Shown piece after piece: positions 1 to 64,000 of a stretch of 64,000 nucleotides of DNA; position 1 is the stretch's first letter, and each line of letters starts with the position of its first letter. The stretch covers positions 3,348,001-3,412,000 of the forward strand of contig CP001643.1 in the NCBI GenBank assembly GCA_000023405.1, given 5' to 3'. Source of the DNA: Brachybacterium faecium DSM 4810. Lineage in GTDB: Bacteria; Actinomycetota; Actinomycetes; Actinomycetales; Dermabacteraceae. The notes under the pieces were generated by a model. That model was not told the DNA's origin. It did no database searches and was given only the letters and a program-made list of their open reading frames with translations. Made by a program: the position numbers and the translations under genes.

Positions 1-395
1 GGGACATCATCTACATCTCCTCGAAGAACTCCGTGTTCGCCGGCCCCAACAACATCGCCTACTCGGCGACGAAGGCCGATCAGGCGCACCAGGTGCGGCT
101 GCTCGCGGCGGAGCTCGGCGAGCACCAGATCCGCGTCAACGGCATCAACCCCGACGGGGTGGTGCGCGGCTCCGGCATCTTCGCCGGCGGCTGGGGCGCC
201 TCGCGCGCGAAGGTGTACGGCGTGGAGGAGGAGAAGCTCGGCGAGTTCTACGCCCAGCGCACCCTGCTGAAGCGCGAGGTGCTTCCCGCGAACGTCGCGA
301 ACGCCGTCTTCGCGCTCACCGCCGGGGACCTCTCGCACACCACCGGCCTGCACATCCCGGTCGACGCCGGGGTCGCGGCGGCGTTCCTGCGATGA
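1..395 (+). CDS. Rhamnulose-1-phosphate aldolase / lactaldehyde dehydrogenase, C-terminal end (partial)
   Basis: The gene runs in from the left edge; only the last 130 codons, starting at base 3, are present. The visible part is the end of a short-chain dehydrogenase domain: the YSATK segment carries the catalytic Tyr and Lys, and the preceding ISSKNSVFAGPNN matches the bifunctional rhamnose enzymes that fuse a class II aldolase to an SDR lactaldehyde dehydrogenase. Those enzymes split rhamnulose 1-phosphate and oxidise the L-lactaldehyde. The stop overlaps the rhamnulokinase start by 4 bases (ATGA), so the two are translationally coupled, which supports the rhamnose assignment. The aldolase half lies outside the window, so bifunctionality is inferred from family resemblance. 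Confidence 0.85.
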   Translation, partial: DIIYISSKNSVFAGPNNIAYSATKADQAHQVRLLAAELGEHQIRVNGINPDGVVRGSGIFAGGWGASRAKVYGVEEEKLGEFYAQRTLLKREVLPANVANAVFALTAGDLSHTTGLHIPVDAGVAAAFLR

Positions 396-1948
396 GCACC
401 CCCGGCACCCGCTCCCCCGGCACCCCGGCCCCACCGACCTCCCCTCCCCCGAGGGGTGGCCCGGTCGCGGTCGCGGCGGTCGATCTGGGCGCGACCTCCG
501 GGCGGGTGATGCTCGGAGTGCTCGAGCAGGGGCGGATCGAGCTGCTGCCCGCGCACCGCTTCGAGAACCGCCTCGCCGAGCGCGACGGGCACCTGTGCTG
601 GGATGTCGACGCCCTGTGGGCGGAGATCCGGCAGGGCCTGACCGAGGCGCACCGCCTCGCGCGGGGCCGCGGGCTCGCAGGCCTCTCCTCGATCGGGATC
701 GACTCCTGGGCGGTGGACTATGCGCTGCTCGGACCGGACGAGGTCGGGCCCGACGGCACACCGGTGCCCGGCTCGGGCGCGCGGATCGGCGAGGTGATCG
801 CCTATCGCGACTCCCGCACCGAGACCGTCGCCGACGAGTTCGCCCGGCGGGTGTCCCGGCAGCGGCAGTTCGCGCTCACCGGCATCGCGCAGCAGAGCTT
901 CAACACGCTCTACCAGCTCGCGGCCGAGCACCGCCTGGCGGAGCTGCCCCCCGGCAGCTCGCTGCTGATGGTGCCCGACCTCCTCGGCTATCTGCTCACC
1001 GGGCAGCGCCGCACCGAGCTCACCAACGCCTCGACCACCGGCATGCTCGCCGCGCAGGGGCACGAGTGGAGCGCGGAGCTGCTGGAGGCCGCCGGGGTGG
1101 AGCGCGAGCTGCTCGCCCCGCTGATCGCACCGGGAGAGCAGCTGGGCACGGTCCTCGCGCCGCTGGCCGCGCAGCTCGGCATCGGGGAGGTGCCGGTCCA
1201 TGCCGTCGGCTCCCACGACACCGCCTCCGCGGTGCTGGCCGTGCCCTCCGAGGGCTCCGGCTCCACGGCCTACATCTCCTCCGGCACCTGGTCCCTCATC
1301 GGGCTGGAGCTGGAAGCGCCCGTGCTCACCGAGGAGGCGCGCGAGGCGGGCTTCACCAACGAGGGCGGGGTCGACTCCACGGTGCGTCTGCTCAAGAACG
1401 TCGCCGGGATGTGGCTGGTCAGCGAGTCGATCCGGCAATGGGAGGAGGAGGGGGCACGAGTCGAGCTGGCGGATCTGCTCGAGGCCGCCGCGGCCGTTCC
1501 CGGGGACCGCTTCCGCATCGACCCCACGGATCCCGCGTTCCTCGCGCCCGGACGGATGGCCGATCGGGTCACCGCCGCGGCCCGCCCCCTCACGGACGAG
1601 GACGAGTTCCCGCGCACCCCGGCGCAGCTGGTGCGCTGCATCCTCGAATCCCTGGCCGAGACCTACCGGGACGAGCTGCATGCCGCCTGCCGTCTCGCCG
1701 GAGTGCCGCTGCCGTCCCGGCTGCACGTGGTGGGCGGCGGCAGCCGCAACGCGCTGCTGAACCGGCTCACCGCCGAGGCCCTCGGGATCGAGGTCGTGGC
1801 CGGGCCGATGGAGGCCACCGCGCTGGGCAACGTGGCGCTGCAGGCGCGCACGCTCGGCGCGATCCCCGCGGAGCCCGGCGCGCTGCGGAAGGTGGTGCGG
1901 GAGAGCGTCGAGCTGGGGGTGTTCGCGGCGGGCGTGCCCGCTCGCTGA
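392..1948 (+). CDS. rhaB: Rhamnulokinase (FGGY family)
   Basis: This 518-residue kinase phosphorylates L-rhamnulose to rhamnulose 1-phosphate in the cytoplasm. The N-terminal phosphate-binding segment (VDLGATSGRVMLG, about residues 30-42), the SIGIDSWAVDYALL segment and the C-terminal GGGSRNALLNRLTAEALG are typical of RhaB within the FGGY group. The length is near the usual 480-500, with a proline-rich N-terminal extension of about 25 residues. The start codon overlaps the stop of the upstream aldolase/dehydrogenase, so the pair forms the end of a rhamnose operon. The next gene is convergent, so transcription probably ends in the 15-base gap after the stop. Confidence 0.93.
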   Translation: MSTPGTRSPGTPAPPTSPPPRGGPVAVAAVDLGATSGRVMLGVLEQGRIELLPAHRFENRLAERDGHLCWDVDALWAEIRQGLTEAHRLARGRGLAGLSSIGIDSWAVDYALLGPDEVGPDGTPVPGSGARIGEVIAYRDSRTETVADEFARRVSRQRQFALTGIAQQSFNTLYQLAAEHRLAELPPGSSLLMVPDLLGYLLTGQRRTELTNASTTGMLAAQGHEWSAELLEAAGVERELLAPLIAPGEQLGTVLAPLAAQLGIGEVPVHAVGSHDTASAVLAVPSEGSGSTAYISSGTWSLIGLELEAPVLTEEAREAGFTNEGGVDSTVRLLKNVAGMWLVSESIRQWEEEGARVELADLLEAAAAVPGDRFRIDPTDPAFLAPGRMADRVTAAARPLTDEDEFPRTPAQLVRCILESLAETYRDELHAACRLAGVPLPSRLHVVGGGSRNALLNRLTAEALGIEVVAGPMEATALGNVALQARTLGAIPAEPGALRKVVRESVELGVFAAGVPAR

Positions 1949-1963
1949 CGTCCCCTCCGCGGC

Positions 1964-2956
1964 TCAGCCGGTCGTGGACTCCCGCTCCACCAGCTCCGGC
2001 GCGAAGCTCACGTGCCGCGGCGCGGCCTCGGGACGGGCGATCTGCTCCTCGAGCAGCGCGAGCGCGGTGCGTCCCATCAGCTCCGAGGGCTGGGACACGG
2101 AGGTCAGCGGCACCACCGTGGAGCGGGCGAAGGCGATGTCGTCGTAGCCCACCAGCGCGATCTCCTCGGGCACCGCGACCTGGTGACGGAAGGCGAAGGC
2201 CTGCAGCATCCCCACCGCGAGCAGGTCGTTGACGCAGAACACGGCATCGGGACGCTCGGCCCGGGGCCGGGCCACCACGGCCTCGCCGACGGTGCGGCCG
2301 GCCAGGACGGTGAGATCCTCCGCGTCGAGCACCTCGAGCTCGATCCCGGCCGTCTCGGCGGCGCGCCGGGCTCCGCGCAGCCGGTCGGCGACCTGGCGCA
2401 GGTCCTGCCGGGCCGCGACCACGCCGATGCGCCGCCGCCCGAGCGAGGCGAGGTGCTGCACGGCGATCTCGCCGCCGGCGATGTCATCGACGCTCACCGA
2501 GGAGCCGCGCTCATCGGGGTCGCTCTCGACCAGCACCACGGGGGTGCCGCGGCCGCGGATCGCCTCGACGAGCGGGCCGGTGCCGCCGGTGGAGGCCAGC
2601 AGGATCCCGCGCACCCGCTGCTCCTCGAAGAGGGAGAGGTAGAGCCGTTCGCGCTGCTCGCGATGGCCGGTGCTGCCGGCGATCACCATCAGCTGGGAAT
2701 CCTCGGCGGCCGCCTCGATCCCGCCCACGAGCTGGCTGTAGAAGGGGTTGCCGGAGTCGAGCACGATCGCGCCGACGGTGCGGGACTGGCCGAGCTTGAG
2801 CTGCCGGGCGGCGTCGTTGCGCACGTAGCCGAGCTCCGCGATCGCGGCCTCGACCCTGTCACGGCGGTCCGGGGAGACGATCTCGGGGCGGTTCAGCACG
2901 TTGGAGACGGTGCCCACCGAGACCTCGGCATGGCGCGCGACGTCCTTCATGCTCAC
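1964..2956 (-). CDS. LacI-family transcriptional regulator of the rhamnose locus
   Basis: This 330-residue regulator has the LacI helix-turn-helix at its N-terminus (MKDVARHAEVSVGTVSNVLN, followed by the hinge region) and a periplasmic-binding-protein-like effector domain. I place the start at the GTG at 2956: GGAGG lies 7 bases upstream of it but 13 bases upstream of the ATG at 2950, which is the alternative. It lies between the rhamnulokinase and the rhamnosidase and is divergent from the latter. It most likely represses rhamnoside genes, binding the TGAAACGACTCA-type boxes at 3109, 14660 and 14838. The effector, perhaps rhamnose or rhamnulose, is not shown by the sequence. Confidence 0.92.
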   Translation of the reverse strand: MSMKDVARHAEVSVGTVSNVLNRPEIVSPDRRDRVEAAIAELGYVRNDAARQLKLGQSRTVGAIVLDSGNPFYSQLVGGIEAAAEDSQLMVIAGSTGHREQRERLYLSLFEEQRVRGILLASTGGTGPLVEAIRGRGTPVVLVESDPDERGSSVSVDDIAGGEIAVQHLASLGRRRIGVVAARQDLRQVADRLRGARRAAETAGIELEVLDAEDLTVLAGRTVGEAVVARPRAERPDAVFCVNDLLAVGMLQAFAFRHQVAVPEEIALVGYDDIAFARSTVVPLTSVSQPSELMGRTALALLEEQIARPEAAPRHVSFAPELVERESTTG

Positions 2957-3001
2957 CAGACGGCCTCCGGCCACGACCCACTTCCCTCCCGCTGACGGCA
3001 T

Positions 3002-3027
3002 GATCCCGGGGACTGCGCCCCGGGATC
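3002..3027. repeat. Perfect inverted repeat in the leader of the LacI gene
   Basis: Ten-base arms GATCCCGGGG / CCCCGGGATC surround a 6-base loop. Outside them, GGCAT (2998-3002, sharing a base with the arm) and ATGCC (3031-3035) can pair with a small bulge. The element lies 45 bases upstream of the LacI start and well upstream of the rhamnosidase. There is no T-run on either side, so it is not an ordinary terminator. It could form an RNA hairpin in the LacI leader or be a protein site. Confidence 0.5.
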
Positions 3028-3072
3028 TCGATGCCGTGACTGTATCGCGCGCAGGGCGACCTCCACCCTCCC

Positions 3073-3101
3073 TTGGCGGGAACCGTCGGACCTGCCAGAC
3101 T
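3073..3101 (+). promoter_or_regulatory. Candidate promoter of the GH78 rhamnosidase
   Basis: TTGGCG (3073-3078) and CAGACT (3096-3101) are separated by 17 bases. The -10 match is modest. The predicted transcription start falls inside the LacI-type operator at 3109-3120, a layout that suits repression. Confidence 0.4.
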
Positions 3102-3108
3102 GAGAGCT

Positions 3109-3120
3109 TGAGTCGTTTCA
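3109..3120. promoter_or_regulatory. LacI-type operator, GH78 promoter
   Basis: TGAGTCGTTTCA is the exact reverse complement of the box at 14660-14671, and the site at 14838-14849 differs at one base. The centre is CG with TGA/TCA ends, as in LacI-family operators. It sits 75 bases upstream of the rhamnosidase start, in the gap between that gene and the divergent LacI gene. Confidence 0.65.
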
Positions 3121-3195
3121 CACCGTGGCGTGGCGCTCGCCGTCGCGCGCACCGCTCACCGCGCAGGCAGCGCCGCGCACCCGAGGAGACCTCCC

Positions 3196-5520
3196 ATGAA
3201 CTCTGCCCCCGCCTCCCCCGCCGACACTCCGAGCGCCGGGGCGGGCCGCCCGGCCGCACAGCTCCAGGACGCCCTGGCGATCACCGCGGTGGAGGACACC
3301 GGCCGCCTCCCGCAGCTGGTCCACACGGTGACGCTCGCACAGCCGCGGGACCAGGTGCGGCGCGCCGAGCTGCTGGCCACCGCCCACGGCCTGTACGAGA
3401 TGAGGATCGGCGGCGCCCCGGCGACGGAGTCGGTGCTGAACCCCGGATGGACCACCTATGAGCGCCGCCTCCAGGTGCAGCGTCTGGATGTCACCGCCCA
3501 GGTCCGTCAGCGCCCGGAGGGTCTCGCCGCAGCGGACGCGGACCGCCTCGATCTCGAGGCCACGCTCGCCGACGGCTGGTGGCGCGGGGACCTGGGCTTC
3601 GACGGCGGGGTGCGCTACGGCGACGATCTCGCCCTCCTCGCCGCCGTGGAGATCGAGTTCGCGGACGGCACCCGCCAGCGGGTGGTCACCGACGAGTCCT
3701 GGCGCTCCCGGCCCAGCGCGATCATGAGCGCGAACATCTACCACGGCCAGCACGAGGACCGCCGCCTGGGCCTCGGCCCCGAGACACCGGTGCGCGTGGT
3801 CGAGATCGATCGCAGCACGCTCGTCGAGCAGGTCTCCCCGCCGGTGCTCCGCCACGAGTCGCGCCGGCCCGAGCGGATCTGGACCTCGCCCGCGGGGCGC
3901 ACGCTCGTGGACTTCGGCCAGAACCTCGTGGGGTGGCTGCGGTTCACGGTCACGGGCCCCGAGGGCACCGAGATCGTGCTGCGCCATGCCGAGGTGCTCG
4001 AGGACGGCGAGCTCGGCACGCGACCGCTGCGCGCCGCCCGCGCCACCGATCGTCTGGTCCTCGCCGGCGACCCGGCCGGCGAGACCTTCGAGCCGACCTT
4101 CACCTTCCACGGCTTCCGCTACGCCGAGATCAGCGGCTGGCCGGGAGAGCTCGCGGCGGAGGATCTCGAGGCCGTGGTGGTCCATTCCGCGCTGCGGCGC
4201 ACCGGCTGGTTCGAGTGCTCGCATGCCGGGGTGAACCAGCTGATCAGCAACTCGCTCTGGTCCCAGCGCGGCAACTTCCTCTCCGTGCCCACCGACTGCC
4301 CGCAGCGCGACGAGCGGCTCGGCTGGACGGGCGACATCGCCGCCTACGCGGCGACCGCCGCGTTCCAGCACGACGTGGGGGACTTCCTGCACGGCTGGCT
4401 GCTCGATCTGGGCCAGGAGGCGCGCATGAACCCGCACGGGATCGTGCCCTTCGTGGTCCCGGACCTGCTCAAGCCCGGCCTCGGCGCCGGCGATCCTGCC
4501 GCGGCCGACGAGGGCTGGGGCACTCCCACCGCGATCTGGGGCGACGCCGCCGTCTGGGTCGCCGAGGCGCTGTGGACCGCCTACGGGGACCTGGACCGGC
4601 TGCGCGCGCACTACCCCGCCATGGTGCGCCACCTGGACTCCGTCGACCGCGCGCTGTCCCCCAGCGGGCTGTGGGACACCGGCTTCCAGTTCGGGGACTG
4701 GCTGGACCCCGACGCCCCGCCGGAGGCCGCGGACCGGGCGAAGGCCGACAAGGGCGTGGTCGCCACGGCCTGCCTGGTGCGCTCCGCACGCTTCGCCGCA
4801 CAGGCCGCCCGCCTGCTCGGCGAGGAGGTCGACGCCCGCCGCTGGCAGGGCCTGGCCGAGCGCACCCTCGCCGCCTTCACCACCGCCTATGTGCATGAGA
4901 ACGGCACCATCACCTCCGACTGCGCCACCGTGTACGCCCTCGCGATCGCCTTCGACCTGCTCGATGCCGGGACGCGCCCCCGCGCCGCCGCGCGGCTCGC
5001 GGAGGTGGTCGCCGAGGCCGGCCACCGGGTCTCCACCGGCTTCGCCGGGACGCCGTTCGTCACCTGGGCGCTGTCCGAGACGGGGCACGTGGAGGAGGCC
5101 TACCGCCTGCTGCTCGAGGAGGGGTGCCCCTCGTGGCTGTACCCGGTCTCGATGGGTGCCACCACGATCTGGGAGCGCTGGGACTCGATGCTGCCGGACG
5201 GCTCGATCAACCCCGGTGAGATGACGAGCTTCAACCACTACGCCCTCGGCGCCGTCGCGGACTGGGTCTACCAGGTCGTCCTCGGCGTCCGGCCCGCCGC
5301 CCCGGGATATCGCCGGATCCGCATCCAGCCCGTTCCCGGCCCCGGGATCGAATGGGCCGAGGGCGCCCACGACTCCGCGGCCGGCCGCATCGAGGTCTCC
5401 TGGGAGCATTCCGCCGACGGGCTGCGCGGCACCGCCACGATCCCCGAGGGCGCCGAGGCGGAGATCGTGCTGCCCGACGGCCGGGCCCGCACCGTCGGCC
5501 CGGGGCGGCACAGCTTCTGA
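3196..5520 (+). CDS. Alpha-L-rhamnosidase, GH78
   Basis: This 774-residue glycoside hydrolase removes terminal L-rhamnose from glycosides or polysaccharide fragments. The ATG at 3196 is chosen because GAGGAG lies 7 bases upstream; the frame opens earlier but lacks such a site. The order is an N-terminal beta-sandwich (YEMRIGG...LNPGWTTYERR), a concanavalin-like domain (FGQNLVGWLRF), the catalytic six-hairpin barrel and a C-terminal beta domain. The acidic cluster RDERLGWTGD includes Glu373 and Asp380, and a second conserved acid is Glu660 in TTIWERW; these are family signatures. No signal peptide is visible, so it probably acts inside the cell on imported oligosaccharides. It converges on the GH106 gene with a 2-base gap. 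Confidence 0.92.
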   Translation: MNSAPASPADTPSAGAGRPAAQLQDALAITAVEDTGRLPQLVHTVTLAQPRDQVRRAELLATAHGLYEMRIGGAPATESVLNPGWTTYERRLQVQRLDVTAQVRQRPEGLAAADADRLDLEATLADGWWRGDLGFDGGVRYGDDLALLAAVEIEFADGTRQRVVTDESWRSRPSAIMSANIYHGQHEDRRLGLGPETPVRVVEIDRSTLVEQVSPPVLRHESRRPERIWTSPAGRTLVDFGQNLVGWLRFTVTGPEGTEIVLRHAEVLEDGELGTRPLRAARATDRLVLAGDPAGETFEPTFTFHGFRYAEISGWPGELAAEDLEAVVVHSALRRTGWFECSHAGVNQLISNSLWSQRGNFLSVPTDCPQRDERLGWTGDIAAYAATAAFQHDVGDFLHGWLLDLGQEARMNPHGIVPFVVPDLLKPGLGAGDPAAADEGWGTPTAIWGDAAVWVAEALWTAYGDLDRLRAHYPAMVRHLDSVDRALSPSGLWDTGFQFGDWLDPDAPPEAADRAKADKGVVATACLVRSARFAAQAARLLGEEVDARRWQGLAERTLAAFTTAYVHENGTITSDCATVYALAIAFDLLDAGTRPRAAARLAEVVAEAGHRVSTGFAGTPFVTWALSETGHVEEAYRLLLEEGCPSWLYPVSMGATTIWERWDSMLPDGSINPGEMTSFNHYALGAVADWVYQVVLGVRPAAPGYRRIRIQPVPGPGIEWAEGAHDSAAGRIEVSWEHSADGLRGTATIPEGAEAEIVLPDGRARTVGPGRHSF

Positions 5521-5522
5521 GC

Positions 5523-8222
5523 TCAGCCGCCGGCGCGGCGCAGCACGGGCACGGACGCGAGGCCGGTCGCGACGCCGTCGAGCATCCGCTCCAGCTCCTG
5601 CGGCTGGAACCGCTCCCCGTAGGTCTCGTGCGCGGCGGCGACCTGGCCCGCGGCGGCCTCGGCGTTCTCCGGGAGGGCGGCGGCCGCGGCGGTGGTGCCA
5701 TGGATCCGCAGGCGCAGCCGGGAGGTGCCGGCCCGGAGCCGGCCGGTGAGCGCGATCCGGTACGGCGGCCGCCACAGCACCCCGAGCTCCTCGCCGTCCA
5801 CCTCGAGCACGGCGATCTCGCGCACCGGGGGTTCGAGCAGGGCGCGGTAGCCGCTGCCCTCGCCGGTGTGCGGCACGGCCCGGCCGGGGCCGAGGTCGAG
5901 CACGAGCGGCCCGCGGGCGGTGTCCTCGTCGAGGGTCACGGTCGTCTCCAGCAGCAGGGGACGCAGGTCGGCGGCGTCCTGGCCGGTCAGGAGGTGCGGC
6001 AGGGTCACGGCGCGCGGCGCCTCTCCGGGCCGGGAGGCCGTCCACGGGCCGTCGAGCGCAATCGGCTCGGGCTCCGCGGTGCCGGTCTGCGCCGGGCCGT
6101 GCGCGGCGTCGGTCGCGGGCGCAGCGCCGTCCGGCGCCGGCAGCGGCTGGTCCGTGGCCAGCAGCAGGACTGCCTGGTAGGGGTGCAGCACGAGCCGGGC
6201 TCCGGTCGAGGGCAGGGGGCGGAGGCCGGGCTCGGCGGGGTCGTGGAGGGCGAGCGCGCGGCGCGGATCGCGCGGCGTCACCTCGACCTCGCGCCGCCGC
6301 GGCCCCGTGTGGGCGAGCAGGTGCAGGTCGCCGTCGGCGAGCCGGCGGTGCACCGTGCCCACCTCGCCGCCGTCCCCGCTCAGGAGCAGCGGCGGGGTGT
6401 GGGCGCCTCGCAGCGCGGCCGCGAGCGGGTTCTTCCCGCCGGCGGCCTCCCCGTCGGCGCCTTCCCCGTCGGCGCCCTCCTCGCCCTCCGCGTCGCTGCC
6501 GCCCCGTGCGCCGACCATCGCGAGGGTCGCGTGGTCGCGCAGGCGCGCGTCGTCGCCGTCCTCCTCGGGCAGGGAGAGCTGCTGCCCGGCCGGGTAGGCC
6601 GGGGAGTCCACGGCGAGCACGCTGCCGCCCGCGGCGCGCACCCGGTCCAGCCAGCGCCTCGTCTCCGCAGGCAGCCGGCTCACGCGCGGCAGCACGACCA
6701 CGGGATAGGCCGCGGGGTCGAGCGCGGCGAGGGCGTCGTCGTCGAGCAGGTCGAGGTCGTAGCCCGCGCGGCGGATCGCGGCGGGCAGCTGCTCGCCGAT
6801 GTGGGCGCGGCAGGCGGCCCACAGGTCGTGGCCGCGGCCGCGGGCGGCGCGCACATCGGCGTAGGGCAGGTACAGCGCCACCTCGGCGCCCGGCGCGCCC
6901 AGGCGCAGCGCGGCGCACAGGCGGGTGAGATGTGCGGTGAGCTCCGGCATCGCGGGCCACCAGGCGTTGCGGTCATCCAGCGCGCCCGCGGCGTAGAAGG
7001 TCCAGCCCAGGCCCGGTGCGTCGGGCGCGGTGTACGGCCAGCCGTGGCCCACGAAGTGCGTGATGCCCAGCAGCAGATGCTCATGCGCCTCCCCCAGCAG
7101 ATCCAGCGGCGCGGCGCGGAAGGCGGGTGAGCGCACCCAGGTCCACACCTCGCTCGAGACCACCTCGCGGCGGTCCAGATGCGCGGCCGACGAGGCCCAG
7201 CGGGACTGGGTGAGGGCGGTCCATCCCGCGCCCTCGCCCTCGATGAGGTGCGCGCCGCGCTGGGCGCTGAGCGTGATCGGCGGCTGCCCGTAGCCCTGCA
7301 GGCGGAAGCGCACCCCGTGCTCCTCGGCCCAGGCCCGGCAGGTGCCGACGAATCCCTCCTCGACCAGCTCGGAGAGGGTGAGGCCGTAGTCCTCGCGCAC
7401 CTGCTCGGCGCCGGGCGCGTCGACCTCCAGCAGGTGCAGCACGGGCAGCAGGTCGTAGCCGCGCCGCTGCCGGAACTGCTCCGGCAGCGCGGCGGTCCAG
7501 CCCGCGTCGTACACCTCGAGGCTGTCGCTGAACACGGAGCCGAGCAAGTGCGCGGGGACCGCGCTGAGCAGCGCACCGCCCACCACGTCCAGGTGGTGCC
7601 GCACCGCGGTGGCGCTGAGGTGGTCCACGACCGGGCCCTCGGCGCCCGCCGCAGAGCGCTTCACCTGCTGCCCGGTGACCTCCGACCAGGCCAGCAGCAC
7701 GGTGCGCGGCCCGCGACCGGCGGGGATCTCGAGCCGCTCACCCACCGGGTCGAGCCGCGTCCACCCGGAGGGCGGCAGCCCTTCACCGAGGTGCACGGAG
7801 ACCAGCTCGTCGCCGGGCCAGGAGGGGGTGAGCGGCCAGCTCAGCGGCTGCGGTCCGAGGTCGCGCCGCTCCCAGCGCAGGCGGCGCGCGGCCTGTTCGG
7901 GGCCGATGTGCGGGCCGCCGTAGGACCATCCGCTGCCGAGCGTCACGTCCAGGCGCAGCCCGAGCTCGCGGGCCCGCTCGGCCGCGTGGCGCACGTGGCC
8001 CAGCGCCTCGTCGCCGAGGTAGTCCGGTGCGCCGGGCCGCAGCGGGTACACCAGGGCGATCTCCGCGCCGCCCAGTCCTGCCGCGGCCATCGCCCGCAGC
8101 TCGCGATCGATCTCGGCGCGGTCCATGTCGGGGCCGAACCACCACCAGCGCATCATCGGCCGGGCGGCCGGATCCGGGTGGGTCAGGGCGTCGAGCACGT
8201 GCTGGGCGGTGTGCGAGCTCAT
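5523..8222 (-). CDS. GH106-type alpha-L-rhamnosidase-like glycoside hydrolase
   Basis: This 899-residue protein opens with PMMRWWWFGPDMDRAEIDREL and GLGGAEIALVYPL, which resemble the N-terminus of the GH106 barrel, a retaining or inverting rhamnosidase group best known from pectin and flavonoid degradation. A jelly-roll domain follows toward the C-terminus (IALDGPWTASRPGE...VLDLGPGRAVPHTG). No signal peptide is seen, so a cytoplasmic location is likely. It is the last gene of the leftward operon that begins with the binding protein at 14139. An acidic low-complexity loop near residues 575-600 (GSDAEGEEGADGEGADGE) is unusual. Activity on rhamnose is inferred from family and context; the catalytic residues were not assigned. 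Confidence 0.8.
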   Translation of the reverse strand: MSSHTAQHVLDALTHPDPAARPMMRWWWFGPDMDRAEIDRELRAMAAAGLGGAEIALVYPLRPGAPDYLGDEALGHVRHAAERARELGLRLDVTLGSGWSYGGPHIGPEQAARRLRWERRDLGPQPLSWPLTPSWPGDELVSVHLGEGLPPSGWTRLDPVGERLEIPAGRGPRTVLLAWSEVTGQQVKRSAAGAEGPVVDHLSATAVRHHLDVVGGALLSAVPAHLLGSVFSDSLEVYDAGWTAALPEQFRQRRGYDLLPVLHLLEVDAPGAEQVREDYGLTLSELVEEGFVGTCRAWAEEHGVRFRLQGYGQPPITLSAQRGAHLIEGEGAGWTALTQSRWASSAAHLDRREVVSSEVWTWVRSPAFRAAPLDLLGEAHEHLLLGITHFVGHGWPYTAPDAPGLGWTFYAAGALDDRNAWWPAMPELTAHLTRLCAALRLGAPGAEVALYLPYADVRAARGRGHDLWAACRAHIGEQLPAAIRRAGYDLDLLDDDALAALDPAAYPVVVLPRVSRLPAETRRWLDRVRAAGGSVLAVDSPAYPAGQQLSLPEEDGDDARLRDHATLAMVGARGGSDAEGEEGADGEGADGEAAGGKNPLAAALRGAHTPPLLLSGDGGEVGTVHRRLADGDLHLLAHTGPRRREVEVTPRDPRRALALHDPAEPGLRPLPSTGARLVLHPYQAVLLLATDQPLPAPDGAAPATDAAHGPAQTGTAEPEPIALDGPWTASRPGEAPRAVTLPHLLTGQDAADLRPLLLETTVTLDEDTARGPLVLDLGPGRAVPHTGEGSGYRALLEPPVREIAVLEVDGEELGVLWRPPYRIALTGRLRAGTSRLRLRIHGTTAAAAALPENAEAAAGQVAAAHETYGERFQPQELERMLDGVATGLASVPVLRRAGG

Positions 8223-8323
8223 GGCGGCTTTCGGGATGGGGAGCGGGGTCGGTGGCGCGGCCGACGGGTCGGCGGGCGCGGGCGCCCTCCCGGCCCGGGC
8301 GGGGCCGGGGAGGGCCGGCCGGG

Positions 8324-9517
8324 TCAGGCGCCGGCGGGCGGGGTCCAGCGGTGCACGGCGTCCTCCCGGGCCCAGCTCACGCCGAGCTCGCTGAAGGGCC
8401 GGCCGGCGGTGAGCGCGGCCTGCAGCGTCTCCTCGATGTGCTCGACCACGGGGTGCGCGGCCGCGCCCTCCCCCCTCCAGGTCACCCCGGTCTCGATCGG
8501 CAGCGGGTCCGGGACGGTCTGGATCGCCTCGAGCACGGCGCTGAACACCCCGGTCGAGGCCAGCGAGGAGAGCAGGGGCACCTGCCGGTCGCGCACATGG
8601 GCGATGAGGTTCTCCATGAGGTCCACGCGCTCATGGGTGAGCTCCTCGCGGGCGCCGTCGGCGCTGGTGCGCACCGAGCGGTCCTCGGTGTAGTAGAGGC
8701 GGTGCGAGCCCCGGGGCCCGCTGATCTCGACCCAGGGGCTGGACTGCGCGGGCGCCGTGGTGGTCAGGGCGCACACCACCGCCGGCCCCGTGCCGGTGGG
8801 GTCGATGCGCAGGAAGGTGGTGTCGTCGGCCTGGATGTCGTGGGCGCGGCGCAGCTCGGTGGTGACGCCGGCGATGTCCGCGACCTCGTCGATCCCGGCG
8901 ATCGCGAGACCGGCGTGCACCGAGTGGGCCAGGGGGTTCGTGGCGACCCCGTCGGCGACGCGGCGGCCGTCCAGGCGGCGCTTGCCCGCCCAGGCGGAGC
9001 GGGCGTAGTAGGCGCGGTCGCGCTGCCACGCCCCGTACACGTGCACGGCGGTGACCGGTCCTAGGCCCCCGCTGGCGCCGGAGGCTCCCTCGGCGACCTC
9101 GCGGCGCAGCACGTCCACTCCCCCGCCGCCGCGGGCCTGGAAGCCCACCTGGACCGACCGCCCCGCGGCCCGGGCCGCCTCGAGCAGCGGGCGGTGGTCG
9201 GCCAGGGCCGGCACGGGCGGCTTCTCGAGGTAGACGTCGAGCCCGGCGGCCAGCGCCTCGGTCGCCAGCGGCACGTGGGTGTCGATCGGGGTGGCGATCG
9301 CGACGATCTGGGGGCGGTCCTCGACGGGCGTCGCGGCGAGCAGGTCGGCGAGGCTGCGGTGGTGGAGCGCGGCGAGCTCGGCGGGCGGCTCGGCGACGTC
9401 CACCACGCCGACCAGGCGCGCGGTCCCGGCCTCCTCGAGGCGGGCGAGGGTGCGCAGATGCACGGCGCCGAAGCCGCGGGTGCCGATCAGCGCGACCCTG
9501 ACGGGCGCCGGGCTCAT
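8324..9517 (-). CDS. Gfo/Idh/MocA-family oxidoreductase (second of pair)
   Basis: This 397-residue NAD(P)-dependent sugar dehydrogenase has an N-terminal Rossmann fold (VRVALIGTRGFGAVHLRTL) and the EKPPVPALADH segment, the EKP motif that carries the conserved Lys. A C-terminal alpha/beta domain follows. The ATG at 9517 overlaps the stop of the preceding oxidoreductase by 4 bases. It is the fifth gene of the leftward ABC-transporter/GH106 operon. Such enzymes oxidise or epimerise sugar ring or side-chain hydroxyls, and pairs of them are common in pathways for modified sugars. The substrate cannot be read from the sequence. Confidence 0.88.
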   Translation of the reverse strand: MSPAPVRVALIGTRGFGAVHLRTLARLEEAGTARLVGVVDVAEPPAELAALHHRSLADLLAATPVEDRPQIVAIATPIDTHVPLATEALAAGLDVYLEKPPVPALADHRPLLEAARAAGRSVQVGFQARGGGGVDVLRREVAEGASGASGGLGPVTAVHVYGAWQRDRAYYARSAWAGKRRLDGRRVADGVATNPLAHSVHAGLAIAGIDEVADIAGVTTELRRAHDIQADDTTFLRIDPTGTGPAVVCALTTTAPAQSSPWVEISGPRGSHRLYYTEDRSVRTSADGAREELTHERVDLMENLIAHVRDRQVPLLSSLASTGVFSAVLEAIQTVPDPLPIETGVTWRGEGAAAHPVVEHIEETLQAALTAGRPFSELGVSWAREDAVHRWTPPAGA

Positions 9518-10866
9518 CGGGAGGCTCCCGAGAGGTCGGCCTCGCGGGCGAGGTCCAGGCCCAGGAACTCGGTGACGCCGACGGGCGCCCCGGCGGCCAG
9601 CGACTCGTTGCCGCAGATGCCCACGGAGATCGCCCGCAGCCCGTCGCGGTGGTCGGAGGGGCGTCCCAGCTCGTCGTGGACGGGGCCGACGAACACGTCG
9701 CGCAGCAGCAGCGCGTCGCCGCCGCCGTGCCCGCCCACCCCCTCGGGGATCTCCAGCTCCCGTGCGGGGGCGAAGTGCTTCTGCACCACCAGGCGCTCGC
9801 CGCGGCGGCGCACCCCCTCGTCCGCGGCGGTCACCGCGACGGCGCTGGGGTCCACGTGGGCCCGTCCGTCCTCGCCCTTGGCGACCACCTCGGCGCGCTC
9901 GACCACCTCGAGCTCGGCGCGCCCGGCGGTGCCGTTGAGCGCGACCCGGTACCCCTCCCAGGGGCTGTGGGCGTTCAGGGCGTAGGTGAGCACCGCGCCG
10001 CGGGAGTAGTCCACGAGCGCGGTGAGGTTGTCCTCCGCGGTGATGCCGGCATCGAACACGGAGCGGTCGCGCTGGTAGCCGTCGTGCTCCTCGGCCTTGA
10101 GGTAGAGCGCCTCGAGGCGCTCGTCGGAGCGCAGGTCCAGTTCGAAGGGGTCGTGCGGGCCGTCGTGGGTGCCGCGCTCGGGCAGGGCGGCCTGCCCGCG
10201 GGCGGCGGCGGCGTCGGCGCCGTAGAAGCGCAGCCCGCCGCGCGCGTACACCTGCACCGGGGTGTCGTCGATCCACCAGTTGACCAGGTCGAAGTGGTGG
10301 GCGGCCTTGTGGACGAACAGCCCGCCGCTGTGGCTCTTGTCGCGGTGCCAGCGGCGGAAGTAGTCCGCGCCGTGCTGGGTGTCCAGCACCCACTCGAAGG
10401 TCACCGAGACCACGTCCCCGATCTCGCCGGAGGCGATGACCTGCTTGAGCGCCGAGTTGCGGGGGCTGTAGCGGTAGTTGAAGGTCACCACCACGCGGCG
10501 GCCGGTGCGGTCGATCGCCTCCTGGATGGCGCGGGCCGAGGGGGCGTCGATGGTGAGCGGCTTCTCGACCACCACGTCGGCCCCCGCCTCGAGGGAGCGC
10601 ACCACGTGCTCGGCATGCAGGTGGTCCACGCTGGTGACGATCACGCGGTCCACCCGCTGCTCGCGGATCACCTCTTCGAGCTGCTCGGGACCGGCCAGGC
10701 GCACCTCCGCGAAGGCGCTCACCCGGTCGCGGTGGAACTCGCGCCGGGCCGGGTTCACGTCCAGCAGCGCCACCAGCTCGGCGACGTCGGCGTGGGGCCC
10801 GGCGATCGCGTCGAGGTACATCTGGGCACGGTGGCCGGAGCCGATCAGGGCATAGCGGGTGCGCAT
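9514..10866 (-). CDS. Gfo/Idh/MocA-family oxidoreductase (first of pair)
   Basis: This 450-residue protein has an N-terminal nucleotide-binding fold (RYALIGSGHRAQMYLDAI), the EKPLTIDAPSARAIQEAI motif and a GFO_IDH_MocA C-terminal domain starting near NYRYSPRNSALKQV. At 450 residues it is larger than its partner, as in the subgroup often found beside sugar ABC transporters and glycosidases. AAAGAAG lies just upstream of the start. It is separated from the upstream permease by 34 bases and overlaps the next oxidoreductase by 4. It probably converts the imported sugar or an intermediate; the substrate is unknown. Confidence 0.88.
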   Translation of the reverse strand: MRTRYALIGSGHRAQMYLDAIAGPHADVAELVALLDVNPARREFHRDRVSAFAEVRLAGPEQLEEVIREQRVDRVIVTSVDHLHAEHVVRSLEAGADVVVEKPLTIDAPSARAIQEAIDRTGRRVVVTFNYRYSPRNSALKQVIASGEIGDVVSVTFEWVLDTQHGADYFRRWHRDKSHSGGLFVHKAAHHFDLVNWWIDDTPVQVYARGGLRFYGADAAAARGQAALPERGTHDGPHDPFELDLRSDERLEALYLKAEEHDGYQRDRSVFDAGITAEDNLTALVDYSRGAVLTYALNAHSPWEGYRVALNGTAGRAELEVVERAEVVAKGEDGRAHVDPSAVAVTAADEGVRRRGERLVVQKHFAPARELEIPEGVGGHGGGDALLLRDVFVGPVHDELGRPSDHRDGLRAISVGICGNESLAAGAPVGVTEFLGLDLAREADLSGASR

Positions 10867-10900
10867 GGAGCTTCTTTCGTGTCAGGGGTGAGGGGCGGGA

Positions 10901-11815
10901 TCATTTGATGCCGGTGGTCGCGAAGCCCTTGACCAGGAAGCGCTGGCCGAAGAGGAACACCAGGAACAGCGGGATGAGGGAGACGACGGACATCGCGAAC
11001 ATCGCTCCCCAGTCGGAGGAGCCCTGGGTGTCCAGGAACGACTTCAGCGCCAGCGGGACGGTGAAGTTCTCCGGCGTGGTGAGGTAGATGAGGGAGCCGA
11101 AGAAATCGTTCCACATCCACATGAAGGTGAAGATCGTGGTGGTCGCGAGCGCCGGCAGCATGAGCGGCAGGATCACCTGGAAGAAGATCCGGAAATGCCC
11201 GCACCCGTCGATGCGCGCGGCCTCGTCGAGCTCGCGCGGGATGCCGCGGATGAACTGGACCATGAGGAACACGAAGAACGCGTCGGTGGCGAGGAACTTC
11301 GGCAGGATCAGGGGCACCAGGGTGTTCACCCAGCCGGTCTGGGAGAAGATGATGTACTGCGGCACGATCACCACGTGGATCGGCAGCATGAGGGTCATCA
11401 GCATGATCGCGAACGCGATGTTGCGGCCCCAGAACTTCAGCCGTGCGAACGCGTAGGCGGTCAGCGAGCAGGCGACGAGGTTGCCGATCACGCAGCCGAG
11501 CACCAGCAGGGTGGAGTTCATCAGGTAGTGGCTGAACGGCTGGGCGAGGGATTCCCAGCCGCGCTGGTAGTTCGAGAAGTCCAGGCTGATCGGGAACAGT
11601 CCGGGATTGCGGAAGATCTCCTCGTTCGGCCGCAGCGAGGAGACGACCATCCACAGCAGCGGGTAGATCATCGCCAGGCTCGCCGCGATCATCACCACGT
11701 GCCGCACGGAGCGGCGCACCAGGCGGCGCGGACGGAGCGGGCGCACGGGCTGCGCGCCCGCGGACTGCGCGGCCGACGGCGAGAAGGCCGGGCTCATGCT
11801 CTGCAGATCAGTCAT
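10901..11815 (-). CDS. Carbohydrate ABC transporter permease (MalG/UgpE type)
   Basis: This 304-residue inner-membrane protein has about six transmembrane segments, the first at roughly residues 36-55. The cytoplasmic EAA loop that contacts the ATPase reads ELDEAARIDGCGHFRIFFQVILP. It pairs with the permease encoded just upstream, whose stop it overlaps by 8 bases. No ATPase gene lies in the operon, so a shared MsmK/UgpC-like ATPase elsewhere in the genome must power it, as is usual in actinobacteria. The start lacks a strong ribosome site and probably depends on coupling. An ATG six codons downstream is an alternative. Confidence 0.92.
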   Translation of the reverse strand: MTDLQSMSPAFSPSAAQSAGAQPVRPLRPRRLVRRSVRHVVMIAASLAMIYPLLWMVVSSLRPNEEIFRNPGLFPISLDFSNYQRGWESLAQPFSHYLMNSTLLVLGCVIGNLVACSLTAYAFARLKFWGRNIAFAIMLMTLMLPIHVVIVPQYIIFSQTGWVNTLVPLILPKFLATDAFFVFLMVQFIRGIPRELDEAARIDGCGHFRIFFQVILPLMLPALATTTIFTFMWMWNDFFGSLIYLTTPENFTVPLALKSFLDTQGSSDWGAMFAMSVVSLIPLFLVFLFGQRFLVKGFATTGIK

Positions 11816-12746
11816 CGTAGAACACCCAGAACTTGGAGACGAAGAAGTTGATGGCGGTGAAGATCGCGACGATGATCAGCAGCAGCCACGCCATCGCCGA
11901 GGCGTATCCCATGTCGAACTGGGTGAAGCCCTTCTGGTACAGGTACAGCGTGTAGAACATCGTCGAATCCGAGGGCCCGCCCGTGCCTCCGGAGACCACG
12001 AACGCCTGGGTGAAGGATTGGAAGGCGTTGATCACCTGCAGCACCACGTTGAAGAAGATGATCGGGGTGAGCAGCGGGATCGTGATCCGGAAGAACTGTG
12101 CGAGCTTCGAGGCGCCGTCGACGCTGGCGGCCTCGTAGTACATCTCCGGGATCTGCCGGAGCCCGGCCAGGAAGATGATCATCGGGGAGCCGAAGGTCCA
12201 CACGTGCAGCAGGATGATCGTGCCCAGCGCCGTATCCGGGTTGGAGACCCAGCCCGGCAGGTTCTCGAAGCCGAACATTCCCGCGACCTGGTTGACCAGG
12301 CCGTTCGCGCCGAACATCTGGCGCCACAGGATCGCGATCGCGACCGAGCCGCCCAGCAGCGAGGGCAGGTAGAACACCGAGCGGTAGAACGCCAGGCCCT
12401 TCATGCCCTGGTTCAGCACCACCGCCAGCAGGAGGGCGGCGAGCAGCTGCAGCGGCGTGCCCACGAACACGTAGATGAACGTGACCACGAGCGAGTTGTG
12501 CAGCCGGGTGTCGGCCATCATCGCCGTGATGTTGTCCAGCCCCACGAACTCCGGGGGTGCCAGCAGGCTGTAGTCCGTGAACGCCAGCGCGAACGAGGCG
12601 ATCATCGGGATCAGCGTGATCCCGAGGAAGCCCAGCATCCAGGGCGCCATGAACACCATTGCGGGCTTGTTGTCCGGGTGCTTCTCCTTCGGTCCGCCCT
12701 TCTTGCGGCTGGACACGATGGAGGCGAGTTCTCCCACCGCACTCAT
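11808..12746 (-). CDS. Carbohydrate ABC transporter permease (MalF/UgpA type)
   Basis: This 312-residue membrane protein begins its first transmembrane segment near residue 30 (AMVFMAPWMLGFLGITLIPM) and carries an EAA loop, EMYYEAASVDGASKLAQFFRITIP. The ATG at 12746 has GGAAGAAG just upstream; the open frame extends further but without support. It lies 88 bases downstream of the binding-protein gene and overlaps the second permease. The three together form the importer of the leftward operon, most likely for rhamnose-containing oligosaccharides given the two rhamnosidases, though the ligand is inferred. Confidence 0.92.
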   Translation of the reverse strand: MSAVGELASIVSSRKKGGPKEKHPDNKPAMVFMAPWMLGFLGITLIPMIASFALAFTDYSLLAPPEFVGLDNITAMMADTRLHNSLVVTFIYVFVGTPLQLLAALLLAVVLNQGMKGLAFYRSVFYLPSLLGGSVAIAILWRQMFGANGLVNQVAGMFGFENLPGWVSNPDTALGTIILLHVWTFGSPMIIFLAGLRQIPEMYYEAASVDGASKLAQFFRITIPLLTPIIFFNVVLQVINAFQSFTQAFVVSGGTGGPSDSTMFYTLYLYQKGFTQFDMGYASAMAWLLLIIVAIFTAINFFVSKFWVFYDD

Positions 12747-12834
12747 AGGCTTCTTCCCTTCGTGGTCGGTCCGGCGGAGCCGGTCGGGCGAGGTGCGTCC
12801 CCTCGCCCGGCCGGGCCCCGAGGTGACGTGCTGG

Positions 12835-14139
12835 TCAGCCCAGCGCCGAGGCGAGGTCGTCGAGCACGCGCTGGCCCGCCTCCTCGGTGGTCGTCTGGCC
12901 GAAGAGCATGTCCTCGCAGGCACGGGTGAGGATGTCCTCGAACTGGCCGCCGCCCTGCGGGGTGATCTCGGGGGCCTCGCCCAGCTCGTCCTCGACGGAT
13001 TCGAGGAAGTCGACGGCCTTCATGTTCGGCTCGTCCAGATCGGGCACGATCGCCTCGCGCACCGTGAGGTTGCCCGGCACGCCGCGCTCGACGGAGAGGA
13101 TCTTGCCGGCATCCGGCGAGTTCACGAGGTAGTCCACGAAGGCGACGGCCGCCTCCGGATTCGGGGTCCGCGCGGAGATCGACCAGTACATCGAGGCCTT
13201 GTACCAGAGCTGCGCATCGGCGGCGGAGCCGGTCATCGACGGCGGCCGCAGCACGACGACGCCCTCGGGGACGAGCCCGTCGTGGGCGACGACCTGGTTG
13301 GACCAGGCCACGGTCATGCCGATCTTGCCGGTCGCGAAGAGCGACTGGTCCATCGCCTGGGCGGAGTCCTCGACGGAGACGCTCGCGCTGGGGCCGGCCT
13401 CGGTGTCCTGGATCTTCTTCGCCCACTCGAACCACTCGGCCGCGGTCTCTGCGTCGAAGCCGGCCTCGCCGTCCTTGTACTGGTCCTGGCCCGCCTGGCG
13501 CACGTACACCTGGAACAGGCCCTGGACGGAGCCCATCTGGGTCATCCCGTAGGTGCCGTCGGGGGTGTTCTCGGTGATCTTCACGGCGGTGTCGATCAGG
13601 TCGTCCCAGGTCCAGGTGGTGTCGTCGGGGATGTCGACCCCGGCCTCCTCGAAGACGACGGGGTTGATGAGGAACGCGAGGGCGTTCAGGCCCGCCGTGA
13701 TCGCGGCGAGGCCGACGTCCGGCAGCTCCCCGGTCTCGACCGAGCCCGGGGCGAAATCGGAGGTGTCCAGGCCGGCGTCGGCGAGATCGAGCAGCGCGCC
13801 GCGCTCCCCGTACTCGGCGAGGTACTTCTCGTCCATCTGCACGATGTCGGGGAAGTCGCCGCCGGCGGTCTGGGTGGCGAGCTTGTCCCAGTAGCCGCTC
13901 CACTCGCCGGGCTCGAGGGAGATCGAGACATCGGGCTCGACCTCCTCGTAGGCGTCGACGACGTTCTGGGTGTTCTCGTCGCGGGTGGGGTTGCCCCACC
14001 AGGCCAGGCGCAGCGAGGCGGAGCCGTCCTCCCCACCGGAGCCTCCCGAGCCCCCGGCGGCGTTGGGGCCGCAGGCGGCGAGGGCGGTCAGGCCGGGGAC
14101 GGCGATGCCGAGGGACAGGGCGGAGCGTCGGGTGAGCAT
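12835..14139 (-). CDS. Extracellular sugar-binding lipoprotein (ABC transporter)
   Basis: This 434-residue family 1 solute-binding protein has an N-terminal Arg pair (LTRRSALSLG, Tat-like), a hydrophobic stretch and the lipobox LAAC with Cys22, followed by a Gly/Ser/Glu-rich linker. The mature protein would be lipid-anchored outside the membrane and deliver sugar to the two permeases downstream. AAAGGAGA lies 6 bases before the ATG. It is the first gene of the operon that ends with the GH106 gene. The divergent gene at 14884 encodes a paralogue, sharing for example the GYWDKLATQ segment. Confidence 0.93.
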   Translation of the reverse strand: MLTRRSALSLGIAVPGLTALAACGPNAAGGSGGSGGEDGSASLRLAWWGNPTRDENTQNVVDAYEEVEPDVSISLEPGEWSGYWDKLATQTAGGDFPDIVQMDEKYLAEYGERGALLDLADAGLDTSDFAPGSVETGELPDVGLAAITAGLNALAFLINPVVFEEAGVDIPDDTTWTWDDLIDTAVKITENTPDGTYGMTQMGSVQGLFQVYVRQAGQDQYKDGEAGFDAETAAEWFEWAKKIQDTEAGPSASVSVEDSAQAMDQSLFATGKIGMTVAWSNQVVAHDGLVPEGVVVLRPPSMTGSAADAQLWYKASMYWSISARTPNPEAAVAFVDYLVNSPDAGKILSVERGVPGNLTVREAIVPDLDEPNMKAVDFLESVEDELGEAPEITPQGGGQFEDILTRACEDMLFGQTTTEEAGQRVLDDLASALG

Positions 14140-14495
14140 CAGATCTCCTTTGATCTACGTCGTGGCGGCGAGGGCCGCCGCGAGGAAAGGGGCCGACAGG
14201 GGCGTGCGGGGGTCGGAGTCCTGCGGGACAGGTCGTGCGAGACAGGTCGTGCGGGGTAGGAGGGGCGGTCAGGGATGGCCGCCGAGCGGGTGGGGCGAGG
14301 GGCGTGACTCATCGGGTTCAGGGGCATCCGGAGCGTCATCGGCGATGCCCCGGGGTCGAGGTCGCTCCGGCCGGGGCCGGACGGTTCTGGGTTCGGGATC
14401 CTCCGGCCACAGCACCAGCGAAATGTAATTTTTGCAGTCCCGCCCGGTCGCCTCCCTCGTCGCCGGGAGAAGGCGTCCATGCGGTGGTGCATCAC

Positions 14496-14524
14496 AGGAA
14501 AGCGCTTGTCGTCGGGTTTGTCAA
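14496..14524 (-). promoter_or_regulatory. Candidate promoter of the leftward ABC/GH106 operon
   Basis: On the minus strand a perfect TTGACA (14524-14519) is followed 17 bases later by TTTCCT (14501-14496), a weak -10. The spacer contains most of the palindromic box at 14498-14510, so a LacI protein bound there would block polymerase. The leader to the start at 14139 would be about 350 bases, which is long. Confidence 0.35.
14498..14510. promoter_or_regulatory. LacI-type palindrome
   Basis: GAAAGCGCTTGTC has the AAGCGCTT core of classical LacI/catabolite-repressor operators. It differs from the TGAAACGACTCA boxes nearby, so a different LacI-family protein may bind it. It overlaps the spacer of the candidate leftward promoter. 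Confidence 0.5.
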
Positions 14525-14580
14525 CCACTCCTCATCACGCTCACGTCACGAAACCCGGCGGCCTGCGGGGCCCGTCGGGA

Positions 14581-14594
14581 TGAGAACGTTTTCA
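14581..14594. promoter_or_regulatory. LacI-type palindrome
   Basis: TGAGAACGTTTTCA is a near-perfect 14-base palindrome with the central CG of LacI-family operators and differs from the ideal palindrome at a single position. It lies midway between the two divergent binding-protein genes. Confidence 0.55.
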
Positions 14595-14659
14595 GGCAGG
14601 CGGGACTGGCGTGCGGGCCGCCTCCCGCGCCCACGACCAGGAGGGCGAGCCCCACGATT

Positions 14660-14671
14660 TGAAACGACTCA
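14660..14671. promoter_or_regulatory. LacI-type operator (shared box)
   Basis: TGAAACGACTCA is identical, in inverted orientation, to the box before the GH78 gene at 3109-3120. It lies 120 bases upstream of the candidate promoter of the second binding-protein gene. Confidence 0.65.
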
Positions 14672-14780
14672 CGATAAGCCTGGAGCATACCTGGCCGCGT
14701 GCCGCCCGGCGAGGGCGAGGCGCGCCGCACCGCGGAACCGGCCTCCCCGGATCCGGCCCCGCGCGCCGCCCAGGTCGGCA

Positions 14781-14809
14781 TTGCTCTGCCCCCAGCCCGG
14801 CCCTACTCT
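14781..14809 (+). promoter_or_regulatory. Candidate promoter of the second binding-protein gene
   Basis: TTGCTC (14781-14786) and TACTCT (14804-14809, fits TANNNT) are spaced by 17 bases, 75 bases before the start codon. Confidence 0.45.
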
Positions 14810-14837
14810 CGGAGCACTCCCCGCCCCGGCCTCGTTC

Positions 14838-14849
14838 TGGAACGACTCA
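14838..14849. promoter_or_regulatory. LacI-type operator (shared box, one mismatch)
   Basis: TGGAACGACTCA differs at one base from the boxes at 3109 and 14660. It lies about 20 bases after the expected transcription start and 34 bases before the ATG at 14884, a position where bound repressor would block elongation. Confidence 0.6.
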
Positions 14850-14883
14850 CGGCCCGGCGCCCGGCCGTCCGAAAGGATCGACG

Positions 14884-16197
14884 ATGATCACCCGCCGCCG
14901 CACCCTCGCCCTGCTCGCCGCCGCCGGAGCCGTCCCGGGCCTGGCCGCATGCGGTCCCAACGCGCCCCGGGGCGGAGGGGACGACGCCGAGGGCGGCGCG
15001 GTGCGGGTCTACTGGTGGGGCGGCGATCTGCGCGCCGGGCTCACCCGGGACGCCCTGGATCTCTTCACCGAGTCCCAGGAGGACGTCGAGGTCTCCCCCG
15101 AGTACAGCGAGTGGACCGGCTACTGGGACAAGCTCGCCACCCAGTTCGCCGGGGGCGACGCCCCGGACGTGCTGCAGATGGACGAGGCGTACATCGACTC
15201 CTACGGCACCCGCTCCTCGCTGCTGGATCTCGACTCCGTCGCGGACGTGCTCGATCTCAGCGCCATGGACGAGGCGGTGCTGGAGACGGGGAGGCTGGCC
15301 GACGGCACGCTCGTGGGCGCCCCGCTCGGCATCGGGATCTTCTCCGTCGGCGTGAACCCGGTGCTCCTCGAGCAGGCCGGCCTCGAGATGCCGGATGACA
15401 CCACATGGACCTGGGAGGACTTCGCCGAGATCAGCACCCAGGTCACCGACTGGGCGCAGGGCGCCGGCGAGGACGTGGTGGGCTTCGACTTCTTCGGCAC
15501 CGCCGCCGCGGAGCTCGGCGCCTGGGCGCGCCAGAGCGGGGAGCAGCTCTTCCCCCGCGAGGACGAGACCCTCGTCAGCCACGACACGATCGTCGCGTAC
15601 CTCGAGTACGCCCGGGCCCTGGTCGAGGCAGGTGCGGTGCTCACCCCGTCCGAGCAGCTCGAGGACTTCGCCGCCGGGGTCGAGCAGGGCCGCTTCGGGA
15701 ACAATCGCGCCGTCTTCCACCTGCAGTTCCACTCCCAGGTGCAGACCTTCCAGGAGTCCTCCGGCTCACCGCTGCAGCTGCTGCGCCTGCCCGCCCGGAC
15801 CAGCGGCGACCACCAGATGGTGAACAAGGCGTCGATGTACTGGTCGATCTCCGCCCAGACCGCGAACCCGGAGCCCGCCGCGACCCTGGTCGACTTCCTG
15901 CTGCGCGACCCGGAGGCTGCGAAGATCCTCAAGATCGAGCGCGGCGTCACCGCCTTCCCCGAGCTGCAGACCGAGATCGAGTCGGTGCTCGACGAGAACG
16001 AGATGGTCTCCCTCGACTTCGCTCGCACGATGCAGGAGGAGGTGGTGCGCCCGCCGCTGGTCACGCCGGCATCGGGCGTGGGATTCGGCGATGAGCTCTC
16101 CCGCCTCGGCGAGGAGTCGCTGTTCGGGAACCGGCCCCCGGCGGATGTCGCCGAGGAGGTCCTCTCCCTCCTCACCGGCATGCAGCCCGAGCCCTGA
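14884..16197 (+). CDS. Extracellular sugar-binding lipoprotein, orphan paralogue
   Basis: This 437-residue family 1 solute-binding protein starts MITRRRTLALLAAAGAVPGL with the lipobox LAAC (Cys22), so it should be an exported lipoprotein. The ATG at 14884 follows AAAGGA by 7 bases; the frame opens further upstream without a ribosome site. It is clearly related to the protein encoded at 12835-14139: both read GYWDKLATQ, PD..QMDE and DDTTWTW. It has no permease genes of its own, so it may feed the permease pair of the opposite operon and widen its sugar range. LacI boxes identical to those of the rhamnosidase promoter precede it. Confidence 0.92.
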   Translation: MITRRRTLALLAAAGAVPGLAACGPNAPRGGGDDAEGGAVRVYWWGGDLRAGLTRDALDLFTESQEDVEVSPEYSEWTGYWDKLATQFAGGDAPDVLQMDEAYIDSYGTRSSLLDLDSVADVLDLSAMDEAVLETGRLADGTLVGAPLGIGIFSVGVNPVLLEQAGLEMPDDTTWTWEDFAEISTQVTDWAQGAGEDVVGFDFFGTAAAELGAWARQSGEQLFPREDETLVSHDTIVAYLEYARALVEAGAVLTPSEQLEDFAAGVEQGRFGNNRAVFHLQFHSQVQTFQESSGSPLQLLRLPARTSGDHQMVNKASMYWSISAQTANPEPAATLVDFLLRDPEAAKILKIERGVTAFPELQTEIESVLDENEMVSLDFARTMQEEVVRPPLVTPASGVGFGDELSRLGEESLFGNRPPADVAEEVLSLLTGMQPEP

Positions 16198-16262
16198 CCC
16201 TCCGGGTCCGGGCCCGGACCCGCCGGTCCCGTCCGCGGCGGCGGAGCGCCTACGCTCGGGAC

Positions 16263-17282
16263 ATGACCCGCTCGCCCGCCTCCGGTCCCGGCTCCGGGCG
16301 CGCCGGTCCCGCGGCGGACGTCGGCCGCTGGTTCTCCACCGCCACCACCGCGCCGCTGGAGGGCCCCGGCCCCACCCGCGGCGGCCCGCGCCTGCCCGCC
16401 TGGGGGCCGATGGAGGGCGCGCACTACGGCCGCCGCAGCGCGCCGGGAGAGGTCGACGCCGGGCTCGCCCTGCTGCCCGACCGCCCCGTCGCCGTCCTCA
16501 CCGGTGCCGGGATGTCCACCGGGTCGGGCCTGCCGGACTACCGCGGGCGCGATGCGGTGCCCCGCTCCCCCATGACCTACCAGGAGTTCATGGGCCACGA
16601 CCTGGCTCGTCGCCGCTACTGGGCCCGCTCGACCGTGGGCTGGGAGCAGTTCCGCACCGCCCGTCCGGGCCGGGCGCACCGCCTGCTCGCCGCTCTCGGC
16701 GACACGCTGTTCTCCCCCACGGCGGTGATCACCCAGAACGTGGACGGCCTGCACCAGGCCGCGGGCTCCGACCCCGTGATCGACCTGCACGGGCGCCTCG
16801 ACCGGGTGCGCTGCCAGCACTGCGATGCGCTGTCCTCGCGCCGGCTGCTCCACGAGCGGATGCTGATGATGAACCCCGAGCTCGCCGCTCGGCTGCCGGA
16901 GCTCGCGGCCGACGCCGCACAGGCACCCGACGGGGACGCCGAGGTGGACCGCACCAGCACGTTCCGGTACCCGCCGTGCCCGCTGTGCGGCGGGATCCTC
17001 AAGCCCGACGTGGTGTTCTTCGGGGAATCGGCGCGGCGGGAGGTGGTGACGGCCGCGTTCACCGCGCTCGAGGCCGCGCAGGCGCTGCTCGTGCTCGGCT
17101 CGAGCCTCACCGTGCAGTCCGGTCTGCGGTTCGTGCGGGCCGCCGTCCGCACCGGCACACCGATCGTGATCGTCAACGACGGCCCCACACGGGCGGACTC
17201 CCTCGCGACCCTGCGCGTCCACGGCCGGATCGAGGACATCCTGGCGGTGTGGGCCGGGGCTGCGGAGGAGCGGGCCGGGTAA
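16263..17282 (+). CDS. NAD-dependent protein deacylase, Sir2 family
   Basis: This 339-residue sirtuin removes acyl groups from lysines using NAD. The NAD-binding GAGMSTGSGLPDYRG begins at residue 81, the catalytic His is His176 in DLHGRLDRV preceded by QNVDGLH, and the zinc cysteines are Cys184/Cys187 (CQHC) and Cys239/Cys242 (CPLC). All key residues are present. An N-terminal extension of about 70 residues, rich in Pro/Gly, precedes the usual start of the fold, so a later start is possible. It stands alone between the binding-protein gene and pxpA and shows no link to either. Confidence 0.9.
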   Translation: MTRSPASGPGSGRAGPAADVGRWFSTATTAPLEGPGPTRGGPRLPAWGPMEGAHYGRRSAPGEVDAGLALLPDRPVAVLTGAGMSTGSGLPDYRGRDAVPRSPMTYQEFMGHDLARRRYWARSTVGWEQFRTARPGRAHRLLAALGDTLFSPTAVITQNVDGLHQAAGSDPVIDLHGRLDRVRCQHCDALSSRRLLHERMLMMNPELAARLPELAADAAQAPDGDAEVDRTSTFRYPPCPLCGGILKPDVVFFGESARREVVTAAFTALEAAQALLVLGSSLTVQSGLRFVRAAVRTGTPIVIVNDGPTRADSLATLRVHGRIEDILAVWAGAAEERAG

Positions 17283-17463
17283 GGCCTGCGGGGCGCGGCG
17301 GGGCGCGTGCGCCCGGGGCCGGGCGAGCGCAGTGACACGATGGGTCCACGCCACGCCACGGCACGACACGGCACGACGGGGCGGGGCGGGGCCGCACCCT
17401 GGCCGTCACGCACGGCGCGGCCTACGCTGACCTGCACTCCCCCGTCGGAAGGGAACGCCCACG

Positions 17464-18231
17464 ATGACCACCGCTCACCGCCCGCTCGACCTCAACGCCG
17501 ATCTCGGCGAGGGCGTCGGCGCCTGGTCGATGGGGGACGACGCGGCGATGCTCGAGGTGGTCACCACCGCGAACGTGGCCTGCGGCGGTCACGCCGGGGA
17601 CGCCGGGACCATGCGGGCCGCGACCCGGGCCGCGGCCGCCCGCGGCGTCGCGCTCACCGCGCACGTGGCCTACCCGGACCTGCAGGGGTTCGGCCGGCGC
17701 TTCCTCGATATCACCCCCGCAGACCTCACCGACCTGGTGATCGTGCAGGTGGGGGCGCTGCAGGCGATGGCCCGGGCGGAGGGTGCGCAGGTGCGGGGCG
17801 TGAAGCCGCACGGCGCGCTGTACAACGCGCTGGCCCATCACGAGGTGCAGGCCGCGGCGGTGGTGCGCGCCCTGCAGGAGCTCGGCGGACTGCCGCTGGT
17901 CGCCGCGCCCGGCGCCGTGGTCGTCGACGCGGCCCGCACCGCCGGGATCGCGGTGGTGCTCGAGGGCTTCGCCGACCGCGCCTACCTGCCCGACGGCACG
18001 CTCACCCCGCGCAGCGTCCCGGGCGCGGTGCTCACCGACCCCGCCGCGGTCACCGCGCAGGCCCTGTCGATCGCGACCGCTCGCGGTGTGCGCACCGCCG
18101 GCGGCGAGTGGGTCGAGCTGCCGGTCCGCTCGCTGTGCCTGCACGGGGACACGCCCGGCGCGGTGGCGCTCGCCCGCGCCGTGCGCGCCCGGCTCGAGGA
18201 CTCCGGCGTGCACCTCGAGGCGGCGCTGTGA
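17464..18231 (+). CDS. pxpA: 5-oxoprolinase subunit A (LamB/YcsF family)
   Basis: This 255-residue protein has the family signatures LDLNADLGEG at the N-terminus, NVACGGHAGD, and VKPHGALYNAL in the middle. With PxpB and PxpC it forms the ATP-dependent 5-oxoprolinase that converts pyroglutamate to glutamate. The stop overlaps the GTG start of the fused PxpB-PxpC gene (GTGA), so the two are cotranslated. GGAAGG lies 8 bases upstream of the start. Length and order match the family. Confidence 0.93.
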   Translation: MTTAHRPLDLNADLGEGVGAWSMGDDAAMLEVVTTANVACGGHAGDAGTMRAATRAAAARGVALTAHVAYPDLQGFGRRFLDITPADLTDLVIVQVGALQAMARAEGAQVRGVKPHGALYNALAHHEVQAAAVVRALQELGGLPLVAAPGAVVVDAARTAGIAVVLEGFADRAYLPDGTLTPRSVPGAVLTDPAAVTAQALSIATARGVRTAGGEWVELPVRSLCLHGDTPGAVALARAVRARLEDSGVHLEAAL

Positions 18232-20006
18232 GGGACCGCCTCGCACCGCCTCTCGCGGTGCACCGCGCCGGGGAGTCCGCCGTGCTGGCGGAGTACCCCG
18301 GCATCGAGGAGGTGCTGGCCGCGACGGCCGCGGTGCGGGCGCTCGCCCCCGCGCACCTGCGGGACCTCGTGCCCGCCGAGCGCACGCTCCTGCTGGCCGG
18401 GACCGCCGCCCGGGACGTGCCGGCCCTCACCGCGCTCCTGCGCGATCTGCCTCCCGCGCCCGCGCAGGACGGCACCGCCACCGAGGTCGCGGTGGGGATC
18501 GTCTACGACGGCGAGGACCTCGAAGAGGTCGCCGCGCTGCTGCGGATGAGCCCGGAGGCGCTCATCGACGCGCACAGCAGCATCACCTGGACCGCGGCCT
18601 TCGGCGGGTTCGCGCCCGGCTTCGCCTACCTGCTGCCGGATGCCGCGACCGCCGGCCCCGCACCGTCGGCGCAGCCCACGGGGCGCCGGGAGGAGGGCGA
18701 GGGGCCCGTCGATCCTCCCTGGGACGTGCCGCGCCGCAGCCAGCCGCGCACCGCGGTGCCCGCCGGCGCCGTCGGCCTCGCCGCCCGCTACTGCGGGATC
18801 TACCCGCGCTCCTCGCCCGGCGGCTGGCAGCTGATCGGCCGCAGCGACGCGGCGCTGTTCGACGTGGAGCGCGAACCGCCGGCCCTGCTCAGCCCCGGCA
18901 CTCGGGTGCGCTTCGTGCCCGAGCGGCCGACGGCGCGGGTCAGCGCAGGCAACACCGCCCTCGCGCAGGTCACCCGGGCGGCGCGGGAGGCTGCCGCACC
19001 GGTCCGTCGGGGGCGTCGCCGCGGCGCCGCGGGCGATCCTCCGCCGGTGCACGAGGTGCTCGAGGTGCTCTCCCCCGGCCCGCTCACCCTGTGCGAGGAC
19101 ACCGGCCGGCCCGGCCGCGCCGCGAGCGGGGTCTCCGCCTCCGGGGCTTTCGACCGCGGTGCGCTGATGCGGGCCAACCTCGCCGTCGGCAACCCTGCCG
19201 GGGCGGCGGCGCTCGAGAGCCTCGCCGGTCCGCTGCAGCTGCGGGCGCGGGCCGCGACCGTCGTCGCGCTCAGCGGCGCCCGGGCACCGCTGTCCGTGCA
19301 TCGCGCCGACGAGGACGGCGCCGACCTGGAGCTCACGGCGCAGGAGAGCCAGGAGCGGGCGATCGCCCTGGATCCCGGGGACCGGCTCGAGCTGGGCCCG
19401 GCGGCCGAGGGGCTGCGCCTGGTGCTCGCCGTCCGCGGCGGGCTGCAGGGGGCCGGCGCGCAGCGGGCCGTGCTCGGCTCCCTCTCCCGCGACACGCTCT
19501 CCGCGCTCGGCCCGGAGCCGCTGCGCGTCGGGGAGGTGCTGAGCGTCGGCCCCGAGCACGGTCTGGACGCCGTGCCGCCGGCCCCCGCGACGGAAGAGGC
19601 CGACGAGGTGGGGGAGGCCGGGGAGGCCCCGCCGGAGACGGTGCTCGAGGTGCCGGTGCATCCCGGGCCGCGCGATGCCCTGCTGGGCGCCGCGGCGCTC
19701 GCCCACCTGCTGGCCACGCCCTGGACGGTGCGCGCGGACTCGGACCGGGTGGGGGTGCGCCTGGACGGCGAGCCGCTGCCGGTGCCCGAGCAGGCCGCCT
19801 CGCTGCCGAGCGAGCCGATGGTGCCCGGCGCGATCCAGGTGCCGCCCTCGGGGCTGCCGGTCGTGTTCGGCCCGGACCATCCCACCACCGGCGGGTACCC
19901 GGTGCTCGCCGTGGTCCCGCGCGCGGGGCTGGACGCCCTCGCGCAGGCGGGCCCCGGCCTCACGGTGCGCTTCGTGACCGTCCCGGGAAGTCCGCGGCGC
20001 GGGTGA
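18228..20006 (+). CDS. pxpBC: 5-oxoprolinase subunits B and C, fused (KipI-KipA)
   Basis: This 592-residue protein joins two subunits that are usually separate. Residues 1 to about 250 are the PxpB/KipI part (HRAGESAVLAEYP, GFAPGFAYLLP, PRTAVPAGAVGLA); the rest is the PxpC/KipA part, a biotin-dependent-carboxyltransferase-like fold (LTLCEDTGRPGRAASGVSASGAFDRG, FGPDHPTTGGYPVLAVV). The start is the GTG overlapping the pxpA stop; the frame is open further upstream but inside pxpA. An Ala/Gly/Arg linker near residues 255-275 marks the fusion. It supplies the ATP-dependent activation half of oxoprolinase. Urea amidolyase ends share these folds, but no biotin domain is present. Confidence 0.9.
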   Translation: MRDRLAPPLAVHRAGESAVLAEYPGIEEVLAATAAVRALAPAHLRDLVPAERTLLLAGTAARDVPALTALLRDLPPAPAQDGTATEVAVGIVYDGEDLEEVAALLRMSPEALIDAHSSITWTAAFGGFAPGFAYLLPDAATAGPAPSAQPTGRREEGEGPVDPPWDVPRRSQPRTAVPAGAVGLAARYCGIYPRSSPGGWQLIGRSDAALFDVEREPPALLSPGTRVRFVPERPTARVSAGNTALAQVTRAAREAAAPVRRGRRRGAAGDPPPVHEVLEVLSPGPLTLCEDTGRPGRAASGVSASGAFDRGALMRANLAVGNPAGAAALESLAGPLQLRARAATVVALSGARAPLSVHRADEDGADLELTAQESQERAIALDPGDRLELGPAAEGLRLVLAVRGGLQGAGAQRAVLGSLSRDTLSALGPEPLRVGEVLSVGPEHGLDAVPPAPATEEADEVGEAGEAPPETVLEVPVHPGPRDALLGAAALAHLLATPWTVRADSDRVGVRLDGEPLPVPEQAASLPSEPMVPGAIQVPPSGLPVVFGPDHPTTGGYPVLAVVPRAGLDALAQAGPGLTVRFVTVPGSPRRG

Positions 20007-20069
20007 CGGCGCTCCGCGTCCGAGGCCGCCGACTCTGCTGGCCGGCACCGACGATGACACGATGTCCTC

Positions 20070-20561
20070 ATGCCACGTCTGCTTCCCGATCCGGCCTATT
20101 TCGCGTCCCTGCCCAAGGTGATCAGCTCCGGCGCGGTGATCCTGCGCGACGAGCACGATCACCTGGTGATCGAGAAGCCGAACTACCGCGACCACTGGCT
20201 GCTGCCCGGCGGCGGCGTCGACGCCGGGGAGGACGCGCGCGAGTGCGCCCAGCGCGAGCTGTGGGAGGAGCTCGGCCTCGAGGTCGAGGTGGGCCGCCTG
20301 CTCACGGTGGACTGGCTCCCCTCGAGCGCGGTGCGCAGCTCCCCGATGGGGGTGCACTTCCTCTTCGACGCCGGCGTGATCCCCCGCGCCGAGCTCGAGG
20401 CGACGGTGGTGCCGCAGGCCTCCGAGCTCGACGACTGGGCGCTGATCCCCGACTCCGAGGCGCATCTGCTCTCCCCCTGGGGCGCCTCGCGGGTGGAGCG
20501 GGCGCTCGCGGTGCTGCGCGGCGAGGCCGAGGTCGAGTTCGTCTCCTACCCGCTGCGCTGA
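20070..20561 (+). CDS. Nudix hydrolase
   Basis: This 163-residue protein contains a complete Nudix box at residues 48-70 (GX5EX7REUXEEXGU, with Glu54, Arg62, Glu63, Glu66 and Glu67), which binds metal and cleaves nucleoside diphosphates linked to another group. The rest shows no specificity motif, so the substrate is unknown. It stands alone. The upstream GATGACACGATG has no clear ribosome site, so the mRNA may have a very short leader. Confidence 0.88.
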
Positions 20562-20802
20562 GCGGGCGCGCTCACCGGGGCCGCGGGGCGGGCTCCCCGT
20601 GCCGCCGGGTCCCGGTCCGTCGGCCCCGCCGCGCACCGCATGAACTGCAATGAATCCGAGACCTCCCCCTTGTTCTCACAGTGACCAGGAGGGAGACGGC
20701 CCGGCCCCGCCTGCGCGCCCTCCGCGTGTGATCCATGCCCCAGGAGATTCCTCGCGAGTGCGCCATGATGTGCCCACCGTGTCCCTGTCGACGGAGATGA
20801 GA

Positions 20803-22254
20803 ATGAGCCCCTCGACCACCACCCCGCCCGCCGCGACCACCGCCTCCGGCCCGCTGACCAGGTCACAGCGCCTGGACCGGCTGCCCTTCACCCGCAAGCA
20901 CGGGAAGCTGCTGGGCGCCTCCGGCATCGGCTGGGCGCTGGACGCGATGGACGTCGGCCTGATCTCCTTCGTGATCGCGGCGCTGAGCGTCCACTGGGAG
21001 CTGAGCAAGTCCGACGGCTCGCTCATCGCCTCCGCCGGATTCGCCGGCATGGCGATCGGCGCGAGCGTGGGCGGCCTGCTGGCCGACCGGATCGGCCGCC
21101 GCTCCGTCTTCGCGCTGACCCTGCTGATCTACGGCCTGGCCACCGGCGCCTCCGCCCTCGCGATGGGGGTGGGCGCGCTGATCGTGCTGCGCTTCATCGT
21201 GGGCCTCGGCCTCGGCGCGGAGCTTCCCGTCGCCTCGACCCTGATGAGCGAGTTCGCACCGGCCCGGATCCGCGGCCGCGTGATCGTGTGGCTCGAGGCG
21301 TTCTGGGCGCTGGGCTGGATCCTCGCGGCGGTGATCGGCACCTTCGTCGCCGCCTCGGGGCCGACGGGCTGGCGCTGGGCGCTCGCCGTCGGCCTCGTGC
21401 CCGCCGCGTACTCGCTGGTGATCCGGCTCGGAATGCCCGAATCGGTGCGATTCCTGGAGCGGAAGGGCCGCACCGAGGAAGCGGAGCGGGTGGTGCGCAG
21501 CTTCGAGGAGGCCGCCGGGATCGACGCCCCCGGGCCCGCCTCCGCGGCCGCGGAGGCGGGCCAGGTCGGAGCCGGCGGGGCTGCCGCCGAGGGGCCGGTC
21601 GCGGCCGCAGGACGGGTCGCGGCCGACGAGGTCGGCACCATCCCCGCCGCGGACCAGGTCGAGACCAGCGGCGGGATCTGGTCGGCACCGCTGCGCGCCC
21701 GCACCGCCGGGCTGTGGGCGGTGTGGTTCTGCATCAACCTCTCCTACTACGGCGCCTTCATCTGGATCCCGACCCTGCTGGTGGACCGCGGATTCGACCT
21801 CACCCGCTCCTTCGCCTTCACGCTGATCATCACCCTCGCCCAGATCCCCGGCTACGCCGCGGCGGCCTGGCTGATCGAGGTGCTCGGGCGGCGCTGGACC
21901 CTCACCGTCTTCCTCGCCGGCTCCGCCGTGGCGGCCACCTGCTACGGCCTCGCGGACTCGGAGGCGACGATCATCGCCGCAGGCTGCGCGCTGAGCTTCT
22001 TCAACCTCGGCGCCTGGGGCGCGCTGTACGCGATCGGACCGGAGCTCTACCCGACCCGGGTGCGCGGCACGGGCACCGGTGCGGCCGCCGCCTTCGGGCG
22101 CATCGCCTCGATGCTCGCGCCCTTCCTGGTGCCGGTGTTCCTGGTGGCGGGCGGCCAGGTGGCCGTCTTCGTCGCCTTCTCGATCGCCTTCGCCCTGGCC
22201 GCGGCGGCGGCCTTCACCCTCCCCGAGCAGCGCGGCAAGGCTCTCGCGGAGTAG
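20803..22254 (+). CDS. MFS transporter (metabolite:H+ symporter type)
   Basis: This 483-residue membrane protein has 12 predicted helices. MFS motif A follows helix 2 (GGLLADRIGRRSVF), and GWALDAMDVGLISFVI and GLGLGAELPVASTLMSEF are typical of the metabolite/aromatic-acid symporters (NiaP, AAHS-like). The start at 20803 is chosen for GGAG 6 bases upstream; an in-frame ATG two codons earlier overlaps that site. The loop between helices 6 and 7 holds an Ala/Gly-rich insert of about 50 residues that family members normally lack. The substrate is unknown. It ends at a strong hairpin. Confidence 0.87.
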   Translation: MSPSTTTPPAATTASGPLTRSQRLDRLPFTRKHGKLLGASGIGWALDAMDVGLISFVIAALSVHWELSKSDGSLIASAGFAGMAIGASVGGLLADRIGRRSVFALTLLIYGLATGASALAMGVGALIVLRFIVGLGLGAELPVASTLMSEFAPARIRGRVIVWLEAFWALGWILAAVIGTFVAASGPTGWRWALAVGLVPAAYSLVIRLGMPESVRFLERKGRTEEAERVVRSFEEAAGIDAPGPASAAAEAGQVGAGGAAAEGPVAAAGRVAADEVGTIPAADQVETSGGIWSAPLRARTAGLWAVWFCINLSYYGAFIWIPTLLVDRGFDLTRSFAFTLIITLAQIPGYAAAAWLIEVLGRRWTLTVFLAGSAVAATCYGLADSEATIIAAGCALSFFNLGAWGALYAIGPELYPTRVRGTGTGAAAAFGRIASMLAPFLVPVFLVAGGQVAVFVAFSIAFALAAAAAFTLPEQRGKALAE

Positions 22255-22261
22255 CCCTCGT

Positions 22262-22297
22262 GCAGCGGGCGTTCCGAGGAGTCGGAACGCCCGCTGC
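22262..22297. terminator. Bidirectional terminator hairpin
   Basis: A perfect 15-base-pair stem (GCAGCGGGCGTTCCG and its complement) surrounds the 6-base loop AGGAGT. It lies in the 67-base gap between the convergent MFS and isomerase genes, so it can stop both. No U-run follows, as is common in high-GC actinobacteria. Confidence 0.8.
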
Positions 22298-22321
22298 GCA
22301 GCGGTCGAGGGGCAGGTGCTC

Positions 22322-22792
22322 TCAGGCCTCGTCGAGCGAGCCGTCGTAGGCGCAGATGGCGTCGACCTTCGCGGCCGAGGAGGACTCCGGATCGAACTCC
22401 AGGTCCAGCCACACCTTCACCAGCTCCTTCGCGAGCTCGAGGCCCACGACCCGCTCGCCCATGCACAGCACCTGCGCGTTGTTCGAGAGCACGGAGCGCT
22501 GCACGGAGTAGAGATCGTGCGCGGTCACGGCGCGGACGCCGGAGACCTTGTTCGCCGCGATCGCGACGCCCAGGCCCGTGCCGCAGATCAGCAGCGCCCG
22601 GTCCGCCTCGCCGGCGGCGACCTTCTCCGCCGCGGCGACCGCGACGTTGGGGTAGTAGGTGCCGTCCTCGCGGCCGGTGACGCCGACGTCGATGACCTCG
22701 TCGACGCGCGGGTCGTTCTCCAGCAGGTCCTTCAGGGCGCTCTTGTGGCCCACACCGGCGTTGTCCGATCCGGTGACGATCTTCCAGCCCAT
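22322..22792 (-). CDS. RpiB/LacAB-family sugar-phosphate isomerase, probably for D-erythrulose 4-phosphate
   Basis: This 156-residue isomerase carries the family signature CGTGLGVAIAANK with the catalytic Cys70. The usual substrate motif GADHAG of ribose-5-phosphate isomerase B reads GSDNAG here (His replaced by Asn at 11), and the later His of RpiB is also not evident, which points to a substrate other than ribose 5-phosphate. RpiB-type proteins beside a DhaK-type kinase turn D-erythrulose 4-phosphate into D-erythrose 4-phosphate in the tetritol pathways of Mycolicibacterium smegmatis; I infer the same here. GAAGGAGA precedes the start. It is the last gene of the leftward operon. Confidence 0.8.
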   Translation of the reverse strand: MGWKIVTGSDNAGVGHKSALKDLLENDPRVDEVIDVGVTGREDGTYYPNVAVAAAEKVAAGEADRALLICGTGLGVAIAANKVSGVRAVTAHDLYSVQRSVLSNNAQVLCMGERVVGLELAKELVKVWLDLEFDPESSSAAKVDAICAYDGSLDEA

Positions 22793-22877
22793 GATGAGTC
22801 TCCTTCGTTCGAGATGAGAGGTGGGATGAGGGGACGCGGTGCGGGGCGCGGCGGCGCCGCGCCCGCGGCCCGAGGTG

Positions 22878-24614
22878 TCAGCCGGCCAGCTGCTCGCCGA
22901 GCAAGGTGACGATCTTCGAGAAGGAGATCGCCCCCGGGTCGGGCGTGCCCACGGACTTGTCGCCGTGGTTGCGGGCGCGGCCCATCCGGGCGGCGATGTC
23001 GGCCGTGGCCTCGGCGGCCTCGACCGCCCGCGCGGCGGCGGTGGCCACGGCGCTCGCGGCGGAGCCGGCCGGCGCGTCGGACCCTCCGTCGGCCCCCGGG
23101 TCAGCCTCCGCGAGCGCCTCGCGGAACGGCACCGCGGCGTCGACCATGGTCTTGTCGCCCGGCGTCGCGCCGCCGAGCCGCTCGACGGCCTCGACCGCCT
23201 GCACGAGACCGCTCAGCAGCTGCTCGCCGGTCACGGCGGCATCGTCGGCGAAGGCGCTGCCGAGGCTGGTCAGCGCCGCGCCCCAGAGCGCGCCGGAGGT
23301 GCCGCCGGCCTCGGCCGACCACGCCGCCCCGGCCTGCACCAGCACGGTGCGGGCGCCGCAGCCGCCCTCCACGGTGCGGCGGGCCGCGGCGTGCGCGGCG
23401 CGGGAGCCGAGCACCATGCCCTGCCCGTGGTCGCCGTCGCCGGCGATCTGGTCCATCCGCCCCAGCTCCGGCTCGAGCTCGACCAGCAGCTCCTCGACCG
23501 CGCCGAGCACGCCGGCGATCCGCTCCGCAGAGGCGCGGGACTCCTCGGTCGCCTCGGGGATCGGGTCCTCCCCCGGGGTGTAGAGCTCGCCGCGCTCCTC
23601 GCCGAGGTCCCCCTCGACGGTGCCGCCGCGGCGGAAGGCGGGGGCGTCGGCCGGGGCCAGCCACAGCGCCTCGAGCTCCTCGTCAAGCCGCATCACGGTG
23701 AGGGACAGCCCGGCCATGTCGAGGCTCGTCACGTGCTCGCCCACCTCGGGGCGCACGATGGTCAGCCCCGCCTCCTCGAGCAGCTGCGCGGCGTGCTTCC
23801 ACACCACGAACATCTCCTCGTGCTTCACGGTGCCGAGCCCGTTGAGCACCACCGCGACACGATCCGAGGCCAGCTCCGGGGTCTCCTCCAGCACCCCGTC
23901 GACCAGCACCTTCGCGAGCTCCTTCGCCGAGGGCATGGGCTGCTCGTCGATGCCGGGCTCGCCGTGGATGCCCAGGCCGATCGCCATCTTCCCCTCGGGG
24001 ACGTGGAACAGGGCGTCCTCGGCCCCGGGCAGCGTGCAGCCGTCGAAGGCGACCCCGAGCGAGCGGGTGGCGTCGTTCGCCTTCCACGCCAGGCGCTCGG
24101 CCTCGTCGAGATCGGCGCCGGCCTGGATCGCGGCGCCGGCGATCTTGAACACCGGCAGGTCGCCGGCGATGCCGCGGCGGTCGCGGTGCTCACCGGCCCG
24201 GCCCGAGGCGATGTCGTCGCTGACCGCGACGATCCGCACATCGATCCCCTCTGCGCGCAGCGTCGAGGCGGCGACCCCGAAGTGGAGCACGTCCCCGGCG
24301 TAATGGCCGAAGCCGAGGATCACGCCCCCGCCGTTCTCGGCATTCTTGGCGACCGCGTAGACCTGGTCCGAGGAGGGCGAGGAGAAGATGTTGCCGCAGG
24401 GGGCGCCGTGGGCGAAGCCGCCGCCCACCCAGCCGGCGAAGGCCGGGTAGTGGCCGGAGCCGCCGCCGACCACGAGCGCCGGCTGCCCGGCCGGGGTGGC
24501 GCGCTTGCGGACCACACCGCCGTGCACCTGCAGCAGCTCCTCGGGATGCGCGGCCACCAACCCCTCCACGGCGTCGGCGGGGAAGGTCTTCGGATCGTCG
24601 AACAGGTAGGTCAC
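22878..24614 (-). CDS. DhaK-DhaL fusion kinase, probably erythrulose kinase
   Basis: This 578-residue ATP-dependent kinase fuses a DhaK domain (GGGSGHYPAFAGWVGGG near residue 50; substrate-binding His217 in GLGIHGEPG) to a DhaL nucleotide domain (AGDGDHGQGM, with the Asp cluster that binds Mg-ATP, and GDKTMVDAAVPF). The start is the GTG at 24614, which follows GAGGAG. Fusions of this type phosphorylate dihydroxyacetone or, in tetritol pathways, D- or L-erythrulose. The neighbours (two polyol dehydrogenases and an RpiB-type isomerase) favour erythrulose. A low-complexity Ala/Gly/Asp insert in DhaL is species-specific. Confidence 0.85.
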   Translation of the reverse strand: MTYLFDDPKTFPADAVEGLVAAHPEELLQVHGGVVRKRATPAGQPALVVGGGSGHYPAFAGWVGGGFAHGAPCGNIFSSPSSDQVYAVAKNAENGGGVILGFGHYAGDVLHFGVAASTLRAEGIDVRIVAVSDDIASGRAGEHRDRRGIAGDLPVFKIAGAAIQAGADLDEAERLAWKANDATRSLGVAFDGCTLPGAEDALFHVPEGKMAIGLGIHGEPGIDEQPMPSAKELAKVLVDGVLEETPELASDRVAVVLNGLGTVKHEEMFVVWKHAAQLLEEAGLTIVRPEVGEHVTSLDMAGLSLTVMRLDEELEALWLAPADAPAFRRGGTVEGDLGEERGELYTPGEDPIPEATEESRASAERIAGVLGAVEELLVELEPELGRMDQIAGDGDHGQGMVLGSRAAHAAARRTVEGGCGARTVLVQAGAAWSAEAGGTSGALWGAALTSLGSAFADDAAVTGEQLLSGLVQAVEAVERLGGATPGDKTMVDAAVPFREALAEADPGADGGSDAPAGSAASAVATAAARAVEAAEATADIAARMGRARNHGDKSVGTPDPGAISFSKIVTLLGEQLAG

Positions 24615-24762
24615 GGCGCTCTCTCCTCTGGCGGGGTGGCTTCTCTGGTGGGCGGCGTCCCGGGCGGGCGTCTGCGGCCGCAAGGCGTCCGGGGCGGACG
24701 GGATGGAGGGTGGACGGGCGGTGCCGCCGCGGCCGGGCGGGCCCCGGCGGTCCCGGTGCGGC

Positions 24763-25548
24763 TCAGGCGGCGGTGTAGCCGCCGTCGATCGAGAGGATCG
24801 AGCCGGTCACGAAGCTGCTGGCGTCGGCCGCGAGGTACACCGCGGCGCCCGCGAGCTCCTCCGGCTCGCCGGGACGGCCCATCGGGGTCATCAGGTTCCA
24901 CTGATCGATCTGCGGGCCGCCGGCCTCGTAGAAGCCGCGGGTCAGCTCGGTGCGCATGTACCCCGGCGCGATCGCGTTGACCCGCACCCCGCGCTCGGCC
25001 CACTCGAGGGCGGCGCTGCGCGTCAGGTTGTGCACGGCCGCCTTGGAGGCGTTGTACGAGGCCTGGGTCTGGGGGATGTTGGCGATGATGCCGCTCATCG
25101 AGCCGGTGTTGATGATGCTGCCGCGGCCGCGCTCGAGCATCTTCCGGCCCACGGCGGAGAGCACGTGGTAGACGCCGTCGAGGTTCAGGCTCATCACGGC
25201 GCGCCACTTCTCGCCGTCGCCGTCCTCGAGGGGGTGGTGGATGGTGCGGCCGGCGTTGTTCAGCAGGATCTCGATGCCGCCCGCCTCCTCGTCGATCTCG
25301 GCGACGACGCGCTCGACCATCGCCTGGTCGGTGACGTCCAGGTGGCGGTAGCTGACGCTGACGCCGGTCGCGGCGGCGAGCTCCTCGGCCGCGGCGCGCC
25401 CGGTCTCGTCGTCGATGTCGGCCAGCACGATCGGGGCGCCGTGCTCGGCGAGGCCGCGGGCCATCGCCAGGCCCAGGCCCTTCGCGCCGCCGGTGACCAG
25501 CGCGGTGCGGCCGGTCAGGTCGAACAGGGGGGAGATGCTCTGTGCCAT
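24763..25548 (-). CDS. Short-chain dehydrogenase, candidate D-threitol/polyol dehydrogenase
   Basis: This 261-residue SDR has the cofactor motif TGGAKGLG (residues 19-26), NNAG (97-100) and the catalytic Ser150, Tyr165 and Lys169 (YNASK). Asp44 after the second strand (LADIDD) favours NAD over NADP. It sits third in the operon, between the MFS transporter and the DhaKL kinase. SDRs in this position oxidise D-threitol to D-erythrulose in described tetritol pathways; other polyols are possible. Confidence 0.82.
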   Translation of the reverse strand: MAQSISPLFDLTGRTALVTGGAKGLGLAMARGLAEHGAPIVLADIDDETGRAAAEELAAATGVSVSYRHLDVTDQAMVERVVAEIDEEAGGIEILLNNAGRTIHHPLEDGDGEKWRAVMSLNLDGVYHVLSAVGRKMLERGRGSIINTGSMSGIIANIPQTQASYNASKAAVHNLTRSAALEWAERGVRVNAIAPGYMRTELTRGFYEAGGPQIDQWNLMTPMGRPGEPEELAGAAVYLAADASSFVTGSILSIDGGYTAA

Positions 25549-25602
25549 GTCAGGCTCCTTCAGGGGGTCGGTGGATCTCGGGGAGGAGGGGGCGCGGGGT
25601 GC

Positions 25603-26964
25603 TCAGGCCGTGGCGTCCGCCTCGGCGTCGTCCTTCACGCCCAGACGGGGCTGCTCGACCTTCAGCGCGAAGGTCATGAGGAAGGCCAGGGCGTAGAGGA
25701 CCACGAACGCCCAGACCACACCCACGTTGCCGCCCCAGGGCCGCACCACGGCGACCACGAAGGAGCCGAGGAAGGTCGCGCCGCCCGCGGCGGTCGTGTA
25801 CATCGCCATCGCGGCGCCCTTGTGGTCGGGGGCGAGCGCGGGCATGATCGCGCCGAGCGGCACGAAACCGGCCAGCAGGATGCCGAAGACGGTCCCGGCG
25901 ATGACGGAGACGACGAAGCCCCAGTCCGAGCCGGCGGGGACCCAGTGCGGCACGTACCACCACAGCAGCAGCCCGATCGCCGAGCCGACGATGCCGAACC
26001 AGCGCACCGTGGTGGTCCAGCCGACGCGGTCGCCGAGGGCGCCGAAGGCGGCGTTGAACAGGATGTTCCCGGCGAAGATGACCGAGGTCATCAGCAGCCA
26101 GCGGGACTGGCCCCAGCCGAGCGTCTCGGCGATCACGGTGGGCAGGATGATGAACATGCCGAACTGCGGCGCGGTGTTGATCAGGCGGGTCAGGAAGCCC
26201 ATCATCACGCGCTTGTTGGTCAGCGACAGGCGCACGCCGGAGAGGATCACCTCCGCGGAAGTCTCGCCCTCGGGGGCCAGGCGGCGGTCGCCGTGCTCCT
26301 CGCGCACGCCGAGCCAGGCGATGAGGAAGCCGCCCACCACGATCGCGGTCGAGGCCACCATCGCCCAGCGCTCACCGAAGAAGCCGCCGCCGAAGGCGGG
26401 GATCAGTCCGATCGCGACGAGCGAGCCGACCGTGGGCATGCCGCCGGTGAACATGACGTAGAACCAGCCGACGGCCGCGCCGTTGCGCTCCTTGGGCACC
26501 ACGGCGTTGACCCACACCAGGAAGGAGAAGGCGAACAGCGGGAAGCCGAAGCCGCGCACCAGGTAGGTCGCGAAGATCAGCGCCACCGACTCGGTGGCGA
26601 GCGCGCCGACGAAGGCGGCCTGGAACACCACCCACACCGCGACGCCCAGCAGCATCACGCGGCGCGGACCCCACAGGTCCGAGAGCGCCCCGGCGAGGTA
26701 GGAGCCGATCAGCGAGGCCAGCGAGTAGAAGGTGATGACGGTGGCGGCGAGGTTGATCATCTCGTCGCCGCCGCCGAACACCTTGGCCATGTGCGGGGAG
26801 ACGAAGTTGGTCTCCACGCCGTTGCCGGTCATGAAGACGAGGACGCCGAGGAAGCCCCAGCGCAGCGCGTGGGGGATGCCGAGCCGGTCCAGGAAGGTCT
26901 CGTGGACGGAGCCGGCGGCGGGGACGGTCGGACCGCCCGTGCTCGTGGTGGATGCGGTGCTCAT
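25603..26964 (-). CDS. MFS transporter, candidate polyol importer
   Basis: This 453-residue protein has 12 predicted membrane helices (first near residues 32-52, FLGVLVFMTGNGVETNFVSP) and motif A after helix 2 (GALSDLWGPRRVML). The cytoplasmic loop after helix 6 contains EEHGDRRLAPEGE. It follows the zinc dehydrogenase by 99 bases and precedes the SDR by 54. The operon position suggests import of the polyol that the two dehydrogenases oxidise. The family resembles polyol/erythritol permeases of actinobacteria, but the substrate is inferred. Confidence 0.82.
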   Translation of the reverse strand: MSTASTTSTGGPTVPAAGSVHETFLDRLGIPHALRWGFLGVLVFMTGNGVETNFVSPHMAKVFGGGDEMINLAATVITFYSLASLIGSYLAGALSDLWGPRRVMLLGVAVWVVFQAAFVGALATESVALIFATYLVRGFGFPLFAFSFLVWVNAVVPKERNGAAVGWFYVMFTGGMPTVGSLVAIGLIPAFGGGFFGERWAMVASTAIVVGGFLIAWLGVREEHGDRRLAPEGETSAEVILSGVRLSLTNKRVMMGFLTRLINTAPQFGMFIILPTVIAETLGWGQSRWLLMTSVIFAGNILFNAAFGALGDRVGWTTTVRWFGIVGSAIGLLLWWYVPHWVPAGSDWGFVVSVIAGTVFGILLAGFVPLGAIMPALAPDHKGAAMAMYTTAAGGATFLGSFVVAVVRPWGGNVGVVWAFVVLYALAFLMTFALKVEQPRLGVKDDAEADATA

Positions 26965-27063
26965 GTCAGCACTCCTGTGTGCGGGGAGACGGAGGAGAGG
27001 GGCGGGACGGCCGACGGGCCGAGGGTCGGGTCCCCGGGCGCGAGCGGCCGTCCCGCAGGGGTG

Positions 27064-28152
27064 TCAGAGACCGGGGACGATCGAGACCTTGACCGAGGCG
27101 CCGGCGGAGTCGGCGACCGAATCCAGGGCCTTCTGGAAGTCGGCGAGGCCGAACTGGTGGGTGCAGATGTCATCGAGCGGGAGGTCGCCCTTCTCGATGA
27201 TCTTGATGGCGCCGGGCCAGGTGTGCGGGCCCAGGTGGGCGCCGCGCACGTCGAGCTCCTTGTCGTCGGAGATGATCGACCAGTCCACAGAGACGTTCTC
27301 CTTGAACACCGAGTACTCGACGAAGCGGCCGAGCTTGCGCAGCAGGTTCAGGCCCTGGGGGACGGCGCTGGGGTGGCCGGTGCACTCGATGTAGACATCG
27401 GCGCCGTAGCCGCCGGTGAGATCGCGGATCTCCTGGTAGATGTCGACCTTGGAGGGGTTCAGGGTGAGGTCCGCGCCGCACTTCTTCGCCAGCTCGAGCT
27501 TGGCGTCGTCGAAGTCGAGCACCACGAGCAGCTTCGGGGTCTTGTGCGCCGCGCCGATGGTCGCGCCGAGGCCGATCGGGCCGGCGCCCGCGATGACCAC
27601 GACGTCCTCGAAGAGGATCTCGGCGCGCTCGACGGCGTGCAGCGAGCAGGACAGCGGCTCCGCGTAGGCGGCGTGCTGCGGGGCGATGTCCTTGGAGATC
27701 TTGTGGGCGCGGGCCAGCGGCGGCACGATCATGTACTCGGCCATGCCGCCGTTGTACTGCTTGAAGCCGAACATGTCGTGCGGGTCGCACATCCAGTACC
27801 AGCCGCGGCGGCAGTACATGCACTCCTCGCAGGGGACGATCTGCTCGACGACGATGCGGTCGCCGACGGCCACGCCATGCTTGGCCAGCGCCTCCTCGGA
27901 GCCGCGGACGATCTCGCCGGTGATCTCGTGGCCGGGGATGATGCCCGGCTCGACCCAGCGGTCACGATTCTCGTCGCCCCAGAACTTGGCGGCACCGGCG
28001 TAGGCCTTGAGGTCGCTCGCGCAGACGCCGGTCGCCTCGACCCGGATCAGCAGCTCGTCGGCGGCAGGGGTCGGCACGGGCCGCTCCTCGAGCCGGTAGT
28101 CCTCCGGTGCGTGCATCACGACTGCCTGCATGGTGGTCGGGATCTCGGTCAT
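27064..28152 (-). CDS. Zinc-dependent polyol dehydrogenase (erythritol/L-threitol-dehydrogenase-like)
   Basis: This 362-residue medium-chain dehydrogenase oxidises a secondary alcohol of a polyol with NAD. Catalytic zinc ligands are Cys44 (GVCASD) and the His75-Glu76 pair (PGHEITGE); structural zinc cysteines are Cys108, Cys111, Cys114 and Cys122. The Rossmann motif AGAGPIGLG follows near residue 190. It is the first gene of the leftward operon, with GAAGGAGA upstream. The overall sequence resembles the zinc erythritol/L-threitol dehydrogenase of mycobacteria, and the kinase and isomerase downstream fit that use. Sorbitol-type substrates are an alternative. Confidence 0.85.
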   Translation of the reverse strand: MTEIPTTMQAVVMHAPEDYRLEERPVPTPAADELLIRVEATGVCASDLKAYAGAAKFWGDENRDRWVEPGIIPGHEITGEIVRGSEEALAKHGVAVGDRIVVEQIVPCEECMYCRRGWYWMCDPHDMFGFKQYNGGMAEYMIVPPLARAHKISKDIAPQHAAYAEPLSCSLHAVERAEILFEDVVVIAGAGPIGLGATIGAAHKTPKLLVVLDFDDAKLELAKKCGADLTLNPSKVDIYQEIRDLTGGYGADVYIECTGHPSAVPQGLNLLRKLGRFVEYSVFKENVSVDWSIISDDKELDVRGAHLGPHTWPGAIKIIEKGDLPLDDICTHQFGLADFQKALDSVADSAGASVKVSIVPGL

Positions 28153-28286
28153 CTCGGCACATCTCCTTCGATACGTTCCGGGCGGGACCGGCTGTGCGGG
28201 CCGGCGTCACACCGGGCGGGGCGGTGGCGAGGTCCGTGGGCGTGGTCGACATGTGGTCGGCACCACCGCGGCACCCGTCGGGCTCG

Positions 28287-28315
28287 ACCCTAGGCGAGCC
28301 GGGCACATTCGTCAA
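28287..28315 (-). promoter_or_regulatory. Promoter of the leftward tetritol operon
   Basis: TTGACG (28315-28310) and TAGGGT (28292-28287) are spaced by exactly 17 bases and fit the actinobacterial consensus TTGAC / TANNNT. The -35 box directly abuts the palindromic operator at 28316-28328. The leader to the ATG at 28152 is about 130 bases. Confidence 0.65.
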
Positions 28316-28341
28316 GAACATTTGTTCCTCCGCGAGGAACA
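28316..28341. promoter_or_regulatory. Probable SorC operator, overlapping palindromes
   Basis: GAACATTTGTTC (28316-28327) is an inverted repeat. The right part forms a second one, TGTTCCTC-CGC-GAGGAACA (28323-28341). The GGAACA/TGTTCC half site recurs at 29559-29572 beside the SorC gene. Its position touching the -35 box allows either activation or repression. Confidence 0.65.
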
Positions 28342-28481
28342 TGCGGCGGACACCCCGGGCGGGATGACATCAGTGCTGGTCAGAGCGAAACGCCCGGCGT
28401 CCTGTGAAGCGCACCTCATGGCCCGTCGCGGGCAGGAAGGCTGCCTGATCTCCCCTCAGGCGGGGACTCGATGCCAGGCAG

Positions 28482-28519
28482 GCGGCTCGACGTCAGGCGA
28501 GCGGCTCGACGTCAGGCGG
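28482..28519. repeat. 19-base tandem repeat at the end of the SorC gene
   Basis: Two 19-base copies (GCGGCTCGACGTCAGGCGA and a copy ending G) lie end to end across the SorC stop codon. The second copy is partly coding, so the duplication repeated the stop region. Confidence 0.6.
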
Positions 28520-29465
28520 GCAGCTCGATGCCGGCCTCGGCGAGCACGGCCTCGGCCGTCGGCACGTCCGTGACCAGCGAGGTGAACAGCCCCGCCTTGG
28601 CGCCGGCGCGGATCGAGGGGGCCTTCTCGCGGCCCGCGGCGAGGGCGATCGTGGAGGGGATCGCCCGCAGCACCTCGAGCGGGAGCCGCACCAGGAACTC
28701 GGAGCCGGGGAAGGTGAGCGTCGCGCCGTCGGCGTCGAAGAAGTGCAGGCAGATGTCGCCCGCGGCGCTCTCGAGGGTGGGTTCGTGGCGCGGCACCACC
28801 GAGGTGAGGCTGGTGCGGCCGCGGTAGGGCCCGCCCACTCCGACCACGGCGGCGCGGGCGCCGTCCCAGAGGTCCACGACGGAGCGGAATCCCGGATCGG
28901 CCTGCAGCGATGCCCACAGGGTGGGGCTCGTGAGCGCGGGCGCGAAGATGAAGCGGGGCTGCGCACCGGTGCGATCGGCGAAGCGCCGCACGGTCTCGTT
29001 GGTCTGGAAGGACGGATCGGGCTCCTGCTGCCCGCCGACGGTGGGGACGATCAGCACCCCGGGCATCTGCGGCATCCCGCCCATCCCGGTGACGGCGTGG
29101 ATGGTCTTGCCCGAGGAGACCAGGACGACCTCGCCGCTGCGGATCTCGAGCTCGCGCAGCTCCTCCGCGAGCAGGTCCCCGATCCCCCGATAGTCGCGCT
29201 GCACCTGGTCACCGGGCGCGATCCGCACGGACTCGATGCCCAGCAGCTCCCGCAGCCGGGCGGCGAGCTCGGTGAGATCGACCGTGGGCACGTCGAGCAC
29301 GTCGAAGCGGACCATGCCGATCCGTCGAGCCTCGGCCAGCAGCTTGCTGACGGAGGGGCGGGAGACGCCGATCTTGTCGGCGACCTCGGCCTGGCGCAGC
29401 CCGTCGAGGTAGTACGCGGAGGCGGCGCGATGGAGCAGATGCAGGTCCATCGACGTCTCGAGCAC
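28512..29465 (-). CDS. SorC/DeoR-type regulator of the tetritol genes
   Basis: This 317-residue regulator has an N-terminal helix-turn-helix (LRQAEVADKIGVSRPSVSKLLAEARR, about residues 23-48) and a sugar-phosphate-sensing domain related to RpiA/DeoR effector domains. The GTG start at 29465 has GGAGGAG 6 bases upstream; ATG at 29450 is the alternative. The fold resembles EryD, the erythritol-pathway regulator. It lies beside the dehydrogenase operon and divergent from an FGGY kinase, with matching palindromes at both promoters. A -10-like TAGGAT (29528-29523) precedes it without a good -35. Confidence 0.88.
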   Translation of the reverse strand: MLETSMDLHLLHRAASAYYLDGLRQAEVADKIGVSRPSVSKLLAEARRIGMVRFDVLDVPTVDLTELAARLRELLGIESVRIAPGDQVQRDYRGIGDLLAEELRELEIRSGEVVLVSSGKTIHAVTGMGGMPQMPGVLIVPTVGGQQEPDPSFQTNETVRRFADRTGAQPRFIFAPALTSPTLWASLQADPGFRSVVDLWDGARAAVVGVGGPYRGRTSLTSVVPRHEPTLESAAGDICLHFFDADGATLTFPGSEFLVRLPLEVLRAIPSTIALAAGREKAPSIRAGAKAGLFTSLVTDVPTAEAVLAEAGIELPA

Positions 29466-29558
29466 GGCGCTCCTCCTCTTCCTCGGGTCGGGCCGCAGTG
29501 CGCGGCGGGCAGGTCGAGGCCGATCCTACGGCCGCGCCCGGTCAGCGCCGTCGCGAAT

Positions 29559-29572
29559 GGAACAATCGTTCC
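29559..29572. promoter_or_regulatory. Probable SorC operator between regulator and FGGY kinase
   Basis: GGAACAATCGTTCC has 5-base perfect arms GGAAC/GTTCC and matches the operator at the dehydrogenase promoter (GAACATTTGTTCC). It lies 94 bases from the regulator start and 128 from the kinase start, so it could serve both. Confidence 0.6.
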
Positions 29573-29699
29573 GCACTTCTGTCATCGGGGCAAGCGGAGC
29601 GTCGAGCGCGAGAAGGTCCCACCCGGCGATGGCAGGATGGATCGACACGCGAGACGAGGTGCGACGAGGCACGAGGCAGCACGGGAGAAGAGGCACGGG

Positions 29700-31187
29700 A
29701 TGACGACAGCGGTGAGCGCGGTGCTCGGCGTCGATGTGGGCACCGCGAGCACGAAGGGCGTGCTCGTCGCCCTCGACGGCACGATCCTGCGCAGCGCGGT
29801 GCGCGAGCACGAGGTGGAGCGGCCCGCGCCCGGTCACGTGGAGATGGATGCCGAGATCTGGTGGGAGGAGTTCGTCTCGATCGCCCGGGAGCTCACCGCG
29901 GGCGACGAGGCGAGGGTCACCGCCGTCGGCGTCTCCGGGATGGGGCCCTGCGTGCTCCTCACCGACGAGCACGGCACCCCCGTGCGGCCCGCGATCCTCT
30001 ACGGCGTCGACTCCCGCGCCGAGGAGCAGATCCACCGGATCACCAACGTGCTGGGCCGCGAGGAGATCCTCGCCCACTGCGGCGCACTGCTGACCTCGCA
30101 GTCCGCGGGGCCGAAGATCGCCTGGGTCGCCGAGCACGAGCCCGCGGCCTACGCCCGCACCCGCCGGCTGTTCATGCCCTCCTCCTTCCTGGCCTTCCGC
30201 CTCACCGGCCAGTACGTGCTCGACCACATCAGCGCCAGCCAGGCCCCGCCGCTGTACTGCCTGCGGCGGCAGGACTGGCACACCGACTGGTCCGAGCACA
30301 TCGCGCCCGGGCTCGAGCTGCCCGCGCTGCGCTGGGCGGGAGAGGCCGCCGGCACCGTGAGCGCGGAGATCACCGCGCAGGTGCCGGGGCTGCCCACGGG
30401 GATCCCCGTGATCAGCGGGACGATCGACGCATGGGCGGAGGCGGTGAGCGTCGGCGCCACCCGGCCCGGCGACCTGATGCTCATGTACGGCACCACCACC
30501 TTCCTGGTCGCCACGACCGACGAGCCGGTCGCCAGCCGCACCCTGTGGCCCACCTCCGGCGTCGCCGAGGGGACCTACCACCTCGCCGGCGGCATGGCGG
30601 CCTCGGGCGCGATCACCGGCTGGCTGCGCGACCTCACCGGTGAAGCGGATTTCACCGCCCTGGTCGCCGAGGCCGAGGCGAGCCCTCCCGGCGCGAACGG
30701 CCTGGTGATGCTCCCCTACTTCGCCGGCGAGCGCTCCCCCGTCTCCGACCCGTCGGCCCGCGGGGTGGTGGCGGGGCTGACCCTCTCCCACACGCGCGGG
30801 GACCTGTACCGCGCCGCGCTCGAGGCCGCCGCCCACGGCGTGCGCCACCATCTCGAGACGCTCGACGCGGCCGGGCTGCCCGTCGGGCGGGCGATCGCCG
30901 TCGGCGGCGGGGCGCGGCACGACCTGTGGCCGCAGATCGTCTCCGACGTCACCGGGCTCACCCAGCACATCCCGCGCAGCACCGTCGGCGCCTCCTACGG
31001 GGGAGCCCGGCTCGCCGCGCAGCTCGCGCACGGCACCGACACCTCCACCTGGAACCCGAGCGACCACCGGGTGGTCCCGGATCCCGCGCACCGCGCCCGC
31101 TACGACGAGCTCTACCGCCTCTACCGCGAGCTCTACCCCGCCACGCGGGACATCACCCACGCCCTCGCGCGGCTGCAGCAGGGCTGA
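29700..31187 (+). CDS. FGGY-family carbohydrate kinase
   Basis: This 495-residue kinase has the N-terminal phosphate motif (VLGVDVGTASTKGVLVALDG), the second-domain motif VISGTIDAWAEA, and the C-terminal GGGARHDLWPQIVSDVTGL with the ADP-binding loop. The family phosphorylates pentuloses, polyols or glycerol; this sequence is closest in feel to xylulokinase/erythritol-kinase-like members, but I cannot name the substrate. ATG at 29700 is chosen because it starts the fold, with a GAAGAGG stretch about 8 bases upstream. It diverges from the SorC gene and converges on the ABC binding-protein gene with a 31-base gap. Confidence 0.87.
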   Translation: MTTAVSAVLGVDVGTASTKGVLVALDGTILRSAVREHEVERPAPGHVEMDAEIWWEEFVSIARELTAGDEARVTAVGVSGMGPCVLLTDEHGTPVRPAILYGVDSRAEEQIHRITNVLGREEILAHCGALLTSQSAGPKIAWVAEHEPAAYARTRRLFMPSSFLAFRLTGQYVLDHISASQAPPLYCLRRQDWHTDWSEHIAPGLELPALRWAGEAAGTVSAEITAQVPGLPTGIPVISGTIDAWAEAVSVGATRPGDLMLMYGTTTFLVATTDEPVASRTLWPTSGVAEGTYHLAGGMAASGAITGWLRDLTGEADFTALVAEAEASPPGANGLVMLPYFAGERSPVSDPSARGVVAGLTLSHTRGDLYRAALEAAAHGVRHHLETLDAAGLPVGRAIAVGGGARHDLWPQIVSDVTGLTQHIPRSTVGASYGGARLAAQLAHGTDTSTWNPSDHRVVPDPAHRARYDELYRLYRELYPATRDITHALARLQQG

Positions 31188-31218
31188 GCCGGCAGAGCCG
31201 CGGCAGCGGCAGCGGAGG

Positions 31219-32565
31219 TCAGAGCTTCGGCTCGATCTCCTTGGTGAAGATCCCTTCGAGGGTCTCCTTGAGTCCGTCCATCGCCTCCTGGACATCGCCC
31301 TCCGTGGTGACGATCGAGGCGATCGCCTCGGCCATCTCCTGGTCCGCGCCGGGCAGGAACACGCGCGCGAAGTCCTGCGGCCGGGTGACGTCGAGCTGGT
31401 CCACGGCGGTCTGGATCTCCGGGGTCTTCTCGGTGAGCTCGGTGAGGTCCGCGCTCTTGCGCACCGGCATGTACCCGGTCGCGGCGGAGAAGGAGACGGT
31501 GTTCTCGGGCCGGCCCATGAACTCGATGAGCATCGCACCGGCCAGCTGCTCCTCCTTGCTGACCGCCGCGGGGATCCCGAGGCCCGCCCCGCCGGTGGGG
31601 CACACCGGCCCGTCCACGCTGCCGCCGGGCAGGAAGCCGACGCCCACGTCGAAGGTGGCGGAGTCGAGCACGCCGACCAGCGAGCCGGTCGAGGCGATGG
31701 TCGCCGAGCACACCCCGGCGGCGAAGGTGTCGGCCGAGTCGCTCGAGGCGACCTGCGCCCAGCCGTTGGCGAACACCGAGTCCTGGACCCACTGCAGGGC
31801 CTCGACGGCCTCCGGGGAGTTGCAGGTGATCTCCCATTCCTCCGACCAGGCGGCGCCCTGGCCCCACAGCACGTTCTGCAGCGTCCAGCCCGCGTAGCCG
31901 GCGAGGTCCGGGTACATGTACGCGGTCTCGGCCTCGGTGAGCTTCGGAGCCCACTCCTCGAACTCCTCCCAGGTCTCCGGGGCGCGGTCCGGGAGGCCCG
32001 CGGCGGAGAAGTGGTCCTTGTTGTAGTAGAACAGCGGCGTGGAGCGGCCGTAGGGCAGCGCCCACTGCTTGTCCTCGTACTGGTAGTCCTCCACGAGCGA
32101 GTCGCGGTAGTCGGACAGGTCGATCTCGAGCGTCTCGACGAGGGTGTCGATCGGGATGATGTTCCCGTTGAGGTAGTAGCGGAACCACCACACGTCCGAG
32201 AGCACCACGACGGCGGGCAGCCCGGAGTTCGCGGCCTGCGCCGTCTGGAAGCGCTGGGCGATCTCCTCGTAGTTGGAGCCCGCGGTCACGTGGGTGACCT
32301 CGATGCCGGTCTCCTCGGTGAAGGCGGCGAGGAGCTCCGCCTCGACCTCCTGGGAGCCGCCGGGGTGGCTGGTCCAGAAGTCGATCTTCTGTGCGGGGTC
32401 GACGTCCGCGAAGTCGAGATCGAGATCCTCGGTGCCTCCGCCTCCGTCGCCGCCGACGTCGGGGCCGCCGCAGGCGGCGAGGCCCAGGGCTCCCGCCCCC
32501 GCAGCTCCGAGGCCGAACAGGGAGCGCCGGCTGAGGCCGCGCGGGCGATGGGATGAGCTGGTCAT
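31219..32565 (-). CDS. Extracellular sugar-binding lipoprotein (UgpB-like)
   Basis: This 448-residue family 1 binding protein has a Tat-type Arg pair (LSRRSLFGLG), a hydrophobic segment and the lipobox LAAC (Cys32) followed by a Gly-rich linker. AAAGGAA precedes the ATG. Unusually, it is the last gene of its cluster: the two permease genes are transcribed before it. The ligand is unknown; the PYGRSTPLFYYNKDHF segment is common in glycerol-phosphate/oligosaccharide binders. With the FGGY kinase and the lactonase nearby, a sugar or polyol is likely. Confidence 0.9.
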   Translation of the reverse strand: MTSSSHRPRGLSRRSLFGLGAAGAGALGLAACGGPDVGGDGGGGTEDLDLDFADVDPAQKIDFWTSHPGGSQEVEAELLAAFTEETGIEVTHVTAGSNYEEIAQRFQTAQAANSGLPAVVVLSDVWWFRYYLNGNIIPIDTLVETLEIDLSDYRDSLVEDYQYEDKQWALPYGRSTPLFYYNKDHFSAAGLPDRAPETWEEFEEWAPKLTEAETAYMYPDLAGYAGWTLQNVLWGQGAAWSEEWEITCNSPEAVEALQWVQDSVFANGWAQVASSDSADTFAAGVCSATIASTGSLVGVLDSATFDVGVGFLPGGSVDGPVCPTGGAGLGIPAAVSKEEQLAGAMLIEFMGRPENTVSFSAATGYMPVRKSADLTELTEKTPEIQTAVDQLDVTRPQDFARVFLPGADQEMAEAIASIVTTEGDVQEAMDGLKETLEGIFTKEIEPKL

Positions 32566-32605
32566 GGGACAGTTCCTTTCGGGGTGGTGGGCGGACGCGG
32601 GCGCG

Positions 32606-33520
32606 TCAGCCGGTCACGCTGCCTTGGGTGAGGCCGGAGACGATGTGCCGCTGCAGCATCGCGAAGACGAGGAGGACGGGCGCGATCACCAGCACGGTGC
32701 CGGCCATGAGGATGCCCCAGCCCGCGCCGGTGTTGCCCTCGGAGTTGTTCAGCGCGGTCAGGCCGACGGGCAGGGTCATCCGGCTGGCCTCCGAGGTGAT
32801 GATCAGCGGCCAGATGTAGTCGTTCCACTCGGTGACGATGGTGACCAGCGCGACGGTCGCGAGGGTCGGCACCGAGATCGGTACCACCACGGAGAACAGC
32901 GTGCGCAGGTGGCCGGCGCCGTCGAGCTCGGCGGCCTCGAGCATCGCGGGCGGGATGGTGAGGAAGAACTGCCGCAGCAGGAAGGTGCCGAAGGCGGTGC
33001 CCAGGCCCGGCAGGATGATCCCCCAGTAGGTGTTCACCCCGCCGAGGCCCGCGATCAGCACGTAGTTGGGCAGGATCGAGACCTGCGGCGGCACCATGAG
33101 CGCCACCAGGATCAGCACGAAGATGACCCGTTTGAAGGGGAAGCGCACGAACACCAGCGCGTAGGCGGTGAAGACCGCCAGCAGCACCTTGATGCTCGAG
33201 CCGATCGTCGTGACGATCACCGAGTTCAGGAAGAAGCGCGGGATCGGCACCGAGTTCCACGCCTGCTCGTAGTTCGACAGCGACGGGTCCGCGGGGAGCA
33301 CCACGAGGTCCGTGGAGAGGATCTCGTGCGGGGACTTGAAGGAGCTGATCACCATCCACAGCAGCGGGAGCACCATCACGAGGGTCGCCACCAGCAGCGG
33401 GAGGTAGCCGCCGGTGAGGGTCGCCCACAGGTTGGCGCGGGAGAAAGGGCCGTTGTCGCGGCGGCGGGCGGGGCGCTCGGGGGCGGTCTGGCCGGGCCCG
33501 GGGAGGGTGGGGGCGCTCAT
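32606..33520 (-). CDS. Carbohydrate ABC transporter permease (UgpE type)
   Basis: This 304-residue membrane protein has six helices, the first near residues 38-58, and an EAA loop (PPAMLEAAELDGAGHLRTLFSVVVP). The ATG at 33520 overlaps the stop of the other permease by 4 bases; the frame opens far upstream but within that gene. It forms the channel with its partner and needs an external shared ATPase, since none is encoded here. Confidence 0.92.
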   Translation of the reverse strand: MSAPTLPGPGQTAPERPARRRDNGPFSRANLWATLTGGYLPLLVATLVMVLPLLWMVISSFKSPHEILSTDLVVLPADPSLSNYEQAWNSVPIPRFFLNSVIVTTIGSSIKVLLAVFTAYALVFVRFPFKRVIFVLILVALMVPPQVSILPNYVLIAGLGGVNTYWGIILPGLGTAFGTFLLRQFFLTIPPAMLEAAELDGAGHLRTLFSVVVPISVPTLATVALVTIVTEWNDYIWPLIITSEASRMTLPVGLTALNNSEGNTGAGWGILMAGTVLVIAPVLLVFAMLQRHIVSGLTQGSVTG

Positions 33521-34518
33521 GAGTAGTGCACCTTCCTCTCGACGAAGAGGATCTGGGCGACGGTCATGACGATGAGGATCACGAACAGCAGCACCGAGAT
33601 CGTGGCCGAGTAGCCGGCGCGCGAGTAGCCGCCGAACGCCTGCAGGTACGACTCGAAGATCATGGTGTTGGTGCCGCGGCCCGTCGGGGTCATGATGCGC
33701 AGCAGGTCGAAGGCCTGGAGGCTGTTCAGCGTGGTGGTGATCAGCAGGAAGAACGTGGTGGGAGACAGCAGCGGCAGCGCCACGCTCACGAAGCGGCGCA
33801 CGGCGCCGGCCCCGTCGAGCTCCGCCGCCTGCATCACGTCCTGGGAGAGGGACTGCAGCCCGCCGAGGTAGACGATCGCGCAGTAGCCGAGGTTCTTCCA
33901 GACGTACACGATGATCACCATGACCAGCGACATGTCCGGGTCCAGGAACCATTGCGGGCTGCCCAGGCCCAGCTGCCGCAGGATCCAGGAGAGCACCCCG
34001 AAGTTCGGGTCGAAGATGAACAGCCACACCAGGCCCACGCCCACGCCGGAGAGCACATAGGGCGCGAACACGGCGGAGCGGGCCACGGTGCGGCCGGGGA
34101 TGTCGATGTTCAGGGCGAGGGCGATGAGCAGGCCGAGCACCATCGCGCCGCCGACGGTGAGCAGCGTGAAGATCGCGGTGATCCGCAGGCTCTCCAGCCC
34201 GGCGGCGGAGGTGAAGAACTCGATGTAGTTGTCCAGCCCGATGAAGGTCGCGGTGCGGGAGCCGAGCGTCCAGTCGAGCATCGAGTACTGGATGTTCAGG
34301 ATCAGCGGGCGGTAGGTGAACATCGCGATGAGCACCAGGTTCGGTGCGGCGAGGGCGAGGAAGACGAGCGCGTCGCGGCGCGCGCGGCGGCTCATGCCGC
34401 GTCGCCGGCGGGGCGGGCGCGACGAGGAGGAGCCGGAGCCACCGGCGTCATCGAGGGCCTGCGAGGGCGCGATCTCCGGGGCGACGTCGCCCGGGACCGT
34501 TCTCGAGGGATCGGTCAT
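33517..34518 (-). CDS. Carbohydrate ABC transporter permease (UgpA type)
   Basis: This 333-residue membrane protein has a long charged N-terminus (about 60 residues, with RPPRRRRGMSRRARRD), then six helices and the EAA loop SQDVMQAAELDGAGAVRRFVSVALP. The ATG at 34518 lacks a strong ribosome site, so an internal start at the MSRRARRDALVFLALA Met, near residue 42, is possible. It is first in the leftward ABC cluster and 201 bases from the divergent lactonase gene. Confidence 0.9.
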   Translation of the reverse strand: MTDPSRTVPGDVAPEIAPSQALDDAGGSGSSSSRPPRRRRGMSRRARRDALVFLALAAPNLVLIAMFTYRPLILNIQYSMLDWTLGSRTATFIGLDNYIEFFTSAAGLESLRITAIFTLLTVGGAMVLGLLIALALNIDIPGRTVARSAVFAPYVLSGVGVGLVWLFIFDPNFGVLSWILRQLGLGSPQWFLDPDMSLVMVIIVYVWKNLGYCAIVYLGGLQSLSQDVMQAAELDGAGAVRRFVSVALPLLSPTTFFLLITTTLNSLQAFDLLRIMTPTGRGTNTMIFESYLQAFGGYSRAGYSATISVLLFVILIVMTVAQILFVERKVHYS

Positions 34519-34576
34519 GGGGAGCTCATTCGGTCGGTGCGAGTGATCGCCGGCCTCGGTGCCGACGACTGGCGCC

Positions 34577-34582
34577 ATTATG
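34577..34582 (-). promoter_or_regulatory. Candidate -10 box of the leftward ABC cluster
   Basis: CATAAT on the minus strand (5 of 6 to TATAAT) lies 58 bases before the permease start, in the only A/T-rich spot of the divergent gap. No convincing -35 is seen. Confidence 0.35.
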
Positions 34583-34719
34583 GGCACGGATCCGGAGGTT
34601 CCGGGCGTTTTCGGCAGACTCCGGCGGGTCCTCCGCTCCCGGGCGGCGCCGCGTACGGTGGGACCCACGGCCGACGCCCCGCTCGTCGGCCCCTGTCCCG
34701 CACGGAACCGGAGGCTCCC

Positions 34720-35571
34720 ATGCACGCCGAACGCATCACCGAGTCCATCAGCTACCACGCCGAGGGTCCGTACTGGTCCGACACCTGGGGAGGACTGCGC
34801 TGGGTCGACATGCTCGCCGGCGACATGCAGCACCTGGGCCCCGACGGCACGACCGCCCGCATCCCCACGCCGAGCCCGGTGGTCGCGTGCGTGCGGCCGG
34901 CCTCGAGCGGCGGCGCGGTGCTCGCGATCGAGAAGGGCTTCGCCCTCGAGGACGCCGACGGCTCGATCTCCCCGCTGCCGGCGCTGTGGGACGGGAACGT
35001 GCGGATGAACGAGGGGGCGGTCGCGCCCGACGGCTCGTTCCTGTGCGGCTCGATGGCCTATGACCAGCGCCGGGGCGCCGCGGCGATGTGGCGGCTGCGC
35101 GCGGACGGCACCACCACGCAGCTGTTCGGCGATCTGACGATCTCCAACGGGCTCGCGTTCTCCGCCGACGGTGCGCACGCCTTCTACGTCGACACCCCGA
35201 CGGGCCGGGTGGACCTGTTCGACTGGTCCGACGAGGACGGTCTCGTCGGCCGCCGCCCCTTCGCGGATCTCACCGGCGAGGACGGCCACCCCGACGGGCT
35301 CTGCCTCGATGCCGAGGGCAATGTGTGGGTGGCGATGCACGGCGGCTCCCAGGTGCTCGGGCTCGATGCGCGCGGCGCCGTGGCCCAGAAGATCTCGGTG
35401 GGCGCGCGGCAGGTCACGGCCTGCGCCTTCGGCGGGGAGGACCGCTCCACGCTGTTCATCACCACCAGCCGGGAGAACCTGCCCGAGGGCGAGGATCCCG
35501 CGGCCGGCTCGCTGTTCGCGGCGCGGCCCGGGGTGCACGGCCCCGAGGGCGAGCTGCTCTTCGCGGGCTGA
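34720..35571 (+). CDS. SMP-30/gluconolactonase-family protein
   Basis: This 283-residue six-bladed beta-propeller has the metal-site residues of the family: Glu in HAEGPYW near residue 15, Asn in SNGLAFSADG and Asp in DGLCLDAEGNVW. Such enzymes open aldonolactones formed when sugars are oxidised at C1. The usual NDG of the substrate loop reads MNEG. GGAACCGGAGG lies before the ATG. It diverges from the ABC cluster and ends 6 bases from putP. A sugar-lactone step fed by that transporter is inferred. Confidence 0.85.
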   Translation: MHAERITESISYHAEGPYWSDTWGGLRWVDMLAGDMQHLGPDGTTARIPTPSPVVACVRPASSGGAVLAIEKGFALEDADGSISPLPALWDGNVRMNEGAVAPDGSFLCGSMAYDQRRGAAAMWRLRADGTTTQLFGDLTISNGLAFSADGAHAFYVDTPTGRVDLFDWSDEDGLVGRRPFADLTGEDGHPDGLCLDAEGNVWVAMHGGSQVLGLDARGAVAQKISVGARQVTACAFGGEDRSTLFITTSRENLPEGEDPAAGSLFAARPGVHGPEGELLFAG

Positions 35572-35577
35572 GGGTCC

Positions 35578-37140
35578 TCAGGCCCTCGCGCCCGGCTCCC
35601 CCGCCGCGGCCGCCTCGGCCGTGCGGTCGCGCGCCTCGCCCGTGGCGAGCGATTCGAGCATGTCGTCGTACTCCTCCATCGCCGTCGCCGGCGGCTGCGG
35701 GGTGATCAGGCTGACCACGATCGCCAGCACCAGGCAGACGAGGAAGCCGGGGATGATCTCGTAGAGGTGCTGGGAGCCGAACAGGCCCCAGGCGACGTCG
35801 GGCTCGAACTGGCCCCATACGAAGGCGACGCCGGCCCCGGCGACCATCCCCGCGCCGGCCCCGGCCGCGGTGAGGCGGCGCCAGAACAGCGACAGCAGCA
35901 CGATCGGTCCGAAGGCGGCGCCGAAGCCCGCCCAGGCGAAGGCCACCAGGCCCAGCACGGAGCTCTCCGGATCCAGCGCCAGCAGCAGCGCGATGATCGA
36001 GACGGTCAGCACGCCGATGCGCCCGCCCCACAGGGCCCCCTTCGCGCTGAGCGTGATCCCGACGCCGCGCACGAGGTCCTCCACCAGGGCGGAGCTGGAG
36101 ACGATCAGCTGCGAGGAGATCGTGGACATGATCGCCGCGAGCACCGCCGCGAGCAGCAGGCCGGCGATCAGCGGGTGGAACAGGATCTGCGCGAGGTCCA
36201 GGAACACGGACTCGCCGTTCTTCGTGTCGGTGAGGACGGCGTCCGCGTTCTGCTGGAAGAAGGCCAGGCCCGCGAGGGCGGTGAACACGGCGCCGAGCAC
36301 GCACAGCACCATCCAGGACATGCCCACCACGAGGCCGTACCGGGCATCGCGCGAGGAGCGCAGCGCCATGAAGCGCACGATGATGTGGGGCTGCCCGAAG
36401 TAGCCCAGCCCCCAGGCGAGCGAGGAGATGATGCCGATGAAGGTGCCGCCGGCGGTCATCGAGCCGAAGTTCGCGTCGACCTCCCGCACGGACTCGAGCA
36501 TCGCCGCCGGTCCGCCCACGACGACCATCGCCGTGATCGGCACGACCAGCAGCGAGACGAGCATGATCAGGCCCTGCACCACGTCGGTGTAGCTCGCGCC
36601 GAGGAAGCCGCCGAACAGCGTGTACACGATCGTCACGCCGGCCACCAGCAGCATGCCGGTGACGTACCGGCCGCCGAACATCGACTCGAAGAACACGCCG
36701 CCGGCGACCATGCCGGAGGAGACGTAGAAGGTGAAGAACACCAGGATGATGACGCCGGCGGCGATGCGCAGGATGTGCGTGCGGTCGTGGAGGCGGTTGC
36801 CGAAGAAGCTCGGCACGGTGATCGCATTGCCGGCGATCTGCGTGTACTGGCGCAGCCGCGGCGCGACGAAGAACCAGTTCAACCCCGCGCCGAGGGTGAG
36901 GCCGACGGCGATCCACGCCTCCACCAGCCCGTTCATGTACAGCGCGCCGGGCAGGCCCATGAGCAGCCAGCCCGACATGTCCGAGGCCCCGGCGGAGAGC
37001 GCGGCGGTGAACGGGTGCAGCTGGCGCCCGCCGAGCATGTAGTCCTCGCCGTCCTCCGTCTTGCGGAAGGCGTAGAGGCCGATGCCGATCATCGCGCCGA
37101 AGTAGACGGCCAGGGCGATGACCTTGAAGACGACATCCAT
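35578..37140 (-). CDS. putP: Sodium/proline symporter
   Basis: This 520-residue SSS-family carrier has 13 expected membrane helices. The N-terminal GRQLHPFTAALSAGASDMSGWLLMGLPGALY contains the Na+/proline-binding signature of PutP (SAGASDMSGWLL). It brings proline in with Na+. The C-terminal 40 residues are Ala/Glu-rich and cytoplasmic. GGAG lies 6 bases before the start. Its upstream region holds the tandem-repeat block at 37361-37490. No proline dehydrogenase gene lies nearby. Confidence 0.92.
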   Translation of the reverse strand: MDVVFKVIALAVYFGAMIGIGLYAFRKTEDGEDYMLGGRQLHPFTAALSAGASDMSGWLLMGLPGALYMNGLVEAWIAVGLTLGAGLNWFFVAPRLRQYTQIAGNAITVPSFFGNRLHDRTHILRIAAGVIILVFFTFYVSSGMVAGGVFFESMFGGRYVTGMLLVAGVTIVYTLFGGFLGASYTDVVQGLIMLVSLLVVPITAMVVVGGPAAMLESVREVDANFGSMTAGGTFIGIISSLAWGLGYFGQPHIIVRFMALRSSRDARYGLVVGMSWMVLCVLGAVFTALAGLAFFQQNADAVLTDTKNGESVFLDLAQILFHPLIAGLLLAAVLAAIMSTISSQLIVSSSALVEDLVRGVGITLSAKGALWGGRIGVLTVSIIALLLALDPESSVLGLVAFAWAGFGAAFGPIVLLSLFWRRLTAAGAGAGMVAGAGVAFVWGQFEPDVAWGLFGSQHLYEIIPGFLVCLVLAIVVSLITPQPPATAMEEYDDMLESLATGEARDRTAEAAAAGEPGARA

Positions 37141-37360
37141 GGGAGGGCTCCGATCTCACGGGGACGCGCGAGGGCCCTGGTCGGACAACGGCGGCCGACG
37201 CGGTCACCGACGAGGCGCCAGCGGCGCCCCGGGGAACCAGGGAATGCTCGAACCTTACGCCCGTTATGCCCGGAGCACAGCCCTCGTTGCCCGACGGTGA
37301 CCTCCGCCCCCCCGCCCGATCGCAGCGCAATGTCATGCCGCAGAACCACAGCGGCCGCTC

Positions 37361-37490
37361 TGGCGCAGCACATCGGTGACCGTGATTGGCGCAGCACATC
37401 GGTGACCGTGATCGGCGCAGCACATCGGCGACCGCGATTGGCGCAGCGCACCGGTGACCGTGATTGGCGCAGCGCACCGGTGACCGCACA
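37361..37490. repeat. Five 26-base tandem repeats
   Basis: Five head-to-tail units begin at 37361, 37387, 37413, 37439 and 37465. Each reads TGGCGCAGCACATCGGTGAC followed by CGTGAT, with a few substitutions; units 1 and 2 are identical. Each unit contains the small palindrome CGGTGACCG. The period is not a multiple of 3, so it does not encode a peptide repeat. Confidence 0.9.
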
Positions 37491-37548
37491 GTCATGTGCA
37501 CACCAGAGCCATTCCTGGCACTCAGGTGCACATAACCGTGCGGTCACC
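37479..37548. repeat. Long inverted repeat downstream of glpK
   Basis: GGTGACCGCAC (37479-37489) pairs with GTGCGGTCACC (37538-37548), and ATGTGCAC (37494-37501) with GTGCACAT (37526-37533), separated by 4 unpaired bases on each side and a 24-base loop. The left arm starts inside the last tandem repeat. It could be a terminator-like structure for the glycerol operon or a protein site. Confidence 0.75.
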
Positions 37549-37601
37549 GGGGTGAGGGCCCCGGGGGCCCCGGGGGCACTGGGGGTGCTGGGCGGGGCGG
37601 C

Positions 37602-39146
37602 TCAGCTGTGCAGGGCGTCGGTGTCCTCGTCCACCCAGTCCAGCGTCCGCTCGACGGCCTTCTTCCACAGGCGCATGTAGCGGTCGCGGGTCTCGTCCTC
37701 CATGGCGGGCTCCCAGCGCTTGTCCTCGGCCCAGTTGTCGATGACGTCCTGCTCGCCCTCCCAGAAGCCGACGGCGATGCCGGCGGCGTAGGCGGCGCCG
37801 AGCGCGGTGGTCTCGATGACCTTCGGGCGCACCACCGGCACGCCGAGGATGTCAGCCTGGAACTGCATGAGCGTCTCGTTCATGACCATGCCGCCGTCGA
37901 CCTTGAGCTCGGTGAGCTCGACGCCCTCGCCGGCCGCATCCGCGATCGCCGCGTCGAGCACCTCGCGGGACTGGAAGGCCGTGGCCTCGAGCACCGCGCG
38001 GGCGATGTGCGACTTGTTGTGGAAGCGGGTCATGCCCACCATCGCGCCGCGGGCGTCGGAGCGCCAGTGCGGGGCGAACAGGCCGGAGAACGCCGGGACG
38101 ATGAACAGCCCGCCGTTGTCGTCGACCTCCTTGGCGAGGTCCTCGATCTCCGGGGCGCTCTTGATGAGCCCGAGGTTGTCGCGCACCCACTGCACGAGCG
38201 AGCCGGTCACCGCGACGGAGCCCTCGAGGGCGTAGATCGGCTTCGCGTCACCGATCTTGTACGCCACGGTGGTGAGCAGGCCGTTCTCGCTGCGCACCAG
38301 GTCCTCACCGGTGTTGACCAGCATGAAGTTGCCTGTGCCGTAGGTGTTCTTGCCCATGCCGATCTCGAAGCAGGCCTGGCCGAAGGTGGCGGCCTGCTGG
38401 TCGCCGAGGATGCCGGCGATCGGGGTGTCGATGAGCAGGTCGTTCTTGCGGCCCTTGCCGTACACCTCGGAGGAGGACTTGATCTCCGGGAGCATCGACA
38501 GCGGGATGCCCATGTCCTCCGCGATGTCCTCGTTCCAGTCGAGGGTGTCGATGTTCATGAGCATCGTGCGGGAGGCGTTGGTGACGTCGGTGACGTGGAT
38601 GCCGCCGTTGGTGCCGCCGGTCAGGTTCCACACCAGCCACGAGTCGGTGTTGCCGAACAGCAGGTCGCCGGCCTCGGCCCGCTCGCGGGTGCCCTCGACG
38701 TTGTCGAGGATCCACTTGACCTTGGGACCGGAGAAGTAGGTGGCCAGCGGCAGCCCCACGCGCTCCTTGTACCTGTCCGCGCCCTCGTCGCCGGCGAGCT
38801 CGTCGCAGATGTGCTGGGTGCGGGTGTCCTGCCAGACGATCGCGTTGTAGACCGGCTCACCGGTGTTCTTGTCCCACACCACCGCGGTCTCGCGCTGGTT
38901 GGTGATGCCCACGGCGGCGAGCTGATGGCGGTTGATGTCCGCCCCGGTGAGCGCCTCGCCCACCACGGAGCGGGTGTTGCGCCAGATCTCGAGCGGGTCG
39001 TGCTCGACCCATCCCGACTTCGGGAAGATCTGCTCGTGCTCCTTCTGGCCGGTCGAGACGATCTGCCCGTCGTGGTCGAAGACGATCGCGCGGGTCGAGG
39101 TGGTGCCCTGGTCGATCGAGAGGATGTACTTCTGCGTGTCGGTCAT
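37602..39146 (-). CDS. glpK: Glycerol kinase
   Basis: This 514-residue enzyme phosphorylates glycerol to sn-glycerol 3-phosphate. It has the N-terminal [33 protein letters not shown] near residue 85 and the ATP-binding [17 protein letters not shown] of GlpK. AAGGAG precedes the start. It is the last gene of the glpD-glpF-glpK order, 91 bases after glpF. Length matches the family. Confidence 0.96.
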
Positions 39147-39237
39147 CGGAACTCCTTCGTGAGGATGAGCGGTGGTCGGTTCGTGCCACGGGCCGCGCCG
39201 CGGCGGCCGTGTCGGGCGGCGATGCCCGGGGACGGGG

Positions 39238-39957
39238 TCAGAAGGCCATGGCGGCCACGCCGCCGAGCGCGCCGCCGATCAGGGGGCCGAGGACCGGCAC
39301 CCACGAGTATGCCCAGTCGCTGCCGCCCTTGTTCGGGATCGGCAGCACGGCGTGCGCGATGCGCGGGCCGAGGTCGCGGGCGGGGTTGATGGAGTATCCC
39401 GTCGGGCCGCCGAGGGAGGCGCCGATCGAGACCACCAGCAGGGCGACCGCGAGCGGGCCGAGCCCGTGCGGGGTGTTGCCGAACATGATGATGATGAAGA
39501 CCAGCACGAAGGTCGCGATGATCTCGGTGACCAGGTTCCAGCCATAGGAGCGGATCTCCGGACCGGTCGAGAAGGAGCCCAGGATCGCGCCCGCGTCCTC
39601 CTCCTGGTCGTAGTGGGTCTTGTAGGCCATCCAGGCCAGCACGGCGCCGAGGAAGGCGCCGATCATCTCCGCGGCGAAGTACGCGATCGTGGTCGCGGCG
39701 GTGACGGGGATCCCGTCCGCGTACTCGCCGCCGCCGTTGGCCAGCAGGCCGATGGTGACGGCGGGGTTCAGGTGGGCGCCGGTCTTGTAGGCCGTCCACA
39801 CGCCGGCGAAGACCGCGAGGCCCCAGCCGAAGTTGATCAGCAGCCAGCCGCCGCCGTTGCCCTTCGTCTTGCCGAGGACGACGTTGGCGACGACGCCGCC
39901 GCCCAGCAGGGTGAGCATCGCCGTGCCGGCGATCTCGTACAGGAAGATGGTTGCCAT
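39238..39957 (-). CDS. glpF: Glycerol uptake facilitator (aquaglyceroporin)
   Basis: This 239-residue MIP-family channel has six membrane helices and the two pore NPA motifs, HLNPAVTIG near residue 65 and [10 protein letters not shown] near 190. The Arg after the second NPA and the Asp in NPARD are typical of glycerol facilitators rather than water channels. GAGGAGG lies 6 bases before the ATG at 39957. It lets glycerol enter for GlpK. Confidence 0.94.
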
Positions 39958-39978
39958 AGGGCCTCCTCGTCGAGCGGA

Positions 39979-39994
39979 CCCGCAGCTCTGCGGG
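39979..39994. repeat. Small perfect hairpin between glpD and glpF
   Basis: CCCGCAG-CT-CTGCGGG forms a 7-base-pair stem 21 bases upstream of glpF in the 155-base glpD-glpF gap. It might damp read-through or protect mRNA ends. Confidence 0.4.
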
Positions 39995-40112
39995 ACCGTT
40001 GGCATCCAGGGGTGAGGCGGACGACGTCCGCGATGGCGCCGCGGGCGGGTGCGCACGGCGGGTCAGAGGGAGGGCGCAGCTCGGGCCAGGTCCTGGGCCC
40101 GAGCGGCGTCGG

Positions 40113-41864
40113 TCAGCTCCTGGCGGGCACCTCCGGGGCGGCGGCGATGCGAGCGGCGGCCTCGCCGTCCGAGGAGGTCGCCTCCCCCGCCAGCCGCGCG
40201 TCGATGAACTCGCGGTACGCAGCGATCTCCCGCTGCACGGTCGCCTCGTCCCAGCCGAGCTCGGGCGCGATCAGCGCCGCGATCTCGTCGGCGGCCGCGA
40301 CGCCGCGGTCGCGGGTCTCGTAGTCCAGGCGGGTGCGGCGCTGCAGCACGTCGGCCAGGTGCCGGGCGCCCTCGGCGCGCACCGCGTAGAGCACCTCGGC
40401 GCGCAGGTAGCGCGGCGCGTGCTCGAGCGGGGTGCCGAGCGAGGCGTCCTCGTCGATCAGGGCGAGCACGTCGTGCAGCAGCGCGCCGTAGCGGAACAGC
40501 AGGCGGTCGGTGCGGATCTCGTCGAACCCGTGCCGTCGGCCGATCTCCTGCTTGTCCCGCACCAGGGTCTGATAGCCCTGTGCGCCGATCACGGGGACCG
40601 AGCGGGTGAGGCTGGGGCGGCCGGGCTGGGAGTCCTTGATCGCGAAGTCGACGACGTCCTCGGCCATCACCCGGTAGGTCGTGTACTTGCCGCCCGCGAT
40701 CGCGGTCAGGCCCGGCTCGACCTCCATCACGGTGTGCTCGCGGGAGACCTTCGTGGAGGACGAGGAGCGGCCCGCGGCGTTCTTCTGCACCGGCTGCAGC
40801 AGGGGGCGCAGCCCTGAGTAGACGCCGATGACGTCCTCGCGGGCGAGGTCGTCGGCGAGCACGGCGTTGGCGTGCTCGAGGACGTAGTCGATGTCGTCGT
40901 GCGTGGCGCCCACGTCGCGAGGGTCCCGGGTCCAGGGGGTGTCGGTGGTGCCGATGACCCAGTACTCGTCCCAGGGGATGATGAACAGCACCGACTTCTC
41001 GGTCTGGGTGATGATCCCGGTGTCCGGCACGGCGGGGATCCGGTCGCGGGCCACGGTGATGTGGATGCCCTTGGAGGCGAGCACCTCGAGCCCGGCATCG
41101 GCCCCGGCCAGCTCCTGCTGCTCCTGGGTCCAGACGCCGCCGGCGAGGATGGTCTCGCGGGCATGGACGTCGAACTCCTCGCCGCTCTCCTCGTCCCGCA
41201 CCCGGGCGCCGATGACCTGCTCGCCCTCGTGGAGGTAGTCGATGACGGTGGTGTAGTTCGCGACCGCGGCGTCGTGCTGCGCGGCGGAGCGCACCAGCAT
41301 CATCACGAAGCGGGCGTCATCCATCTGGGCGTCGTAGTACTCGAGCGCGCCCACGGCCTTCTCGCCGTCCAGAGCCGGGAACACCTCGAGCATCTTGTCG
41401 TGCAGGAGGTGGCGGTGCATGGGCACGGCCCGCTTGCGGCCCACGGACTGCATCGCGTCGTAGAGCATGACGCCGGAGCCGATGAAGGCGCGGTCCACGA
41501 CCTTGCGGAAGAACGGGAAGACGAACTTGATCGGCTTCACCAGGTGCGGGGCGGTGTGCTCGAGCAGCAGGTCGCGCTCGCGCAGCGCCTCGGCGACGAG
41601 CTTGAAGTCGAGCATCTGCAGGTAGCGCAGGCCGCCGTGCATGAGCTTGGAGGAGCGCGAGGAGGTGCCCGAGGCCCAGTCGTGGGTCTCGACGAGGCCG
41701 ACGGACAGACCGCGGGTGGCGGCGTCGAACGCGGCACCGGCGCCGTTGACCCCGCCGCCGACCACGAGCACGTCCAGCGGCGACCGGGCGGTGGCGGCAC
41801 GGAGGCGCGCGAGGTGCTCCGCACGGCCGGAGGGGGTGAGTGCGGACCGCTGCTGTTCGGACAC
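40113..41864 (-). CDS. glpD: Aerobic glycerol-3-phosphate dehydrogenase
   Basis: This 583-residue FAD enzyme oxidises glycerol 3-phosphate to dihydroxyacetone phosphate at the membrane. The FAD-binding VLVVGGGVNGAGAAFDAATRGL lies near residue 30, followed by the ASGTSSRSSKLMHGGLRYL signature, and a C-terminal DAO domain is present. The GTG at 41864 is selected because GAAGGAG lies 6 bases upstream; the frame opens earlier without support. It is first in the glycerol operon, divergent from the SorC gene. Confidence 0.95.
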   Translation of the reverse strand: MSEQQRSALTPSGRAEHLARLRAATARSPLDVLVVGGGVNGAGAAFDAATRGLSVGLVETHDWASGTSSRSSKLMHGGLRYLQMLDFKLVAEALRERDLLLEHTAPHLVKPIKFVFPFFRKVVDRAFIGSGVMLYDAMQSVGRKRAVPMHRHLLHDKMLEVFPALDGEKAVGALEYYDAQMDDARFVMMLVRSAAQHDAAVANYTTVIDYLHEGEQVIGARVRDEESGEEFDVHARETILAGGVWTQEQQELAGADAGLEVLASKGIHITVARDRIPAVPDTGIITQTEKSVLFIIPWDEYWVIGTTDTPWTRDPRDVGATHDDIDYVLEHANAVLADDLAREDVIGVYSGLRPLLQPVQKNAAGRSSSSTKVSREHTVMEVEPGLTAIAGGKYTTYRVMAEDVVDFAIKDSQPGRPSLTRSVPVIGAQGYQTLVRDKQEIGRRHGFDEIRTDRLLFRYGALLHDVLALIDEDASLGTPLEHAPRYLRAEVLYAVRAEGARHLADVLQRRTRLDYETRDRGVAAADEIAALIAPELGWDEATVQREIAAYREFIDARLAGEATSSDGEAAARIAAAPEVPARS

Positions 41865-41960
41865 GGGCTGCTCCTTCGCATCGACGCCTGAGAGTCCTGG
41901 CCGCGGGGCCTGGAGGGGGTGCTCCGGCCGGACTCGCCTCGGCCAGGTGGGCTCGTCGCC

Positions 41961-42010
41961 ATCCTGGGATCTACGTGCAGCACCCCGCAAGCTCGATGCA
42001 CGAACGTGCA
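41961..42010 (-). promoter_or_regulatory. glpD promoter with SorC-type operator
   Basis: On the minus strand TTGCGG (41990-41985), an 18-base spacer and CAGGAT (41966-41961) form a fair promoter. Just upstream lies the perfect inverted repeat TGCACG-AA-CGTGCA (41997-42010), and one more half site CGTGCA (41974-41979) falls in the spacer. The palindrome also lies 13 bases before the SorC gene, so the regulator probably controls both itself and glpDFK. Confidence 0.6.
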
Positions 42011-42022
42011 AGGATGGTGGGC

Positions 42023-42982
42023 ATGACCCGCGAATCCCGCCTCGAGGCTCTCTTCACGGCTGCACGGATGTACTACGAGGAGGGGCAGACGATGGAGGCG
42101 ATCGCGGGCCGCTTCGCCGTCTCCCGCTCGACCGTCTCCCGGATGCTGCGCGATGCGCGTGAGGCCGAGCTGGTGCAGATCACGCTGCGCCCGCCGGACG
42201 TCCAGCGGGTCGAGGAGCTCTCCCGCCGCATCTCCCGGCAGTACGGGGTGCAGGTGCACGTGGTGCCCGCCGCGCCCGGCGACGATGAGCGCGCGCGGCT
42301 GCACACGGTGGCCCGGACGGGCGGGGAGCTGCTCGACGAGATGCTCGAACCGGGCACCACCCTCGGCATCGCCTGGGGCACCACCATGGCCGAGCTGCTG
42401 AGCACCGTGCGCTCCCGGCCGGTGCCCGGCATGCGGATCGTGCAGCTCAACGGCGCGATCAACGTCGAGGGCTCCGGGCTCACCTATATCGCCACCGTGC
42501 TGGCCCGCGCCGCGACGCGCTGGGATGCGACCGTGCACCAGTTCCCGGTGCCGGCCTTCTTCGACTACGCCGGGACGCGCGAGGCGATGTGGCGCGAGCG
42601 CTCGGTGCAGCGGGTGCTGGCCACGCAGCGCGAGGCCACCGTGGCCGTGTTCAGCGTGGGCGCCTTCGACGCCGAGGTGCCCAGCCACGTCTACACCCAC
42701 AACTACCTCACCGGCGAGGACCTGCGCTCGCTGCGGGCCGACGGGGCCGTCGGGGACGTGTGCACCGTGTTCCTGCGGGCGGACGGCACCTTCCGCGACA
42801 TCACGATGAACCGGCGCGGCTCCGGCACCGGCCCGGACCGGCTGGCCCGGATCCCGCGGCGCCTGCTGGTCGCCTCCGGCTCCCGCAAGGCGCTGCCCCT
42901 GCGCGCCGCCCTGCGCGCCGGCGTCGCCACCGACCTGGTCGTCGACGAGATCACGGCCGCGAGCCTCCTCGCCCTGCGCTGA
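42023..42982 (+). CDS. SorC-family regulator, probable glycerol-operon regulator
   Basis: This 319-residue regulator has an N-terminal helix-turn-helix (MEAIAGRFAVSRSTVSRMLRDARE, residues 24-47) and a SorC sugar-binding domain (GTTLGIAWGTTMAELLS). ATG at 42023 starts the usual fold; an in-frame ATG three codons earlier is the alternative. It diverges from glpD with the palindrome TGCACGAACGTGCA between them, so autoregulation and control of glpD-glpF-glpK are likely. The ligand may be glycerol 3-phosphate or a related phosphate, but this is inference. Confidence 0.87.
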   Translation: MTRESRLEALFTAARMYYEEGQTMEAIAGRFAVSRSTVSRMLRDAREAELVQITLRPPDVQRVEELSRRISRQYGVQVHVVPAAPGDDERARLHTVARTGGELLDEMLEPGTTLGIAWGTTMAELLSTVRSRPVPGMRIVQLNGAINVEGSGLTYIATVLARAATRWDATVHQFPVPAFFDYAGTREAMWRERSVQRVLATQREATVAVFSVGAFDAEVPSHVYTHNYLTGEDLRSLRADGAVGDVCTVFLRADGTFRDITMNRRGSGTGPDRLARIPRRLLVASGSRKALPLRAALRAGVATDLVVDEITAASLLALR

Positions 42983-43005
42983 CCCGCGATGCCGGGGCCG
43001 GGTGC

Positions 43006-43878
43006 TCAGCCCTCGACGGCGGCGAGGTCGAGGCGGTCGGGGCGGGTGTAGACGTTCATGCGGCCGTCGCCGTCCTCGGCGGCCCGGGTGAAGCCCACGA
43101 GGGTCTGGCCGAACTCGTGCGCGGTCTGGACGGCCAGCGAGCTCGCCGCGGAGACGCAGGCCAGCAGGGGGATGCCCGCCATGCAGGCCTTCTGGGCGAT
43201 CTCGAAGCTGGCTCGGGAGGAGACCAGCAGGAAGCAGTCCCGCAGCGGCAGCCGGTCCTCGAGCAGCGCCCAGCCGATCACCTTGTCGACCGCGTTGTGG
43301 CGGCCCACGTCCTCGCGCACCACCAGCACCGTCCCCTCGAGGTCCACGAGCGCTGCGGCGTGCACGCCGCCGGTGCGGGCGAAGACGGGTTGCTGCTCGC
43401 CCATGCCGCGGGCCGCGGCGAGGAGGACCCGCGGATCCAGCTGCCAGTCCTCCGCGAGGGTGTACCGGCTCTTCGTCCGCACCGCGTCGATGCTCTCGGA
43501 GCCGCACACCCCGCAGGCCGAGGTGGTGGCGAAGTTCCGTCCCACCAGCGGCAGCAGCTGCGGGCGGGCGGTCGTGAAGTCCATGACGTTGTAGGTGTTC
43601 TGCGCGAAGCCGCTGCCGTCGTCCACCACCGCGCCGTCGCAGTAGCGGCCCTCGGTGATGTCCTCGCGGTGCGCGATCAGCCCCTCGCCGTGGAGGAAGC
43701 CGTGGATGAGCTCCACGTCGTGGCCCGGGGTGCGCATGGTGAGCGAGAGCTGCCGGCCGTTCAGGCGGATGTCCAGCGGCTCCTCGACGGCGACGTGGTC
43801 GCCCTTGCGACCGGCGTACAGCCGGCCCTCACGCACCCGGACGGTGCGGATCCGTGCGCGATCGGTGACCCTGCCCAT
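43006..43878 (-). CDS. fdhD: Formate dehydrogenase accessory sulfurtransferase
   Basis: This 290-residue protein carries sulfur from a cysteine desulfurase to the molybdenum cofactor of formate dehydrogenase. The reactive pair is Cys122/Cys125 in SACGVCGSESI, and the motifs REDVGRHNAVDKVIGWAL and SSRASFEIAQKACMAGIP are diagnostic. No formate dehydrogenase or molybdopterin gene lies in the window. Confidence 0.94.
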   Translation of the reverse strand: MGRVTDRARIRTVRVREGRLYAGRKGDHVAVEEPLDIRLNGRQLSLTMRTPGHDVELIHGFLHGEGLIAHREDITEGRYCDGAVVDDGSGFAQNTYNVMDFTTARPQLLPLVGRNFATTSACGVCGSESIDAVRTKSRYTLAEDWQLDPRVLLAAARGMGEQQPVFARTGGVHAAALVDLEGTVLVVREDVGRHNAVDKVIGWALLEDRLPLRDCFLLVSSRASFEIAQKACMAGIPLLACVSAASSLAVQTAHEFGQTLVGFTRAAEDGDGRMNVYTRPDRLDLAAVEG

Positions 43879-43922
43879 CGTTCGAGGATAGCCCTCTCAC
43901 CTGCGGGGGCAGGCGGTGCCGC

Positions 43923-44507
43923 TCACGCCCCGCCGGTCTTCTCGGGGACGGCGGCCTGCCCCTCGTCGGCCGTGGCGTCGTCGGCCGTGGCGTCGTCGGC
44001 CGTGGCGTCGTCGGCCGCCTCGCGCGGCCCGCCCTCGGCGAGGGTGCGCGCCACCTCGAGCTGCTCCTCCCAGCCGCGGAGGTTCTCCTCGTAGTTGCGG
44101 CGGCGCACGGCTTCGTCCAGGCCGAGCTTCGCGAAGCCGCGTTCGCGCACGGTGAGCCGCACCAGGTTGCGCTTCGCGGTCCCCGCCGGGTCGATGACGA
44201 ACTCGACGGTGTTGTTCGGGGCGTCGGAGATCTCGCCCAGTCCTCCGCCGAGCCAGCGGAAGGCGACCCGGTTGGGCGGCTCATGCGCCTCGACCGCCAG
44301 CTGGAAGGTGCCGTGGATCGGGTCGGTGACCTGTGTGACCGGCCCGTGCTCGGAGATCCGGTGCTCGCGGTACTCGCCGTCGTTGAGGAACCATCCGGGT
44401 TCGCCGATCACGGCGAACACCCTCTCGGCGCTGGCCTTGATCAGGATGCTGCGCACGATCTCGTCGGGGACAGGTTCGTTCGCGGGGAGGACGGACTCGT
44501 CGGCCAT
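43923..44507 (-). CDS. SRPBCC-family protein with repetitive C-terminal tail
   Basis: This 194-residue protein has a START/Bet v1-like SRPBCC domain (AHSA1 type: ILIKASAERVFAVIGEPGWF at residues 21-40, then NRVAFRWLGG). The last 35 residues are an acidic tail with DDATA repeated three times, encoded by 15-base DNA repeats. GAGGAGC precedes the start. SRPBCC folds bind small hydrophobic ligands; the role is unknown. A second SRPBCC gene follows in the same direction, but the two are separated by a 228-base gap. Confidence 0.8.
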   Translation of the reverse strand: MADESVLPANEPVPDEIVRSILIKASAERVFAVIGEPGWFLNDGEYREHRISEHGPVTQVTDPIHGTFQLAVEAHEPPNRVAFRWLGGGLGEISDAPNNTVEFVIDPAGTAKRNLVRLTVRERGFAKLGLDEAVRRRNYEENLRGWEEQLEVARTLAEGGPREAADDATADDATADDATADEGQAAVPEKTGGA

Positions 44508-44606
44508 GACTGTGCTCCTCGGGGTCAGGACGGCGGCCTCGTCGCCGCCTGGCACCAGAGTGGCAGAGTTCCGCTGCCGCGGCGAGCGCACGGCGAGCGC
44601 ACGGCG

Positions 44607-44624
44607 GGCGCACCGCGGTGCGCC
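44607..44624. repeat. 18-base perfect palindrome
   Basis: GGCGCACCGCGGTGCGCC lies in the 228-base gap between the two SRPBCC genes, next to short direct repeats of GGCGAGCGCAC (44581-44602). It may be part of a terminator for the gene ending at 44736. Confidence 0.4.
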
Positions 44625-44735
44625 GGCGCGCGCTCGGGCCCGCGCCGAGGCGCCGGCCCTCCCCACGCCGGCCGGGGCCCGCCGGCCTCCGGCGCGCTGC
44701 ACCTCGCCTCGCCGTGCGGACGGGCCCGCTCGCCG

Positions 44736-45221
44736 TCAGGGCTTCGTGACCGCCGCGGCGAGGAGGTTCAGCGACTGCTCGAGGTCCTCCTGCGGGATGG
44801 CGGGGAAGCCCACCTTCTCCAGCAGCTTCGGGTCGGTGACGTGGGACCAGTCGTAGGTGAGGGACACCTCGGTGGAGTCGTTGCCGAGGGACTTCAGCTC
44901 GTAGAGCCACTCCCAGCCCAGCGGCTCGGTCGGCGCGGTGCCGTCCTCCGCCTCGGGGGCGGGCTGCCAGCCGATCATCTTGTTCTCGTCGTAGGCGGTG
45001 ACGAAGTTGTGGGTGCGGTAGTCGCCGTCGGACCCGCTCTGCATGTTCATCACGAACTTCTCGCCGGTCTTGTCGATGCGCTCGGTGTCATCGGCGTTGC
45101 GCACCATGCCGGAGCCGTCGAACTCGTGGTGCCTGGCGGGCAGGGTGAGCACGGCGAAGATGTCCTTCGCCGCGGAGTCGATCGTGCGGGTGACGGTCAC
45201 GTGCGTCGTGTCGTTGCTCAT
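44736..45221 (-). CDS. SRPBCC-family protein (polyketide cyclase-like)
   Basis: This 161-residue protein begins VTVTRTIDSAAKDIFAVLTLPARHHEFDGSG, the typical opening of SRPBCC/polyketide-cyclase 2 proteins, and ends DPKLLEKVGFPAIPQEDLEQSLNLLAAAV, a common helix in actinobacterial members. It probably binds a hydrophobic ligand; no catalytic activity can be inferred. It diverges from the LysR gene 145 bases away. Confidence 0.83.
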   Translation of the reverse strand: MSNDTTHVTVTRTIDSAAKDIFAVLTLPARHHEFDGSGMVRNADDTERIDKTGEKFVMNMQSGSDGDYRTHNFVTAYDENKMIGWQPAPEAEDGTAPTEPLGWEWLYELKSLGNDSTEVSLTYDWSHVTDPKLLEKVGFPAIPQEDLEQSLNLLAAAVTKP

Positions 45222-45366
45222 CCGGCCACTGTGCCGCAGCGGCTCCTGCTCTGTCACGCGGTGGCCGACCGCTCGTTCAGCCGTGCCCGGGCCGTATCCT
45301 CGACAGCTCGTTCGATTCCGTGGGAAGGAAGCTGGCCGTGGAGACCGACGTGGACGGAGGGCGGCG

Positions 45367-46296
45367 ATGAGGCCGTCGCCCTCGCGAGATCCGCGCCCCG
45401 CGCCGAACCTCGCACAGGTGGAAGCGCTGATCGCCATCGTCGACTACGGCTCCTTCACCGCCGCGGCCGAGGTCCTGCGGATCTCTCAGCCCTCCCTCTC
45501 ACGGCGCGTCCGAGCCCTCGAGGAGGCCCTCGGCACGCGGCTGTTCCTGCCCGTCGGGCGGCGGAGGGAGCTGACGGACACCGGGCGCCGCATCGTCGCC
45601 GCCGGGCGCAGAGCGCTGGGCGAGATGAGCTCCATCGAGGCCATGGTCGCCTCCGCTCGGGAGCTCGCGACAGGATCGCTGCGGGTCACGGGCCTGCCGT
45701 CGCTGGTCTCGACGGTGCTCACCGATCTGGTCGGAGTCTTCCATCGCGAGCATCCTGGAGTGCGGATCGAGATCTCCACGGTTCAGGACCGCGACGAGCT
45801 GCTCGAGGCGATCCGCGTGGGCCGGGCGGACGCCGCCGCGGGCGTGATCGACCGCGTGCCCGACGACCTCGCCGCGATGCCTCTGCCCTCCCAGGAGTTC
45901 GCAGCCGTCCTGCCGTCCGCCGGCCCGGACAGCGCGCGACACCCCGACCGGTCTCTCACCGCCCGGGACCTGAGCGAACGCACCCTGGTGACCCTTCCCC
46001 CGGGCGCGTCCATCCGTCAGCTCGCCGAATCGGTCTATCGCTCCTTCGCGGTGGAGCCGGCACGGATCCTCACGACGACCCAGCGCGACAGCCTGGTCCA
46101 GCTGAGCGTCGCCGTCGGTGGCGTGACCGTCGTACCGGACGTGCTCGCACGCACCGCTCCCGCTGTCGGCGGCCGACGGCTGCCGTTGCACACCCCGGTG
46201 CAGCGGGCCATCGGGATCCTCCATCGCCAGGACCGGTTCCAGAGCCCCGCTCTGCGCCGGTTCCTCGACCTGGCGCGCTCCCACGAAGGCGCGTGA
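45367..46296 (+). CDS. LysR-family transcriptional regulator
   Basis: This 309-residue regulator has an N-terminal winged helix (LAQVEALIAIVDYGSFTAAAEVLRISQPSLSRRVRALEE) and a substrate-binding domain beginning near residue 95. The ATG at 45367 follows GGAGG by 7 bases. LysR proteins often control the divergent neighbour, here the SRPBCC gene, but no operator was found. The gene seems slightly less GC-biased than its neighbours. Confidence 0.92.
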   Translation: MRPSPSRDPRPAPNLAQVEALIAIVDYGSFTAAAEVLRISQPSLSRRVRALEEALGTRLFLPVGRRRELTDTGRRIVAAGRRALGEMSSIEAMVASARELATGSLRVTGLPSLVSTVLTDLVGVFHREHPGVRIEISTVQDRDELLEAIRVGRADAAAGVIDRVPDDLAAMPLPSQEFAAVLPSAGPDSARHPDRSLTARDLSERTLVTLPPGASIRQLAESVYRSFAVEPARILTTTQRDSLVQLSVAVGGVTVVPDVLARTAPAVGGRRLPLHTPVQRAIGILHRQDRFQSPALRRFLDLARSHEGA

Positions 46297-46421
46297 CCAG
46301 GCACGATCCTGGGACATAGCCGGGCCGCATGGGTTCGCCGGCCCACGCTATTGGATTGCCGCACCCCGCGCATGGTCGGGTGGCCCGTGGAGCCGAGCGA
46401 CGACCAGCAGGAGGAGGGCCC

Positions 46422-47687
46422 ATGCCCATCGGCAGGAGCAGACCGCCTCACGCCCCGAGACCGCAGGCTCGGCATCGGCGTCGCAGCGCACGCCCCCTGA
46501 TGCTCCGCCCTGCACGCATCGCGGCGGTCCTCGCCGCCGTGGTCGTCCTGACCGCGGTCGGCGGCGTGTCGCACCTGAGCAGCAACGTGTCCACGGCTCC
46601 GCTGCGGGCGGAGCCCACGGGCTCCTCTGCCGTGGAGCAGGGCGATGACCTCGACATCCTCCTGCTCGGCTCCGACAGCCGCGATCTCGAGGACGCCTCC
46701 TTCGGCGCGGCCGACGGCTCGCGCCGCAGCGACGCGATGGTGCTGGCCCATCTCTCCGCGGAGAACGACCGGATCGATGTCGTGCAGCTCCCCCGCGACA
46801 CGCTCATGACCCTCCCAGCCTGCCCGGACACGGGCAGCGGTGCCTTCTCCGGGGGCCGCGGGATGCTGAACTCGGCGCTGAACTTCGGTGCGGCCTGCTC
46901 CGTCGCAGCCGTGGAAGAGCTGACCGGCCTCCGGATCGACCATTTCGTGGAGCTCGATTTCGAGGGCTTCATCGGGATCGTGGACGCCCTGGGCGGTGTG
47001 CCGGTGTGCCTGGAGTCGGCCATGGATGACCCCGCCGCGGACCTCGATCTGCCTGCCGGACCGCAGACAGTCGACGGGAAGGACGCTCTCGCGCTGGCGC
47101 GCACGCGTCACGCGGTGGGAGACGGCAGCGACATCGCGCGCCTCGGGCACCAGCAGATGGTGATGTCCGCGCTGGTGCAGGAGGCGACCAGCCGCCATCT
47201 CCTCGCGCGCCCCGACACGCTCTACTCGTTCCTGGACGCGTCCACCTCGGCGCTCACCGTCGATCCGGGGCTGAGCTCGCTGGTGGACATGACCTCGCTC
47301 GGCCGTCGGGCGGCGCAGGTCGAGCCCGAGAACGTCACGTTCATGACCATGCCGTGGCAGCCGGACCCCTCCGACCCGAACCGGGTGGTGCCGTCTCCGG
47401 AGGCCGCGGCCGTCTTCGAGAACCTGGCCGCCGATGCGCCGATCACCGCACCGACCAGCGACGGTCCCGGCGAGCCCGCGCCCGACGGGGCGTCATCCCC
47501 GCCGGGCACGGCGGACCGGTCAACGCCCACGCCGGCCCCGCCCTCGACGAGCGAGGATCAGCCCGACGGCCGGGCCACGGCCGACGCCGAGGCCCAGACC
47601 GAGACCGAAGCCGAGACCGAAGCCGAGACCGAGCCCGAGACCGCCGTCGAGACGAGAACCGCCGACCGAGACCTGTGCGCTCCCTGA
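46422..47687 (+). CDS. LCP-family cell-wall polymer ligase (LytR-CpsA-Psr)
   Basis: This 421-residue membrane-anchored protein has a basic N-terminus, one membrane helix (about residues 32-54) and an extracellular LCP domain. LLLGSDSRD, RRSDAMVLAHL...VQLPRDTLM and LARTRHAVGDGSDIARLGHQQ hold the Arg/Asp residues that bind polyprenyl pyrophosphate. LCP enzymes attach teichoic acids or glycans to peptidoglycan. The C-terminal 70 residues are Pro/Thr/Ser-rich and end in ETEAE repeats. GAGGAGGG precedes the start at 46422. Confidence 0.92.
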   Translation: MPIGRSRPPHAPRPQARHRRRSARPLMLRPARIAAVLAAVVVLTAVGGVSHLSSNVSTAPLRAEPTGSSAVEQGDDLDILLLGSDSRDLEDASFGAADGSRRSDAMVLAHLSAENDRIDVVQLPRDTLMTLPACPDTGSGAFSGGRGMLNSALNFGAACSVAAVEELTGLRIDHFVELDFEGFIGIVDALGGVPVCLESAMDDPAADLDLPAGPQTVDGKDALALARTRHAVGDGSDIARLGHQQMVMSALVQEATSRHLLARPDTLYSFLDASTSALTVDPGLSSLVDMTSLGRRAAQVEPENVTFMTMPWQPDPSDPNRVVPSPEAAAVFENLAADAPITAPTSDGPGEPAPDGASSPPGTADRSTPTPAPPSTSEDQPDGRATADAEAQTETEAETEAETEPETAVETRTADRDLCAP

Positions 47688-47718
47688 GGGCACAGGAGCA
47701 GGCCCGGCACCGCAGCGC

Positions 47719-48666
47719 TCAGACCAGGCCCTTCTCCGTGAGCCAGCCCGTGGCGATCTCCGCGGAGGAGGCCTGGTCCACGACGCTCTGCCGGTTCAGC
47801 TCCACGAGGTCATCGGCGCTGAGCTGGGCGAGGACGGCGTCGATCGCCTCGGCGGCGGCGTCGTCGACCTTCTCGGAGACCACCGGGACCACGTTCTGCG
47901 GCAGGATCATGGACTCCGGGTCCTCGAGCACCACGAGATCGTTCTCGGCGATGGCCGGGTCCGCGGTGTAGATGTCCGCGAGCTGCACGTCGCCGTCGAG
48001 CAGGGCCTGCACGGTGAGCGGGCCGCCGGAATCCTCCACCGGCACCACGGTGACGTCGACCCCGTAGACGCTCTCGACCCCGTCGGGCCCGTAGGGGCGC
48101 ACGTCGAACTCGCTGTTCGCCGCGATCTTCAGATCCTCCTCCACGCCGGCGAGGTCGCCGATGGCGGCCAGGGAGTGGGCGCTCGCGAAGTCCGAGGTGG
48201 TGGTGTAGGAGTCCTGGTCGGAGGCCTCGGCGAAGGAGAGCACGCGCAGCCCCTCGGGCAGCGCCTCGCCGAGCGCGGCGTGGATCTCCTCGGGGCTCGC
48301 GGTCCCGGCCTCGGAGTCGTAGTGCTGCAGGAGGTTGCCGAGGTATTCGGGCAGCACGTCCAGCGAGCCGGCCTCGAGCTCCGGCATGTACACCTCGCGC
48401 TGGCCGATCTGGAACTGGCGGTCCACGGTGAAGCCCTCGGCCTCGAGCACCTGCGCGAACAGCTCGGCGACGATCTCGTTGGAGTAGTAGGCCTGGGAGC
48501 CGACGGCGAGGGTGCCGGAGCCGGAACCGCCGTCGGAGCCGCTGCCGCCGGAGTCGCCGCCGTCCTCGTCGAAGGGGTCGGAGCTGCCGCAGGCCGCGGC
48601 GCCGAGGGCGATGCCTCCGACCCCGAGCGCTCCGAGCAGGTGGCGGCGGGTGCTGTGGATGGTCAT
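47719..48666 (-). CDS. Osmoprotectant ABC transporter binding lipoprotein (OpuAC/OsmX type)
   Basis: This 315-residue lipoprotein has the lipobox AAAC (Cys26), a Gly/Ser/Asp-rich linker (residues 28-50), then the glycine-betaine-binding fold (LAVGSQAYYSNEIVAELFAQVLEAEG; VEDSGGPLTVQALLDGDVQLADIYT). It is the last gene of a four-gene cluster with the ATPase and two permeases. The ligand is probably betaine, choline or another quaternary amine, inferred from family. Confidence 0.9.
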   Translation of the reverse strand: MTIHSTRRHLLGALGVGGIALGAAACGSSDPFDEDGGDSGGSGSDGGSGSGTLAVGSQAYYSNEIVAELFAQVLEAEGFTVDRQFQIGQREVYMPELEAGSLDVLPEYLGNLLQHYDSEAGTASPEEIHAALGEALPEGLRVLSFAEASDQDSYTTTSDFASAHSLAAIGDLAGVEEDLKIAANSEFDVRPYGPDGVESVYGVDVTVVPVEDSGGPLTVQALLDGDVQLADIYTADPAIAENDLVVLEDPESMILPQNVVPVVSEKVDDAAAEAIDAVLAQLSADDLVELNRQSVVDQASSAEIATGWLTEKGLV

Positions 48667-48752
48667 GGGTGTTCTCCTCGAGAGGGGCGGGCGGGTGGGA
48701 GGGACGGTGGGGCCGGGCGCCGGGACCGGTGCCGGTCAGGGCGTCGAGGCGG

Positions 48753-49424
48753 TCACGGGGCGGTCGCCCCGGGCGGTGCGGTGATCCGCTGGGTCAGCAG
48801 GAGGGCGAGGTCCAGCACGAGCGCGAGGACGATCACCAGCAGCGAGCCGGCGATCATCTGCGGGTAGTTCTGCGAGCCCAGGCCCTGGAAGATGTACCGC
48901 CCCAGCCCCCCGTTGCCGACGTAGGCGGCGAGCATCGCGGTGGCCACCACCTGCACGGTCGCTCCGCGGAATCCGCCGATCAGCAGCGGCATGCCCAGCG
49001 GGATCTCGACCCGGGTGAGGATCTGCAGCTCGGTCATGCCCTGGGCGCGGGCGGCGTCGACGGTGGCGGGGTCCGCGGATTCGATGGCGGAGTAGGCGCC
49101 GGCCAGCAGCGACGGGATCGCGAGGATCACGAAGGAGGCCAGCGGGGCCGTGAGCCCGATGCCGAGCAGCAGGGCGAACAGGGTGACCAGGCCCAGGGTG
49201 GGCAGGGCGCGGGCGGCACCGGCGGCGGCGACCGCGAGGCCCTTGAACCGGCCCGTGTGGCCGACGTACAGGCCGATGGGCACCGCGAGCAGCGCGGCCA
49301 CGAGGACCCCGAGCGCGGTGTAGCCGAGGTGCTCGAGGGTGCGCAGCGGGATCCCGTCGGGACCGGACCAGCGCAGCGGGTCGCCGAGCCAGTCGAGGGA
49401 GTCCAGGAAGGGGTTGCCGGTCAT
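48753..49424 (-). CDS. Osmoprotectant ABC transporter permease (second)
   Basis: This 223-residue membrane protein resembles the OpuCB/OsmW permeases, with about six helices and the loop ATVDAARAQGMTELQILTRVEIP that contacts the ATPase. It overlaps the first permease by 4 bases (ATGA). Two permeases of similar size suggest a heterodimeric channel. Confidence 0.9.
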   Translation of the reverse strand: MTGNPFLDSLDWLGDPLRWSGPDGIPLRTLEHLGYTALGVLVAALLAVPIGLYVGHTGRFKGLAVAAAGAARALPTLGLVTLFALLLGIGLTAPLASFVILAIPSLLAGAYSAIESADPATVDAARAQGMTELQILTRVEIPLGMPLLIGGFRGATVQVVATAMLAAYVGNGGLGRYIFQGLGSQNYPQMIAGSLLVIVLALVLDLALLLTQRITAPPGATAP

Positions 49425-50071
49425 GGTCTGCGCACCTCCGGCTGTCGGGTCCAGGGCATCACGGCGCGTCCCAGCAGCACCAGCAGCGCATCGGTGAGCA
49501 GGGCGAGGGCGGCGGTGGCGACGATGCCCGCGGCGATCTCCTCGACGATGCCGCGGCGCACGCCGTCCACGAACAGCATCCCCAGGCTCGGCACGCCGAG
49601 CACGCCGCCGACGGTGACCAGCGAGATGGTGCTCACCGCGACCACCCGCACCCCGGCCAGCAGCACCGGCCCCGCGAGCGGCAGCTCGACCCGGAGGAAG
49701 CGGGCGGCGGGCGCGTAGCCCTGCGCGGTGGCGGAGCCGAGCACGTCACGGCTCACGGAGCGGAAGGCGTCCGACGCGGTGGGCACCATGAGGGCGAGGC
49801 CGTACAGCGACAGGGCGACGGCGATGTTCAGCGGGCTGCGCACCCCGGTGCCGACCAGGCCCGGCAGCAGCACGAACAGCGGCAGCGAGGGGATCGCGTA
49901 CATCAGCCCGGAGGTGGTGGTCACGCCCGTGCGCAGCCAGCCGCGGGAGTTGGCGAGCTTCGCGAGCGGCAGCGACAGGGCGAAGGCCACCAGGATCGGC
50001 GGCAGGGCCTGGAGCAGGTGCGCGCCGGTGTAGGCGGCGATCACGTCGAGGTTCTCGCGCACCCAGGTCAC
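49421..50071 (-). CDS. Osmoprotectant ABC transporter permease (first)
   Basis: This 216-residue membrane protein has five or six helices and an ATPase-contact loop RDVLGSATAQGYAPAARFLRVELP. The start is GTG at 50071, overlapping the ATPase stop (GTGA). It pairs with the product of the next gene. Confidence 0.9.
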   Translation of the reverse strand: MTWVRENLDVIAAYTGAHLLQALPPILVAFALSLPLAKLANSRGWLRTGVTTTSGLMYAIPSLPLFVLLPGLVGTGVRSPLNIAVALSLYGLALMVPTASDAFRSVSRDVLGSATAQGYAPAARFLRVELPLAGPVLLAGVRVVAVSTISLVTVGGVLGVPSLGMLFVDGVRRGIVEEIAAGIVATAALALLTDALLVLLGRAVMPWTRQPEVRRP

Positions 50072-50916
50072 GGGGCCCGCTCCCCCGCCGGCTCGTCGGC
50101 CGTGCCCGCGGCGAGCACCCCGGCGGGCCGCCCCTCGGCGTCCACCACCACGTCGCGGCCGTCGACCCGTTCGACGTGCAGGGTGCGGGCGCCGCGGTCC
50201 GCCCCCACGAAGCTCGCGACGAAGTCGTCGGCCGGGGCGGCGAGGATCTCCTGCGGCGTGCCGACCTGCGCGATGATCCCGCCCGGTTTGAGGATCACCA
50301 CCCGGTCCCCGAGGAGGAAGGCCTCGTCGATGTCATGGGTGACGAAGACGATCGTCTTGCGCAGCTCGTGCTGCAGGCGCTGCAGCTCCCGCTGCAGCTC
50401 GGCGCGCACGATCGGGTCCACCGCGCCGAAGGGCTCGTCCATCAGCAGGATGTTCGGATCGGCGGCGAGACCCCGCGCCACCCCCACGCGCTGCTGCTGT
50501 CCGCCCGAGAGCTGTGCGGGGTAGCGGTCGGCGAGCGCGGCGTCGAGGCCGACGGTCCCCATCAGCTCCTGCGCCCGGTCGCGGGCCTCCCGCCGCGGGG
50601 TGCCGCGCAGCACCGGCACCGTGGTGATGTTGTCGAGCACGGTGCGGTGCGGGAGCAGACCGGAGGCCTGCATGACGTAGCCGATGCGGCGCCGCAGCTG
50701 GACCGGATTCAGGCCCGCCACGTCGTCGCCGTCGATGTGCACCCGCCCGGAGGTGGGGTCGACCATCCGGTTGATCATCCGCATCAGGGTGGTCTTGCCC
50801 GAGCCGGAGCTGCCCACCAGCACCACACATTCGCGCGAGGCGATCTCGAGGCTGAAGTCCTCGACCGCGAGAGTCCCGCCCGGGTACTCCTTGCGGATGT
50901 TCTCGAAACCGATCAC
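50068..50916 (-). CDS. Osmoprotectant ABC transporter ATPase (OpuCA/ProV type)
   Basis: This 282-residue ATPase has Walker A GSSGSGKTT near residue 36, the ABC signature [16 protein letters not shown] and Walker B LLMDEPFGAV. The GTG start follows GGGAGG. The C-terminal part is short, about 35 residues after the ATPase fold, so the tandem CBS domains of classical OpuCA/ProV are absent; ionic-strength sensing by CBS would be missing. It is first in the operon ATPase-permease-permease-binding protein. Confidence 0.91.
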   Translation of the reverse strand: MIGFENIRKEYPGGTLAVEDFSLEIASRECVVLVGSSGSGKTTLMRMINRMVDPTSGRVHIDGDDVAGLNPVQLRRRIGYVMQASGLLPHRTVLDNITTVPVLRGTPRREARDRAQELMGTVGLDAALADRYPAQLSGGQQQRVGVARGLAADPNILLMDEPFGAVDPIVRAELQRELQRLQHELRKTIVFVTHDIDEAFLLGDRVVILKPGGIIAQVGTPQEILAAPADDFVASFVGADRGARTLHVERVDGRDVVVDAEGRPAGVLAAGTADEPAGERAP

Positions 50917-51054
50917 GGGGCCTCCCAGCGGGGTCGCGCCGGCGGGCTGTCACCGCCGGAGTGTCCACCTTATCGAGCCGGGACCGCGCCGGTGGGAGGG
51001 CCCCGACCTTCTACCAGGCGGTCGAGCAGGGCGTCGTGCCCGGGCCGCGCGCTC

Positions 51055-51924
51055 TCAGCGCGGGGTGACCGCGAGCTGCGGGCGCACGGCGACGCTGAGG
51101 CGGGCGCGGTCGATCACGAGCGCCTGCCCCTCTCCCACCTCGAGGTATTCCGTCTGCGGGATGCCGGAGGAGGCGACGATGACGCGGTCCGCGTCGATCC
51201 GGTAGCGCAGCGCATACACGTGCGGTCGGCCGTGGCGGCGGGCCTGCTCCGGATCGGACTGCTGATAGGCGACCAGCACGTCCGGGGTCATGTAGAGGCA
51301 GTTCAGCGATTCGGGCACCCGGGCACCGTGCTCGAGGCACAGCGCGGTGAGCTCCGCGGCGGCGCGCTGCACGGCGGCGGCGGGATCCTCCTCCCGGGCG
51401 TGCAGCTCCACGAGCGAGAAGAACAGCTCCGAATCGGTGGTGCCGGCGGGACGGCGACCGCCCCGGGCGAGCAGCGCCTCGCGCAGCGCCGGGGTGAGAT
51501 CGAACTGGCCGTTGTGGGCGAAGACCGTCTCGCCCTCGCGGAACGGGTGGGTGTTGCGGATCTCCAGCGGCAGACCGGGGCTCGCCTTGCGCAGGTGCAC
51601 CATCATCATCGGCCCGGTCGCGGCGTGGATCGCCTCCCGATAGGCCGCCGATTCGCGGGCCACGTCCAGGTGGCGGCGGATCTGCGGCCGACGGGGGTTG
51701 CCGAGCCTCGACCCGGCCGTTCCGGCCCCGCCTGCCTCGTCAGCCCGGCCGGAGCCCGGAGCATCGGCCTCCCCGGGGCGGTCCGGCTGGTCGCTCTCGA
51801 ACCAGGCCACGCCCCAGCCGTCCCGGTGCACCTCCGACTGCGCCGTGAACGGCTCGATCTCCTCCGCGACGGCCTCGTCGAGGGAGAGGGGTTCACGGGA
51901 GACGACACCGAGCAGGCGGCACAT
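51055..51924 (-). CDS. Class II glutamine amidotransferase (YafJ/EgtC type)
   Basis: This 289-residue protein begins Met-Cys, with Cys2 the N-terminal nucleophile of Ntn amidotransferases. MCRLLGV, HRDGWGVAW and FAHNGQFDL are typical, and VHLRKAS holds the Arg of the glutamine site. Family members remove ammonia or cleave gamma-glutamyl bonds; the product is unknown. An insert of 30 residues rich in Gly/Pro follows FESDQPDRPG. It stands alone. Confidence 0.87.
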   Translation of the reverse strand: MCRLLGVVSREPLSLDEAVAEEIEPFTAQSEVHRDGWGVAWFESDQPDRPGEADAPGSGRADEAGGAGTAGSRLGNPRRPQIRRHLDVARESAAYREAIHAATGPMMMVHLRKASPGLPLEIRNTHPFREGETVFAHNGQFDLTPALREALLARGGRRPAGTTDSELFFSLVELHAREEDPAAAVQRAAAELTALCLEHGARVPESLNCLYMTPDVLVAYQQSDPEQARRHGRPHVYALRYRIDADRVIVASSGIPQTEYLEVGEGQALVIDRARLSVAVRPQLAVTPR

Positions 51925-52014
51925 GGAGCGGGACCAGCTTTCGTGGAGGACGGGACAGGGACGGGGCGCGCCGTCGGGGCGGGGCCGACGGACCCCGCCG
52001 GCCGCGCCCGACGC

Positions 52015-52848
52015 TCAGCCCGCTGCGGCGCGGGCCTTCATCCGCGCGTCGAGGGAGAGCGCGACGCGGGTGAGCATGAGGTTGATGACGATGTAGATCA
52101 CGGAGACCACGAGATACGTCTGCACCAGGTAGCGGGTGATCGAGACGAGCGTCTTGCCCTGGAACTGCAGCTCGTTGTAGCTGACCACGTAGCCGAGCGT
52201 CGAATCCTTGAGCAGGGTGACCAGGGCGAGGATCAGGCTGGGCAGCACCAGCCGCACCGCCTGCGGCAGCACCACGTAGATCAGCGAGTCGCGGCGGCTG
52301 AGCCCGATCGCGTCCGCCGCCTCGTGCTGCCCCTTGTCCACCGCCTTGATGCCCGCGCGGAACACCTCCGCGGTCGCGGCGCTGGAGACCAGGATCATCG
52401 GGACCACCAGCATCCAGAAGCGCGGGAACGTCACGCCGAACGCCGGCAGGGCCAGCAGGAACGCATAGACCACCAGCAGCATCGGGATGCCGCGGAAGAA
52501 CTCGATCCAGGTCACCGCCACAGCCTTGAGCAGCCGGAACCGCGACATCCGCGCCAGGGCGAGCAGCAGCCCGAAGGGGAAGGCGACCACGGCGGCGAGC
52601 GCCGTGACCTTGAGCGTCCCCCACAGCCCGTGCCCGAGGAAGGCGAGGTAGTCGGCGCGGAGATACACCACCCACTTGTTCGGATCCAGCTGGCCGTTCG
52701 CGTGGAACTGCCACAGCGCCCCCGCCAGCAGCGCGAGGATCGCCACGACGCTGAGGATCGACAGCAGCAGGATGCGACGCCGCCCCTTCGGGCCGGGAGC
52801 GTCGAAGAGGACCTGGGTGGCGGTGGAGGAAGACGTGGCAGTGCTCAT
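52015..52848 (-). CDS. Polar amino-acid ABC transporter permease (GluD-like)
   Basis: This 277-residue membrane protein has an N-terminal helix near residues 28-48 and the HisMQ-type permease domain (GHGLWGTLKVTALAAVVAFPFGLLLAL), with EFFRGIPMLL and the ATPase-contact loop near KAVDKGQHEAADAIGLSRR. It is most like glutamate permeases of actinobacteria. The start at 52848 overlaps the end of a duplicated micro-ORF by 4 bases, with GGAGGAG upstream. Confidence 0.9.
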   Translation of the reverse strand: MSTATSSSTATQVLFDAPGPKGRRRILLLSILSVVAILALLAGALWQFHANGQLDPNKWVVYLRADYLAFLGHGLWGTLKVTALAAVVAFPFGLLLALARMSRFRLLKAVAVTWIEFFRGIPMLLVVYAFLLALPAFGVTFPRFWMLVVPMILVSSAATAEVFRAGIKAVDKGQHEAADAIGLSRRDSLIYVVLPQAVRLVLPSLILALVTLLKDSTLGYVVSYNELQFQGKTLVSITRYLVQTYLVVSVIYIVINLMLTRVALSLDARMKARAAAG

Positions 52849-52946
52849 GCGCGCATCTCCTCCCGCTCGTTCCTCGCAGTTCGTCGACCCGCAGTGCTCA
52901 TGCGCGCATCTCCTCCCGCTCGTTCCTCGCAGTTCGTCGACCCGCA
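52841..52946. repeat. Perfect 53-base tandem duplication between two permease genes
   Basis: Bases 52841-52893 and 52894-52946 are identical. Each copy, read leftward, contains a GGAGGAG site and an ATG. The next 10 bases (from 52947) repeat the opening of the unit. Duplication of the gene junction explains the two micro-ORFs at 52845 and 52898. Confidence 0.95.
52845..52901 (-). CDS. Micro-ORF, second copy (18 residues)
   Basis: The frame reads MSTAGRRTARNEREEMRA then TGA. Its ATG overlaps the stop of the first copy and its stop overlaps the start of the downstream permease (ATGA at both ends). Its first four residues match those of the permease (MSTA). Peptide function is unknown; it may only pass ribosomes along. 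Confidence 0.45.
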   Translation of the reverse strand: MSTAGRRTARNEREEMRA

Positions 52947-60494: not shown

Positions 60495-62699
60495 TCAGCC
60501 GCGCCCGGTGAACAGCTCGCCGTGGAAGGTGCGGCCGGCGGCGCGCTGCGAGGCCCCGGAGGCGTCGAGGTACGGGGTGACGCCGCCGCGGTGGCGGGGG
60601 AAACCGGCACCGAGGATCAGGGCGAGGTCCACCTGTTCGGGCCGCTCGACCACGCCGCTCTCGAGCATCAGCGCGATCTCCTCGGCGAGGCCGTCCTGCA
60701 CCTTCTCGAGCAGGGCGTCGCCGACGGGTGCCGCGGAGCCGTCGGCCCCCGAGATCCCGAAGGCCTCGGCGACGGTGGGCGAGACCGGCGGGTGCACCGC
60801 CGTCTTCGACGGCTCGGTGAAGCGGGCCTTCCTCTCCGCCATGGCGTTCAGGCCCGGGGAGGCGTGGAAGCGGTCGCCGAGCTCCTCGACGAGCACGGTG
60901 CCCACGTGGTCGGCGACGGCCAGGCCCACCAGGTCCAGCAGCGCGAAGGGGCGCATCGGCATGCCGAGCGGGTCAAGGGAGGCGTCGACCTCGGCCGGGT
61001 CCGCCCCGGCGTCGACGGAGGCGAGGACTGCGCCGAGCACCCGGAACAGCAGCCGGTTGACGATGAAGCCGGGGGCGTCCGCGCTGCGCACGGCGAACTT
61101 CCGCAGGCGGCGCACCACCTCGAGGCCGGTGGCGAGGGTGGTCTCGTCGGTGGCCTCGGTGTGGATCACCTCGACCAGCGGCATCTTCGCGACGGGGTTG
61201 AAGAAGTGCAGGCCCACGACGCGTTCGGGGTGGGTGAGCTCCTCCGCCATCCGTGCCACGGACAGCGAGGAGGTGTTGGTGACCAGCAGGGCGTCCTCGT
61301 CCAGCACGCCCTCGAGCTCCGCGAAGACGGACTTCTTGATCGCGAGCACCTCGGGGACCGCCTCGAGCACGAGGTCGCAGCCGGCGAGGTCCTGCAGGTC
61401 GGTGGTCGCGGAGAGGTTGCCGGCGATCGTCGCGGCGGCGGTCTCGTCGAGCTTCCCGCGGGCGGCGGCCTGGGCGATCACGTCGCGTGCGGCGGCCAAC
61501 CCCTTGGCGGCGATGTCCTCGTCGAGGTCGCGCATCACCACGGGCACCTGCAGCCCCAGCGCGAGCTGGGCGGCGATCTGCGAGGCCATCAGCCCGGCAC
61601 CGGCCACGCCCACGCGGCGGATCTCGCGGGCACCCTCGACCGGGGTGCGGCCCGGCCTGCCGCGGCGCAGCAGCTCGGCGGAGTACATCGAGGCCGCGGC
61701 GGCGTCGCTGCGCACCAGCTCCTCGAGGGCCTCCGCCTCGCGGGCGAGCGCCTCGGGGAGGGTGGAGCCGGGCAGGGCCTGCAGCAGCGCGAGGGCGCGG
61801 CCGACGGCGGGGGCTCCCTGCGCCTCGAGCCGTGCGGCCCAGGTGCGGCGCGTCTCCCCGCCGCCGTGCGCGGCATCGAGCGCGTCGAGCAGCGCTTCGG
61901 CCTCGGGGGTGTCGGCGGCGGGCACCGGCGCCTCGCGGCCCACCCAGGCGCCGGGAGCGTCCGCCGGGGCATCGGCCGCGGTCGCGGCGAGAGCGGGGTC
62001 GACGATGTCGGCGTCGGACTCGTCGAGATCGATGTGGGCGGCGACGAGCGCGGCGAACTGGTCCAGCGCCGCTTCGAGATCCTCGGCGAGCTCGTCGACC
62101 AGTCCGATCTCGAGCGCCTGCTCGGCGTCGAGCTGCCGGTCGCGGGCGGGGTCCTCGAGGATCATCCGCACGGCGGCCTCGGCGCCGACCACGGACTGCA
62201 GCAGCGTGGTGCCGCCCCAGCCGGGCAGGATGCCCAGCGAGGTCTCGGGCACCCCCAGCCCGCGCACCGCGGGGGCGGCGGTGCGCACATCGGCCATCAG
62301 CGCGACCTCGAGACCGCCGCCGAGGGCGACGCCGTTGAGGTGGGCGAGCACCGGCACGGGGCTGGTGCGCACCCGCACCTGCAGGTCATGGGCGGCGCGG
62401 GTCATCGCCGCGACGTTCCCTGCGGCGGCGGGGTCCGCGAACATCGACAGGTCCGCTCCGGCGAGGAACACCTTCCCGGTGCCGGTGAGCGCGATCGCCT
62501 GGATCTCCCCCGCCTCCGCGCGGTCGAGCGCCGCGGCGATCGTGCCCGTGACGGCCTCGATCGAGCGGGGACCCAGGGTCGCGGGGCGGCGCTCCTCCCC
62601 CTCCGGCGGGGCGAAGGTCAGCACCGCCACCGTGCCCAGGCCGGGATGCTCGCGCTCCTCGGTGAGGACTCGGGTGACGTGCTCGGTGTAGCTGCTCAT
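60495..62699 (-). CDS. Fatty-acid oxidation multifunctional enzyme (enoyl-CoA hydratase / 3-hydroxyacyl-CoA dehydrogenase)
   Basis: This 734-residue beta-oxidation enzyme joins an N-terminal enoyl-CoA hydratase domain (oxyanion-hole GTGKVFLAGADLSMF, ALGGGLEVALMADVR, PETSLGILPGWGG with both catalytic Glu residues) to a 3-hydroxyacyl-CoA dehydrogenase (VGVAGAGLMASQIAAQLALG near residue 375, GLHFFNPVAKMPLVEVI with catalytic His) and a C-terminal helical domain. It handles acyl-CoA breakdown. ATG at 62699 follows AAAGG. A 21-base palindrome upstream suggests TetR control. Confidence 0.92.
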   Translation of the reverse strand: MSSYTEHVTRVLTEEREHPGLGTVAVLTFAPPEGEERRPATLGPRSIEAVTGTIAAALDRAEAGEIQAIALTGTGKVFLAGADLSMFADPAAAGNVAAMTRAAHDLQVRVRTSPVPVLAHLNGVALGGGLEVALMADVRTAAPAVRGLGVPETSLGILPGWGGTTLLQSVVGAEAAVRMILEDPARDRQLDAEQALEIGLVDELAEDLEAALDQFAALVAAHIDLDESDADIVDPALAATAADAPADAPGAWVGREAPVPAADTPEAEALLDALDAAHGGGETRRTWAARLEAQGAPAVGRALALLQALPGSTLPEALAREAEALEELVRSDAAAASMYSAELLRRGRPGRTPVEGAREIRRVGVAGAGLMASQIAAQLALGLQVPVVMRDLDEDIAAKGLAAARDVIAQAAARGKLDETAAATIAGNLSATTDLQDLAGCDLVLEAVPEVLAIKKSVFAELEGVLDEDALLVTNTSSLSVARMAEELTHPERVVGLHFFNPVAKMPLVEVIHTEATDETTLATGLEVVRRLRKFAVRSADAPGFIVNRLLFRVLGAVLASVDAGADPAEVDASLDPLGMPMRPFALLDLVGLAVADHVGTVLVEELGDRFHASPGLNAMAERKARFTEPSKTAVHPPVSPTVAEAFGISGADGSAAPVGDALLEKVQDGLAEEIALMLESGVVERPEQVDLALILGAGFPRHRGGVTPYLDASGASQRAAGRTFHGELFTGRG

Positions 62700-62751
62700 C
62701 AGTGACCTTTCGCGAACTCTTCGTCGAGGGCGGGCGGCTCCCGCGCAATTG

Positions 62752-62772
62752 TCTGATACTGCGGGTTTCAGA
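62752..62772. promoter_or_regulatory. Imperfect palindrome upstream of the beta-oxidation gene, TetR-type
   Basis: TCTGATAC-TGCGG-GTTTCAGA has 7 of 8 matching bases in its two arms. It lies 53 bases upstream of the start at 62699 in the least GC-rich part of the gap. Confidence 0.45.
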
Positions 62773-62829
62773 TAGATCATGCCTCAGGTCGGCGGCGGGT
62801 GTCCACCGCGCCGGGCACGGTCCCGCCCC

Positions 62830-63636
62830 TCAGACCAGCGCGACCCAGGCGCCCTCCTCGAGGGCCTGCCCGGTGTCGCGCAGCACCACGTGGCCGCCGC
62901 CGTCGAGGTGCTCGGGGATCTCGAAGGGGAGCTCGGCGAGGAAGGCCTCGCCCGGAGAGGCGCCGGCCTGCTCGATGAGCTCGTCGAAGCGCGGGGTGAC
63001 GCGGTAGACGCGGGGGTGCTCGGTGCCGTCCTGCGCCACATAGGAGGCGCGGATCCAGCTGGGTGCCCAGTCCACGGCGCCCTCGCCGTGGTAGACGCCC
63101 TCGAGGGAGAGCAGGGCGTACTTGCTGCCCTCCGCGGGCTCCTCGGTGAGCGAGTTGGTCTCGAGCATCTCCGCGGTCGCGTCCCAGTCCATCGCCGTGA
63201 AGGTCACCTCGATCTCGCCCTCGAGGTGGCTGGAGCGCAGAGGGATGGTGCTGCCGAAGGGGACGGCGGCCTCGGGGCCGACGGGGGTCTCCTCGAGCAC
63301 CGTCGCTGACCCCTCGGGGGTCGTCACGCCGCCGGTCTCAAGAGCCGGGTCGCCCGGACCTGCGCTCCCGGAGGTCGCCTCCTCGGGATCCGCGCCGCCG
63401 GGGCTCGCACCTCCGGGCACATCGCCCGCGGGCTCCCCCGCCTCGCCGCCGGCGAGCGGGGCACCCTCGCCCTGCAGGGTGCGCACGCCGACGAAGCCGC
63501 CGACGCCGAGCACCAGGCCCGCGATCACGGAGAGGCAGCCGACGGTGACGTAGAAGGTGGTGCGCGGGCGTCGCGGGCGCACCACGCGGGTGGCGTCGGG
63601 GTCCGGCAGCGGGGCCGTGGGAGGCGTCTGGGGCAT
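62830..63636 (-). CDS. Membrane-anchored protein with DUF4352-like domain, paralogue
   Basis: This 268-residue protein has a short basic cytoplasmic N-terminus, one membrane helix (FYVTVGCLSVIAGLVLGVGGFVGV, residues 30-53), a Gly/Pro/Glu-rich linker, and an extracellular beta domain. MDWDATAEMLETNSL, then the LEGVYHGEG region, mirrors VDWDATDAVMEANEF and IEVTYHGDD in the protein at 59383-60348. ATG at 63636 is the start of the fold; the frame opens 9 codons earlier. Function unknown. Confidence 0.75.
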   Translation of the reverse strand: MPQTPPTAPLPDPDATRVVRPRRPRTTFYVTVGCLSVIAGLVLGVGGFVGVRTLQGEGAPLAGGEAGEPAGDVPGGASPGGADPEEATSGSAGPGDPALETGGVTTPEGSATVLEETPVGPEAAVPFGSTIPLRSSHLEGEIEVTFTAMDWDATAEMLETNSLTEEPAEGSKYALLSLEGVYHGEGAVDWAPSWIRASYVAQDGTEHPRVYRVTPRFDELIEQAGASPGEAFLAELPFEIPEHLDGGGHVVLRDTGQALEEGAWVALV

Positions 63637-63666
63637 GGCACGGTCACGGTAGCCCACCTGCACTGG

Positions 63667-63917
63667 TCAGCCCCGCCACCTGCACTGCTCGGCCCCGCGG
63701 TGCCCGGGGCGGTGGCGGCGAGGTCGACCTCGAGCGCGGTGACCGCGAGGGTGCCGTCGGTCCAGACGGCCCAGCTGAGGGTGTGCTCGCCGACGGCGGC
63801 CGGCTCCCGCCGAGCACGAGGGCGACGGAGGCCACCAGACCCGCGAGGCGCGGCGACCGTGGTCGGGCAGCGCGCGAGGCCCGGAGAGCGGCCCGGAGCC
63901 AGCCCTTGCATGCACAA
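63667..63917 (-). pseudogene. Possible frameshifted remnant of a small membrane protein
   Basis: In this 251-base stretch two minus-strand frames look protein-like in turn: one reads RLAGLVASVALVLGG (a membrane helix) and the next reads VGEHTLSWAVWTDGTLAVTALEVDLA. Joined by a frameshift near 63800-63830 they would make one short anchored protein. Neither frame has a clear start with a ribosome site. It may also be random GC-rich frame. Confidence is low. Confidence 0.25.
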
Positions 63918-63929
63918 CCGAACGGTTGT
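63914..63929. promoter_or_regulatory. Operator-like palindrome before the ArsR-type gene
   Basis: ACAACCG-AA-CGGTTGT is a perfect 7-base inverted repeat 11 bases before the start at 63941. ArsR-family regulators commonly bind such sites in their own promoter. Confidence 0.6.
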
Positions 63930-63940
63930 AGATTTTCGTC

Positions 63941-64000
63941 ATGCAGCGGATCGACGACGACCGGGCGGACGCCTGGTTCCATGCGCTCTCGGATCGCACG
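63941..64000 (+). CDS. ArsR-type winged-helix regulator, N-terminal fragment (partial)
   Basis: The first 20 codons (MQRIDDDRADAWFHALSDRT) are present before the right edge. The ALSDRT segment is the usual opening of ArsR-family proteins, where it is followed by RR-x-I-L. The palindrome upstream fits autoregulation. SRPBCC genes often follow such regulators, but the neighbour lies outside the window. Confidence 0.6.
   Translation, partial: MQRIDDDRADAWFHALSDRT

Follow-up and report, generated by a model that had tools for sequence, protein, structure and literature searches.

The window analysed here, a stretch of 64,000 nucleotides (G000:C1:3348001-3412000), belongs to the single-contig, 3.61-Mb genome of Brachybacterium faecium DSM 4810. 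Between the genes for glycerol kinase (glpK) and a sodium/proline symporter (putP), we found a tandem array that abuts a long inverted repeat. Read along the minus strand, the order is glpK, 51 bases, the hairpin, the array, and putP:

35578..37140, minus strand: putP, sodium/proline symporter, downstream of the array (NCBIfam equivalog TIGR02121, 632 bits)
37201..37209, minus strand: CGGTGACCG within the putP leader (motif match)
37361..37486, plus strand: tandem array of five 26-bp units, consensus TGGCGCAGCACATCGGTGACCGTGAT (TRF, unit pattern match, and unit comparison)
37477..37550, minus strand: long hairpin, probable glpK terminator (inverted repeat, folding, and family distribution)
37541..37549, minus strand: CGGTGACCG at the outer end of the second hairpin arm (motif match and inverted repeat)
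37602..39146, minus strand: glpK, glycerol kinase, upstream of the hairpin (NCBIfam equivalog TIGR01311, 726 bits)

The five 26-base tandem units of the original prediction are borne out by TRF, which reports positions 37361-37486 with a period of 26, 4.8 copies, 92% matches, and a score of 203, and by a unit pattern that matches five times in the window against 0.09 matches expected from shuffled sequence. Exact copies of CGGTGACCG are present in four units, and the third carries CGGCGACCG. The core described as palindromic is, more precisely, a near-palindrome, as the centre of CGGTGACCG is odd. Units 1-4 differ from one another by transitions alone. Positions 10 and 13 distinguish units 1-3, which are of an ACATCGG type resembling IS ends, from units 4-5, which are of a GCACCGG type resembling the hairpin arm. 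No further copies of the unit were found in the window, a genome-wide search revealed no other array of it in B. faecium, and a plasmid collection searched with the array gave no match; the other unit matches, at chance level, fall in coding genes or tRNA. Two other origins were rejected: a coding one, as 26 is not divisible by three and no known protein extends over the array, and a CRISPR, as the array has no spacers.

The inverted repeat is indeed joined to the array, but its arms, initially put at 11 and 8 bases, are 35 nt each (37477-37511 and 37516-37550), 83% complementary and separated by a 4-nt gap. It stops 51 bases short of the coordinates of the glpK stop codon (37602-37604, minus strand). 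On the plus strand, its 5' arm overlaps the last array unit, the CGGTGACCG of which forms the outer end of the arm. Similarly, the extra copies of CGGTCACCG noted at 37201 and 37541 are both present, but the latter is the 3' arm of the inverted repeat rather than an independent copy. The former, in the putP leader, has its counterpart in the glpK downstream region of a congener (G003), where CGTCGGTGACCG occurs with similar flanks, and therefore appears to be independent of the array. Array and inverted repeat are two different things that lie side by side.

Several features of the inverted repeat are those of a transcription terminator. A stable stem lies shortly 3' of the glpK stop codon on the transcribed strand, with a fold energy of -60.6 kcal/mol on the glpK-sense strand versus -49.1 kcal/mol on the opposite one. 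Moreover, of the six mismatched stem positions, three can pair as G-U in the glpK sense, and the other strand has no such pair. The U-tract of a canonical terminator was not found after the stem. The hairpin resembles the U-tract-free intrinsic terminators of high-GC bacteria, stable GC-rich stems at gene 3' ends that often lie between convergent genes. Unlike in these, the sequence of its stem is common to unrelated genes (GTTATGTGC...GCACATAAC, with an outer GGTNACC), which exceeds what a plain terminator needs. Altogether, its position, its strand bias, and its membership of a family bound to gene ends indicate that the inverted repeat is probably the glpK terminator.

The core CTCAGGTGCACATAAC and palindromes related to it are also found elsewhere in the B. 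faecium genome, at 659k, 2141k, 2212k, 2800k, 3512k, and 3514k. From 11 members of this hairpin family, a covariance model was constructed, which gave 18 strand-wise matches in the same genome, that is, about nine sites, and revealed the family in 24 of 38 congeneric genomes. Family hairpins lie 3' of glpK in G003, G021, and G024, and the model also matches near glpK in G015, G019, and G023. The structure scores of the family are partly built in, because the model alignment was assembled from palindromes that had been found; the gene-end bias is independent evidence for the role of the family. At the 21 family loci with callable flanking genes, these are convergent in 9 cases, tandem in 12, and never divergent. 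From this distribution, we infer that the family behaves as terminators. REP/BIME elements are dispersed intergenic palindromes of conserved sequence. The hairpin family is likewise dispersed, intergenic, and conserved, but it differs from them in having only about nine sites in its own genome. Near 2800k (L003, 1356-1460), the sequence GGTGACCATGCCGC(T/C)CCCA(G/A)TGC(T/C)CGCCTCCC occurs twice in tandem and adjoins another hairpin of the family.

The B. faecium genome also holds two intact copies of an IS481/IS1202-like element (524.7-526.2k and 3197.6-3199.0k), each encoding a 434-aa transposase with integrase-core (rve) and HTH domains. In NCBIfam, IS481 ranks first for this protein, below the cut-off, and ISNCY matches too. 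The left end of the element has two copies of GGACATCGGTGAC, 25 bp apart, and the right end of the 524k copy has three, with spacings of 25 and 26 bp. This arrangement of 2+3 end repeats is kept in several more distant relatives. The target duplications measure 18 bp at the 524.7k copy (L250) and 17 bp at the 3197.6k copy (L249), and both sit in the loop of a long palindrome whose arms are found around AACTTCTTGTCG...GCGTGACCT. Regarding other IS copies, inverted repeats flank L278 and, more weakly, L347, and a palindromic insertion site was not seen at L254, L255/L348, L344, or L345.

Elements of the IS1202 family have TGT...ACA ends and a further, internal copy of the inner end repeat, which has been likened to the TnsB sites of Tn7, and those of the Acinetobacter group encode transposases of 441-457 aa (PMC10132070). 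A long-TSD subgroup produces target duplications of 16-28 bp, the targets of which were not found (PMC10132070; Microb Genom 2023), and some IS481 members duplicate about 15 bp (PMC10045372). The resident element resembles the IS1202 long-TSD subgroup in its TGT...ACA ends, its length of about 1.45 kb, its 434-aa transposase, and its internal repeat copy, and its duplications of 17 and 18 bp fit the long-TSD setting of IS1202 and IS481. In contrast to the one additional internal copy described for IS1202, it has two sites at one end and three at the other.

The array had been thought to fit no family. We found that its units resemble terminal repeats of the IS481/IS1202 type, which also recur every 25-26 bp. 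The GGACATCGGTGAC core is present in the array at this spacing: ACATCGGTGAC stands at 26 bp in units 1-2, unit 3 has it with a single change, and units 4-5 have GCACCGGTGAC instead. The base preceding ACATCGGTGAC is G in the IS core and C in the window. Over 28 alignment columns, the distal array unit shows three to four mismatches to an IS end and at most one gap. The chance figures for this likeness, uncorrected for other IS ends open to comparison, are as follows: units 1-2 score 31 against IS ends, a value reached by 8 of 30,000 random units keeping CGGTGACCG; units 4-5 score 20-21, which 4% of random units reach; and the two-unit score is reached by 25 of 40,000 random units keeping CGGTGACCG and by none of 40,000 free random 26-mers. 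Since units 4-5 are at chance level, homology to the IS depends on units 1-3 being ancestral. That the IS-like units are the older type is favoured because the period matches and both diagnostic differences point to the IS sequence.

Neither an adjacent transposase gene nor an inverse second end accompanies the array, which is flanked by putP and glpK; neither a transposase remnant nor a target duplication was identified at the site, and no IS with exactly the unit of the window was found. In comparison with IS1202 elements, the window holds amplified and diverged units alone. Having neither transposase nor second end, the array is best classed as a probable relic and not as an element.

Tandem end sites of this kind occur elsewhere. 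When the pattern ACATCGGTGAC-N12-17-ACATCGGTGAC was searched in 396 order-level genomes, it gave 45 matches in 21 of them and none with the reversed control. All 45 are spaced 25 or 26 bp, and every match except the array is of the IS-end linker type. About a dozen tandem IS-type ends have no transposase within 1.5 kb; in G016 and G019, IS ends of two and three units adjoin hairpins, with no transposase nearby. A solo pair of ends is not always a relic, because one such pair (L344; G189, C18 17000-25400) bounds an element of 8.06 kb that has the 2+3 arrangement of end repeats and a target duplication of 15 bp; searches for a transposase gave none within it. A 0.9-kb element in G367 (L347, 1395-2286) has ends of the same type and a 14-bp duplication, and adjoins more end repeats.

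A search of the 396 genomes with the array itself gave only four other genomes with an E value of 1e-4 or better. The best match comes from G016, where two IS-end units form a pair that lacks a transposase; the matches of the remaining three genomes appear to lie in coding sequence. Within B. faecium, an IS end gives the second-best match. Among the 29 other congeners in which the glpK 3' regions were read, no array was seen there, the closest of them (G058, GlpK 95% identical) included. A separate 53-bp tandem repeat lies elsewhere in the window (52838-52956, TRF score 238), and its core, TCGACGAACTGCGAGG(A/G)ACGAGCGG, precedes GGAGGAGAT and, after that, an ATG. In many congeners, a related sequence stands after the glpK stop codon, and G021 and G028 have it in tandem copies.

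On balance, we lean towards a reading in which the hairpin is a terminator and the array an amplified relic of an IS481/IS1202-like IS end. The U-tract-free hairpin would end glpK transcription, and the array would descend from an end with transposase-type sites spaced 25-26 bp apart. A single diverged unit of this end may have been tandemly amplified, by slippage or unequal crossing-over, and the resulting units would have been joined to the outer arm of the hairpin, and partly converted by it, through the shared CGGTGAC.

A possible but less likely history dispenses with the IS: local slippage would have duplicated the outer arm of the terminator (CGGTCACCGG) in tandem together with about 16 bp of flank, and the likeness to IS ends would be coincidental. 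The last array unit is the hairpin arm itself, and the arm predates the array, since GCACATCACTGTGCGGTCACCGG follows glpK in G003, which has no array. In addition, the units closest to the hairpin resemble the arm most, and the absence of significant IS-end likeness in these units makes slippage a serious rival. However, positions 10 and 13 both shift towards the IS consensus in units 1-3, the period of the array equals that of the IS ends, and only 25 of 40,000 random units keeping CGGTGACCG reach the two-unit score (uncorrected, as above). Moreover, neither in G021 nor in G024 was a unit-like flank found on the downstream side of the hairpin.

A multi-site operator or protein array was originally proposed for putP regulation or for a nucleoid or replication function; in such an array, a dimer would bind each CGGTGACCG, and the 26-bp spacing would place the sites on alternate helix faces. 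The near-palindromic cores, the fixed spacing, the location upstream of putP, and the G003 counterpart of the putP-leader copy would suit such a role. Against it, the core of unit 3 is broken, the genome has no other array of the unit, and the nearest relatives of the array are IS ends. The conservation that a putP operator would call for is lacking in the glpK 3' flanks of the 29 congeners, and a nucleoid or replication site finds no support on the same grounds, which leaves this explanation improbable. It is more improbable still that the array is maintained as a transposase-free attachment site; its five transposase-type sites beside the terminator would then still be bound by the resident IS transposase and would guide insertion into nearby terminator palindromes or, by titration, repress IS activity. 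Least probable is a structured regulatory RNA combining array and inverted repeat: the minus-strand region of 247 nt has a better fold than shuffled sequence (z -4.7), but no element of this fold is more stable than the long hairpin, Rfam gives no family at threshold, and the 29 congeners have no array after glpK, so that of the structured element once suggested after glpK only the terminator-like hairpin stands.

Under the reading of an amplified IS end beside a terminator, the locus consists largely of ordinary genomic debris and a terminator, and the array probably has no host function. A striking composite of tandem and inverted repeats can thus arise from two ordinary parts, the sites of an IS end and a terminator. 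The position of the two resident IS copies in palindrome loops constitutes a testable target preference, although it is unseen in most other copies checked. The IS1202 paper knows no targets for its long-TSD elements, and this observation may matter more than the array itself.
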